DNA of 64,000 nt from Polytrichum commune. Lineage: Eukaryota > Streptophyta > Polytrichopsida > Polytrichales > Polytrichaceae. The notes beneath the pieces were generated by a model. That model did not search any database, was not told where the DNA came from, and saw only the letters and a program-made list of their open reading frames with translations. The translations under genes and the position numbers were made by a program. The stretch is from contig OX485804.1 in the NCBI GenBank assembly GCA_950295325.1, positions 31,310,001 through 31,374,000 of the forward strand. The letters are read 5' to 3'. Positions 1 to 64,000 of this stretch are shown in pieces (positions within the stretch are counted from its first letter, which is position 1; every line of letters starts with the position of its first letter).

Positions 1-151
1 CGGAGATTGCTTGAAGGGGTGGGTTGCCATTGGATCTAGCGATCCGACTGATTGTGTGAACGTGGAAACAGTCGGATCGTCGATCAGCTTCTAGCTCAGT
101 GGAGGTAAGAGGAGGCGGCGGCGGCGAGGAAGAAGAGGAAGAAGAGAAATC
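1..151 (+). promoter_or_regulatory. Probable 5' leader of CPN60
   Basis: This stretch lies directly upstream of the CPN60 start codon at 152. It ends in a purine-rich run of GGA, GGC and GAA units (about 106-150), a common feature of plant 5' untranslated leaders. A short inverted match, gatccgactg with cagtcggatc, occurs at about 41-80. No TATA box can be assigned, so the transcription start probably lies within or upstream of the window edge. Confidence 0.4.
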
Positions 152-3100
152 ATGTATCGTGCGGTAGCCGCGTTGGCATCTGGTGTCAGGTGCTCTTTCG
201 TTCAATGTCGTGCTATTTTGGATTAGTTTTTGCGACTTTGGATAGTTTGACGTTCCCTTGGGCATGGGTTTCCCATGTCGTCCATATGACCAGATGATGG
301 AGTGTGAAAGAGCGGAGAAGAGAGTGTGCAATCTCGCTTATTAATCCAGGTTCTAGCCGTTCAATGGTTTATACAATCGTTTCTTAGTTGATTAGATATT
401 GCTGATTGGATATTGTGACAGTAGTGGTTAGGTTAGTGGGGCTAGGTTTGGGTACTTATTAGGACCATGGTCTTATTCATGTCCCATTACACTGACTATG
501 TCTTCAATAAAGTGAATGTGTCCACGCAGTTAAGAAGAATGTGTTCATCCTAATTAGAACTAATCAAGGTTTTGTGAATAATAGTCAGCAAGCTATCCGC
601 ACTCATTTAATCTGGCTCCTTCAACAACTCGATTGATCTGTCCTCTGTAATTGGCTTAGAGGGTTTAAGGATGACGGCGTGATGACTAGTTTGGGATTCA
701 GGGTTTAGTGTCTATTGTAATAGCTCGACTTTGTCTGCCTAGAAAAAAGGTCCTTAATTTGTCCTTTAGATGCTCCTTCTTGACATTTTTAACTGAGTTC
801 ATTTGTTGTGAAGTTATTTGGGCTAGTTTGTGGTCTACAGCAAGTACAGTGCGAAAATTGTGGATGCCAGGGTTTAGGGTTTAAGGTTTCCCATATTTTT
901 AAGAATTGTTTCTACTTGCTGATTATGCTACTGATTGACGAGGAGCACGTGCGTTATTAGTGTTCCCGAAACTGTGTGTTATCTAGTCCATTTGGTCCAC
1001 ATATTGACGATCTTCTTGTTTTCTTTTCCGCTGTGTTTGTTGTGTGTTGCAGACAACGTGTGCGAACTCAAGTAAGCGTCTTTCCGTTTCATTTCCTTGT
1101 GTTTAAGCTTGCAAATCAAGAGAACTTCCAACTCCACAATCATTATCTAGTTAATTATGTTAATCATGTTAATAATGATGATTAGTTTAGTCAATGACAA
1201 TTTAGTAGTAGACTCTCTCATAGTTGTGGCGTATTGGCGTTTCACTCCTTTGTGGTATCTGTAAGCAGGATGTTTCTAGTAGAGCACAATGGGTTCGAAG
1301 ATACGCAGCCAAGGACATCCGGTTTGGTGTAGAGGCTCGTGCCCTGATGCTGCAAGGGGTTGAACAACTTGCTGATGCGGTCCAGGTTACCATGGGCCCC
1401 AAGGTATTTCAGTCAATTTGCAATTTTCCTCACATTAATACTGGTCTTAAATAGCGATGTTGGGTTACTGATGAGTTCGCCTGCCTTGGTTGTTACTAAC
1501 GTGGGGATCCTTGAGAGTCCCAGTAGATCGAACTTGGTGAAGTGTGACAAGTTAGTGGGTGGTCGCTGTTAGGATCATAACCTTCACTAGCTAATGAGCT
1601 CTATCGGAAATGTTAGCAAATATTATTCTTTTTCTTCTAGACTGGAGAGTTTAATAAGTCAGAATTCATTTCTGACTGACTAATTGGTTTTGGTGAGATA
1701 TCTAGGGACGGAATGTAGTGATCGAGCAGAGCTATGGTGCCCCAAAGGTGACAAAAGATGGTGTCACTGTTGCAAAGAGTATCGAATTCAGAGACAAAAT
1801 TAAGAATATTGGAGCAAGTCTTGTGAAGCAGGTTGCAAATGCTACAAATGATGCTGCCGGAGATGGTATAATTCTACTGTCGACTTTGAAGTGTATTTGG
1901 CGTGGGATGATTATTGTTCATGTTTTTGCAGTTTGAAGGAGAGAGAATCAAATGTATTGCAATTTCTAGAGTGGCTGTTGCTATTTTAAGACAAATGGTG
2001 TCAATGAGTTGTAATAGGTATATAGGTATATTAATAGTTAATGTAAATAACTTAATAGGCTTAGGTGTCCTAGTTGTCCATTGTGCATATTTCTCTTATC
2101 TAATTGTGTGTAAATGTGTCAGGTACGACGGCTGCAACTGTGCTTACACGAGCTATCTTTGCTGAAGGTTGCAAGTCCGTGGCAGCTGGAATGAATGCCA
2201 TGGATTTGCGACGTGGCATCAACCTTGCTGTTGATGCTGTGGTTGCTCATTTAAAGAGCCGAGCTAGACAGATCAGCACATCTGAGGAGATTGCTCAGGT
2301 ATGTCCCTGTCTTCTATGTACAGGCTGACAATCTGACATTACATTTTTGTTTGTTTATTTGGATAGTTGAAATAGTGCCTCAATTTGAATTTGACAATTT
2401 CTATGTCATTCAGGTTGGAACAATCTCTGCCAATGGTGATCGTGAAATTGGTGATCTCATTGCTCGTGCTATGGAAAAAGTTGGCAAGGATGGTGTCATT
2501 ACTGTCTCTGTAAGCAATTTTCCTACTTCATTCACCCATTTTGTACTACAACAATTGGTGCTCATGTGTTCAAATTAGACTGTTGTGGGTCACAGGACAG
2601 ATTTAAAACTCTCTTAGCATAGAATGTTGCAATGTTACTCCAATGGTTTAAAACAGTTTAAGCCTTTGTGGATGTACTCACATCTTTTATTGTGGTTCAT
2701 GCAATTAACCTATATTGGTGGTTGTGGCTGTGTTGTATGCAGGATGGAAAAACTCTATTCAATGAGTTGGAGGTTGTCGAAGGCATGAAGCTTGACCGAG
2801 GCTACATTTCCCCTTACTTTATTACCAATGCAAAAACACAAAAAGTTGTAAGTGTCGATTTTTATGATACTGAACGTTTTCCATCCTTATCTCAATTGTG
2901 TCTGGAAGGTGAATGGAATCTGGTCTGATGCAAGATGTGTCTGGCCATTGGTATTTGTAGTGCTTTTTTGTGACATGATGCTAATGTATCTCTTATCATG
3001 TATTTGTTGGACCTTTCTGTGGCTGCTAATCTACAAGGATAAAGTGTTACTTATGTGGTTTATAGTAGTTAGATTAAGTCTGACAGATTTTCAGATTTTC

Positions 3101-6100
3101 TGTGCAATATGGTTGTCACTCTGGTGATATGATTGATGTTGACATTGGATGTATGTTCTGCTCAGGAACTTGAGAATGCAGTAATTCTTATCCATGAAAA
3201 GAAAATTACCAGTCTGCAGAGCATTTTGCCAGTGCTGGAGTTGGTTGTGCGGGTGAGATTTCATTGAGGAACTGTTTGTATATGATTGAGTAGTTGTTGC
3301 TGCAACTAAATACTACTAACCTGTAAAAAACTTCCATTTTAGTTGCTGTGCCAAGAATTATAGTCCTGTGTGGACCATTACATTAACGAACGTTTCCCAT
3401 GTTGAATAATTGGTTTCAGGAGCAAAGGCCATTGTTGATCGTAGCAGAGGATGTTGAAAGTGAGGCTCTGGCAACACTTATTGTGAACAAACTTCGAGGT
3501 GGAGTCAAGGTATTTAGAGTATGCCTTATATTTGCAACAGTCAGGTCCTTTTTGTTGTTGATTAATTTATGGACTAGGCACTACAGGTCAGTGGGGGAAG
3601 CTTGCAAGGGGGTTCATCATTCTAATGGAGGAGTCTGTACTTTTGCTTTCGTAGAGAATCTCAATTTCTGATTTGCCTGAAGTAATAAGTTTTTGAAGTT
3701 TTGTTATCCTTTTATTGGTGCTGAGTAATGTTATCCTAATGAAACGTTCTCTGGTGGAAAAACTTGATCAAGATGTCTGCCAACTATTCTAATATATCAA
3801 CAGCGAATATTGAACAAAAGATGAAACACATGCAGTAGCACAAGTACACATAGGTGAATATGCTTAATTGTTTCGGTCTTCAGAGTGTGGTTTGGTGTCA
3901 TTGTATGGTACTTAATGACTTGGCTGTCTCCAGGTGTGTGCCATCAAGGCACCTGGCTTTGGAGACAATAGGAAGAATTCCCTTCAAGACCTGTCTATTT
4001 TGACGGGAGGTCAGGTGAATACACTTTATGCCAACCTATAATTTCCCCCTCTCATGAAGTTTTTTGCACACATACTAGGAGTTGTACTAGTTCATTAGTG
4101 GATGGTATTTTAACATCAATTCACGTGTCTATCTATCGTCATGTTTGTCAAAAATTATGTTGAACTTTTAACTGACAATGAAGGCAGTGTGCTTCTAATT
4201 TTGGTGGGCATTGCTTATATTGGTATTTGTGGAAGTGCAGCTCATCAGTGAAGAATTGGGTTTGAAGGCCGAGAAAGTGACACCTGACATGCTGGGAACA
4301 GCAAAGAGGATTACTGTTACTAAGGATGACACCATTATTCTTGATGGTGCTGGCGACAAGAAGAAAATTGAGGAGCGAAGTGAGCAGGTAAAATTTTTCT
4401 TTGACATATAAGTAAAACACCAAGATTAAAAAGCATCAAACCCACTTTAGTTACTGAGGGATGCTTCTGAGTTCATTTAATTAAGGTATGTTGATCCTTT
4501 TAAAAGTTACTGCTCTGCGTTCAATCAAGGTTTTGAATTTGGCAGAGTGGAACTACCTACAAATACTCTTTGCATATGTGCAAATTGTTTTGTAAGCTCA
4601 CAGAGCACTACAATAGTGTACAAGCATTACACGGTGGGTGGGTGGACTTTTTATGTACATGCAAGGCACTGAGATTAGGAATGTGTTCTGTATTTTAGGG
4701 TCTAAAGACCTAGTTGTTTGTTCATTAAAGAATTTTGAATCTGTAATATGGCTGTTGGGTTGGTTAGGGTACTGGAGACTCCATGCAATACCTGCCCAAC
4801 TTCGCATTGAAGTATTTTTTGCCAGAAGCATTCACTAAAGGCATCAATGACCACATTTGTGGGGGCATGTGTGCAGATTCGGGAGGCAATTGAGGTTGCT
4901 ACTTCTGATTATGACAAGGACAAGTTGCGTGAGAGGCTTGCAAAACTCTCTGGAGGTGTTGCTGTTCTCCAGGTATCTTAAAGATGTTGTATTTTTAGTC
5001 TGTCCATATGATATAGATGAACTGATCTTCAAATGTTATTATGTTCTGACGTATATCTATCCTGCACTTTATTGTCGAGCCAATTTTATGGTGTTTGAAA
5101 ACTATTAATGCTCTCTGCCATCCTTACATTCGCTTATCCTGAATTGCAGATTGGTGGAGCTAGTGAAGTAGAGGTAAATGAAAAGAAAGATCGTGTGACC
5201 GATGCGTTGAATGCCACTAAGGCAGCTGTGGAAGAGGGCATTGTTGCTGGTATGACACCTATTCACCTTGCCCTTTTGAGTCTGAGCACAAGGAGCTGGT
5301 GTTGAGGAAGGTGTTGTTGGTGATTCTGTTATCGTATGCCGATTTACTGATTGTAATTTCTTCAGTTGATTATACTTCCTAAATAATGCTTAAAGTGAAT
5401 ATTCTAGAAGTCATTCATAATGAAAGGTCTGGTGGTGCCTCTTTGCCATCAAAAGAGCTGTTTTAAGCTATATGTATCTCGACATATGTAGGCTAGTTGG
5501 TAGCTTGACTTAGTGATGACATGTGCAATTGCTGTATAATACAGGGGGAGGTGTGGCCCTGCTGCATGCTTCAAAGGAGCTAGACAACATTCAAACTGCT
5601 AACTTTGATCAAAAGATTGGAGTCCAGATCATTCAAAATGCACTAAAGGTATTCCTTTTGAGATGCACATTAGTGTCAGTAGGGTGAACCATGTAATTAA
5701 TCCTAGGTTTCTCCAGAGGGTAAGAAAACAAGTGGTTTAAATTACCCTTAACATGTTGTCTTCTGTGCCATATGATGAAGATAGTAGGTCATGTACATTT
5801 GGACTCAATATCCAGCCCTAGTTGTGAAAGGATTCAGTGGTCAACTGTATTCTGATTTTTGGGACCTGTTTTGACCACAAAAAAGATAGGCAACGTTCTA
5901 TACATCCAGAGCATTCTTATTTTCCCAACATGAAGTACTCAATGCTGGTTCTAAATGAGTTATGGTTCGCCACAGATGCCAGCATACACTATAGCATCAA
6001 ATGCCGGTGTGGAGGGAGCTGTTGTGGTGGGCAAGCTATTAGAACAGACCAATCTTGACATTGGTTATGATGCTGCTAAAGGTATGGAGTCCTTTTGTTT

Positions 6101-7326
6101 GCATTGCTTGTTGGAGTGTACACTATTGCTTTCTCTATCTGGACTGAAGGTTGAGTATTGTTTTGTGTTCGTACCTGTTGGGTGACTGCATTGATACTCA
6201 CTTTACTAGCTTAATAGTACCGCTCTCCCAGGCTGTTCCAAGATTCATATTTTAATATTGCTCCTCTGTAATTTGTGCAGCGGAGTACGTGGATATGATC
6301 AAGGCTGGAATTATTGACCCTGTCAAGGTTATCAGAACCTCACTTGTTGATGCTGCCAGGTAAACCTTCTGCATTTGCTCTTTCTTTTGCTTACTTTCTG
6401 ATCTGTGTATGACTTGTCTACTAATGAGGTGGTACTATTTATAAATTTTGAAGTACACTAAATTTTGTATTTAGTCACTTATTTTTGGAAATACTCAATG
6501 CTTCTATCTGGTTACTGTATATCTCATTTTCTGCCAACAAAGGTCCAAATGGTTGTTTGGACATCATAGAACATTATCATCTCGGTAAAAGTTCACATTA
6601 ATGGTAGAAAGAGCATTGTGCTAATAGTGAATGACAATAAATACGGTATTTAGTGTTCACGGTTTATGGTATTTAGTGTCAGGTGCCCTATTTCCGAAGG
6701 GCCTAAACTAGATGCCTAGAGGTCTCACAAAGTGTCATGTCTTCTAATTGCCAATATTATATTATATGTCCAAGATACTTGAGATGATAATTTTGTGTTT
6801 TAGAATGCAAGAAGATATTATTTATCATACTCATGTCAAGGTAATTAGTGTAACCTAGCATACACCTCAAAATAGGGTAAGTGACAGTATAATGCATGTG
6901 ATAATAAATACCACAAATGGTGTAGTTCAGTGCCCGGGAAATTTTTGGGCATAGTCTGTTAAGATCCTAGTGATCTAAATCTAGTCGGTTTTCCTTTATT
7001 CATTTGGGGTATATTCTGGAGATTCCTCTAAAATGGTCGGTAATTCTCCTGAGGTCTCTAACCTCAACCTGTTATTTCTCAAACTGAACTGGTTCATCTG
7101 TAAGTAACCTCTGATTCTTCCCGAACATATGTGTTCTCTATGGGTGAAGATTTTTACAATGAATTCTGACGTTTGTATGATTTGAATTGTGGATGTCAGC
7201 GTGTCATCGTTGATGACAACGACAGAGTGTGTAGTTGCCGACTTCCCATCAGAAGACAAGGCAGGAGGCATGGGTGGTATGGGAGGGATGGGTGGCATGG
7301 GTGGCATGGGAGGAATGGATTATTGA
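152..7326 (+). CDS. Mitochondrial chaperonin CPN60 (HSP60), 17 exons
   Basis: This gene encodes the group I chaperonin that forms the mitochondrial folding cage with CPN10 and uses ATP to refold imported proteins. Exons are 152-189, 1053-1071, 1269-1403, 1706-1865, 2123-2298, 2414-2509, 2743-2847, 3166-3252, 3420-3509, 3934-4014, 4241-4387, 4877-4972, 5150-5249, 5545-5648, 5976-6081, 6281-6359 and 7200-7326. All junctions are GT-AG and the joined frame is 581 codons plus stop, close to the plant family length of about 577. Residues 1-33 are Arg-rich and lack acidic residues apart from D20, as expected of a mitochondrial presequence, ending near RRYAA. The ATP motif GDGTT is at 116-120, the cpn60 signature [12 protein letters not shown] at 435-446, and the C-terminus carries GGM repeats ending in MDY. 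The ATG was chosen because the MYR start matches the plant family. Exon 2 is a 19-nt micro-exon. Each exon matches the family in order and no break is seen, so the gene should be functional. Confidence 0.97.
869..883 (+). promoter_or_regulatory. Telo-box-like motif in CPN60 intron 1
   Basis: The first intron (190-1052, 863 bp) contains two joined copies of the plant telomere-type unit GGGTTTA, with another GGGTTTAG near 700. Telo-boxes near the 5' ends of plant genes are known to accompany expression in dividing tissue. A role here is inference from position and motif only. Confidence 0.3.
6655..6928. mobile_element. MITE family A copy inside CPN60 intron 16
   Basis: The left end carries ggtttatggtatttagtgtc, and the right end carries its inverted form (aataaataccacaaatggtgtagt). 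The interior shares long stretches with the copy at 31180-31731, for example the segment cctagcatacacctcaaaat. Other copies lie at 18309, 27744 and 48276. It is non-coding and sits within an 840-bp intron, so it should be spliced out. The superfamily is not assigned because no convincing target duplication is visible. Confidence 0.7.
6929..7135 (+). repeat. Dispersed repeat family R, copy 1 (in CPN60 intron 16)
   Basis: It begins with agtgcccgggaa, directly after the family A element, and continues through blocks such as aagatcctagtgatc, tagattcctcta-type and cggtaattctcctga. The same ordered blocks recur in the same orientation at 10672-10880, 18848-19055 and 30374-30640. No coding potential or terminal inverted repeats are seen. 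It ends about 65 bp before the last CPN60 exon. It may be part of a larger unrecognised element. Confidence 0.65.
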
Positions 7327-8444
7327 GGGAGCTCTATTATTTGTAATTCAGCCCATTCTAATCAATTTTGACAGAACCCAATCCTGGCGGATACATTCCA
7401 GGGTGACTAGACCTCATATACTTTCAGAGTGGTCCCTAGTTAGTCAAGCCACTAGTGAGGTTGGGACCCTGAGTTTACTTTTTAGAAACCAAGAGGATTC
7501 AACTCTTTCGTGGAAACCAAAAAATCACTTGTGAAATCTGGAAGGCATTCTGAGTGCCTTTCAAAATGCTTTCTGAATTCCAAGAAAAGAAAATTGATTT
7601 TTGAGGGATGTTTCAATAATAGTGGATGTCAGTAAGCTGCTGTCTATTCTGAGCTTTAGAGGTTGCGCCTTACGTGTAACATTTTCTACCCTCCAATTAC
7701 AATAGGTCATTTCCCGGGAGATAGACATCTTGCTCTTCCTCAAATCGTCCTTTTATTCATTGATAGAACCTCGGGTTGACAGACTTGGGAATCATAGAAT
7801 GTTGATGTGGTCATCGAGGGGAATGACTCATTTCAAGGTCCACATGTGCGGCTACTCAGGTGTCAGATAATACATTAAAAACGAGTTGTGAAAGTAATTT
7901 CAGCAGGGTTCCAAAATAAAAATTGTGTGCATAAAATTAATGAAATTCTGAACGAAATTGAATGTCATTGAATGAAACCCATGGATAGGGGTTGGCTGCA
8001 CGATTCATCTTTGCCATTTTCCTTTTTGTTCGATTTATCCAAATTTAAACAGAATGCAATACCTTCTTAAAAGTGGAATTGGGTCGCAATGGAGGAGCTA
8101 TGATGGCTGATACGTTGAGGACAATATAGGTTGGGTACGTCAAGTAGTACCTTCGTTTAGAAGTGAGTGCAAACTGTGCCATCGAGTATGGCTATGAACC
8201 ATGAAGTTAGACCATGGAAGGTGGTCAGTTTCCATGGTCCGATCCCTTACAAAATCAATTTACAAAGCCTTTGGGCCCCTCACTAGCTGTCAACGAAATG
8301 TGGACCAAGAGAAATGACCATGCACCAACAATCAATGTGTTAATTGTTTCAATATATGCCCAAAAATTTTGCATTTTGGATAATAAAAACCAAGTGTGAC
8401 CATTCTCTTGTCTTCTCCAATCTTCATCTTCTCTTCCCCGAAAA
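7327..8444. other. CPN60 3' region and intergenic DNA
   Basis: The stretch after the CPN60 stop probably includes its 3' untranslated region. No perfect AATAAA signal was found close to the stop. Farther on is AT-rich sequence without a convincing reading frame or recognisable element. Confidence 0.4.
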
Positions 8445-9405
8445 AAATTCATTAAAATTATTGTAACAACATTTCTCTGCCATGGGTCTTTATGTTTTTC
8501 TACTTGAGCACCTTGTTTGCCTGTCTCACCAGTAAACCTGCGTGACCATGTCAGTGGATAATGTGGATAATTGTTATAAGTGATAAATCATATGTGGCAG
8601 TAAGTATAATAGAACTCGACTTTGGCCATTCATAAAAAAGAATTCTAATGTCGGTATATATATATATATATGTTTTTGATATCCTTACTAACACTAAAGT
8701 AAAACATTTAACTTCCACATATTACCTTAGTTGATATTTAGTGTTTAAGTTTCCATTTAATGTTACCTACTTTCATAGGGTCATTGATATTTAGTGTATG
8801 CGTTCATATTTAGTGTAGTTGGAAACTATGCAAAAAAGAACTGCAATTGTTTTTCCACTGCGGTTCTTTTGACCACCTTGATCTACAGTTGCTAGATGAC
8901 TATACATTTTTCTTTCTTGTTTTGCAACTGTAATTTTTTTTTTAAAATTGAGCGTGTAATATACCGTTGGAAAGGTAGTTTCAAGACCTTTCCAACAATA
9001 TATTACAAGCCCCCAAATTCCAAACATTTCAGTTGGTAGACCAAAAGAACAAATTTGCACTCAAATTCTTGAGTTGTAGATGTCCCACATTGTTTGATGA
9101 AATATGTGGGAGCAAGTTTAAGGGGTAGGGCATGGAAGAATTGCTATGTCTCATAGGCTATGATATGATTTATGCACACAGAGGGTGGGTTTGCTTCTCA
9201 AACGTCATTACATCATATAGATGTTGAAAAGTGGGCCTTGCCTAGTTGGAGGAGTTGTATATAAAGCCCCCAAAAAAATTTCATTAAAAAGAATATTATA
9301 ATGGCATTTCTCTGCCATGGGCCCTTGCCTTTTCCTACCAGACCACCTCTCTTGACCCTCTCACTGCAAAACCTGTTGGACCATGTCAGTGCATTTATTA
9401 GGCCT
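8445..9405 (+). repeat. Pair of direct repeats with intervening MITE debris
   Basis: Two related blocks of about 125 bp, at 8445-8570 and 9280-9405, share catttctctgccatggg, cacctctcttg/caccttgtttg and gaccatgtcagtg in the same order. Between them lie a short TA run (8656-8672), fragments resembling the gatatttagtgt motif of family A (8735-8820), and a small stem-loop, ttggaaaggt with acctttccaa, at about 8968-8996. This looks like a segmental duplication or two copies of one decayed element. Confidence 0.5.
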
Positions 9406-10671
9406 TGAAAATTGTATTTTGGGGACCTCGACCTTCATGGTCCCTCTACCATTTTTTCCTTAGTGTAAGCCGAAGTGGTCCTGGGACGAGTTCAGCAGCC
9501 AATCAACGCTCTTACAACGCCTTGGTCCGACTTCGTAGTCCATAGTGTAAACCGCCCCTTGGTCACCTTAACAAAAGTCAAACTACACCCACCATCCTAT
9601 AATGAGTGCTATGCACTGAATTATGACACGCTTAATTTTTGTTCCATGGCAAATTAGGAGGCGGCATGTGGTTGTGAGGTGCAATTCGACCATGTGACCA
9701 CTTTAGAGACATGACACAACCGATATTGGTGTTGAACTTGGCCATTGCGTCGTAAAAACAGTTGAAGGTGTCCTTGTATTTTCGTTCTCTGTATTCGCTT
9801 TCCCCAGCCTTCCAGCCTTGGAAAATGCGTGGTAATGGAGATGTGCATCCCTCAATTTGCAGTCTTATTGATCTTTCCAGGCTCCTTTCACCGTTTACAA
9901 AAACATCATCATGAACCTAAACCTTGAAATCTTGCTGGCAATTGTGCCTCGCACATATTCATTGCCTCACGTGATATGCTTGCTGAGAGTGTTTCTAGGA
10001 ATCGATTGATTCGATTTTGCGTGTGAGAACCCATAACTACAGGGCTTGGATGCTGCCCACAAATCAGTGTGCGCAAAAGCATGGGAAGAACATTGACAAG
10101 GGAAAAATTCTTGTGAATAATGTGATAGTGATTGTAATGTGATAGTAATCGGATATTTAAAGATGTTCTTGTTTTAGATTTCATTTAGGTCTATATACTG
10201 TACAAACATCTTTGTGCATGGGTAAAACTAGCATCGTTCTAATTTAATATTACGGTGTTATTGACCCCGATATTAGGAGAGTATGCAAAGATCGTTTCAA
10301 ATTGTAACACCCACCAAGTATCAACATTTCATCGCTACTGTGATTTTGATGTTGGTCAAGTAGGTTTTTCAACGTCATTATTGATACTTTATTGACATCA
10401 TCCATTCACATGTGCACGAGTCAAACATTGGTTCTAAGATATTAATCACAATACTAATGTTCGTTTCAAAAAGCTCAGGGCCACTTCACACACGAGCCAA
10501 GAACTGTGACCATGAAATTGTGAGAGCTCAAAAGAAAGTGTTCAAAGCTGGTCCCAACACACCTCCAAAATCACGTAGTGTGGTCATGGATCCTCAAGTG
10601 TAGTGTGAAGTCATATGTCACTGGGCTCTCAACCAAATGCTATTTTAATGTAATTCTATTCATGCAAATTG
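9406..10671. other. Intergenic DNA, nothing recognised
   Basis: Only short open frames without family features are visible. No terminal repeats or tandem arrays were found. Confidence 0.4.
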
Positions 10672-10880
10672 TTCAACCAAGCCAGTAACATGTTGTGATC
10701 TTCCGGTTTTTCCTTTATTAATCTGAGGTATATTGTGTAGATTCCTCTACAATGACCAGGAAGTTTCCCTGGAGTCTTGAACTCCAACCGCTTATTTCTG
10801 AAACTCAAGCGGTTCATCTGTAACTAGTGGTCGGTTCTCCCAGTCCATTGCCTCGGATTTGAGTCGGTAATTTGCATTTA
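10672..10880 (+). repeat. Dispersed repeat family R, copy 2
   Basis: It shares with the other family R copies the ordered blocks acatgttg, cttccggttttt, gaggtatatt, tagattcctcta and cggttcatctgtaact. The 5' end of the repeat (the agtgcccggga block) is missing, so this is a partial copy. Confidence 0.6.
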
Positions 10881-13024
10881 GAAAAGTATTATGACATGCT
10901 AGTGGTACTCCGTCAATCAACTAGAGAATCAAGATCACATTGTGCAATTTAGTCAGTCTCCCACATTATCTCAGCCAATTATTGTGCACAAGATCGTTTC
11001 CTAAGAAAACAACAAGAATATCAAACTTCGTTTCAAGTTCGGAGGAGCTCCTGTACTTGAGCACACATCACAAGCAACAATACAACCTCCTTCCACTTCC
11101 ACCGTTGAGTTTAAGGCGGTTGGGAACAGAGGCTAAGTATAATTAGCTTGCAGTTGATGTAGACCTCAGTTGCTGTTTTGAATTGAAATGAGCACTCTTC
11201 TGTATCGTAAGGTAAGGGCAAACTATACTTGTTGAGAAAGCAAAAAAATTATAGTGGTCAAATATTTGTACATACAAATGTGCTAAACAACAAGTTAGTT
11301 TTAGGGATTGCTAAATTGACCACAAAGACGTGTCGCGTGGTCGCATGATGTGTCAAAATTTGAACAATTTCAAATTGTAGGTTGAAATGGAAAGAAAGAG
11401 GAAGCAAAGCACTCCTCTTCATGTGTGTGAAGGAAAATCAAATTTTGACAAGTCATGTAACCACGTGATGCGTCTCTGTGGTCGATTTAACAATCTAGTT
11501 CTAATGGACATAGATTGTAATGCTTCATTGGTTGGGAATGAGAGATTGTAGTTCTTTCTCTATTGCAGGGCATGAGAGATCAATTCATATGTACCAAACA
11601 TCATTCCTCCTGAACTGAATGTCATTTACACAAAACTGTAATAACACAGAACTTGAATAAAGCTATATTCCTATGTTAGTATCTACTGTATGTTGATAAT
11701 CATCAAAAGCAGTTATTTCACCACCCCTTTCATGATCAAGTCAATAAGTCCTCAGAGAGTATCTCTTCAATCAGTTGAAACTTCACTTCTCGTGCATTAA
11801 TCTTCCATAATATTGTAATCACATCATTTGTCTGAAAATATAAATCTAGGAGGTGTCAGTCAAATACATGAAAACCTTATCATGTCTATGTACATTTTCC
11901 ATTTCTCGTTGCAATGGCCTCAAATACTAGTGTGATGGCATACATTTGTGTCTATGTACAAGATACACACAATGCAAAAAGCACATCAACAACATCTTTT
12001 TGTGGATTTTATGTTTGATGTGGATCTTGGTGGATAAAACTGTTAGACTAGGAGCTTGTGAACGAAGAGGTTGACAATTATGCATCACAAGTTTACGCCT
12101 TGGAGCCTCCAAAAAAAAAAAAGTTTGTGCTTGTGCTTTTATCCATCTCATTGGTAACTATTTGAGTGGATGTGAATATACTTGAACTTCAATATGTGGT
12201 AATTCAAACTAAGTCATCCATGTTATAAGTTGTTGTAACATGTGTGAGTTGTATGTCTTGGGCATGCCCCCTTAACATAAATCAATGACTTTAAGTACCA
12301 AAAGGTGCTTCTTGTTTCACTGTTTAATCAATTAAAGAATCCCAACATTTAAATAATTTGGACACATTTGAATTCCCATTTGAAATTTAAGATTTTATAT
12401 GTGATGACCATTTTGTCAGTTAGGATAACATCTAGTATGCATGGTCATGTGCGACAAGAGAACACACTTTTCATTCCCCTTTCAATCATTTGTCTCCATC
12501 GGGAGGTTGTCATATTGCTATTTGCGGACTTTATTTTATTTGAATGCAAATGCGGCTTCGTAAAGTATATAAATCTTGTTTGATGAGGTTGGCTCACATC
12601 TCTAACATCTTCTTGCCAACTCTTGAGTTGTAGGCTATTGGGTGATAGGGTGGCTGATGGCCACCTGGCTAACAAGGCAACATTGACAACGTATTGGGCT
12701 CAACTCTATATGATGACCTACCTCCCAAGTATGGAAGGTTGAGTTGGGTAGGGCAACCTGGCTGTCAAGGATAGAAGTTGCCGTTGTGCAGCACAGGGAG
12801 GAGCGGCAGAGGCCTCCGGCAGGAGGCTACAATGTGAGATGTCCTCTTTGTCAAGCCTCTCAGTTGTTGTCTCTCATCAATTTGTGCATTGTTCCTACCA
12901 TCAAGTACTCTTATGCAGTAGGTGTTGTTTTGATACTATTCCAAAAAAAAAATCATGGTTCCTAGAATGCAAGCTCTTGCTCACTCTCAAGGGCAAGAGC
13001 AAACATGTGCACGGTTAGAATATT
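10881..13024. other. Intergenic DNA upstream of the HUH-type relic
   Basis: AT-rich sequence with short open frames only. The part from about 12600 to 12960 is more GC-balanced and may belong to the same element as the relic at 13025. Its short frames match no family that I can name with confidence. Confidence 0.3.
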
Positions 13025-13832
13025 TTGAGGTTTCGGTCACAATTGCGGGTAGGAGGCACCAATATTGACATTTCTTGTCTTGTGAACTTGTGGAAGTTTA
13101 TTGAGGAAGAATGTATTGCCAAGTTGTGCTTCGTAGAGAGGGTTGGGGCGTTGACCCCCAAGCATTTTCAAATGGTGGTGAAGGGGAATATCACTAGTCT
13201 TGTGGTGTTGAACAAGAAAATTAAAGGTTTGTTTGGGGTAGGATGTGAGTCCTTTGATGGGTCATGCTATCTTGTGCAAGAAATTGAGGGTCGAGGTTTG
13301 CATACCTTCAAGGGTATGGTTGGATATTGTATAAAGGACAATGGTGAAGAGCATTTTCGAGTTCGTTCATCATAATGTCTTAGTGGATGACATGAATGAT
13401 GATAAAATGGAGTACATGAAGTTCAGAAAGGTTGGTTTAAACAATCATGTTAGTCTCTTGCATAGCAACATTTTGCAAAGAACCCATCAACAAGCTCGCT
13501 TTTGTATGAAAAAAATATTTGGGTTGTTGGCTTTGCAAGCACTTTGTTCCATATTTGCAAGAGTGGTCATTTCTAATTGAAACAAACATGGCTAATTCCA
13601 TTGAAGTCAACGGATATGGAGGATCATGATGAATCCTTACAATATTGAGATGAAAGATATCTCCAACCTATTTTTTGATACAATAATTCGTGTCTCCGAT
13701 ATGAGTTTCTTTAATGCTCAAGAGCTCACGCTAGCACATCGATTGGAGGAGCAAGCAATTAATCGTGTGCTCCATCATGAACAAGCTGTAGAGGGCCCTT
13801 GCTTTTGTGTAACTCCAATGAAGGTGGATTGA
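13025..13832 (+). pseudogene. Frameshifted HUH/Rep-type endonuclease relic (Replitron-like)
   Basis: Three consecutive open segments in different frames (13025-13375, 13341-13580, 13626-13832) read as one decayed protein. The first contains KHFQMVVKG, which resembles the histidine motif of HUH/Rep nucleases with the first His replaced (PKH). It is followed by GMVGYCIKDNGEEHF, which resembles the Tyr motif of single-tyrosine Rep proteins. The second segment continues directly after a frameshift near 13355 with FVHHNV, then SLLHSNILQRTHQ. The third has RIWRIMMNPYNI in frame just before its first Met. This layout fits the eukaryotic HUH elements called Replitrons, as I recall them from algae and plants, but I have no alignment. 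It is not functional, given the frameshift, stops and lost His. An unrelated retroelement protein is the main alternative. Confidence 0.42.
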
Positions 13833-14266
13833 AGAGGATGTCAATGTGGGTGTAGCAGATGGCACTGCGGTGTCCCCGTGTGGTGGAGCTCTAGTGCCGA
13901 CCACAACCATGAGGCAATGTCAACGTCTGTGGTGATGACCCAACTTCCCTACTACATACATGTTTGTGGCCTTAGGGAGGCTAGTGTCAAGGAAGCCTTT
14001 TGAGATTTTTGTTTTGTTGTTTTTGTTTTTGTTTTGAATAAATAAAGCTTGCTTCACATACCACTCTCTACCATGTCTTTTTGTGTGGTGTTGCCTTTTT
14101 TAGGATGCCCTCCCCGCCTATTGCTAATTAGAGTAGATTCATCTATTTTCAATCAAGACCCCATCGGAAATCTATAGAGTGCCATAGTTTCGATCAAATG
14201 GGATTGATTTTGGTACCTTTTTTTCATGGGTGGTTAATATAAGGTTCCACGTCTCATGATTTGTAA
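13833..14266. other. Possible 3' flank of the HUH-type relic
   Basis: This holds a T/G-rich stretch (about 14003-14036, repeated gttttt units) and otherwise nothing that can be identified. The 3' boundary of the relic cannot be seen. Confidence 0.3.
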
Positions 14267-14387
14267 GGGTTAGTTTCTATGTAGGCCACTTGCTGATCAG
14301 ATTCTGGTGGAAATGTAGATGCCACCATGTGGAATCTACATTTCCACTAGAATCTGGTCGGCGAGCAACCTACATGGAAATTAACCC
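14267..14387. mobile_element. Short foldback MITE with TAA target duplication
   Basis: This 121-bp element is almost entirely palindromic. The left arm reads GGGTTAGTTTCTATGTAGG and the right arm is its inverse, with aggttgctcgcc-type sequence and matching tctggtggaaatgtagat blocks inside. TAA flanks both ends (14264-14266 and 14388-14390), as expected for PIF/Harbinger insertions. A longer relative lies at 46707-47134. Confidence 0.8.
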
Positions 14388-14390
14388 TAA

Positions 14391-17039
14391 GCCTCCAACT
14401 TTGATTATGCTATCACCAAGGAATCATTAATGCCTTGACACATGTCCCCGTTTGTGAGTGCTAAAGCGAGGAGGAATTCGTCTCAAAATGAGTGGTTATG
14501 GTAGACTCTAGACATTGGTAATGTGTTTACGGCAACTTTTGGCTTTAAGAATTCACAATAATCTCAATGTAAGAAATAGAATTACCAAAAGAAAAAATTG
14601 TAGTCCTTCTAATTTCTACGTGGTAAAATGTTTCTCCAGAGTTGACACAAGATCTCTTAAGTGATTGGTTAAGGGTGCTTCTACTCTAATAATAATCTCA
14701 AGTTAGGGTCCACCCACATACCTTAGATTTTATTTTTTGTATTTTTTAAGATAGAAGACCCAAAAAGTCAACTTTGATACATTAAGACCAAGGAAAACAT
14801 GCCCACTTGAAGGGGAGGTGAAACCACACCTTTTAGAGTTGATTCACAGATGTTGCCGAACACCATGGCAGTCTCCCACATTTTTATTTGAGGGCTAGGT
14901 AGCACTATTGGAGGCTCATTGCAGGATGTAGAAACCCAAGAAGGTGGACCTATCACCTAGATGTTACTATGTAATATTACAGTGGTTCTAGATGACATAT
15001 CGTATAACAACCATCTAGGCTGGTTTGAATTGAATGTGTTATTTTGTGCTGAAATAAAGACATATTGGAGTATAATCTTGCACATTTTACTCAAACAGGT
15101 TATTGAATAATGCTTAAACCGGAGCCTTGAAGTTGAAGCCCATGGAACCTTCGAGGATCAGCTGCCTAAAGTCACGATAGTGCTACACTGATTATTCCAA
15201 GTAGTGCGTGTTACAATTTGGAGTTACACAGTGCAAAAACATCTTACTCAAGAGTTTAATTTTCGCTAACAAAAGTTCAATAGTTTGTTCAGATATTATA
15301 AAACATAAATGACTTTGCCTAGTAAAATATTACATTCTCATCAAAATATTTATAGCACTATGTGCCTCCAAATAGTAACACACACTAATTGGGATAATCA
15401 ATGTAGCAACCTTTACCTTTCCTAGTATTTGATTTCCATTGCATTCTTACCATGGAGAATGCACCTACTTTTATGTATATTAACACTTATGTTCAACAAA
15501 AGGTTCAAAAAAGTATATAGTAAGTGTTCTTAACACCTAGGGGCTTAAAATGGCATCCATTATATGTATATACCTCTATGGATATGAGTGTTTCTTCAAG
15601 GTTGGAGCCATTCTTGAGCCTACATAATGCAAACAAAGTTTGTGATCTACTTTTTATTGAAGAATTAGGGATTTGAGCCTATGGAAAGGCTTCGAGTTCC
15701 CATGCAAGGTCCCTTCTAAAAGCTAGGGCAATTAACATAGTCATCAGAGAGGTATGTTGCCTAATATGTTGGCTCCAAGGAATCCTGAAATTTTGATAAG
15801 CTACAATGGGCTCATGAATCCATCAAATCAAGTGTATACTATACCGTTGGAAATTTGTCTTACAAATACACTTCCAAAGGTATAAAATATGCAACTTATT
15901 TAAAAAATAAGAATACACACAAAGGTCCAAAGTTTATTTCCTTAGTAGAGAGGAAGGTATGGGAATGTGTAGGAGAAACGACAAGAACGAGGTGAGATAA
16001 TCCTCCCAAGGCCTGAAGTCCCTTCCAATAAGCTCAATAGATATGTTATAGCACTATAGATTCTATTGTGGCATATGTATGTTGATATTGTTGTAGTATT
16101 AGTAGCAGTATAACATTGGCTTCCAATAAGAAGCGATCATAAATGAAGAGCCTCTTTGCCATGGGCTACTCCCAACTTTCAACAGTGAGCTCTATGGTAA
16201 TAATGGGGTGGTTGAGGCTAGACCATGAAGTCAGGGGGATAGAGGGTAGAGGGGTGGGGGGTGGGGGGTGGGGAAATTTGTAGTTATTTGTGGGTAGGGG
16301 TCACCTTGTGGCAATGTTGTGGGTGGTGACGGTGATTGCATTGGTGCCTAAATTGTCCGGGGTTTGAGTACCTAATTAGCCGGTTGTTTTACTAGGGTGT
16401 AAGCAAGAAAGTGATCTCCTTAATGTTTGAGCTAGTTGGAGATGAGCTTCACTATGTCAATGTTGATGCATGGCTCTATTGGGGTTTATAAATTCTGTTT
16501 TCAAATTTTTCTATGTTGAAAATTATAATTAAGAGGGTTCAGAGGGCCGTGGTAAGTAAGTAGATGCAAGCGGTTGATTGAGGGAAAGGGGAGCTCAAAT
16601 CATTGGGTGAGATCATGGTGGGTTGTATTTTGGACTCCTCCCCATTGGTTGGCACAATGGACGGGTATTCCTGGGGGTACACCCAATGTTATTTAGCCTA
16701 GGAAGACACTTTGATATTGTTTTATAGCCTCTTGCCAAAACAAAAACGATTTAAGTGCTCACCTATGACCAACTTCATGGTCTAGTTTACCGTGCTTGCA
16801 TGATGCTCATGTCCAAAAACTATGAAGTTTACATGGTCATATTTTAGATGCTAAAAATGTGGCCACATCAACTGCACCGACCCATGCATAACAACTCGTA
16901 ACAGTTCAACATCCTACTACAATGGAGGAAATGTAACAATTATCTATACCAATCGTTATTTCAATACCAAAGGTCGAGTCGTGTGCTACAAACACACGAG
17001 GATTGATACAACATTGGAATACTATCGGCTTCCAAACCA
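14391..17039. other. Intergenic DNA with G-rich tract
   Basis: No gene is recognised. A G-rich stretch occurs at about 16225-16270. A short inverted pair, taccgttgga with tccaaaggta, lies at 15842-15885. The part near 16900-17039 probably continues the decayed transposase that follows. Confidence 0.35.
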
Positions 17040-17772
17040 ATATGGTTGAATTGTCCATGTGGCGAAGTCTATAGATTGTTACCACCTGATGATGCAAGTG
17101 TGGTACAATCCTTGGATCAAGGACTAATTGCTTCATTCAAAGTTCACTATAAGAATAAGTTTTTGGAATGGGTTCTCTCTCAGTTTGATTATTCTACTAC
17201 TCGTTAAGATTTGAAGAAAATAGTGCCTAATGTAAAGCATGCTAATATGTGGTGCTCGCAAATGTGGAGAGAGATGACTTCCCAAATCATATGAAACAAT
17301 TGGAAGATGCCCAAGATTTTACTTGCAGACTAGAGTGTTGATTTTGCCATGGGTGATGAGCGTGAGAATGAAAGAAGCAGCAAATGAAGAGGCAACTCTC
17401 ATTTCCTCTATGAGTCTTGGAAGTGAAGAAATGCCTATTGAAGAATATGTGCAATTGGCAGGACATGAAATTGTTGATGTAGAGTATAACATGGTTGAGT
17501 TGGTGGATTTGACATGGGGTAGAGAAATCCATTTGGGTTAAGATTTGAAGAGCCAATGGTCAAGCTTGCCTCCTCGAGCCCACGAGTATGCCCAATTACT
17601 ATCAAGCTTTGCAATGGAACATCCTTTGAAGTTTTCAATTGTAGATGCGGCGAATGTGCAATCTTTTATGGATAAATCGAACAAGGTGTCAATTTCCAAT
17701 ATCAACGAACATCATCAAAAGACAATAAACTCTTACTTTCATAGTATGTGTTTGGTAAAGACATCATCATAG
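17040..17772 (+). pseudogene. Pogo-like (Tc1/mariner superfamily) transposase relic, C-terminal half
   Basis: Frame by frame, the sequence reads LLPPDDASVVQSLDQG, then FKVHYKNKFLEWVLSQFD, then KIVPNVKHANMW, then DFAMGDERE, then EEMPIEEYVQLAG, and ends near INSYFHSM at 17772. This order matches the C-terminal part of plant pogo/Tigger-type DDE transposases, where LPPNTTSxxQPLDQG surrounds the third catalytic aspartate. That Asp is kept in the LDQG motif. Stops interrupt the frame at about 17206, 17292 and 17331, and at least one frameshift is needed near 17340. The N-terminal DNA-binding region and the first two catalytic acids are not seen. It is a dead fragment with no visible terminal repeats. 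Confidence 0.75.
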
Positions 17773-17775
17773 GAC

Positions 17776-17776
<1 letters not shown>

Positions 17777-17818
<42 letters not shown>
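17777..17818. repeat. Compound (TA)n(TG)n microsatellite
   Basis: An alternating ta run passes directly into a tg run just after the pogo relic ends. The tracts are perfect apart from the junction. Confidence 0.95.
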
Positions 17819-18308
17819 TTATTTTTAAACTCGATATTTTATGACATTGTGAACATATCTTTGAACAAAAATGTTCTTGCATACTTATGTATCTTCATTG
17901 TGTATACAAAGTGACATTTTACATTGAAATAGGCCATTTTCTTTGGAAAACCTCGATAGCACGATATTTGAAGCCAAAATGTCATATTATGCAAAATGCG
18001 ACATTTGGATACTACGACAGTTTCTTGGATGACCAAACATGTCATATTAAAGGGGGAGAAACAGAGTACCCATTCAAAATATATCAGGTACACCAGCGCC
18101 CAAATATACCCATTCCTCTGGGGGCCCTTTCTACCGTTGGATCAACGAGATCTACGGCCTTCCATTCATCAGGGAAATAGATTAGCCCATAAAGAAGACA
18201 AGAACCTGTTTTTGTCTGGTTTCACAGCACGATAGAGCCTGTCTTGAATAAAGCCTGTGCACCTAATTTTACTCTCCTTTAACTGAACTCTGGAACATGA
18301 TGCCACAA

Positions 18309-18568
18309 CACTACAACTGTTTATGGCATTTATTGTCACTTGCTATATGGAGTTGCGCACTGCTATACTTGTAACTTTTGGGTACTAAATGACGTTTTCC
18401 CACCAAGTAAAAGTCACTTATGTTGTATGATGTCCATATAGACAACCTATTTAATCTGTGTTGGCAAAAAATGAGATCTATAGCAAGAAGTTGTAACAGT
18501 GCATATATATATATATATATATACTTCCAAAAAGTAAGTGGAAGAATAATATCATAAACGGCACACTG
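18309..18568. mobile_element. MITE family A, copy 2
   Basis: The left end is cactacaactgtttatggc and the right end is the inverse of tgtgccgtttatgatatt. Both follow the family consensus of gtttatggtatttagtgtca. A TA microsatellite (about 18503-18524) has grown inside. It is non-coding. Confidence 0.7.
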
Positions 18569-18847
18569 GTATGCCTCTATATATAACTGCCACATAATAA
18601 CCAGATATACCACTGTACAATAACTACAAATTACCACATACATATATATATACACATGCATTTATATATCTTAACTATTACTAGGCAACTTTCAATTCCA
18701 GGGGGCATATAACTTGAAGGATTGTTTGGTACATCACAGGCTCCAATCTACTACTTTTCCATCTGTTCGCACTTTTTGTGTTAGCTTTTCACTTTGTTAG
18801 AGAGTCATTGTGACCAAGAATTTTGAGAAAAGTGGGAAACTGGCAGA

Positions 18848-19055
18848 TTCAGTGCCCGGGAAGTTTTAGGGCATATATAGTCAGTCAAGATCCTAGTGAT
18901 CCTAAATCCAGCCGATTACATGTTGACATCTTCTTCCGGTTTTGCTTTCATTCATTTGAGGTATATTCCTTTCATAGATTCCTCTAACATGATCGGTAAT
19001 TCTCCTGAAGTCTCCCACTTCAACTGGTTATTTCTCAAACTCTACTTTGTATTAT
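18848..19055 (+). repeat. Dispersed repeat family R, copy 3
   Basis: This is one of the fullest family copies. It starts with cagtgcccgggaag and contains aagatcctagtgatcc, gattacatgttgacatc, gaggtatattc, gattcctctaacatgatcgg and tggttatttctcaaac in order. A run of 14 G follows at 19078-19091. Confidence 0.7.
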
Positions 19056-19199
19056 CTTCATGTTATATTTAGACTCCGGGGGGGGGGGGGGTGGAAAAAC
19101 TACATCTGCTACAACATGTAGGAGAGAGAATGGTTGCATTTGAGCGTACCTCTCATTCAACCAGCATAAAAGTCCTCAAATAATATGCAGCCCGGAGGT

Positions 19200-19345
19200 T
19201 ATTAAAGTTTGTTTGATTTGACACCGGAATTAGCTCCAAAGACCTTGAGTTGGTCTAGTCCAAGTGATTTGGGATGAATTGGTCACAAATCTATAGGGGG
19301 TCATGTTTTTATCTAGGATGGATGAGAGATACGTCTGTATGTGAT
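19200..19345 (+). repeat. Dispersed repeat family C, copy 1
   Basis: The blocks gatttgacac, tgggatgaattggtcacaaa, ctatagggggtca and ggatggatgagag recur in the same order at 28045-28160. A weaker relative is at about 53300-53400. No ends or coding frame are seen. Confidence 0.55.
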
Positions 19346-20264
19346 AATTTCCTCTCCTCCAACGTGCATATCTACCCCATTTTTGCCTAAATCTACTAAT
19401 CTAACTGTAAAGTTCTACTTCTACACGATCTAACCTAAATGCACACCAATTTTGAGGTTAATTGGGTGAGTGGATGTCGCTTAGATTACTCACTCCATAT
19501 GCTCAACTTCTCAAAGTAAATTGTGTGCAATATTTTACTCCCTCTGTGTCACGTGTGCAGCTAAATCTATGACATAGCCCGCGAATTTGTGCATAAGGTG
19601 CTAGCAGTTTTGTTACATGCAAGTAACCAAATGTGAATGCAAACCTTGCCACAACTGCATTTTCTTGGCACTATTCTCAATAAGACAAAGGGTGCTAAAA
19701 CCAACACCTTTAAACACCTCCCAATTGTCGACACTCTACTATCTTTAACCGTTCCCCATGGTGTATGACCGTCCATGCCCATGGAATGACGGTTTTGGCT
19801 TCTTCTTCTTCTTCTTCTTCTTCTTTTTTCAAAACAACTAAACCGTTTATTTAAGTGCACATAAAACCCTTAGTGGTTGTGACTTTGAATGTTCATCAAA
19901 TATTCATTTGAGGCTAATTTTCTCTTTCTTCCTAACTATTCAAAGCCCAAATGCTAATATGATTTTTTTAATTTTAACATATTTTTATATCAACCACATC
20001 GCCATATGTATGTGCTGGTTTAAGCAGCCTCTACCTTAATCAAGCTGTAAGTGCCGTGAGTAGGCCACAGATCACGTCCTAACTTAGACAAAGACGAATT
20101 CATCCACAACCAATTCGATGCATGCTCAAACGTCAACCAGGATCATGCACGATGCCGACGACGATTATGCGAAGTGCATGAAACGACTTACACCCAACTT
20201 CTTATTGCATGTGCTCCCAATCGAGAGTCGAGCATCATACACATACACATACACATCGTGATGT
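19346..20264. other. Intergenic DNA with CTT triplet repeat
   Basis: A perfect CTT run of about nine units lies at 19799-19824 and is followed by T and A tracts. No gene or mobile element is recognised in the rest. Confidence 0.5.
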
Positions 20265-20353
20265 ATGTGGACTAACTTTTTTTTTTTTTTTTTTTTTTTT
20301 GAGACAGAAGGCCAACCGGACCAACGCCAAAAGAATTGAATGTGGACTAACTT
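20265..20353 (-). mobile_element. Tiny poly(A) retroposon with 14-bp target duplications
   Basis: The direct repeats atgtggactaactt at 20265-20278 and 20340-20353 flank an insert of 61 bp. On the - strand the insert is about 39 bp of unique sequence ending ttctgtctc, followed by about 22 A. This is the signature of target-primed reverse transcription. The body is too short to identify; a 5'-truncated SINE or LINE tail is most likely. Confidence 0.85.
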
Positions 20354-20806
20354 AGGCAAGGCAGTCCGGAGCTGCGACACGAATCTGACGCCGCATCGAA
20401 CGAAACGAATCGGTTTTTGCAGCCGAGTGTGGAGCTGTTGAATCCTCGAAATGGACACGAGATCTTGACAGGGTGCACATGCGCTAGGGTTAAGCAGCAG
20501 GCAGCAGTACGGTGGAGATAGATCTCCCCTCACACTTACTTTTGGGCCTGAAGTCGTCTTGTTATTTTGAGGCGCGTTCAGTGCCTTGGTAAGCAAGCCT
20601 ATTTGGTGGCCGAAAAGCAGGGGCCGCATTTGCCTGAGATGTCCAGTATCAAAATAAAACAGTCCCAGGGCCCGGGCAGATCGCAGGATTCCTTTGGCAG
20701 GAGGCTCGTCACATGGCAGGGGCAGCAGTTATTCAAGGGGCATCTTCTCCTGCCCGCCCCAAGGGATTCCGGGCATCTCATTTGTCCACACAGGGAATCC
20801 GATTAA
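20354..20806. other. GC-richer intergenic stretch
   Basis: This is noticeably richer in G and C than its surroundings. The long - strand open frame across it (20165-20629) runs through the poly(A) insertion and has no family features, so it is not called as a gene. Confidence 0.35.
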
Positions 20807-21500
20807 CTTTAAGGCAGGAAAACCGACTGGCGACCGGCGAATGACCGGTGCACTAGACTGGAGGTAGAATGATTCACGTGTGGGCCTAAACTGGCTAAAT
20901 TTCGGAACCGGTGGTCCGAGTTCGATGCAATGATAGGTAGGGATGCAGTGACACTTTGGATGGCTGCTGCTTCAGAGCACTTGCGATCATGTTTGGGTGT
21001 TGTTGAGTCAACCATTTCGTGTGCATTCGTATGCAAAGTGGGATCTTTGGGCTCTCCGATCAGGGAGGGCTCTAGTGTGCAAATAGGGGGGTTGGCTCGC
21101 CTCTTTGGGAATATGTAACTAATTTTTTACAAGGAATAGTTTTACAAAACAACTTACATTCCTCGTCATTTTTTTCTACTCCGTCTCTAAAAAAAACATT
21201 GCACAATTTCAAGCCACTCAATCTGATCAATTCGGCTTCTTTTCACCATTTTCCGTATATCTACCTTAATGTCGACAATCTGCCTACAAATTTCATTTGG
21301 AAACGAGGCACTGCATGTGACGTAGAGACATTGAGAACGGGGGACTGCCACTGCTGGTGCACTAGACTAGGGGTAGAATGATTCTCGTCTGAATCCAAAG
21401 TGGCTGAGTGTAAAAGTGGCGGCCGAAAAATGATAGGTGTTGTGTCACACCACTTGCGATCACTGTTGGGTGCCATTAAGGAGGATATTTGATGCTCAAA
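20807..21500 (+). repeat. Dispersed repeat family D, two direct copies
   Basis: Copies at about 20807-21040 and 21340-21500 share gcactagact, ggtagaatgatt, cacttgcgatca and gttgggtg in order. A third copy in reverse orientation is at 47490-47690, sharing for example gataggtgttgt and ttgggtgccattaag. The element is non-coding and its class is unknown. Confidence 0.6.
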
Positions 21501-21599
21501 TTAGGAGACCTTTGAATTGGGGGTCCATCTAACAAGGTCCATTTCACACACAATGGGTTGATTCACCACATATTTTACAAGGGGTAAAGTTTCATGACA

Positions 21600-21925
21600 C
21601 CTACCCCACATGTGTGTGTGTGTGGGGGGGGGGTGAAAACGCAAATAAGTATGATATACTCATGTGGTTTCTATTTTGAGCCAAATCAATCCCTTGGTCA
21701 TGGTCAAAGAACCCTATCTAATATAGTGGGAGTCAATTGAATTGAGTCAACAACAAACTTGGGAGGGGGGGGGGGTTACAACATCCCCTCAACATGTATG
21801 TGCGTGTAGGGGGGGTGAAAACGCAAAGAAATATCATATTTAAGGGTCAAAGAACCCGATCTAATTAACTGGGAGTCAATTTGAAATGAATCAACAACAA
21901 ACCTAAGAGGGGGAGGTTTTTACCA
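21600..21925 (+). repeat. Two-unit tandem repeat rich in poly(G)
   Basis: Units at about 21600-21776 and 21780-21925 share gggtgaaaacgcaaa, gtcaaagaaccc, tgggagtcaatt and tcaacaacaaac. G runs punctuate both units (about 21625-21633, 21765-21775 and 21810-21816). Confidence 0.75.
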
Positions 21926-22141
21926 CCACCACCTCCAAGATATTGTTAACCAAAATCATTTAATAAATTTAAAATATTAGAGATGTAAAATAGGTCATGT
22001 CAAATGGATCACTAATAATTTGTGGTGAAGTTGGAATCCATGAAGCTACACTATTTATTCAATTGGTGTGGCATTAAAATGGTTGGGACATATTAAATAG
22101 TGTGGATTCAACAACTTTTCATGTAGCAACAAGTGCCCCAT

Positions 22142-22310
22142 TACTACAAGAAAACATGGTCAAAACGACACATCCAAAAGGACAAAATTAACATTGTGTC
22201 ATTCAATTTGGCTTGCAAGAACTCATTTGTGTTAAAATGGCCATAATTGTCCCTTTGCAAACTGGTCTAAATTATGGGCATTTTGACATGAATGTGTTCC
22301 AAATCTTTAT
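22142..22310. mobile_element. CACTA-like transposon end, candidate
   Basis: It starts tactacaagaaaacatggtc, one base from the plant CACTA terminus CACTACAAGAAAA. Short subterminal gacacat/gacaaaa units follow. Similar termini occur at 26945 and 33270. The opposite end has not been located, so only one end is claimed. Confidence 0.45.
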
Positions 22311-22622
22311 TTAAACAGTCTCATAAGTTTCTCCTCTAGTTTGAAGGGGAACAATGCTCTAAGTTGGATTTGATGCTCATAAGAAAGCAATTTTTCATAT
22401 TTGCAGGTATTGCTTATTGTAACTTCTACTAACTGTATTTAGCATTTTGAGCAACTCCTTTAACTAAGAATGCTTCAAAGATGACATTCAAATTCAAAAT
22501 CACGAGACACCCATCGTCTAGACAATCAATCGTGACTACCTCTAGAATATTAAGGATACGAACCTCAAATTCAAAATTCAAAATTCCTCATAGACATGTT
22601 TTCTAATTTATACATTTTTTAA

Positions 22623-23096
22623 AGTTTTATCAAGATAAACAAGATTTTGTATCTTTATCACGAACTCACATAGCAACTAAAGTCCCAAGATACCTAAATA
22701 TCCTATGTGCCAAACGTTTCGCACGACTCCTTGCAATATAACACACTAAGTCTCTAACCTTGGACACATTTATCTTCATGGACACCATAACAACATATAC
22801 CTCTTACTTAACCACATTAAACATCCCTCCTCAAAATACAACTACCACGACAAACTGCTTTTTAGTTTTATCAAGATAAACAAGTTTTTGTATCTTTATC
22901 ACGAACTCACATAGCATCTAAAGTCCCAGGATACCCAAATATCCTATGTGCCAAACATTATGCACTTCTCCTGGAAATATAACACACTTAATCTTTGACC
23001 ATGGACACATTTATCTTCATGGACACCATTAACAACATATACCTCTTACTTAACTACATTAAACATCCCTCCTCAAAATACAACCACCCCGACAAA
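22623..23096 (+). repeat. Direct tandem duplication of a LINE segment
   Basis: Two units of about 233 bp (22623-22855 and 22864-23096) are nearly identical, sharing for example ttttatcaagataaacaag, tatcctatgtgccaaac and tcttcatggacaccat. The second unit leads directly into the RNase H relic, so a piece of that retroelement was duplicated after insertion. Confidence 0.85.
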
Positions 23097-23370
23097 CAAC
23101 TTATAGCCCACATCGTTGCAACCACTAAAGCTTCCAACCATGATGTCATAATCCGCAAAATTAGAGCATACACCAACACAATAGGCAATGACATGAGAAA
23201 TAAACTAGCCAAAAAAGGGGCCCAAGAACCAAAAATACTAGTAACTCCCTTCCACATGATAGGAAACCAAACGCCATACTCCCGGGGTGTGCACCTTTCA
23301 TTAAAAACCAAGAACCACATGAATTCACAACATACTCTAAAACCCCTTATATATAAGTCATTTTTGTAAA
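22995..23370 (+). pseudogene. LINE-type RNase H fragment
   Basis: The open frame reads TFIFMDTINNIYLLLNYIKH, then HPSSKYNHPDKQLIAHIV, then KIRAYTNTIGNDMRNKLAKK. This pattern fits the last part of the RNase H domain of plant non-LTR retrotransposons, where the family has AHT-x3-GND-x2-DKLAK-x2-G. The usual D near the start of the strand and the alanine-histidine pair are altered (AYT). The upstream RT region is not visible and the start is cut by the duplication, so this is a dead fragment. Confidence 0.65.
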
Positions 23371-25239
23371 ACCAAGCAATACACGTACAATTCAATGATA
23401 AATATACAAGTGACAATTTGTATATGTAAAAAAATTACATTCATATATGGTCATTACCAAAAGTATACAAATATGTTTTTGAATAATAATGAACCCCTAT
23501 CATATGTATAATGGAAAACCCTGGCATTCATTAATAAAGCCGTTGAAGGCTTTTCATCTCCTGGATGTAATTCATAAGCATCAAAGTGTACAATATATAT
23601 CATAGAAGCAAATGTAGTTATTATTTCTAAATCTATTATCAAATGATCTATGAGATCATAAGTCCACTTATTGTTGGTTCCTTTTTGATATCAACATAAA
23701 CCAATCCTCATGTTTGATGGATGGTCCTTCAAGTTAATTGGATCCCTATACTCCACCCAACAATTACCAAATTTTCTATGCATCCTATAAACCATCCCAA
23801 CAAACCAATCCTTAATTGAAGCTAAAGTTTTTGGTCTGCTGCATTTTTTGACAATTCTAGCTTCACGTGACAATCACAACCAAGATTTAACATTGTATTA
23901 TGTTTTGCAACGGTAAGGAGTTTGGGCTTCATATATGATATGCCAACCTTAATCCTAGTCAATTGATATTAATATAAAGTTGGACTACCGATTCAATTGA
24001 CTAACAAGTGTACTTTTGAATATTCTAGACTCCCCAACCTCTACATAACCCATAATGGATTTTACATTAGATTGAGAGGATATTTCAACATTTTCATGGT
24101 CATAAATTCGAACATCCATGGCATGTCGAAGCTCACGTTGCAGCTCTACATCTTCGTGTTAACACGGGTAGATCACTTAGTGCATTTTAAAAACAATGTG
24201 CCGCATAATATAGAGAGGATTAAAATCATTTGAAATAAAAATTATAAAGGAATTCCAAATAATGAAGGGGCCATTAAATGTAGACAATCCCATTATAAGT
24301 AAGTTAGATGGACATAAAACGTGGGCCATTATTTTTTTGTAAAATTAATATAGGGGCTGAAGATAAGGATCCTAGAAGGTATGTTTAGTATGGTATGTAA
24401 ATGGGTTTAGGACTCACGGGGATGGATGATAATTGGGATTTCCGTCTGTCCAAAAATGGATTAAAAAGAATATAGAGTACAAAAAATTGTAGTGACTTGG
24501 ACAATATAAGTAATGGAAGGGTGCAAACAAATGGGCCAATTTTGAAATTTAAGTAATTATAGGGAGGCTTTAATTCAACCCTTGAAGGTAAATAGCCCCA
24601 AAACAAAAAACCCCCAGCCGCATGTGGTGCACAAAAATGCCTTAGAGTGATCTACCCGTGCGTGTTAATCATTTTCAACATGCGAGTACATCAATTCCAT
24701 CTTTATGACAATATCCTTGCACATGTGTTAATTGTCTTCTCCAACACTACAATCCTCCTTGCACCACATTCTACAGCGGCTGCAACTTCTACGACATATG
24801 TCATGGTCCATGAAAAATGTTAGTTTTGTGTCCATTTGTGTGGGAAAGGACCCTCTTTCCTACTAGTGTTGTCACCACCTTGTGCACTAGAATCATCAAT
24901 CAATGTGTGTTCATAATAACACTTCTCATCCTCCTTCATACATCAACTTAATGAGCCTCAATAAGCGACCCTACCATACTAGTACAAATGTTGTATATTT
25001 TGTAGAGGTCCTCCATACACATATATAACTACGAGTTATAATTTGTGTAGCAGATGTATACATAGAATGGAAAAGTTCAAATTAGTACCCCTTTTGTACA
25101 CTCATGCATATTCATACGTGCTATGAAAGGTGCACCCCTTGGGAAATATCGGCCTTCAATACTGCCTACATCCTCTCAGCACGAAGGCTATGTATGCAAC
25201 CTTAGGATATATATACATATAGAATATCAAAATGCGCTC
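23371..25239. other. Intergenic DNA separating LINE fragments
   Basis: AT-rich sequence without recognisable genes. A short block at about 24838-24866 ends in tactagtg and might be a CACTA-type right end, but it is too short to call. Confidence 0.3.
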
Positions 25240-25440
25240 ACCTCCCTAGCAACAAACACCATCCCCATGTGTTAACAAATGGCTCTCAAACAAAGACCTC
25301 CACCCTTGCATGATAGTACTAGTACTAACAAAAGGGTCCACTTGCTACCAATAGGCATTAAGCCACTTCTGCCCCATAGCCATGCAAATATGGGTCAGAA
25401 GTAGGTGAATGGACATCGCATGTCAATCTAACAAAGCACT
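25240..25440 (+). pseudogene. LINE 3'-region fragment
   Basis: The segment with cccatgtgttaacaaatggc and aaagacctccacc resembles the part just after RNase H in the LINE relic at 54066-56340 (cccatatgctaacaaatggc near 56025). It is probably another piece of the broken copy that includes 22995-23370. The frame is broken. Confidence 0.4.
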
Positions 25441-26316
25441 AACATCTTATTTATTTATCTTTATCAAGAATTTAAAAAATCTCAGCAGATGCCTTCACTT
25501 GAAATGTTGAACTTTGCAACCATTAGGCTTTCTCAATTTTGTTGAAACGGAGAGATTTTCTTCACATCTACACTGATAAGTGCAATTAGGTTGCCCCACA
25601 CTAATTTATAAAGATTCCACATCATATTAGACATCGATTACCACAATAACAAAATACATGATTTTTATTTATTTTTTGTTATTGTGCTTGCCATATATGA
25701 AATGAGTAAAAAAATTATAGATTTTTTTGTTAAAGATTTGACCCACGCTAATTTGCATGAATAAAGAGGCAACTTATTTGCGAAGGCAAACCTAATTGTA
25801 CACATCAGTGTAGAGATCTTCATCATGAATTTGGCTTGAATATACGTGGTGACTGACCCCACAAAATTATGTCGGGAATAGTGGACTCAACTGCAATGTC
25901 CTTGACATTAAGTTAAAGGTCGTGTGATAGTTCGATGTGTATTGAAATGCACATCTAAGCAATTAAGGGTTTAAAAAGTACGAGGCCTACTTATTTACAG
26001 GTTGGATCCCATTAGTTTCTTCGGGCTTTGACATTATATTGATTAACTTCACATTTTGATGCCATGTTGTTTGAAAATAAGGAACCTGCTGGGTGCTTAA
26101 TTAAAAGCTTTATCATTCATATTGTACCCTCCCGATTCCCGAGTCCCAATGTTCTTGTGCTGACTCTTTGCTGATATAACAAACTCTTGAGAATTCTAGC
26201 TATCGGTTTGAAGCCCATTCTCATGACCCATGGAATCAATACGCTAGTTATGTATAATATTGTGGGCCACACTAATAACAAGGAATTCACACTAGAAACA
26301 TTGGGGATAATATTAA
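25441..26316. other. Intergenic DNA, nothing recognised
   Basis: AT-rich with short open frames only. An imperfect inverted similarity links the strings near 25577 (gtgcaattaggttgcccc) and 25780 (ggcaaacctaattgtac), with related strings at about 30800 and 47858. A small foldback element may lie at about 25560-25860. Confidence 0.3.
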
Positions 26317-26711
26317 GGGCGAATTTTACACAAGGTTCCATACCTAAATTCCAAGTCACTTGTGGTCGATCCGTGCAATCTCAACCGTTGAGAGCATGGA
26401 AGTTGGGACTTAGCACTTCACATAAGAGTCCCAAGTCTTAAGATTCAAGTATGACATGGATGCCTACATGGCAACACTTTTGGGAGGTGAGGCTTGGGAC
26501 TTGTGTTGAGAGTTAAGTCGAGCAAAAAGCTAGACCCAACTCTCAACACAAGTCTTGCGAATATTTTTCCATAGAAAAATTGAAGATCCAACTTTAATGA
26601 TTAATTATTTTTTAATATTGTCTTGAGGCTCAAGCGTTGGGACTTTGCCTCCATATTGGGACTTGCTAACATGAGTGGGACTTGAGAATTGGGACCCAAA
26701 TGAGCTGGCTT
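26317..26711. mobile_element. MITE family B (Harbinger-like), copy 1
   Basis: This is about 395 bp with degraded terminal repeats of the GGGCCGGTTCACA type (GGGCGAATTTTACACA at the left, inverse of AAGCCAGCTCA at the right). The interior is nearly the same as the copy at 36327, sharing for example caatctcaaccgttgagagc and gacatggatgcctacatggc. Flanks are TAA and GAA, an imperfect 3-bp duplication. It is older than the other copies judging by its end decay. Confidence 0.7.
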
Positions 26712-26944
26712 GAAGGGTGTGCCACACTATTTATCAACCCACAACTATACAACATCAGAAGTCCAAGGAAGAAATGGTTATATTTCCTTCAAATCTTGCT
26801 CGTTTTTCTTACAAACAAACATTCTTTCTTCTAGATTTTATTTATTTATTTATTGTTCTTTCTAAAGACACATTTTATAATTCCAAATAAGAATTCTTGT
26901 ACAAATGAAATTATTTTATACAACCTTAATTTGAAAGACTTGAT

Positions 26945-27300
26945 CACTAGTAGAAGACATGGTCCCATTGACCATGGTTTTATACAAGTTGGATATGTAA
27001 TTGGCACGGCCAATCTACAAGCGGTCTAGATTGGGCATATTGATATAACAAAGCAGTTCTTTGGAATCACGTTGATTGACACGGATTATGTTTTTGACTA
27101 CATAGTGGTGGTAGAAGCTGTGGACATGTGAAAAATGTGTTTCACCCTTGCATCCCTTTAATGTGGCTTACAATGCACACTATCACACATGAAAATAATG
27201 TGCACCATTAGTTAAGACTGAATCTTCTACCACTCACTATGTTCTCATTCTCTCACTTCTACTTGTGTGTGAGGTATCAAATGAAAGCAATCAAGGATGC
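26945..27300. mobile_element. CACTA-like transposon end, candidate
   Basis: It starts CACTAGTAGAAGACATGGTC, sharing CACTA-N-x-AGAAxACATGGTC with the ends at 22142 and 33270. The right end cannot be assigned, so the end coordinate given is arbitrary. Confidence 0.4.
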
Positions 27301-27743
27301 AAATCAAAAGAGCATGAATAATCTACCTAAGTCCAATCCAATCGAGGGAGAGATCATCAAAATTTGACATGAAGGTGTTGCTTGAAGACCAATGCAAATG
27401 ATCTTTGTGTATTTAGAAAGAGCACAAGAAACTCTACAAGATCCAAGATTGTTAGTTTGTGGAAACGCTCATAATTTCAAAGAGATATGATGAGTCCTAT
27501 CAAAGCAACATGATGCATCAACGAGAGAGATGTGTATCTACCACTATAGTAGGTTTGTAGGATTTTTAGTGCCATGGGATAATATCTCAATGATGCAAGT
27601 CAATTGTCCAAGTGTTGTATGCTTGTAGTGTCCGATGGTATGTAGTGTGGGTTGGTACATAATGTGCACTCACATTACTATCTCCAATATTTTAGTGTGG
27701 ATATCTCTTCAATAGTGTGACCCATATTATTTACAATAATTAG

Positions 27744-27957
27744 TGTGCATCATTTATGGTATTTAGTGTCACTTACTATTCAAAGTCACAAAATGTTATA
27801 ACAAATTATTGAGGATGCAATATTTTATCAAGCAAGATCATTTATTTTCTATAGTGTCCTATTCAACTCTTGCTAGTAAAAGATGGTCTCTAATGAACGA
27901 AGATATCACATTGCGTAATTCGAAATAGTAAGTGATACTAAATACCGGAGAGAGGGA
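27744..27957. mobile_element. MITE family A, copy 3
   Basis: The left end has catttatggtatttagtgtc followed by acttactatt. The right end has the inverse, aatagtaagtgatactaaat. The 3-kb neighbourhood is otherwise non-coding. Confidence 0.7.
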
Positions 27958-28044
27958 ATCATCGTATACAAGTGTACTTGTTGCTCATCCAACACACAAG
28001 CCTTGACATAGTATGCATTCCAATGAATTCTTTTTTTAGTTGAT

Positions 28045-28156
28045 TCAACACTGGAATCACCTTTGAAGATCCCGAATTAGTCTACTCGAGATCATTTGAG
28101 ATGAATCGGCCACAAACCTATAGGGGGTCAAGTTTTTTATATTAGATGGATGAGAA

Positions 28157-28160
<4 letters not shown>
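28045..28160 (+). repeat. Dispersed repeat family C, copy 2
   Basis: It matches the copy at 19200 in order: aacactggaatca, gagatgaatcggccacaaa, ctatagggggtcaag and agatggatgagaa. The next base begins a long CT microsatellite. Confidence 0.6.

Positions 28161-28242
<82 letters not shown>
28160..28242. repeat. (CT)41 microsatellite
   Basis: A perfect dinucleotide run of about 83 bp. On the - strand it encodes a spurious Arg-Glu repeat in an open frame that is not a gene. Confidence 0.98.
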
Positions 28243-28245
<3 letters not shown>

Positions 28246-30373
28246 AATCAACATGAACAGTTGGAACCATAACAAACATCCACTCTTCAAAGATATAGAA
28301 GAAGTAGAAGAAGAACTCCAATCTCCTAGGGAGGCCAAGATGAATGTTGTGTATGTTTGTAAAACATCCATAATACTTGTGCTTCAAAGATACACATTGA
28401 TAGTGGCAGTGTCAAGTTCGATACTACGAGGGGACGAAACCTATGCATCGACAATGGCCGGTGGAGAAAACACACCAAGTTGTGTGGGATTCCTTACTTC
28501 TCTATGATAGACTTGAGTGGCAACAAACTCTCATGGATTTGAAAAAAAACACGGGATGTTGCTGAGGATGTTCTCAAAGAATTTGCCAATGCTTGGTGTG
28601 TCAAAGGTCTTATTGTTACTCGTAACAATTTAGTGGTTACTTGGAAATTAGGCCCCGGATGGGCACTATTTTTTAAGTCCCCGAGTTTGCTCTATTTCGC
28701 TCGAGGTCCAATTCAGTTCCTTTCAATTTGGGCCAAAAAAGAGAGAAGATAAATAGAAGACACACACACACAAGTAACACTGCACTCGGTTTAAGATGTA
28801 AGTATAATGGACTGACTCACGAGCTCCTTGCCTAACGAATTCAACTGGTGTCATCCTGGCCTCACTTAACATGCAGGGTGACTTTATGCACACGAAGTAC
28901 TATGAAGCTTCTTATTATATTGACAACAAGTGTAGAAAATTTGCGGAGGGCTTGAACTTGGTAGTAGTGGGCAACGATTTATTTCGTATTTAGAGAACCA
29001 GATGGTACGGATAATCCAAGGCAATGTTTCTATTATTAGAAAGAGTGCTTGATTTTTTGAGTGGATATGGTCCCGATTGGTCTAGTGGGACCCCATTGGA
29101 ATAAAGTAACAATAATATTGGGAAGAGAGCAAGGAGGGACAAGGTTTCACATCACCCCCATAGTAATTAAGTATGGTCATATATAGAAGACTTGGACTTT
29201 GGTTGTGTGACTTATGACTTATAATGCTGCCATACTGTTCTAAAGATGAGGACTATTGACCCAAAACGGATTTAAGGATCATTCCAACATTTTCTAAACC
29301 AATGCAGGCACGGGGCATCATGAATCTTCACATAATACCAAGTAAGGATTTGTGACTTTGAAGTAGAGGTCCGAAGCTTTGAGGTCCTTGCCAAAGGCCT
29401 TCTCACAGTCCTGCATGTTGTGTTCCCACAAAGATACTTCCTCCTTGCAAACAAATACTACACCAAGCTAGCTACCCAGCCCAGCTGCCTCTCAGTTGCG
29501 GGTTAAAGTGTGCAAATTTGTATCTAAGCAGAACTTGGAGGTGGGACTCTCCAGGCTCCATGGTGTAAATGATCCATTTGCATAAGGTCAAGACCTCCGT
29601 TCACCTTTTTTCTATAACAAACATTCCAGGCCACCATGGTATAGGTTCTTTGCTTTTTTTCCTAACCAAAGGCAATTCCTAAGGATGTTGCAAATTTTCC
29701 TGAGGGGTTTATTTGAGCCTCCCCAAATAGAAATGAAGAACTAAAGTGTGGAGAGCGGCACTTGGTAAACAATGATTGCCTTGCCGGCAAGGTTAAGCTT
29801 CATCCCGCTTCAATAATCTAGCCTTCTGGAAATTTTATTGATAAGGAATTGGTCCACGTCCCTATTTTTGAGATTGAAACCAAGAGGCTTCTAGAAGTTT
29901 GGAGAGTTCACTCTCATTTGTCCATGTCGAGTTTTGAAACCCAAGCTAGGCGGGTTTGGGGGTATGCCGGTCAAACCAATAATATGCCAATTGATCCCCA
30001 TGCATGATGCCACGCCGAAAACTCCTAGGAGACAAACTAACTCATCAGTGATTGGTCCCCCCCCCCCCCCCCCCCAACAAGAAAGAAAATTATTGTGTAT
30101 TGCAAAATACATTGTTGCTTTCTTCTTGGGAGTTTGACTCTCATCGCTTTCATAATGATGTGATTTAAGACTTCTTCTATTATTAGAAAGAGGTAGGGTA
30201 CCAATGAACACCCTTACCTGACCACTCTCTCCACTCTAAATTCACCGTCAAAACAATGTCCCACAATGTTTTGAATGACCCCTCAGACATGCACTTGGGA
30301 TAGGAGAATTTATCATTTAACAAGGTAAGCTTAAAGCCAGATGGCTGCTTTTTGGCAAGTTAATCCGGACCCT
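28243..30373. other. Intergenic DNA, includes a run of 19 C
   Basis: No gene is recognised. A poly(C) run lies at 30057-30075. Short open frames here have no family features. Confidence 0.35.
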
Positions 30374-30640
30374 ACATTGATACAATGTCCAGGGAGATTT
30401 TTGGGCCTAATTGATCAAGATCCTAGTGTTTCCAAATCCAACTACTTATATGTTGACATCCTTCAGTTTTTCTTTATTAATTTGAGGTATATTCTCTATT
30501 TTCCTCTATAATGATCGGTAATTTTCTTGAAGTCTTGAACTTCAACTAGTATTTGTAACTAGTGGTCAGTTCTCCCATTCATTGCATTGATATTTGCCAT
30601 TAGGTTGCTTCGCAGAAGGCTGCCTCTTTACCCATGCAAA
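30374..30640 (+). repeat. Dispersed repeat family R, copy 4
   Basis: It contains tgtccagggagatttttggg, aagatcctagtg, tatgttgacatcc, gaggtatattctc, tgatcggtaattttc and gtaactagtggtc in family order. Confidence 0.6.
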
Positions 30641-31179
30641 TTACCTTGGGTCAAAATTGAATCACAAAAACATTTACCTGTAATTATTCATCCCAAATAG
30701 CATTGGCAACCATAGTAAGAGAATAATTATCTATATTTATAATATGATAATAAATATTCAAAATAGGGTGGAATGAGGATAAATTAGCGTGGGGAAACCT
30801 AATTGCAGGTAATAAGCAAGTTTGGCATATTGGTGTCAAAATGCTAATTTTTGGAAATTACTAATTATGTGGGGGTTTCCAACTAATAGAAGCACAACAC
30901 GTGGCACTTTGCTCAAACTTTTGAATCAATTTATGTTGAGCATGCAACACGCTTATCACCTACTCTATATATTTGATTTAAAGTGGCCCACACAATCCAT
31001 CATCCACCCACATAAGTGACCTTGCAACCACTGGGTGACAACCAGAGAAGGTGGCATGTGACGCTTGTTGTTGTTGCATGCCAAGTCATGAAGACCACTC
31101 TAATTAACATGGCACCCCCATTTAATGTTGCACTAAATGTATATATATAATGTAGCATAGTATAGGGTTGTTGTAGCCC

Positions 31180-31731
31180 CACTACACCGTTTTATGGTAT
31201 CTAGTGTCATGTACACTATTTGCAAAGGGTCTAAACAAGATGTCTAGTGGTTTCAAAGTGTCACATTCACTAACTGCCAATATGATACTATTCATCAACA
31301 TAAGTATTTTTTTAAAGCAAAAATTTGTTTACACAATGACATTTAGGAAAGCACATTGGGATCCTTGAGATGATGGTGTTGTGATTTAGTATGCAAGGGG
31401 AAGATATTATTGAGCATACTAATGGCATGTGTAATGTGTTTACGTTTTAATGTGCAAGAGGAAGATATTCTTGAGCATATTAATTCCAAGCATCATTTGT
31501 GTGCACTTCGGTCAACTTGCAGACCCTTGTGTAGCATAGGCGTACACCTCGTAATACTATTGAACGCACTTATGCCAAGACAGTAGTAAGCGCACTTCAA
31601 CGCCGAGTGTCAAGAGGTGACACTAATGATGAAGTTGTTGATCATTAATGCAACCTAGCATACACCTCAAAATAGGGTAAGTGGCATTGTTATGCATGTG
31701 ACACTAACTACCATAAATGATGTAGTTAGCC
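31180..31731. mobile_element. MITE family A, long copy 4
   Basis: It begins cactacaccgttttatggta and ends with the inverse, accataaatgatgtagtta. It is about 552 bp, longer than the other copies. Internal blocks (ctaaacaagatgtctag, cctagcatacacctcaaaat) are shared with the CPN60 intron copy at 6655. It has no coding capacity. Confidence 0.75.
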
Positions 31732-31840
31732 ACTACTAGTGGTACATTCACTCTCACCTTTCCAAATTGTGCAAGCCTTGTCTATGTTGTATTTAAGTAA
31801 ATTTGACATATTTTCAAAATCTAGACTTTCTGGTTGCTTC

Positions 31841-32100
31841 AATTCTATCATAGGATCCTACGATACACTTCTAATATACTTCAATTTTATGGGAGATGTG
31901 TGAATCCTTAGTGATTACTTGATTTTTATGCTCTTAATATATGATGAAAAATTCAAATGTCTATTTTTATGCTAAATATATAAATAAATGTTGAATAATG
32001 AAAATACAATCAAAATGATTTCTTTAATATTAATCAACTATGCATATTCTATAAGAGGATCGTATCATACAATCCTATCGTAGGATCCTATGATAGAATT
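31841..32100. mobile_element. MITE with perfect 24-bp terminal inverted repeats
   Basis: The first 24 bases (31841-31864, starting aattctatcataggatcc) and the last 24 (32077-32100) are perfect reverse complements. The interior is AT-rich and non-coding. The target duplication cannot be fixed because the outermost AATT is itself palindromic. Confidence 0.8.
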
Positions 32101-32400
32101 CAACATGTTATAATTTTGGATTTGGAAGTAGGCCAACTTTACTTACATATGTGCTATTATGCACATGAGTAACTACTAGTAAGTGAGTTATAAGGATCGA
32201 GTAAGCTTATGACTCCAACAAGGACCACTCCAGATACTAGAATGTACATCTAGTTTAGCGCGGTCCACATTTTTCATCGACGCAAATGATCTTGTGATCA
32301 TACTCAAGAAAGTGGTATGCTTCGACACTTGTTGTTGTTGCATGACAAGTCATGGAGACCACTTGAACTAACATGACGCGTCCATTTTAATGCCACACTG

Positions 32401-33434
32401 TTTTTTTGGTTAGAGAGCGTAGTTGGTTGACATGTGCTCATATATGTACATGAGGTAGATGTGTCTGATCATGGTTTGTGGCCCTAAACATACACCCGTA
32501 TTTGAATATTGTGTGGTTGAGCATAAATCTAAGAACAGACACCAAAAAAACATGTGTTGAACAGAGATTGAGCTATGAGCTAAATATTTGTTGACCAACT
32601 TAGACAAAATAGTCAACATAATTGAAGGATATAGTCAATATAGTCAAAATAGTCAATATAGGTCATTTCAATGACTCCGAGAGAAAGATGTCCGTTCCAA
32701 GACCCACTCACCTTAATCCCGGGGGTGGTTACAGCCCCACTAGTTGGCCGCTAACTTGTTGCTGGTACATTAACCCTGTATCTTCCCAAAGGCTTGTGCA
32801 GTAGGTGAGCTATAAGGATCATGCTTAGTAAGGTGTGATGCTCTCGGTATGTAAGCAAGTGTATAACTCCAATGAACTAGTCTAAGATCACACTCCACAA
32901 CCAAATCATACAAAGCACCCGATTGACAGCTCTTTAGTGATATCATGATCGTGCATTATTGGCATAACACCCCGTCCCTTGGATCTCATTTGTACGAAGT
33001 TCATTTCGGCCACGGATGAACCACAATGCCCTAAAGCCACTCGCTCTCAACCACCAGGACACCAACCGCGGGATACTTGTTGGTTACTTTTATTTGTTGT
33101 TGAAGCCTTGCCGTGTTTGGGTAATGAATAAACGTAACTCCCAAGAAACACATTTGAGATTTTGAGTTTGAAGGTAAGATCATGGTTTGCAACCCCCCTC
33201 ACACACACTCACACATGCATTCGAATCCGTTGTTGAATCCGATCATGACTATGGATTACATACTGTAATCACTATTAGAAAATGTGGTCCTACAACACAA
33301 GTCCCATTTGATGTAGGTGGTCATTAGGCCGTGAATCCACTGACAAGGGTTTGATTACATTCAACTCTTGTCATTGGAATCATGTCTTAATGACCGTCCG
33401 TGTAGGAAGGTAGAAATCAGGGAGACTAGAAAGG

Positions 33435-33478
<44 letters not shown>

Positions 33479-35142
33479 CTTAAATTGAAATTATAATAAA
33501 ATTTTGAAGCCAAAAGTTGGCCCAAGCATATTACCGTTGTCTAGAGTCCGCCATGACCGCTTATTTTAACCGCTCATTCCTTCTCATTTTAGTACTCAAA
33601 ACCAGAAAGCATTTCATGGCACTATTGGTTCGGACCTAATCGAAATTCAGTCCCAGCCTAATCAAAATTCCATTACCCTATAGATTACCGACAGGATTTG
33701 GATCGGGAATAGGCGCTTCTACTATAAATAAATGATGTGTTGTTATTTCTCCATAAGGTAGAATTGTAGGTACTAACAATATATACTCAAGGTTTCAAAA
33801 AAGCACATTCAAGATTGAATATTGAGCTCCATTACAAACCTACAACAAGCAAGTTGAGATACCCAAGAAACTTGGTGCCATGAAGGACCGACCCTTCAAT
33901 TGCCATCTGTGCCTGCATTTGACATTCATAATCCAAAGCATATCCGAAACTGCTTTCAAGGAGATTTACAACCTACACACACACACACACATACACACAC
34001 ACATACTCATACACATGATAAGTGCAGTGTGATTGTACCAGGCAATCACGGTCCAGAAATAATTCAAAAGTCTACACCTCAAAGCATCCCTTCATTGACA
34101 ATGGGAGTAGAAACTGGAAGAAAGTTGTAGTTTAGTCCAAATGGAAGCCCACAATGAAGCAGTAGTCACCAAGTGTGCGAGTTTGGCTCATACAAGTAAA
34201 TGTAAGCCATAAGTACCACGGCTCAACTTTGGGACCCCCCGGACATCTAGCTAGTAAAGCAAATCACCATAGCCAAATTGACTCCTGCAATATTCCCATG
34301 AAAGAGGATCGCGACACCTCAAGGCCGGGGAGGCCCAAAACGCAGAGAAACAGTGCACATCCTGGTCGTTTCTCATTTCAACCAAGTTGATCACTAATTT
34401 GAAGTCACAGAGCCCGACTTAGTCGAATGAGATCGAACTTGAGAGGGATGGGTCTTTACCACATCCCTCCCTCCAGGTAGAGTCCACTAGGTGTTGTGAA
34501 CCAAAATTCAATATTCTTATTGACCAAATTAGTGATGTAATTAACCCCTACTACTTAATTATGTATGTAAGTAGGGGCTACATTTCAAAATTTCATGCGT
34601 TTACCTAGATGCCACGAAGCCACATCCCTCTAGGGTGCCAACCAAAGAGGGTTGTGTCTCCTCATATTATGACAAGCGTCGACCTTATGTTGGATGTGAC
34701 CTACTTGAATCTCATGTGGAAACTGCATTTCAACACTCAATTGAACGGCCTCTATGGTAGAAAGTTTAACTTACAGCTTATAGTAGTGCACTTGACACAG
34801 TGTACAATGACCCTCAAAACCGAGTCAATCAACAAAACAACAAATTTCGAGAAGCCATATCTAGAAAAGTGTTGACCTTTTTGCCGACCCATGAACTGGG
34901 TCAAATGCGCAACCAAGTTGGCTATTATTCTTCCAAATTCTAGCTTGAGCATAGTAGCAATGAGGGGAAATTGCATTTCAAATGACCTTAGGTCTATTGA
35001 CTCAATTTTGGAAGTGTTTTCATCGCTCACCTTCAATTGCAATAAGAAGTTCACATCACCGCCTAGGGTTCTTCCTCTCACTTCTAGTTAGTAGTGTGGT
35101 CCCTAAGGACATTTTCTCTTACAGTTGTGAAGGTTTCCTGTG
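32401..35142. other. Intergenic DNA with microsatellites and a CACTA-like end
   Basis: A possible CACTA-type end starts at 33270 (cactattagaaaatgtggtc). A perfect TA run lies at 33437-33476 and a CA run at about 33974-34003. A segment at about 32450-32570 resembles 60820-60880 (aagaacagacaccaaaaa). No gene is recognised. Confidence 0.45.
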
Positions 35143-36100
35143 CCCATGGGAGTAATACCAAAGGAGAAGAGGTTGAATGCTATAGCCGTGTTGCAGCATG
35201 GGCATAACACACATGAAGTGTCAAAATTGTTGGGTATCTCTCAATCCACATGCTCTAGGATTCATAGAGAGTGTGCTCCTCATGTGGAACCTTCAAGTGG
35301 AGGGTGCCCAAAAAGCATCACCCCTGCTCAATGACGAGTGTGTGTAAGGGCCATCATAATTGGTGGACTAGATAACATTGTAGACATGAGGAAACGCTTT
35401 TAGTGAGCACTTGAATGTGGTAGTGAGCACCAACATAGTGAGGCGTACACTTCATGAAGCAAGTCTTGGGTCATTAGAGAAGTAGAAGTAGTTGTTGCTC
35501 ACGGCCAAGAATATACGTTGCAGGTTGGAACTGCTCATCATCATCAAGATTGGCCTATCTATGATTGTTACAGGGTGATTTTGAGTGATAAGACTAAGAT
35601 CAATCGATTTCAGTATAATGGTCACGCTTGGTGTTGCGTGAGAGATGAAGAATCTCAATTACAAGCTCATCATATGAGTCAAACAATTAAACATGGAGGT
35701 GGTGCATATTTGTGTGGGGTTGTATGACTTCCCATGGCATGGGTTAGATGTGCAACATAGAGGGGAAAATGACACAAGCTCTATATCTTAGCATTCCTTA
35801 AAATGGGATCATGAAGACAATAGAATGGTACCATCTCAACCATTTTTGGGTCATATTGCAACATAACAATGATCCTTAACATGTTGCAAAAACACTTGAC
35901 CTAAATCCAATTGAGCATGTGTGAGCATTTGTGAAATGAAATTAAATGAGTGTCCAAAACCAACCAAATGAATGCTTCAATTGTGGGGGGGGGGGGGTGT
36001 GCAAGCTTCTTTTCATTCCATCACTCTTGAGCAATGTCATAGCATGCCCAATCGTATCCAAGTTCTTTTAGCTTCTAAAGGAGGGTGGATAAGTTATTGA
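35143..36100 (+). pseudogene. Tc1/mariner transposase relic, nearly full length
   Basis: The frame from 35143 begins MGVIPKEKRLNAIAVLQ and reads LLGISQSTCSRIHREC and GGCPKSITPAQ, a Tc1 paired-type helix-turn-helix domain. Further on come STNIVRRTLHEASLGSLEK (second frame), then DWPIYDCYRVILSDKTKINR with the first catalytic Asp in SDKTK, then TIKHGGGA. Near 35860-35920 come HNNDP, with the second Asp, and DLNPIEHV, with the final Glu. The family spacing between the last two is about 34 residues. Here they nearly touch, so about 25-30 residues are deleted. The C-terminus is SMPNRIQVLLASKGGWISY, ending at 36100. Several stops and frameshifts make it dead. A run of 13 G (35985-35997) sits where the family has a Trp-Glu-Arg-Val stretch. 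No terminal repeats were located. Confidence 0.9.
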
Positions 36101-36326
36101 TCTATAGGTAGATGTAGGTTACAAAACTGAGTCAATGTGTATAGTTCTTTTCAAATCATTGTTTCTTCATGTGTAGTTTTGCAATAGAGGCGAGACTTTG
36201 GAAATGATGCACCAAACTATAATTATTAACTTATATAAGTGAAAGTTTGTACGTTCTTGTTTTTATTCGCGTGGCATTGTGTGTGAAAATTAATGTAGTG
36301 AGTCACTTACACAGTTTTGAGAGTCA

Positions 36327-36707
36327 TGGCCAGTTCACACAGGATCCCAAGTCCTGAATCCAAAGTCACATGAGGACAATCCATGCAATCTCAACCGTTG
36401 AGAGCATGGAAGTTGGGGCTTACCACTTCACACGGGGTCCCAAGTCCTAAGTCCCAACTATGACATGGATGCCTACATGGCAACACTTTTTGGTGGTGAG
36501 GATTGGGACTTGTGATGCGAATTGGGTTGAGCCAAAAACTAGATCCAACTCTCAACCCAAGTCCCGCGAATATTTTTGCATAAAACAATCAAGATCCGAC
36601 TTTGATGAAATTCAACCATATTTTAGTGACTACTTGAGGCTCGCAAGTTGGGACTGGCTAATTAACATGAGTGGGAATTGGGACTCGGGACCCATGTGAA
36701 CCGGCCC
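36327..36707. mobile_element. MITE family B (Harbinger-like), copy 2, with TCA duplication
   Basis: This 381-bp element has terminal repeats TGGCCAGTTCACACAGGATC at the left and the inverse of GGGCCGGTTCACATGGGTCC at the right. TCA flanks both sides (36324-36326 and 36708-36710). Ends starting GGGCC and a 3-bp duplication fit PIF/Harbinger MITEs. It lies just downstream of the Tc1 relic but is unrelated to it. Confidence 0.85.
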
Positions 36708-36710
36708 TCA

Positions 36711-37488
36711 GTGTATGTGCACCCAATCTAGTCCTTCGCCTACCAAACCCGACCCGAGGTCATGGCCCAACAAACAGCCGCTCCAAATTGCGTAGAGGAG
36801 GGTATTATTCTCACCTGCCAATCAGCTATTGTTAACAGTTATAATATTGGTTCCCAATGTGCACTCTGAGAGATTCTTCCTTCCCTCTTTACATTATCTA
36901 TGCCCCCCAATTCTCCTCAAAACAGCCAGAATATGCCTAAAAAACCAAAGTGTTTGTGGGAAGCCCCCCAAATTTGCAAAGGAGCACCAATGCCAGTCCC
37001 CGCCAAACCCCAATCAGATGGAGGGCCCCCCGCCACTGCCACCCTAATTTATCTCAAAGCAGCCCTATTTCTAAATTAAAATCTGTTTTAAATAAGTCAG
37101 ATCTACAAAAAGGGATCCAGGCTGAGGCCATGCACACAAAGTTAACACACACCTATTTGGAGGCCCCCCAGGCGAACTTTTTATGCCCCTGTTCCAATGT
37201 GGTTCAATCCTGGAAGCACAAAAGGTGGATGCTTGAGGGATAAATTTGGGGAAAAATGGTCAGTGACTTGGTTATGATCTGCAGTTTATTCTTTCATTAA
37301 CCCCAATTCATAACCAACATTAGGTTGCATCTCTGCTTACCTCATATATAGAGTCACAAGTGGATTCTTTGATGCGTCCTTGGCGCTATCAACTTCTATG
37401 ACGTCCTCGAGGTGTAGACAGGGTGTGAACTCGGACGGAATAGGAAATTTACGCATTTTACCCTCTGACAAATCCAGGTTGGGGCGGT
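36711..37488. other. Intergenic DNA, C-rich patches
   Basis: No recognisable gene. Several short C-rich patches occur (about 36902-37045). Confidence 0.35.
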
Positions 37489-37496
37489 GTCATATA

Positions 37497-37814
37497 CAGT
37501 GTGTATGTTTGACAAAGTTTTTGCAAGTTTTTGACATTTGACATGCAAAAACTTGCACAAAAATAAAATGCACGTCAATTGACACGCACGATTTAGAATT
37601 TGACATGTAGTGTGACTCGTGAAGGAAAAAACCACACGTCAATTGACATTTAGAAATTGAAATGACATGTACCCCTAGGCATGTGACATTGAAGTGACAT
37701 TTCAGAATAAAATGTAGATGTCAATTGACATTCATTTTGTGTTTTTGAAAATGTCACGTGACACTTTGGATTTGAAGTTGAATGTCAAATGAAATTTGTC
37801 AAACATACACACTG
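37497..37814. mobile_element. hAT-type MITE with 8-bp target duplication
   Basis: The element is 318 bp. It starts CAGTGTGTATGTTTGACAAA and ends with the inverse, tttgtcaaacatacacactg. GTCATATA flanks both sides exactly (37489-37496 and 37815-37822). CAGTG-type ends with 8-bp duplications are the hallmark of hAT elements. The interior repeats tgacatt/aatgtca units in both orientations and is non-coding. The perfect duplication suggests a fairly recent insertion. Confidence 0.95.
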
Positions 37815-37822
37815 GTCATATA

Positions 37823-38700
37823 TGCCAAACCGAGAGACCTTGGAAAGAAAAATACCTTATTTCGTATTGGGAGATTGAAAGATGCGTCACTTGTTTGCTG
37901 CCAAGCTTGCAAAATAGCAAACTTTAGTTGAGCTCCAAGATTCAAAGAAAACGCCAGAAAGGCCGACAAAGAGTGTGTACTAGGTTGGCACCCAACTAAG
38001 TTACTCACCTCCAGCAAGGCACCTGTAACTGAGGAAAGGAGAAAGAGAATGAAAGGAAATGAAATGGAGCAGTTTATGCCATACATTTAGTCGGGGGAAA
38101 ATCCAGTGAAGAATGTGAAGAGGCTGGCAAAAGTTACCAGCTGCATGTTATTGAGAGCGGGAATCAAATGTTCCCAGGCAATATAAAAAGTAGACTGTGG
38201 TGGTCAACATGGAGACCAGTGAATGTGTGCCGACTTTGTGGGCATTTTGCTACAACAGTGGTTCCTGTAAACTAAATTTTGGGTGTTTTGAAGGTCCTGC
38301 CTGGTATATAGCTTGGGCTTGTCCCCCTTGGGAGGGGACTCTGGGAAGCCAAGAGGTTGCATTTGTATCCTAATCAATATCTCTTCGTAGCAGTGGATCT
38401 GCCTGAACCAATCTATCAAGTTCGCCTCCGATGCTACTAATTAAGTCTACATTAAAAGAAGAAGCAGTGTGTGACTAACTCGCACATACCTTCCTTTCTT
38501 CCAAGTTTTAAAAAATGGGGTCTTCTGCATGTTGTGGGGTGGAGTTTTCTCCTTGCACTCCACCAACAAGACTTGGCAGCAGCAGGTGGTGCCATCATTC
38601 GGTCGTATATATAATACATCTCTTTGTTTTAAACATATCTACAAATCCAAGGCACGTCACCATCCAATCCATCTATCTATCCATCCATCAATCGCATCCC
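37823..38700. other. Region downstream of RBOH
   Basis: It contains the probable 3' untranslated region of the - strand RBOH gene just below 38701, with a short degenerate atcc/atct repeat at about 38664-38697. No other gene is seen. Confidence 0.4.
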
Positions 38701-41700
38701 TCAGAAGTTCTCCTTGTGGAACTCAAACTTGGTGGTTGATTTCTGGGAGTACATCTTGGACAAAACTTCCAACTCCTTTGCTAGTGCTACTGGGCCGCAG
38801 TAGAAAACTCCTGTACACACCAAAAACAAAGACCTCTTGCTCTTAGGGCGAACGCAACGACAAATCATACACCATCACGATTGCACAAAAGAATCCCTTT
38901 ATGGGAGTGAGGGTGCCACTTATCCCATTGGGTGTGAGAAAATTGGTGCGGCATGAAAAGCATACCAATTCGTGCATCTTGATGTGTAGCTGCAAGCCTA
39001 GAGAACACACTCTTCCAATTCGGCCTTGCAAAGTGTGTGCGTGCCTGCAATTCACAAAACAATGATTCCAAAAGGGTCAAGTAGTGTGGGTTTTGTTGTT
39101 GCATTACATTGGGAGTGGAGCCATCGACACTTGAGAGGTGGAAAAGAAAGAAGGAATGAAAGCGAGGGACGTCATTATACCCGAGTGCCTGAGACTAAGT
39201 CAACACCATTCTTTGCATGATGCAATGCTTGTAGCATCATGACGAGCGTTGATCGAGCGTCACCTTCCTCGTACACACTTGTCAAGTAGTTATGCATCTC
39301 AATGATTCCCTGCATTCATAAAAGAGCACTTGATAAATTTTTCATGGGAGACCTCTATGAACAAAGAAATGTAACACCTTCCAAAGGATCAAGCTCTGCA
39401 TTTTGGTAAGGATCCAGTATGGATGCATACCTTTCGGTCACTCTCTTCAACCTCCCTCATGACTCCCCGGAACCAGTCGAAGGAGCCTTGCTCTCGAGTC
39501 ACCCAGTAAAAATAGGCATTGGTGGTCGCCCTCTTTCTCTTCCGCCGGGGGCTCCTGCCAGGCCGCAAATCAGGTGTGATGGCCTGCACATATTAAACCT
39601 GGGTTATCTCTCCTTCCTCCATCATCAGCACAAGTTTCTTTCTACTTGCACAAAACAAATGATCTTGCAGGATATGGTTCGCAAACCATGATTGGGGTTT
39701 GATGCAAGGAAGAGTACCGGGTCGGAGAATTTGTCATGGTTAAGCAGGTCCTTAAGGATGCTTATGAATGGCGTTGCACCAATTCCAAGCCCTACAAGGA
39801 GAAGGACGTCGTACTTCAGGTAATCTTGTGCCGGTGCCCCATATGGACCATCAATGTACAACCTCGGAAACCTGTCATCCACACGTTGCAAGATCAGTAA
39901 GACTCGTGGTCCAGCAGCATATTTTTGGTTAGGTCTTTCTTCAATGGAAAATGGTGAAAGAGGGCGGTGATTGTTGCAAAAGGAGCAGGCAGTACCTTGC
40001 AGTCAAGGTTAACTCCCCACTGAAACCGTGAGGATTAACTCTTTGCAATTGCGGTCGTCCACCACACGCCTGGTAAAAATATCAACCAACAAACTGGTCA
40101 GGCTGGCTGTGATGAACAAACAGCAACAGATGCCATCCCTGGAAGCCTTGTAGTATAGGGATCTTAGGAACACAAAACAAAGAGGTGGTGGCCAAGATAA
40201 TCAACTCACCTCGCTGAAAACTCTCTTCATTTCATTGGTCCAGTCACCCAAAGTTCGGATGTGAACACTCAAGTACGGGTCTCCAGGGGCGGAGGTGATG
40301 GAGAATGGGTGCCACTCAAAAGAGGAGATCTGTGGGCATTGCAGAAACAGATACATGCCACTCTTGTACTTGAAATTCTCCGGTTTCGTCATGTGGATTG
40401 CAAGAACATTCCCAGTGTAAATTGCCGCCTGCTCACAAACAGCAGCACCACACAATAAATCCCTGCCTGAAACATCCTCAATGAACAACAGATAAACAGA
40501 CAGGCAGACAGAACATACAGGTAACTCTGGTGTAATCACTTTACCTTTAAGACATCAACATTGCTCCCAACAGCCCGCACTGAACGCAAGGTACGCTCAC
40601 CCGCATACAATAGCAATGGCACTGCAATGTACATCCAGGTCTGCAATAATATCGGGAGAATATCATCAGTACCTAGCCTCTGAAGGGCACAATCCAAATT
40701 GAAGGCAAAAGAGAGGAAATTCAACACATTCCAGGCCCTTAGAAATGTCCACTGAGAGACTTTATATGCAAATTCCTATAGATGGGTGTGTTAAATTGAG
40801 GATAAGGACAGAGACTTACAGTTCTCTCTGTCCATGGGTTTTTGAGCAGGAGCTTGATCGAGTGGACGAGGAGGAGGATGTAGACAATGACAAAGAGATG
40901 GTGGGAGTACCAAAAGGCATTGAACCCTGTGAGGCGATGGAACGGCCATGGAAGCTGCACTAAGCTCCTGCGGAACCAATGGGTGGCCAGCAGGAATGCA
41001 ATGGCCATGAGGAGCACCATGATGATCCCCGTGTAACCCACTGGCAGCTTTAAGATGTCAATGTACGTGGGTTGTGTGCTGAAATCATCCCCCAAGTATT
41101 TGAAGAACTTGTCATGAGGAGCGTGTGAGATTCGTGGGAGATCACAAGTAATGTGAATGACCCCATGGAGGAAGATGCCCACACCAATCCCACCTGCAAT
41201 AATCTGCGTGACCAAAAATTCCAGTTGTTCAATGCCACAGCCTCTCCCAACAACAATCACTCTTGCAAATGCTCAAAACATGTGCAGATTAGTCTGTGAG
41301 ATTCACCTTATGGAAATTGTCTATGCCACAGCCTTTTTCCCAACAACAATCACCCTTGCAAATGCTCTCATCTCAACATGTGCAGATCAGTTGCAAGGTT
41401 TGGTACCTTGTGGAAATCAAGGTTGTCGTCGAAGGGGATGTAGGAGCCCAGCCATGTCGATCGCAACCATGTGAGCGTATTGCGACACACAGGGAGGAGG
41501 ATGAGTGCCATGTTGAGCTTAAGTGTCTCGGCCGCACCCTTGGCAACACAAATGCAATAGCCCATGACTTGAAATGAGCTTCGGTTGCGGTACTGGATAA
41601 ATTTCCACACAAACAGTCCTGCCATGACTGAAATCCACAATGACATTATCCATAGCCGCTTCCAATTGTCAAGCAGGAAGTAGCGGCTGTTTTCCATGCA

Positions 41701-43574
41701 CTTCCTCAATTTGGACCTCTTGGATTGGTGGGCCAGCAGCTGGCTGTACTGCAGGATGGCATCCTTGCCTAACCCGCCCACGGAGCCTCGCATCAACGTC
41801 TCCAACTGACTCAACTGCGTGCCCCCATCCATAGCCATCATCAGTCAATTTAGCACATTGAGAGCCATCAGGTGAGGATCAATTTGGTCGGCTGCACTCA
41901 AACAGAATACAATCAATTTGTAATTTCATTAACAAACAAATTGAATAACTTCGGTACCTCAATGTATCCTGTGCGATCAACATCAAGCTCCTCCATGATC
42001 AAGGCAGCATACTCTGCCGCCTGATCTTTCAGCTTGGACAGCTTGTTGGCAGATGCACTCAACATGATCACCTCCTTCACTTCCTCCCCCGTTATACGCC
42101 CATCCAAATCTTTGTCACATCTGCCCACAACACACATGTCCACACATTTGCCCCACTCAGAAAACTAACCCGAATTCCTCAACGCCCTTAAATTTCACCA
42201 GCATGAACTCGAGGAGAAGGTCGTCGTTTGGAATTGGGGAATCTCACTGAGACTAAGGAATTGAGGGAGAATAGTGGCAGTGCAGGGAAACATTAGGAAG
42301 GATTGACTCTATTACAGGTCAAAGAAGATCTGTATTCTGGAGTCGAACGATTTGTCGCTAATCTGCAACCAATACTCATACAGTTCATCCTTGGACAACA
42401 ATTGCACTTTCTTGCCTTTCCGCCTCAGAAACGCATCGAACAGCTCGTTAGCAAATTCCTTAGATTCCTTCATACCTGCACATACACACATAAAACGGCC
42501 AAGCTGCTCAGTCCCAATCCCAAAATTGCTGTTGGGATTCCAAGAGCCTTAGTTTAGCTCAATCACCAAAAGCCCAAGTGACCTCATACATTCTAGATTC
42601 AGAGGAACTTAACCTTTAGAACAGATGAACAACCAAGTGATTGGTACTGTTCTAGTATCTTGTCATTAAGAAATCACAAGTGTAATATCCACATATGAAT
42701 AGAAAGAAGAGGCTCGGGGGTGAGATGGAGGTAGATAATGCATCAGCTTATGTGATTTCCTTCCTTCCTCACAATTCTCAATCTGTACCCCTATCTCTAA
42801 CGTGGCATCCCCATAGCCAGGCTGCTCTGGAATGACAGGTTTGACACAATTTGGCTCATGGGTTGGCACGAACAAAACAAATACACACGCGCGCGCACCT
42901 ATGCATTCCGCAAAATTGGCACGGGACAACATGAAGTCGGCGTTGGCAAGCCGATGGAAGCGCACTTCAACATGCTCCCAAGACTTTTTCTGGTCTGCAG
43001 TGGCCGTAGCCTTGTTGATGAAGCGAAGGCCCTCAAGTGCATACTCAGCCCCAGACCTGGTTCTGCGCATCATTCCTTGGCCATTCTCAGGGTCAGCAGC
43101 AGCATTGAAAGCCCCTGCGAAGGCCTCTGAACCCATGCTTGCCTCCGAGGAATTTTGCACCTTGGATGTGTTGCGTTGGTGCCTTGTGAGGTCGTGGCTG
43201 AGCTGCCTCACCATGGTGCCCACCTTGGTGATGCTCTCACGGAAGGAGCTTGACAGCCTATGGGGTTGATCCCCAGCCTGCGAGGATGCGTCCCACATCA
43301 TCTGCTGCTGTGCGTCTGCTGTCAACACGGGGATCTCAACCTCGCACTGCCCAGAGGTCACCCTGCGGAGCGTCACGTGATCCTTGCCCACGTCCACCAT
43401 CACCTCCAGCATTGTGTGTCCACTTCTCGCATTCTCGCAGTGCCATTGTGGCCCCGCGCTGTCGCTCATCATGTGATTGCCATTCCCCATCATGAACTCG
43501 ATGCCCATCTCCACCACCCCGGGGGATGATTCCGAGCTCATGTTCTGCATCCTCTCCTTGTACTTCAACGCCAT
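38701..43574 (-). CDS. Respiratory burst NADPH oxidase (RBOH), 13 exons
   Basis: This membrane enzyme moves electrons from cytosolic NADPH through FAD and two hemes to oxygen, making superoxide outside the cell. Exons in coding order are 43574-42899, 42475-42316, 42120-41958, 41814-41407, 41203-40820, 40640-40545, 40428-40210, 40069-39996, 39871-39718, 39583-39431, 39309-39181, 39044-38966 and 38810-38701; all introns are GT-AG, giving 934 residues. An EF-hand [12 protein letters not shown] is at 281-292, followed by a second that ends across the next junction ([12 protein letters not shown]). Heme histidines fit H468/H482 and H570/H583, with spacings of 14 and 13 as in gp91phox. FAD motif HPFSITSAP is at 669-677, NADPH motif GLGIGATPF at 754-762, and the C-terminus is FHKENF. 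The start is uncertain: the frame stays open to 43715 without an earlier ATG, so an upstream exon could add residues. Calcium control is expected from the EF-hands. An exon-intron duplication lies in intron 4. Confidence 0.93.
41232..41421 (-). repeat. Tandem duplication of an exon-intron junction in RBOH intron 4
   Basis: Two 90-bp units (41232-41321 and 41322-41421) share atgccacagcct, caacaacaatcac, cttgcaaatgctc and atgtgcagat. The second unit includes the real end of exon 4 and its donor at 41406. The first carries a decayed copy of the same junction, including an alternative donor (aag|gtgaat) at 41307/41306. The true junction is kept in frame. Confidence 0.85.
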
Positions 43575-44291
43575 GTCCCCGTTCTGCTCTTCAAGAGATC
43601 GTAATGATCTGGTGCAACCAATTCTGTACAAGGATTCAAATCCCGCCCCCTGTTGCTCCTTTCCTACCGCTGTTCTGTGTGCATCATCGTCCGACGTCCC
43701 TCCCACCCCACTCAAAAAAATTCAAAACAGTAATAGAAATTATGGAGTTTCTTCCCTGCCTGTATGAGCTGCTAGACCCTACGGTACCGGCAGCAGTATT
43801 AATGGCCAGGGGGGAGCTCCATCACAGCTTGCATGCCGATGATTATAGAAACGTCGACAACACCAGCGTGGGTCATTTTGATGGCTCCCCAGCTTCACAG
43901 GAGGGGTAACTGCATCATCAACATGGTGCCAGCAGCAGCCTCAACCACTAACTCACTACGTAGTAGGACAGACAGAACAGACAGAGTAGCTTAATCTTCC
44001 GCCCGACTTCTCTTCTCCTCTCTTCCCCTCCGTGACGACGTACAATCCTTATCAACTCCCTCCCGAGACCCAACCCCCCTAACCTCGCTCGGTCCCCAAC
44101 CCCACACGTAGGGTTAAGTTAACGTTGGGTGTCAACTTCGCATCAATGCAGGCTCCCATGCAGCCAACGCCTCCCCTCTCCACAAGCGCTGCTCACCATT
44201 GAAACCTACAGCACTTCCCAAACCCCACTAAGTACTTCAAAACTTGCTTGCTTGCTTGCTTCGTCCTCCCTCCCACAAACCCTGCACACCG
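43575..44291 (-). promoter_or_regulatory. RBOH upstream region and probable leader
   Basis: GC content is higher here than in the surrounding intergenic DNA, with many short C-rich and pyrimidine-rich patches. An in-frame stop lies just above 43715. The frame 43575-43715 could be part of the first exon or leader. Several short upstream ATG frames exist on the - strand farther out, for example a 20-codon frame at 44441-44503. Transcript boundaries cannot be decided from sequence. Confidence 0.4.
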
Positions 44292-44480
44292 ATGAACTGC
44301 AATACCAACAGCATGCCTAACGTAGTCCTCCTAAGCCTGCTGCTGCTCCTTCTCCTTCTCCACAGACCATATCAAGTGAGGAGCTCCTCACTTACCCCAA
44401 GGTCGACAACAACAACATCATCCTCGACAACAGGAGAGTTTCAGAGATCTCTGTCCACCAGCTTCGTCAGCAACGACTGA
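44292..44480 (+). CDS. Possible small secreted peptide, 62 aa
   Basis: From the ATG at 44292 the frame encodes a polar start (MNCNTNSMPNVV), a very hydrophobic core of Leu residues (about 13-24), then a Ser/Thr-rich tail ending SLSTSFVSND. This shape resembles a signal peptide with a short mature part, as in plant signalling peptides. The end resembles no family that I recognise. The frame is open from 44244, but the second ATG gives a better signal-peptide profile. It lies divergent from RBOH, about 0.7 kb upstream of its ATG, and may be part of the RBOH leader on the other strand instead. I rate the chance that it is translated as modest. Confidence 0.3.
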   Translation: MNCNTNSMPNVVLLSLLLLLLLLHRPYQVRSSSLTPRSTTTTSSSTTGEFQRSLSTSFVSND

Positions 44481-46703
44481 CAGCAGGCACCTTCCTGCAC
44501 CATTTCTCTAATCTAGTCTAGGTTTAAGTAGGAGGAGCGTCGCCACAAGGTTTATGTGATGGCGACTGATCAAGGTAAGCAGTACTTATAACATCATCAC
44601 GAGCATGAGAGCTCTATGCAGGGCCGTGTGTGTCTGATCTGATTCCCTCGACTCTGATCTTTATCTCATTAGTCCCGCTTGCTTGCCTGTCTGTCCGGAT
44701 GTCTCTGCCTCTGTGTCTCTGTATGTAAGATGTGGTGTTTCATAATCCTAGCTAAGTGGGAGTGAGTGAGAGTTGAGGAGTATGTATGTAGTGCGGGGAC
44801 TGAGAAGTGAGGAGTAGCCAGACGAGTGGTGATTTTGTGAAGCCTGCGGAGCTGCAGGTCTTAAAGGCTCCGTCTTGATGACTGTGAGGGAGAGGAGAGA
44901 AAGAGGAGAAGATGGTGGCAGCTGCTGCTCAATGTCTGAAGCCACAATAATAAATAAGTGTGGGGGGGGCAAAGGCCGTTCTCCCTTTTACCCTCTTTTT
45001 TCACCTTCCCCCTTTCACCCTTTTACCCTTCCCCGGCATGCAGTACATAACTTACACAAGTTTACCCACCCTCTTGCATCTGTATGGGATTGGGTACCTC
45101 ACAGTAATTGGGCTACTTCACAAGTGGATTTACTTCGCAGTATTTACCTGCCAGGTTGGAGGGGGGGGTCCCTCAAGTTTGGCTGAAAAGTCCCAAGTCA
45201 GCTGCTCAGGCGGCTTTGGCAGACCCAGGTGACTTTGCAACTGTATTATTGGCCATGAATCCCTTCATTTCCTATTGCAAAATCACTCACTTGGAGCTGC
45301 CATGGCACATGCTGTTTTCTGGTATTTAGCATCACTGACTATTTGGAGTAAGGTGTTCTATACTACATCTTCTATATATTTTCATACCAAAATAGTACTG
45401 CATGTAATATAGAATGTTTGGCAACATAGTACACCTGTTTCAACTTGGTGAAATCTGATGAATCGAGGTAAAAACTTACAGCAGCGGTATGAACGAAACT
45501 CCACAACGTGAGTGTCACTCAATCTTACAAATGCTCAAGTGAAACATATTGGTGTTGTGACCTTTTTTCCTTAGGCAGGCACTGGGCTGCTGCAGTGAAC
45601 ACACAAGGGCAGTTTCTAGGTAAGGGGTGATATAGGTGGCAAGTTAAGAGGTGGCACCAAACCAGACCCTCTGCCATTCTTGCCACTCCAAACTTTTCAG
45701 GTGCATCTACATGACAGTACCTGCCACTCACATTGACATGATTCCACAACATCCTATAATAAGGTATGCGGCCCTACTATTGTGGGCACTTCTAGTGTAA
45801 CTCCGTTGGGAAAAAAATTGGATCTGCTTGGAAATTGCCTCTATGTCTGAATAATAATTGTGAATTACGCAGATTGGCATTTCAAGTTTCGAAATTGGAG
45901 GTGATATGCAAATGCAAATGTAATAAAGGTCAAAGTGACGATCGTGTGTCCTCTTAACCAATCACATAGCTCCCCCCCCCAAGAAAAAACACACATGAGT
46001 GCGCAGACAGTCATGTCAACCATTGAACCTAGAATGATGTCTACATTTTGAGCACACAATCCAATCTCGTTGTGACAGGTGTCCTTTTTATTGTCCGTTC
46101 TCCTACGGCAAAGTTTTCCTTCCCCTCCCACTTCTTGTTTGTGGGGCATGTCCTTCCTACTTCCTCATATCCTTCGAGCATCAACTCCTTTAGTGTCAAA
46201 GTTATATGGGTGTTATTCGGTTTGTTTTTCATGTTCTCCAACTTCTACTAATTAGATACACATAATGAAGCTTGTGTTGCATTAGCAAATATGCGATGAA
46301 GCATCAACAAAAGATGGGATTGAAAATCAGACCTCTCCTTATTTATTTATGGTTATCAAAAGTGCATGTTTAACGTTTCCTACATTGAATACGTAAGTCA
46401 TACCATTGTGTACACTAATGAGTTTGGAGTAGGACAATGAAATTTGAAGACGCACTCCCATTCTCTTCTAAACGTGTATCATCATGGTTTTTGTTTTGTA
46501 ATCCTCACCTAACCAAACACCAATCGAATATAGGCATCTGATTGGAAAAATAACCGAATAACACCCACATACCTTACCCGACTCAAATACAGGTGTCCGA
46601 TGAAGAGGAGTGACCATATAAGGCTCACATACCTTACCTTAATCAAGACCCAAATCATATCGTGCCTAACATTTCTCTTGCTTTAATATTGGATCACACG
46701 TAC
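44481..46703. other. Intergenic DNA, upstream of RBOH
   Basis: It begins with GC-balanced sequence, then becomes AT-rich. A short frame atggcgactgatcaag ends at a donor-like gtaagc at about 44576, but no convincing next exon was found. A fragment with ggtatttagcatcac and tatttgga at about 45320-45348 resembles MITE family A. Confidence 0.35.
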
Positions 46704-46706
46704 TTA

Positions 46707-47134
46707 GGGTGAGTTTCCATGTAGGCCACTCGCCCACCAAATGCTAGTGTGATTAAGGACAAACCCGCCCAAATATAGAGAGAAATGGTGGGGTAGGGTT
46801 CGTATGTGCCAACTGGCTACTCCCATAGTCTCAAATCCAGGCCCACCTACTAACCTCCTCCTCCTCCTCCCAGTTACCAAGGATGGAGTTCTAGACCAAC
46901 ATTGATTCTCTCGAGTCCTCAACCGGCCTTAATCCTTCGGTGACCAACACTTGTAGGTTAAAGATTCTTTGGTGGGCACATGGAAGTCTAGGGGTCCATT
47001 TCCACAACCTTCCACATTCTAGTGGACCACCAAAATGTGGTTGGATGGTGGATTGTGCCTAACTACATGCTAATGCCTCCAACCCAATATTATCTAGAAT
47101 CTAGTGGGTGAGCAACCTACATGGAAACTCACCT
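46707..47134. mobile_element. Harbinger-like MITE, relative of the 14267 element
   Basis: The left end reads GGGTGAGTTTCCATGTAGG and the right end is its inverse (acctacatggaaactcacc). The element is 428 bp, with TTA on the left (46704-46706) and a T-rich match on the right (TTT). It shares terminal sequence with the 121-bp foldback at 14267, so that element may be a deletion derivative of this type. Confidence 0.8.
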
Positions 47135-47489
47135 TTTATTCATTCGACTAGGTACACCATGAGGGCAATTGAGTCTATAAGCTTCACATGAACTTGTGAA
47201 TTACTAAGTTGCAAAATCGTGGACATTGCGTCCATTCGAGGTGTGAAATTAGCAAACTAGTTGTGTACCTAAGGCGGATATATGGAAAATGGTGAAAATA
47301 AGCTTATTTGGCCAAAAAGAGTGGCTTAAAATTTGTGCACTATTTTTCAAAGATGGAATATATGAAAATATGAGGAATGCAAGTTGTTTCCTAATCTTAT
47401 TCCATGTAGATAATTAGCTACATATTCCCAAAGAGATAAGTAAGTCCACCCCCCCCCCCCTTACTTGCACAATAGAGTCTTCCTAATTC
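47135..47489. other. Intergenic DNA with 12-C run
   Basis: A poly(C) run lies at 47449-47460. Nothing else is recognised. Confidence 0.4.
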
Positions 47490-47690
47490 AAGCATCAAAA
47501 TATCCTATTCTACATACAAATGCACACAAAACAATCAACTTAATGGCACCCAAAAGTGATGACAATTGGTATGAGACAACACCTATCTTGCCAATTATTA
47601 CATCCCACCTATCACTACATTCTTTTTCGGCCACCACTTTCATAATTAGCCATTTTGGGTCCATAAAAGAATCAACAACCATTTTCATAT
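47490..47690 (-). repeat. Dispersed repeat family D, reverse copy
   Basis: Read on the - strand it shares gataggtgttgt, cacttttgggtgccattaag and tgtgtgcatttgtatg with the copies at 20807-21500, in the same order. Confidence 0.6.
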
Positions 47691-48275
47691 TTCTACCTTA
47701 TAACGAGAACGTTGAAATTAGCTATTGAGATTAACAATATAGTATGTCCTTTGCAAGCTATTGGAAATAGTGGACCATGCCATTGGTTTCACAATGGGAG
47801 CGATTGGGGAACATGGCATTATGGAATCTCCCTCTATGCTCAAGTTACACTAATGTGTGCAATTAGGTTACCTTCGCAAATAGGTTGCCCCTTCATCAAC
47901 CAGCTCGTAACAACTTATAACTTTCTTTCTTCATCCAAATAGCAAATATGTGGTAAAAAAATGTTTACTCTAGTATGTTACTGTGGTAGTAACATATTCA
48001 AAATAGTGTGGAATGTCGATAATTTAGTGTGGGGCAACCTAATTGCACGTATTAGTGTAGATGAAATCTCAAGAACCTAGTCATGTTGTGCTATGTAGGG
48101 TGATTGTTTTCGAATTTACAAGTAATTAGAGAGTTATGCATACATTGATTCCACATGTGGTGTGGTGGAAAATGGGCAGTTTGACAAGGCATTGTTTATT
48201 GTATAGGCTCGACCTACATGAACGATGAATGACAAGTCATATTTGACATGCACTAAGGCTAGGGGCCCTATTACA
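47691..48275. other. Intergenic DNA, nothing recognised
   Basis: AT-rich. The phrase gtgtgcaattaggttacc and its inverse ggcaacctaattgcac (47855-48037) form an inverted pair about 165 bp apart, suggesting another small decayed foldback element. Confidence 0.35.
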
Positions 48276-48498
48276 CTACACCGTTTATGGTATTTAGTGT
48301 CACTTACTATTTGGACTTACAATGTGCTATAACTTTTGATTGTAGATCTAGTTGTTTACCAACAAATATCAAATTGATTGCTTGGACACTTTAGAACATT
48401 GAAACCTTCACTTAGTAAAAAGTTACACCAACAATAAAATGTTGTAGCAATGTGTAACTCCAAATAGTAAGTGACACCAAATACCATAAACAGTGCAG
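48276..48498. mobile_element. MITE family A, best-preserved copy 5
   Basis: The left end is ctacaccgtttatggtattt and the right end the inverse of ctgcactgtttatggtattt; the match extends for about 40 bp through tagtgtcacttactatttgga. The element is 223 bp and non-coding. No clear target duplication is present, so the superfamily is left open. Confidence 0.85.
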
Positions 48499-49580
48499 AG
48501 AGGTCGAACAAAGAAGCATGTTCCTTGGCCAAGTCCCTAAGTCCTTGAACTCTAAATTGCACTTAGAGTTGTCAAATTCAAGAGCTTGGAATTTTTCCCG
48601 CGCTTACAATGCTTGGATGGCGTCTCGAGCAATCTCATGTGGAAATGGTATGACAATCTTTTGGTCATTTTTGACAACCTATCCGTCAAGTTTCTAGACT
48701 ATCTCATGCAAGACTATTGAGAGCTCGAAGGTTGGTCAAACCCTCAATAGTTTGAGGGTTGGATGAAAGCTCGTCAAATCCAAGCATCAAACTCCTGAAA
48801 ATTGTCAATATGAGTTGTCAACTTGAGCATCCATGTAAAAGTGGCCTAAGTTCTCAAACATTTGCAATAAACCAAATCACTTGTTTTGTTTTGTTTTGCT
48901 TTTGACACAAATTGAAAATTTAGTTGCATAGAAAACTCAAAATACAACCAACCCGGCCGAAACAACGCAACCCGAGTAGAATTCAAGAAATAATGCTCAT
49001 TTGAGGCTTATCCTTCCAAGTAACGATTGAGTTGCTCCGGGTCATAATAAGACATTTGACCCCCCAAGTCAAATCAATTTTGTTAAGAATGTCATGGTAG
49101 GTCATGCCATGTCTGGGGCTTTTTCCAGGCCCCTAAACATCCATTTCCATTCAATCCTCCCGTAATCCTGCAAGCCATCCCAAGTGATTTAACGTGCTTT
49201 CTCAATGGGCCATTGCAATTTATTAAAAATCTGATCATCTCGTTGCCGCCGAGATGATCCACGGAAGACTATTTCTTAAGAAGAACCAGATGCAACTGAA
49301 CTGTTTTAGTATTTTGCACAAAAGTTGATCAAAAAGACATTGCAACATGGAAAAAGACTTGAACGGGACCATATTCCCTTGTTTTTGTTATCCTTTTAAT
49401 GTCACACATGTGTTGAGTTACCCTTCTCGCCATTTATGGATGCTTTTGGTTACTGATCTCAATGGTAACCAATATAATGATGATGCTCGAAGGTCCAAGG
49501 GTGTTTTCTTGGTAATTCATATAATTTAAGATGAACGCCTTCCAATGTGATATTGTTGGCACCCAAAAGGAAAAGAAGTT
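48499..49580. other. Intergenic DNA, nothing recognised
   Basis: AT-rich, with short open frames and a small stem-loop (gatcatctcgttgccgccgagatgatc region) near 49226-49258. No gene is supported. Confidence 0.35.
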
Positions 49581-49930
49581 ATTACAAATTACATAAAGAT
49601 TATATCTACATATTTGAAATTTCATTTAAACATCTTGAGATGATGTAAAATCATGTATAATATCTTGATTGCATATTATTATAAAAGTGATAGTCAGGTA
49701 TTATGAACTGAAAGTTTGTCCCAGGGCTCAAAACTAACATGAATACAATATAGCTTGAGGGATTGTAAATATGTTAGTTCTGAGCCTTGGGACACACTTT
49801 CAGTTCATAATACTTTACTATCACTTTTATAATAATATGCAATCAAGATATTATACACGATTTCACATCATGTCAAGATGTTTAAATGAAATTTCAAATA
49901 TGTAGATATAATCTTTGTGTAATTTGTAAT
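49581..49930. repeat. Long near-perfect hairpin, 160-bp arms
   Basis: Arms at 49581-49740 and 49771-49930 are inverted copies with only scattered mismatches (for example attacaaattacataaagat against attacacaaagattatatc inverted). The loop is about 30 bp and contains acaatatagcttgaggga, which recurs just outside the right arm near 49938. No reading frame fits it. A transcript across it would form a long double-stranded RNA. It is best explained as an inverted duplication or foldback element; a young small-RNA locus is possible. Confidence 0.85.
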
Positions 49931-52900
49931 TTGTAATATATACAATATAGCTTGAGGGGTTGTAAAAAACTTGATCATGTATTGAAATGATGGCTAAATG
50001 TACTAGATATTGCATTGAAATATACGTTGAATTCCTTCATGTATTGACTATATTCACACCGTAAATTCATCTAATTTCTTAAATCATAAAATGTCATCAA
50101 AAGGAGAAAAATATTACAATCATAATCATTTTTTAAAGAAACGACTAAAGATGAAATCATCAACAAGAAATATTATTTTTCTTATCTCCAAAGCCCCGTC
50201 AAGACTTTCATGACGTTCAAGGGTTAAAATCGATGCACTGTGATATGTTGGCATTAAAAAAAAACTTGTTCATTACAACTGTCCATTTGATGTGTTATTT
50301 GTCCACGTACATGTGTTGTTTGCCTTCAATTGAGTGTCCCATTTAGTGATTTTGATTACATCCAAAACTTCCAAAACCTCACATTGCAATTTTTTTTAAT
50401 AATGTTCAAACAAATTACAAGCTTTCACTCCAAATAGCAAGTTCCTTTCACACCATTCAATCTTGGAGGTCAAACTTCCACATCACTAATCTCTCATTTA
50501 AGAGCATAAGGGCTACCAAATATCATCACATTTTTCATCTACATAGGCATGATATCATCCGTAATTCTCATGCTTTGTCCATGAAATATGATTTATAGGC
50601 AGCTGGAGTATGGTGGACAATGAGGCGCAACTCATCATCCACTCTCCTTTGATTGGTTATCTAGGCCATGGCGTTTTGCGGGTCATGACTAAATTGAGTA
50701 ATGTTTTTATCACATCAAAATTTACATATAATTTCATAAGCATCACACCTAAAAACCTCCGTTCAACCAACCCCATATCTATTATGATGAAGTTTGAGAG
50801 CCTCAACTTTAAAAGCTCTTTTATATCATTAAATACAATTCAATAATGTCCCCACCCTCCACATGTGGATATTGAAAACCACAAGCATATCACATCTCAA
50901 TAGCGCATGTGTGTGTATAGTCATGTCTTTGGTTATCTTTGTTTGTGAGGTTGGTGTAGAATTAATTATGGTTGTTCAAATTTTGGACACATCAATATGA
51001 ATATCACTCCATGAGGAACCCAAATTTGGCTTTTGTCGCCTTTGAAAATAAATTCCAAACTAAACTAGCATTGAGGACATACTTCAATATCCATCCAAAG
51101 GAAAAGGAGAATCTTCAAAAATTACATCGTAAAAAGGATGAATTGAGTAAATTGATCATGGTTTACTAAGAGCATTCTAAGTGACCACATTGATTCTTTG
51201 TCACAATGACACCGTCTTTAACAGTGGTTTGTTTATTTATATATATATTTATATATTTATATATTTATATATCATAAATGCCACTAAATGGTTTTAAAAT
51301 TGACCAATAAAGATCAATTTCAGAAATATTGAGATAATTGCATATGAAAGACTTTCAATGCTCAACTTTTTATTAATTAAAGAAATTTCTTACAAAGATT
51401 ACATTCATGTATAGTATTTGGAAGTTAAATTTGATATATTGACATGCCAAAACAACATGTATGAGATCATTTTTGCAAATAATGATAAAATCACACAACA
51501 AGATATTACTTAATGAGAGTGTGTTCCAAAGCTCAAAAATAACTCATGCACAATATGTTTGGGGGATTCAAGAAAAATAATAAAAAAATACAATCATCAG
51601 TGAAAATGATGGCTAAAATACACTATGCCCATGTTGCATATGTACCACAAAGAACTATCTATACTACTCCCTCACATACTTGGCTATATTTTCATCCTTA
51701 TTTCAAATTATTTCTTTGACATGGGAATAGCATGAAATGAGTGGAACTATTTCAAATGGTTTCTTTATAAAGGGCATTAATAAACAGTGAAATTGTCAAC
51801 AATAACATTTCATTTCTCTTGCCTTTAAAGCTCCATAGGGGGTTTCTCAACTTTTGAAGGCAAATTTAATTTTAGCATGACCAATTCACAAAAAGAAAAC
51901 TAACTTAGCATGCGGCTTCATGCATTGCCATTCAATACTTAATTATTTTGGAATATTTGCTACATGGTGGTTTAATAGTGTATAAGACCCTAGTGGTTCA
52001 TTGTGACGAGAAAATGTCACTCCAAAGAGTATGGCCTCTTGCTCAACTAAGCTTGAAAATTTCCGGGTTATCACATAAGTTGTATGATCTTATTTTTTGG
52101 GGAGATATCAAACTAATAATGAAGGTGAATAATGTTCCCTTGCAGACCAAACCAATAGGTTTTATTTATGTCAAAGTGCTTCAAACCTTAAAAACCTAAA
52201 TGTCCATATGTGGATTCTCAATTTCAGATTATAAAATCTTGTTGAAAAGGAATAATTCTTTAGCATTTTTTCCTCCAAAGATAACTATTGAAATTTTCCA
52301 TCACCTACAAAAGCTTGGTCGTGAAATATCATGAGTTTCTACGTTGCGAAGTGTTCACCTTTCAAGAGATGTTATGACAATTTGATCACTCCAACATCAT
52401 ATGATGTTTCCAATTCCTCACCAATTTATTCTAATCCTAGAGTTAACCAACCTTATCATTTGCTTCATCAAAATAATCACATTTGCAATTATAAGAAATT
52501 TGCATAGTTTCTATTTCTAAGTTCAATATGATAGGAACATAAGTATCGTAATTTTAACCTAATAGATGTGATCATTTGATGGTGCCACATACTTGAGCTC
52601 CAACTCAATGTCCCCAAAATCAAGGAGTATCCATTCGTGTTTCAATGTGAACACCAAAGATACCTAATCTAGTTTTACACATGGTATGAAATGAGATAAT
52701 TGCTAACATTCCTGCTCACTATTTCTCATATATGAGCATTCTAAGAAATAACCTTGGAAATGTTATTTTATAACACATCTTAGAAAATGCATTATACTCG
52801 AGCATTTAGGGGTTAGAAAAATTGGACTCCTAAATGTCGTTGATTTTTTTGCATAAGGTTTCTAATAAGCAATCATATTTGGTGAGTGAATAATGAAACA

Positions 52901-54065
52901 ATCGTAGTCACTTTTTCATAATGTCCAAATCGAAACACTTACAACTCAATTACAATAATTCATATAGCATTCTTTGATGACAATGGCCTTGGGGAATTAC
53001 AACACTTGACTCATTAATCCATTGAAAAAATTGAGACAATTTATAACTCTTAAAAAAATCTTTAGGTGATTTGACATTATAAATGACTTAAAATAAACTA
53101 ATTGGACGTTTAAGTGTGGGTTACTATTTGAAGTTAAACGTAGTTATAACTTTTTAATGAAGTTATCATTATGTGTTCATATTAGACGAACAACTAACTT
53201 TTGTACGTCAAGGAACGTAGAATATTTTACTTGATTAAATAACATTTTCTAGATATAAAGCTTTACCCATATGTAAACTCAAATGGTAACCCACATTATT
53301 ATGACTATGTAGTGTAGTGAGACCAAATCCAAGTCAATGAATCCCAAATCTATAGAGATTATGTTTTTGTTTGGATAGATGAGAGTTACATTATCCAACA
53401 ATTACCCTTAACCTTTGAGGAACTACCTTAAGAAGATGTTATAAATCAACACCTAAATGGTTGATTGGGGTGAACGAAAGCTATGATACCGCACATACAT
53501 GCATGATTTGGGAGGCCTTTCTTTTTTTCCCACTACACAAATTTGTAAGACCTAGATGACCAAGAACCCTCGTTAAGGAAATCCACAAGTTTGAACATGT
53601 GACCTTGGAAATTTTACATGCTTTAGTTCTTCAAACAATATATGAAAGGTGTTGAAATCTTAGACTTGATGAACATGTGCATTCACAATGACGTGAATTG
53701 TTTGAAAGCAACTTCATGATTAAATTTTTATTGAAATCATGCTTAGAATTTGTAAACATCATGGAAAGTCAATAATTTCATGTTATTAAGATTGTGAGAA
53801 AATATTTATTATTATAAGAACAATAAGTGGTGGCTCCCCATCTTAGCTTATCAACCTCAAATTATTGTTTCCTTTTGATGTTCTATTCAATTTTGAGCCA
53901 ACAAAGTTTTAAATCATCATCCTTACATGATATGCAAATAGAAAGCAACCAATGTTATCATATTGAGCATTATTTTGATTTTTGAGATCAAGGGTATCTA
54001 CTTGACATTCGCAGCTCTAGAACTAAAAGGCTATCCATAAAAATATTTAATTTTATATTTTTAGC
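49931..54065. other. Long AT-rich intergenic stretch
   Basis: No gene is recognised. Frames at about 50610-50843 and 50972-51166 look protein-like but match no family I can name. Sequence at about 51400-51660 resembles the hairpin flank (cacaatatgtttgggggatt, aatgatggctaaaa). A TA-rich tract lies at 51229-51272, and a weak family C relative is at about 53300-53400. Confidence 0.35.
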
Positions 54066-56340
54066 ATGGTGGATGTCAATGATATTGGTATGTTTTTTCA
54101 CCCTCCATATGCTCAAATACACGATCATAACAGTTCAATCCTAGCCACTCTCTTGCTACCTCGGTTCTTTTCATTATGGGAGTATTTTTACCTTTTATAC
54201 GTCTTCCCCTTCCTCCGCCTTGCCCCTAGACCCTCCCCCTATGAATTTTGCCACAAAATTAGTTCTCTTGAACGAAAGATACATTAAAAAACTCCCAAGA
54301 CAAAACATGTCCACTATTCATCCTATAAACAACCATCTTCCTTACTGGAAACGATTATTCTTCCACTCATCACGCACTTCACACTCACACATTCGTACTT
54401 CTTGTCTCCATTAACATGTCCATTACAATTTTTTCAATACTCCTCTTCCCACAAGATTGATATACTAATCGAATCTATTGGGTCAACTTTCTCTTATTAG
54501 TGGCATGGCCACGGCTATGCCCATATTTCTAATGCTCGCCTACTCACTAGACTTCTTTAGTGGGCCAAAATTGCTTCCCAAATTAACCCCAACTCATCTC
54601 ACTATAATCACTAGACTACATGACAATTGGGCATACAAGCTCCCAAACTTCCTCAACCACATTGACGTCCATCACGTACTCACGATACCACCTCTCACAC
54701 TTCGATGCATCCCCCCACCAAGTTTTCCCACATACTTTACACAAAAGAACCCCAACTAATATCTTTATTTTATATACAACATTCTCCCCCTACAAACACA
54801 ATCCTCAACTTCCTCACTATAATCCCATCATCTCTTCTACACCTCTGCCACACCTCCTCCCCTACAACCATGACAATTTGGGTATACTCCAACCCCTCAC
54901 AAAACTATTCATGGACAACAAAAGCCCAGTGCACCTTCCCCTCTGCCCATAGTCCCCCATCCACTCCCCCCCCCCTTTATAAATAATCTCCATTCTCTTT
55001 GATTTCCTCCTTGTGATTCATACTACACCGATGAATCTTTCACTCCCCTGGATGGAAATGGCCATGGTAATGTAGCAAGCTTTGGTGTCTACAATGAATC
55101 AACTAACACCAACATAGTAGCCAAACAACCCGGCTCTCCAAACATTCTACAAGCATAACTTTATACTCTCCTCTTGCCATTCAACACACACAAACCCTCA
55201 ATACAAAGTCTTTATCTTCACAAACTACCTCAACTTTGTTTATTTTCTCAACAATCATCTACGCCATCCATCCTCCCAATATAATCACCATGACAAATTT
55301 CTTATCACAACAACCCTCTTCCACGTAAAGCACATAAAGCAAAGTCAACATCACATTACAATCCAAAAAATACAAGCCCATATTAATATCACTACACTAA
55401 ATAGGTAGATTAGTGTTGGAAACACTAATAGTCGACGAAAACGCTAAACGTCAATTGTCTTCATAGTGTTAGAACACTAAATGTCAACTCTAACACTATT
55501 TGTACCAATTAGTAACTTTGAATATTTACAAAAGCGCATTTAGTGTTCGATGACATTTTTTGTAGATCTTCAAATGAAGAATTGGAGGTAGAATATGTGA
55601 GCCTCATAGAAAATGTAATATGCTAGGAATTTGATATTACAAAATCTAAACTTAATGGAACTCAACTTTGACAATGCAAAATAAAGACAAAGGAAATTGT
55701 AACACTAATTGTACTTTCAAGTGACATTTAGTGTTTTGGGTAACTATTGGTTCTAACACTAATCTTCATCTAACACTAATCTACCTATTTAGTGTAGTAA
55801 TGAGAATGCAAACAACTTTGCCAAACAAGGATCGACAAAAGATCCTATCCCGCTCTCACTCACCCTTTTCCACCTAATTGGCCGACGAGTTCCTTACTAG
55901 CATGCTAGTATTCCCACCTCCTCCCAACATGATGGCTCCATTTGCAACCTTAAACAATACATAGAAATCAATACCTCAAATAAATAAATAAATAAATGAA
56001 TAGTCTCTAGTGCATCCCACATTCCCATATGCTAACAAATGGCTACTTAACACAAATCTACATCATGTATAGTAGAACCTTTTTTGGACCTCTCCATGAG
56101 TCTTAGATGCCCAAATCACACAAACACTTAGATTTAGATATGGGAGATACATGGGTAACTACCATAAACATAAGCTCCTCAATAACACTCTCCCTGTTTT
56201 GTAACCTATGTTGCCTAAAGAAATTTGACATATGCCTCCATCTCCTCTCATGTTGCACCAACAAACACATTAATAATCTTCAAACCAACCAATACAACAA
56301 AGTTCTTCATCTATTGTTGACATGCTCTTAGCCAATCCTA
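54066..56340 (+). pseudogene. LINE (non-LTR retrotransposon) 3' relic with RNase H and zinc-knuckle end
   Basis: Broken frames in order suggest the tail of a LINE. A linker region occupies about 54066-54970. An RNase H begins near 55020 with TDESFTPLDGNGHGNVASFG, including the first acidic residue, continues with NIVAKQPGSPNILQA, and after a MITE insertion ends with NANNFAKQG-type sequence near 55805. The downstream part (56010-56340) has NKWLLNTNLHH, then a C-x2-C ... H-x4-C pattern (CNLCCLKKFDICLHLLSCC), which resembles the zinc knuckle at the end of many plant LINEs. Many stops and shifts make it dead. No reverse transcriptase domain could be recognised upstream, so the 5' end is lost or too decayed. 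It is related to the fragments at 22995 and 25240. Confidence 0.65.
55391..55798. mobile_element. MITE inserted in the LINE RNase H region
   Basis: The first and last 27 bases are perfect inverted copies (starting actacactaaataggtaga). If the element is counted from CACTAAATAGG (55395) to 55794, TA flanks both sides. The interior is built from repeated acacta/tagtgt units. It separates the RNase H relic into two parts, so it is younger than the LINE. Confidence 0.9.
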
Positions 56341-58166
56341 ACATCATACATTATACCCTTGTCCACATTGGAATCCAATGCCATCGATGACCCACTCCCT
56401 CATGGCTATTACCATGCTTTTGATTCCAAACCAGGTGCAAATGCCTTGCTAACCTGCGACATGACATCATGTGCGTCATAGGTGAATCATTTATTGGACC
56501 CCCCCCCCCTTCCATTCTCACCACATAGGTCCATCAAAATCCAATGCATAGAATTCACATATTGTAGTGACATATTTTCGCATGAAGCAACCCAAAGAAA
56601 AAAATGCTAAATATGACAATCTTATTCCCCATCTCCGCGGACTTGGTTGGAATGTCCTCAGTTGATACCTCAAAGACTTTGACATTCCATAACACAAAAT
56701 CAAACAACTTATCCAAAACACCTCACTCGATGTAATTAAATATTTAACGTACATTGTCCTCAATAAAAGAAAACTATAAAAAAACATGAAGCACTAGTTA
56801 TGTTGACCAAGGGAGACCTCACCACAATGAGACTTCATTCCTCATCATCTATCCTTATCACATGTCTATCTATTAAAAATAGATTGTGCACAATATTCCT
56901 CGTGCATTACCTTACAACAATGTAATGAGATGACCAACATACCAACCTCACATTAGTGAAAAGTTGGCAATATTTTTTTAATTAAAATTAAGATTATTAT
57001 TATTATTATGGTCCATTTTTCCTTCTTCTTTGAGATCCACATATACATACAACTCATAAGCGATTGATAGTAGGTCAATAATCAACCACAACATGTATAA
57101 TCATCCACATTGTTACAAATTTTGCAACTAATAAGTATCACTACATTGGTCAAAGATGAAATATAATTGGGAGAGGGAAGTTCCAATGCAAGCTTATAAA
57201 GCCATGGGGAGCCATGATGCTTGGAAGCATGTCCAAGGTCAGTGCCTGCCAAAAACGTTACCATCATAGCTATAGCTTTGTGGTGTCCATGTAAACTTAT
57301 TCATTGAGATGGTCAAAACAATTAATCATTCTATAGCATGAAAATGTTCATTTTTAATGATTTGAATATATAATGCATTGTATTGGAGACACCACAAAGC
57401 TCCAACCCTCATCATGGGGATGACACATGTTGGCTTAAGATATGTGCCGCTCAAATAAGGCAGTCATGTAAAAACCTACCCCATTAAAATTTATGGTTGG
57501 CATATCTCAACTTAAACTTGTTAAAAATACTCGGACCCTCTAATAATACATTAAATAATCCTAATATTATGGGGCACAACGAATTTCTAGAACTCACCTT
57601 AGTTCTAATATCTGGTATTGACGATCAAAATACAATGTATGAATTTGTATCCAAGGGCATCCATGCTACAAATTTGAAGTTAAATCTTCAAAAAATCAAT
57701 GTATTCAATTGATAAAAAAGAAAATCACTTGAAAAATAGGTTATTTGGAATACATGGGACAACTTTTGACATAAGAATCTAAAACTAGGAGTACGTAGCT
57801 CAAATAATTGTTTTGTATATGGAAGGGCCTAGTATGGGCTTCTCGGAAGTTTATGGGTTAAATAAAGAAAAAATAAGTATTGCAATAAAGAAAGTAATAG
57901 CATGTTACATCATTTTTTTGCAATAAGTGTGGATTATAATTGGATTTATGCTATGTGGTAACTTGTGATGGAGAGATAGAGAGACATGACACTTCTTGAG
58001 GGAGCATGATGTGAACAAGGGATGTTTCACCTTGAGCATAGTATGCGAACCTGGAATCGGTTGATAAAGCAACGCTATGGTATGAGTGCTCCTACCTCGT
58101 GTTAGAGGTGAAACTTAGAGGGGGGGGGGGGGGTTGGTAATGGGTTGTATATTATGGTTTGTGTGT
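56341..58166. other. Intergenic DNA after the LINE relic
   Basis: A run of 11 C is at 56499-56509 and a run of 14 G at 58120-58133. No gene is recognised; the first few hundred bases may still be LINE tail. Confidence 0.35.
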
Positions 58167-59114
58167 TACCGTAGTTTACTAGCAGGTTCGACAACTTGCT
58201 GCCTAATATCTAATTAAAGTTCAAAAAGTAGGTTCGGCACCTAAAAATAGTATAATCACATTTTCGGCAATTTTATCTTTTAATTTTTAAAATTTCAGCT
58301 TAAATTCATTTTTAATTTTCTATTTAAGATAATATCTTGTACATCTCTCTTGCATTGAATGACAAGTAAGATGTGAGTGAAGACTTGAGAATGCTCTGTG
58401 CTTTATGCAAGTAGAGTGGAGTTGTGTTCAACAATGCATAAGGGATATGTAAACTTTGAGGTGAAGCACCTAGTTAGACTTCATTTTTATAACACGCATA
58501 ACTTTTGCATAGAGTCTTCAAATGACATAAAATTTGTTGGAGGTGAAAGATTACTTGATTTCTAAACTTTTCTTAGACCAACAAAATTCCAAAAAAGTTG
58601 ATCTTCTATGCACAAATGAGCTCCGAAAAACTGTTATGAACGCATTTTAATTTTTTGATCTTTACACGGCTGCAATGTTTTGTCCATATCTTTTGCATAA
58701 AGACTTATTTTGACACAAAACTTGTTGGAGGTGGAAGAAGGATTGATTTCTCAACTTTTGTTAGTTGGACAAAATTCTATAAAACTTCATCTTCTATGCT
58801 CAATTGGACTTCAAAAATTTGTGTACAACACATTTGAAAAGCCTCACCTAGAGTCTTGCTACTTCTTAACCCATATTCTTTGTGGACTAATGTAAGTGAG
58901 CTTGATTACAAAAGGAGCACCTTCTCTCCTTCAAAATTCACATATGCTTCCACTGTAAGTAAAATTCTAGTGAGAAGTAAAAATTTCTTACTTTTCGGCA
59001 ATTTTGAAAAATAATTAATTTTATATTAGGCAAAAAATGCCAATAATATTCCAAATTTTTAGGCATCTACTTTTAGAATTATTTTGTGCCGAACCTGCTA
59101 TTAAACTAAGGTAG
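58167..59114. mobile_element. TIR element, about 950 bp, with internal tandem duplication
   Basis: The left end reads taccgtagtttactagcagg and the right end is the inverse of taccttagtttaatagcagg. Further inverted matches (aggttcggca, ttttcggcaattttg) continue inside. Two internal units of about 155 bp, at about 58497-58650 and 58684-58840, share cttttgcata, acttgttggaggtg and cttctatgc. There is no transposase frame. The target duplication is unclear. Confidence 0.8.
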
Positions 59115-60642
59115 TATGGGTATCATGAAGGTGGGTGCTATATTGCCAAATTGTCCTTGTTGGTGTCAATATGAGTTGGGTTCGATTTATTAGGCCGGTG
59201 GCTATCTGTATAACTAAGCAAATTGAGTTGGTTTGGGCAATTTGCTGGGTGGGTGTGTAACTATGTGTGAGTAGATGATGTGTATTTGGTGTTTTTCAAG
59301 TCATCTTTTATTGAGCATGAGGAGTTTGAGGTGTTTGATTGCTATGAGATGGATTTGTTGCATGTATGCATGGGTGGGCATAAGGGGGATGTAGCATTGT
59401 TCAAACATAATGTTGACATTGTCATTACAGATGTTGCCATGGACATCGGCCGTAAGGATAGTGAGGGTGGCATACTAGCCATCATCTTCCAATGTGGCGA
59501 CTAGTGGTTGATATTGTATTTTTGTGTTGGATTGCCGTTGTGGGGTCTTTGTCATGGCATATTGCAAATTCTACGAAGCATATGATGAGTTTTGGGTGGT
59601 ATAGTGGGGTGTACTTTGGTGGGAGGTGGTAGTGACATTAAGTGTATCCAATATTAAGTCAGGTGAGGCAATGACACGAGCTTGGTGTGCACATGCATGG
59701 GTAAAGCCAAAAAAAAGAGGTTCTATTGCATTTGGGAGTGGGGGGGGGGGGGGGGAGGGGAGGAAGGACGCCTAGGTGTGTTTTAGCATTCGTGAGAATG
59801 GTGTCTCGTGTCCAAGAGTGTGACATGAGTATTTTATCATATTTTCATATTACTCAATGGTGTGGGCCCTTGAAATATGACAGTAGGATGTTGAGAGCTT
59901 CAATTCGAATTTGAGTCTCTATGCACAACATTATGAGCATCCGACGATTATAGTATGAGGGCCCACAAAACAAGAGTTCAACGGCGAGTATTATTATGTG
60001 TTTTAGGTTCTGTGGAGGTATGTGTCAACCATGTGGATGGGGGCATAGGTGGCAAAAGGGGCCTTGCTATAGAGAATGTAATTTTTTACCATCAAATTTT
60101 GGGTGTGCTTCATAAAGTGCATACTTTTGTTTATGTTGCACCTATAAGTGGGAGTAAAGTAGAAGGACTTGATTTGATTTTAGCAATTATTTAGACATTT
60201 ACTTTTGGGTCTAATTTAGTCAAATTATGCCATCAAAAGATCATTTAAAATAAATAAAAATATGGACACCTTTAACACATGCGTTTAAAAGAGATCATGG
60301 TTGTCAAATTGGACATGACAGGACATGCGTTAAGCGTGACAACTATTAGACAATCAAATTTGTAATATTCTTGAACTGACCGGCTAGTTTTACTAGCCGC
60401 CTTGTTCAACCTACCCAAAATTTCAAGTCAACAAGACCAGTTGACTGATAATTTCTACTAATTCAAACGTTTTTTTACCCCCATCATGTCGCTGGACAAG
60501 ATCGGACATGCATAACCATCGAAGAGAGTGGACTACATTCTCAAAATATGTCAACCATTGTAGACACAATGTTGAACATAATTAAAAGGGGAGGGGCAAC
60601 CTATGTGACCATCTCATGACTAATTGTCAATGAACTTCAATT

Positions 60643-60676
<34 letters not shown>

Positions 60677-61117
60677 GATTTGAGATTACCTCCACAACAT
60701 ATCAAAAGTTGTATTTGGGCTTCTTCACATACATTTGAAACTTGCAAATCTAGGTAGTTAAAGATAAGATAGACATGCCTAATTGGGTTACTTACTTTAA
60801 TCAGATATCTATGTCCAAGTGGCATGTGGTTAGGTGTGGATCCAAGAACAGACACCAAAAAATGTGTTGAGCATTCTAAACTCAATAATCAACATAGTTG
60901 GGGGAAAGACCTATATGACCACTGAATTCACTCTGATAATGAATAAGAAATTCATATGAACTGCGAAATGTATGAGGAGAGTGACTACATATTTGATTTG
61001 GATTTGCACACCATCTTGTGCTAATGTGTATTTCATATTCTATGAGAAGTGGACTACTCATAAAACCTCATCATTTAATACCCAACTACTTTAACGAACC
61101 ATGCCCATCTACCCTTA
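59115..61117. other. Intergenic DNA with 16-G run and AT microsatellite
   Basis: A run of 16 G is at 59740-59755 and a perfect AT repeat at 60645-60674. Open frames near 59280-59504 and 59955-60194 have no family features and are not called. Confidence 0.35.
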
Positions 61118-61479
61118 GGGCCGGTTCACACTATGGCCAAACTTCGAGAGGAGAAGCGTTTCGACCAATGAAAATGCATAAATGTCCAAAGTTCGTCCTC
61201 TCGGCCTTCACACTAGAGGCCGAAGTCCAAAGGACGTCGCCTCCAAAAGAGCCTAGGTGGCAACACTTTTAGGAAAATATGGCGGGAAGAGTTCGGCCTC
61301 TTGAGCCAAGTTTGGGTCGAGCAAAATGCTCGACCCAAACTTCCGTCGAGAGGCCGAGCATTTTTAGACGTGGATTATTTAAATATACTTTTTCAACCCA
61401 AAGGCTTCTCCTCTCGACATAGTTTGGTCTAGAAAAGTGACGCTTCTCCTCTCGACTTGGGCATAGTGTGAACCGGCCC
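61118..61479. mobile_element. Harbinger-like MITE with TTA duplication, well preserved
   Basis: This 362-bp element starts GGGCCGGTTCACACTATG and ends with the exact inverse. TTA flanks both sides (61115-61117 and 61480-61482), typical of PIF/Harbinger. The ends match family B at 36327 and 26317 for the first dozen bases, but the interior (cttcgagaggagaagcg and its inverse) differs, so it is a related subfamily. It is non-coding. Confidence 0.95.
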
Positions 61480-61482
61480 TTA

Positions 61483-64000
61483 GAGTGGCGAGGGTTATGT
61501 CATATGGAAATGTGTTGACCTCAACGATAGAAGCTACAAGCTATTATTGGTTTGAGCAACATTTCTTGGACGGTTCTAGACACCTTCCTTCCTCTTGCCT
61601 AGATTACCGTTGCCGGCTAACTTGTATCGTTATGATTATTTCATTTGCAATGTGATCCAAGCAACCTAACTTATGAGATCACCCCCTTGCAACAACGTGT
61701 CTTTAAGACATTTCGCTTTCACCTTCCTTATTGCCCCTCAATATCACGTGCCTTGCATGTGATAGCCTTTGATCACATGATAAAGCTTATGGAGTCTACA
61801 ATGGCCACACTTACATGGAATCTGCCATGTGAGAAGGTGAATTTGTGGTGAAACTCCCTCCCCCTTTAAAACTTTGTTATTTATTGGAACTAGGATCAAA
61901 GAAGTGGGGTAGGGGTGATCGCTCTCTTTAGTACCCTAAAATCCTCAAACTCTCATGGGTTGACACTTGAAAGTTGGCGTGTCTCAAACGCTCTAGTTCT
62001 CTTCACAAAGGTAGATGTAAAAGTCAATTTCCTATGGATGTAACATAAATGAAAACATATGTAAAAGTGAATTACATGCAAGCTTTTGAAGGCATCTTTA
62101 TGGTGCTCTTGTACGTTTGACAAAGAAATCGTTTTAAAATAGTCGTGTTTTGGCCAAAGTCAAACGTCTCCTTGTCATTTCATCAGTTTTGGAGGTTCCA
62201 ACATCCCTTGAAAATTTCTCAAACATTACAAATGGTCAAAGTGGGACCAAACTCCCTACCAAAACGTGAGTTCTAATAAACTTAAAGAACAACTTCAAGT
62301 TTCAAATTTGTGTTTCAAGGATGCACCATCCAAGCTTTTGTAACCTCTTCATCTTCAAGAATATAGGTTGTTGGCCAAGTGGCTTAACATTTGAAGGGTT
62401 ACAACAAATGACCTTTTTGTCTATATGTTAATCATGCAACATTGCTTGCCTTTGTTATTGTGCTTGGTGGGCAGTGCCTACAAGGTGAGCGGGCCTTAAA
62501 ATGGACATTTTTTGACCCCTAAGTGCTCTTGAGGTCATGTATGACCCCAATTTTCATATACGAATTCATTCTTTTATAGTTAATGTATATACAATGACAC
62601 AAATTTTGGTCAAAAGTTATATTTGGTAATGCAACATTTTCTCCCAATTATTATCTTGAAAAGACATTTAATGAGCGGCCTAGGATTTTTAATGTGTGAA
62701 GGAAGCTACACTATTCAATCATGCCATGTGCCCATATTGGCATTAATTAGTAAGCCAAAAAATCTTGTAGGAACAACTCATCAAACCAAATGGCAATCTA
62801 GGCCATGCATTTTTAAAACAAGACTTCACATAGCAGATCTTGGCCGATTGAATTGAAAATTTACATGAGAGCATTGATTGGCATTTGAAAAACATCCACT
62901 ATTGGGATTCTAAAGTACATTTTAATTTATTGAATGTCCATCCATTTAGTTCAAGTTTTGGATTTCTTGGAGAAAATTTTAGGGTTAGGGCATTGCAAGC
63001 ATCGGGAAAAAAAATGACATTAAAAAGCCTTTGTAAATGGTTATGCGATGCATTGATATAAAGAAAATAAAGGTATTTCCTATAGATCTTTGCAAAATTC
63101 ACTAATATGATATAAATGATGTCATATTTCTTCCTCTCCCAAAAAGGTGCTAATGATGCATGTTTCATATCACCTGACATGAGGACATTATATTTTACCA
63201 AGTTCTTACATATGCACGGTTCAATTTTATTTTTATTTTTGTAAACTACAATAATTTGACTTCTATATGGTGCATTTCTCCGATTATGTATGAACCTTCA
63301 TGAAATTTATCGTGAAATCCTCATCATTGGGTTGACATGTTTTCACTCCTTAAGCATTGTAGGGGTTAAGCTCCATACCCACTTCCCATAGGATGCAAAT
63401 CACATAATTGGTGTTAGATGATTTTGAATTCCAAAGCCATTTTCCTCGTATAGAGCCCCCCCCCCCTCCGGTGGGTTTTGTTGACTACTATTGAGCTTTT
63501 TATTATTAACACATTTTTATCACGTAATCCAATTTGCTTTAAGAAAACTTCATTTTGGTATCTATTCATATATCCACACCTCAACACATGCCACTTGAAT
63601 ATAGGTATCCAATTTGGAAAAAATGGACCATGAAAGGTCTAGTTACCATGTTGCTATGTTGAATGATTACAAATACAAGTTGGGTGGTGGTAATGAATCA
63701 TTCAATCCAATCATCCAATTCATAGGTTATTTTTAATTATTTTCTCAAAAAAAACTTTTTGTTGATGTTTGTTTGTTGTGTTGAGATGTCATAGAGTGTG
63801 GATCCTATTGGACGACACTTCTATTGTTGAAAGCCTTAGTTGGGTGCATGGAATTGGTATAGGAATTTATAAATCAATAGGAAGGGCAATTATGGATCTT
63901 GAGTGATTAACGTCATCAAAAATCACTTGAATAGGCAATTGATTTACAAATTATATTCTTCAGTATAATATGTGTTGAAATGATACTAAAATTTAATGTA
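61483..64000. other. Intergenic DNA to the window end
   Basis: AT-rich and without a recognisable gene. A run of 11 C lies at 63456-63466. Short open frames, for example 61645-61848, have no features that allow naming. Confidence 0.35.

Follow-up and report, generated by a model that had tools for sequence, protein, structure and literature searches.

A segment of plant DNA that is very probably a dead copy of a Replitron

Helitrons are eukaryotic transposons with an HUH Rep; their Rep is fused to a helicase and carries two tyrosines. The Reps of CRESS-DNA viruses possess a histidine motif followed by a YxxK motif. Replitrons are small eukaryotic transposons encoding a one-tyrosine HUH Rep. 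Replitrons were reportedly first described by Craig (PNAS, 2023), and the mechanism proposed for their Rep is inferred from that paper and from the HUH superfamily. The Rep encoded by the transposon's gene possesses a Replitron-type C-terminal domain. In an intact Rep a metal ion would be held by the glutamate and the HxQ residues. The tyrosine would cut one DNA strand and remain covalently bound, and the bound Rep would then help to paste a copy elsewhere. Replitrons are covered in a 2023 review, which gives their terminal repeats as direct and 5-11 bp long and the target duplication as 2-8 bp (PMC10741241). A preliminary description of the DNA analysed here had spoken of a little-described class. 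The kind is indeed recently described, yet with this review and two Pfam models it is less obscure than that wording implies.

The DNA under study is a 64-kb stretch, hereafter the window, on contig C2 of an assembly of 407.8 Mb. Of its 64 contigs seven are large, and these amount to 406.1 Mb. One segment of the window is very probably a dead copy of a Replitron, as judged from its sequence. Its features are as follows.

12955..13065, plus strand: N-terminus of Rep in the first frame, with a conserved ATG (M-x-x-R-M...); the start aligns among copies.
13019..13372, plus strand: HUH endonuclease domain in the second frame (Pfam PF21859; residues compared over 30 copies).
13335..13577, plus strand: middle of Rep (FEFVHHNV...SLLHSNILQRTHQ) in the third frame (open Rep frame of sister copy L003 as tblastn query).
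13532..13621, plus strand: start of the C-terminal domain (TLFHICKSG..TWLIPLKS), again in the second frame (tblastn with L003).
13605..13829, plus strand: remainder of the C-terminal domain (RIWRIMMNPYNI...) in the third frame (tblastn with L003).
13953..14003, plus strand: C-terminal peptide YIHVCGLREASVKEAF and stop codon (similar peptide in other copies).
14004..14130, plus strand: 3' untranslated stretch with AATAAA-like sites (3' alignments and start of the adjoining repeat).

The preliminary description had read three frames in order as one protein between 13025 and 13832. Several frames do make up one protein, but they alternate, and the frame of the first piece is back at about 13532-13621. 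KHFQMVV and GYCIKD both lie within one plus-strand frame (13019-13372), LLHSNILQRTHQ lies in another (13335-13577), and the piece at 13605-13829 shares the frame of the latter. The ATG at 12955 sits in a further frame which spans 12934-13065. The initial coordinates include most of the coding part, yet they are too narrow: the coding part extends from 12955 to 14003, and the stop codon at 14001-14003 is located about 170 bases beyond the end given at the time. As to the start, 10 of the 47 non-self rows of the genome relatives search begin at 12954 or 12955; of the remaining rows one begins 12 bases before the start codon, in an A-run, and the others begin later. A short deletion is present near 13607-13623, the point at which the alignments of several copies break. 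The window copy is dead, as its coding pieces alternate between frames and are marked by stops and a deletion; after point changes, frameshifts and the deletion it is unable to make a complete Rep. Within the 64-kb window no further credible copy of the relic was detected (best other tblastn E 0.085).

The identity of the segment is supported by profile comparison. The 13019-13372 piece matches Pfam Replitron_HUH (PF21859) with an E of 1.9e-9 and 38.4 bits at a curated cut-off of 28.5, residues 12-115 of the piece aligning with profile positions 7-110 of 128. Its glutamate is at residue 40, HFQ at 49-51 and the tyrosine at 103. Replitron_HUH is the sole Pfam family matched by this piece at E<=10, and four out of four shuffled controls gave no match. 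A profile search had been proposed to decide between Replitron or HUH families on one side and an LTR or LINE protein on the other, and RT and DDE proteins had been discounted from the motifs. Both points were borne out: the window pieces have no Pfam match to RT, DDE, LINE or LTR proteins at E<=10. The pieces at 13335-13577 (B) and 13605-13829 (C) have no Pfam match above cut-off, and the later split pieces of the window have no Replitron_C match of their own. The PHROGs search with the main piece returned nothing. Some weak matches were taken as chance, i.e., Rrn11, SRP1_TIP1 and a conotoxin family for piece B and an upstream frame, all under their cut-offs; an unannotated PHROGs match of piece C (E 0.005); and a PDB sequence match of the window piece to a repeat-like lysozyme (E 0.0044), in which no stretch is significant by itself. 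A single-sequence structure prediction was useless as evidence of an HUH fold (mean pLDDT 39.6).

The connection between the HUH piece and the later blocks is provided by L003, a sister copy on contig C1 with a frame of 289 residues free of stops. This frame matches Replitron_HUH with 57.7 bits and also Replitron_C with 35.2 bits; a search of PDB by sequence gave no match. In tblastn the L003 protein aligns with the relic in two frames with 134 and 123 bits, covering L003 residues 1 to 265 and most of the relic. As the open frame of L003 aligns to them, the later blocks belong to the same protein as the HUH piece. The Pfam E value, the shuffled controls and these two alignments put the four motifs quoted initially beyond chance. 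L003 itself is no whole copy. Its conserved start codon is 64 bases ahead of the open frame and in a different frame (L009 positions 4265 and 4329), and the C-terminal peptide was looked for in L003 and not found.

These comparisons also bear on a viral origin, i.e., on an endogenised Rep gene of a single-stranded DNA virus of the CRESS type, with no transposon involved. The pattern E..HxQ..YCxKD resembles CRESS Rep motifs, the histidine and YxxK motifs following each other in a similar order. Yet in Pfam, at E<=10, neither the window piece nor the L003 frame has a match to a helicase family or to a Rep family of viruses, and both match Replitron models. Further, when viral contigs were scanned with the window piece, a search limited to close relatives, 0 of 25 candidate stretches were confirmed, and two phage matches at E 4 and 5 are not credible. 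We consider a viral source highly improbable.

Both Replitron profiles match the genome in numbers: scoring of 119 candidates with PF21859 gave 74 matches at E<=0.001, and scoring of 72 candidates with PF21860, Replitron_C, gave 32, counts which are lower bounds and refer to matches, not copies, as neighbouring rows may be one copy. The PF21859 matches are spread over all seven large contigs; 71 of them are over the cut-off, two of those only together with neighbours. None of 14 control genomes matched PF21859, and none of the 14 matched PF21860. The window copy is found among the PF21859 matches (37.6 bits there) and is absent among those of PF21860. By hand count a stop interrupts the matched stretch in 39 of the 74; the other 35 have no stop, and many of them are short. 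The window copy is one of many old, dispersed copies. The proposed membership in the Replitron group of single-tyrosine HUH nucleases thus stands, given a Replitron_HUH score above cut-off, the genome matches and the additional Replitron_C domain of L003. Like Replitrons, the locus has one tyrosine in the conserved motif and resides among many matches in the genome of what is probably a non-seed plant; unlike an intact Replitron, the window copy is broken.

Other features of this genome may be mentioned. Land plants are known to retain motile cilia only where sperm swim, and radial spokes are part of such cilia. A radial-spoke gene shows up in this genome as four matches side by side on C1, the best with 139 bits, and as a weak one on C5. 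In a genome of 408 Mb this speaks for a bryophyte, a lycophyte or a fern as the probable host; a seed plant, which as a host would have been a novelty, was discarded on account of this gene. A chromosome number of seven would be in keeping with a polytrichaceous moss. Within the window, exons of a respiratory-burst NADPH oxidase are encoded on the minus strand at 39628-43721 (Pfam NADPH_Ox, Ferric_reduct and NAD_binding_6). At 22616-23097 a unit of about 240 bases is duplicated in tandem with 91% identity, and 54001-56000 shows a strong GC skew of -0.43, with C over G on the plus strand. Helitrons and Replitrons coexist in the genome: Helitron_like_N has 34 matches there, 13 with a matched stretch free of stops and several in frames 400-600 residues long.

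With so many Helitron matches at hand, the relic might be that of a Helitron Rep, likewise an HUH protein of a eukaryotic transposon. However, the window pieces have no Helitron_like_N match at E<=10, and the conserved motif holds one tyrosine, as opposed to the two tyrosines and fused helicase of Helitrons. A Helitron origin is exceedingly improbable, and the Replitron assignment is retained.

How well the putative catalytic residues are preserved was determined in 30 other copies, picked for high score in genome searches. In the columns of the window's E-R-V-G, H-F-Q and Y-C-I-K-D the residues recur in these 30 as follows: Y in 27, E, H and D in 25 each, Q in 24, C in 23 and K in 21. Frame slips account for some of the departures, e.g., in L040. 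Thus, E..HxQ..YCxKD is the common pattern of the copies compared, with one tyrosine, putatively catalytic, after HxQ.

Over 13061-13342 identity to the window ranges from 68 to 81% among the 30 copies. L040, which scores best of the other copies, shares 76% identity with it over 12954-13789. Since even this relative is no closer, the window copy is old; no figure in years is claimed. The differences from the window over the 30 copies are distributed over codon positions 1, 2 and 3 as 491/367/814, a spread as expected if the lineages had long been under protein selection. Window and L040 differ by 20/15/18, which brings up purely neutral decay of these two copies. This explanation is weak because copies equally close to the window in this stretch keep the third-position excess (L042, 14/13/22; L044, 14/11/23; L015, 8/4/27).

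The end of the gene has a feature of its own. The peptide YIHVCGLREASVKEAF with its stop has a partner at a score >=32 in 9 of the 30 other copies, in six of the nine including the stop; at this score it is absent in 21 of 30. The reversed-sequence control yielded no partner. Several copies display the pattern Y-V-H-V-R-G-L...E-E-A-F-stop, and AATAAA-like sites follow the peptide in several copies. In L031 the peptide comes after the C-terminal domain without a change of frame, suggesting that the Rep naturally ends with it. In 10 copies, that of the window among them, the peptide is situated past the Pfam C-terminal match, a possible difference from published Replitrons.

Does the similarity extend beyond the gene? 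On the 3' side the window copy scores 132 with L040 (200 shuffles at most 74) and 116 with L046 (200 shuffles at most 62). Similarity among copies is lost towards 14.13 kb, the start of a different repeat, and the right end of the relic is probably near 14125-14133. On the 5' side of the ATG the copies have mostly nothing in common (median score 24 over 351 pairs), and the window's upstream DNA is no more like that of L040 than shuffled sequence is (score 34 as against a mean of 45 and a maximum of 74 in 200 shuffles). L025 and L042, however, have about 290 upstream bases in common in one alignment of 76% identity which is continuous with the coding part, and L040 and L046 have a stretch further upstream in common. 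These shared stretches indicate that the mobile unit extends 5' of the gene in at least some subfamilies.

The unrelated upstream regions are what one would anticipate if the window copy were a pseudogene of a Replitron-derived host gene which spread as gene copies and not by transposition. Against this speak the dispersal of the matches over seven large contigs, the upstream sharing in the pairs L025/L042 and L040/L046, and the 3' untranslated sequence common to the window copy, L040 and L046, all as for a mobile unit. We regard spread as host-gene copies as very improbable and continue to view the segment as a dead Replitron. A left end, terminal direct repeats and a target duplication were not found by comparing the copies, which are too diverged. 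The terminal repeat may possibly be represented by an AT-rich motif on the 3' side and a word resembling it at L042's left edge.

The adjoining repeat at 14129-14691 is a separate element which looks like a MITE. Its core at 14266-14388 matches itself inverted (81%), and relatives are found at 33474-33601 (75%), in L019 near another Replitron copy (80%), and in L033 (77%).

A more far-reaching interpretation is that of a large, long-lived Replitron lineage with an extra conserved C-terminal tail on its Rep and 3' ends that close with an AT-rich motif near CTAATTAATGA, in which some copies were open under selection until recently, either as active elements or as a Rep recruited by the host. Taken as a whole we hold this to be unlikely. 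L003, the longest open frame, is off-frame from its start codon, which lowers the odds for copies open until recently.

With this relic a known class gains one more dead member, in a host of the type expected, and knowledge of the Replitron class itself is unchanged. It illustrates that the motifs of a Replitron can give it away to the eye even after heavy decay, and it extends the known range of Replitrons by one genome in which related matches number in the dozens. The conserved C-terminal tail, if common to published Replitrons, would help to mark the ends of their genes.
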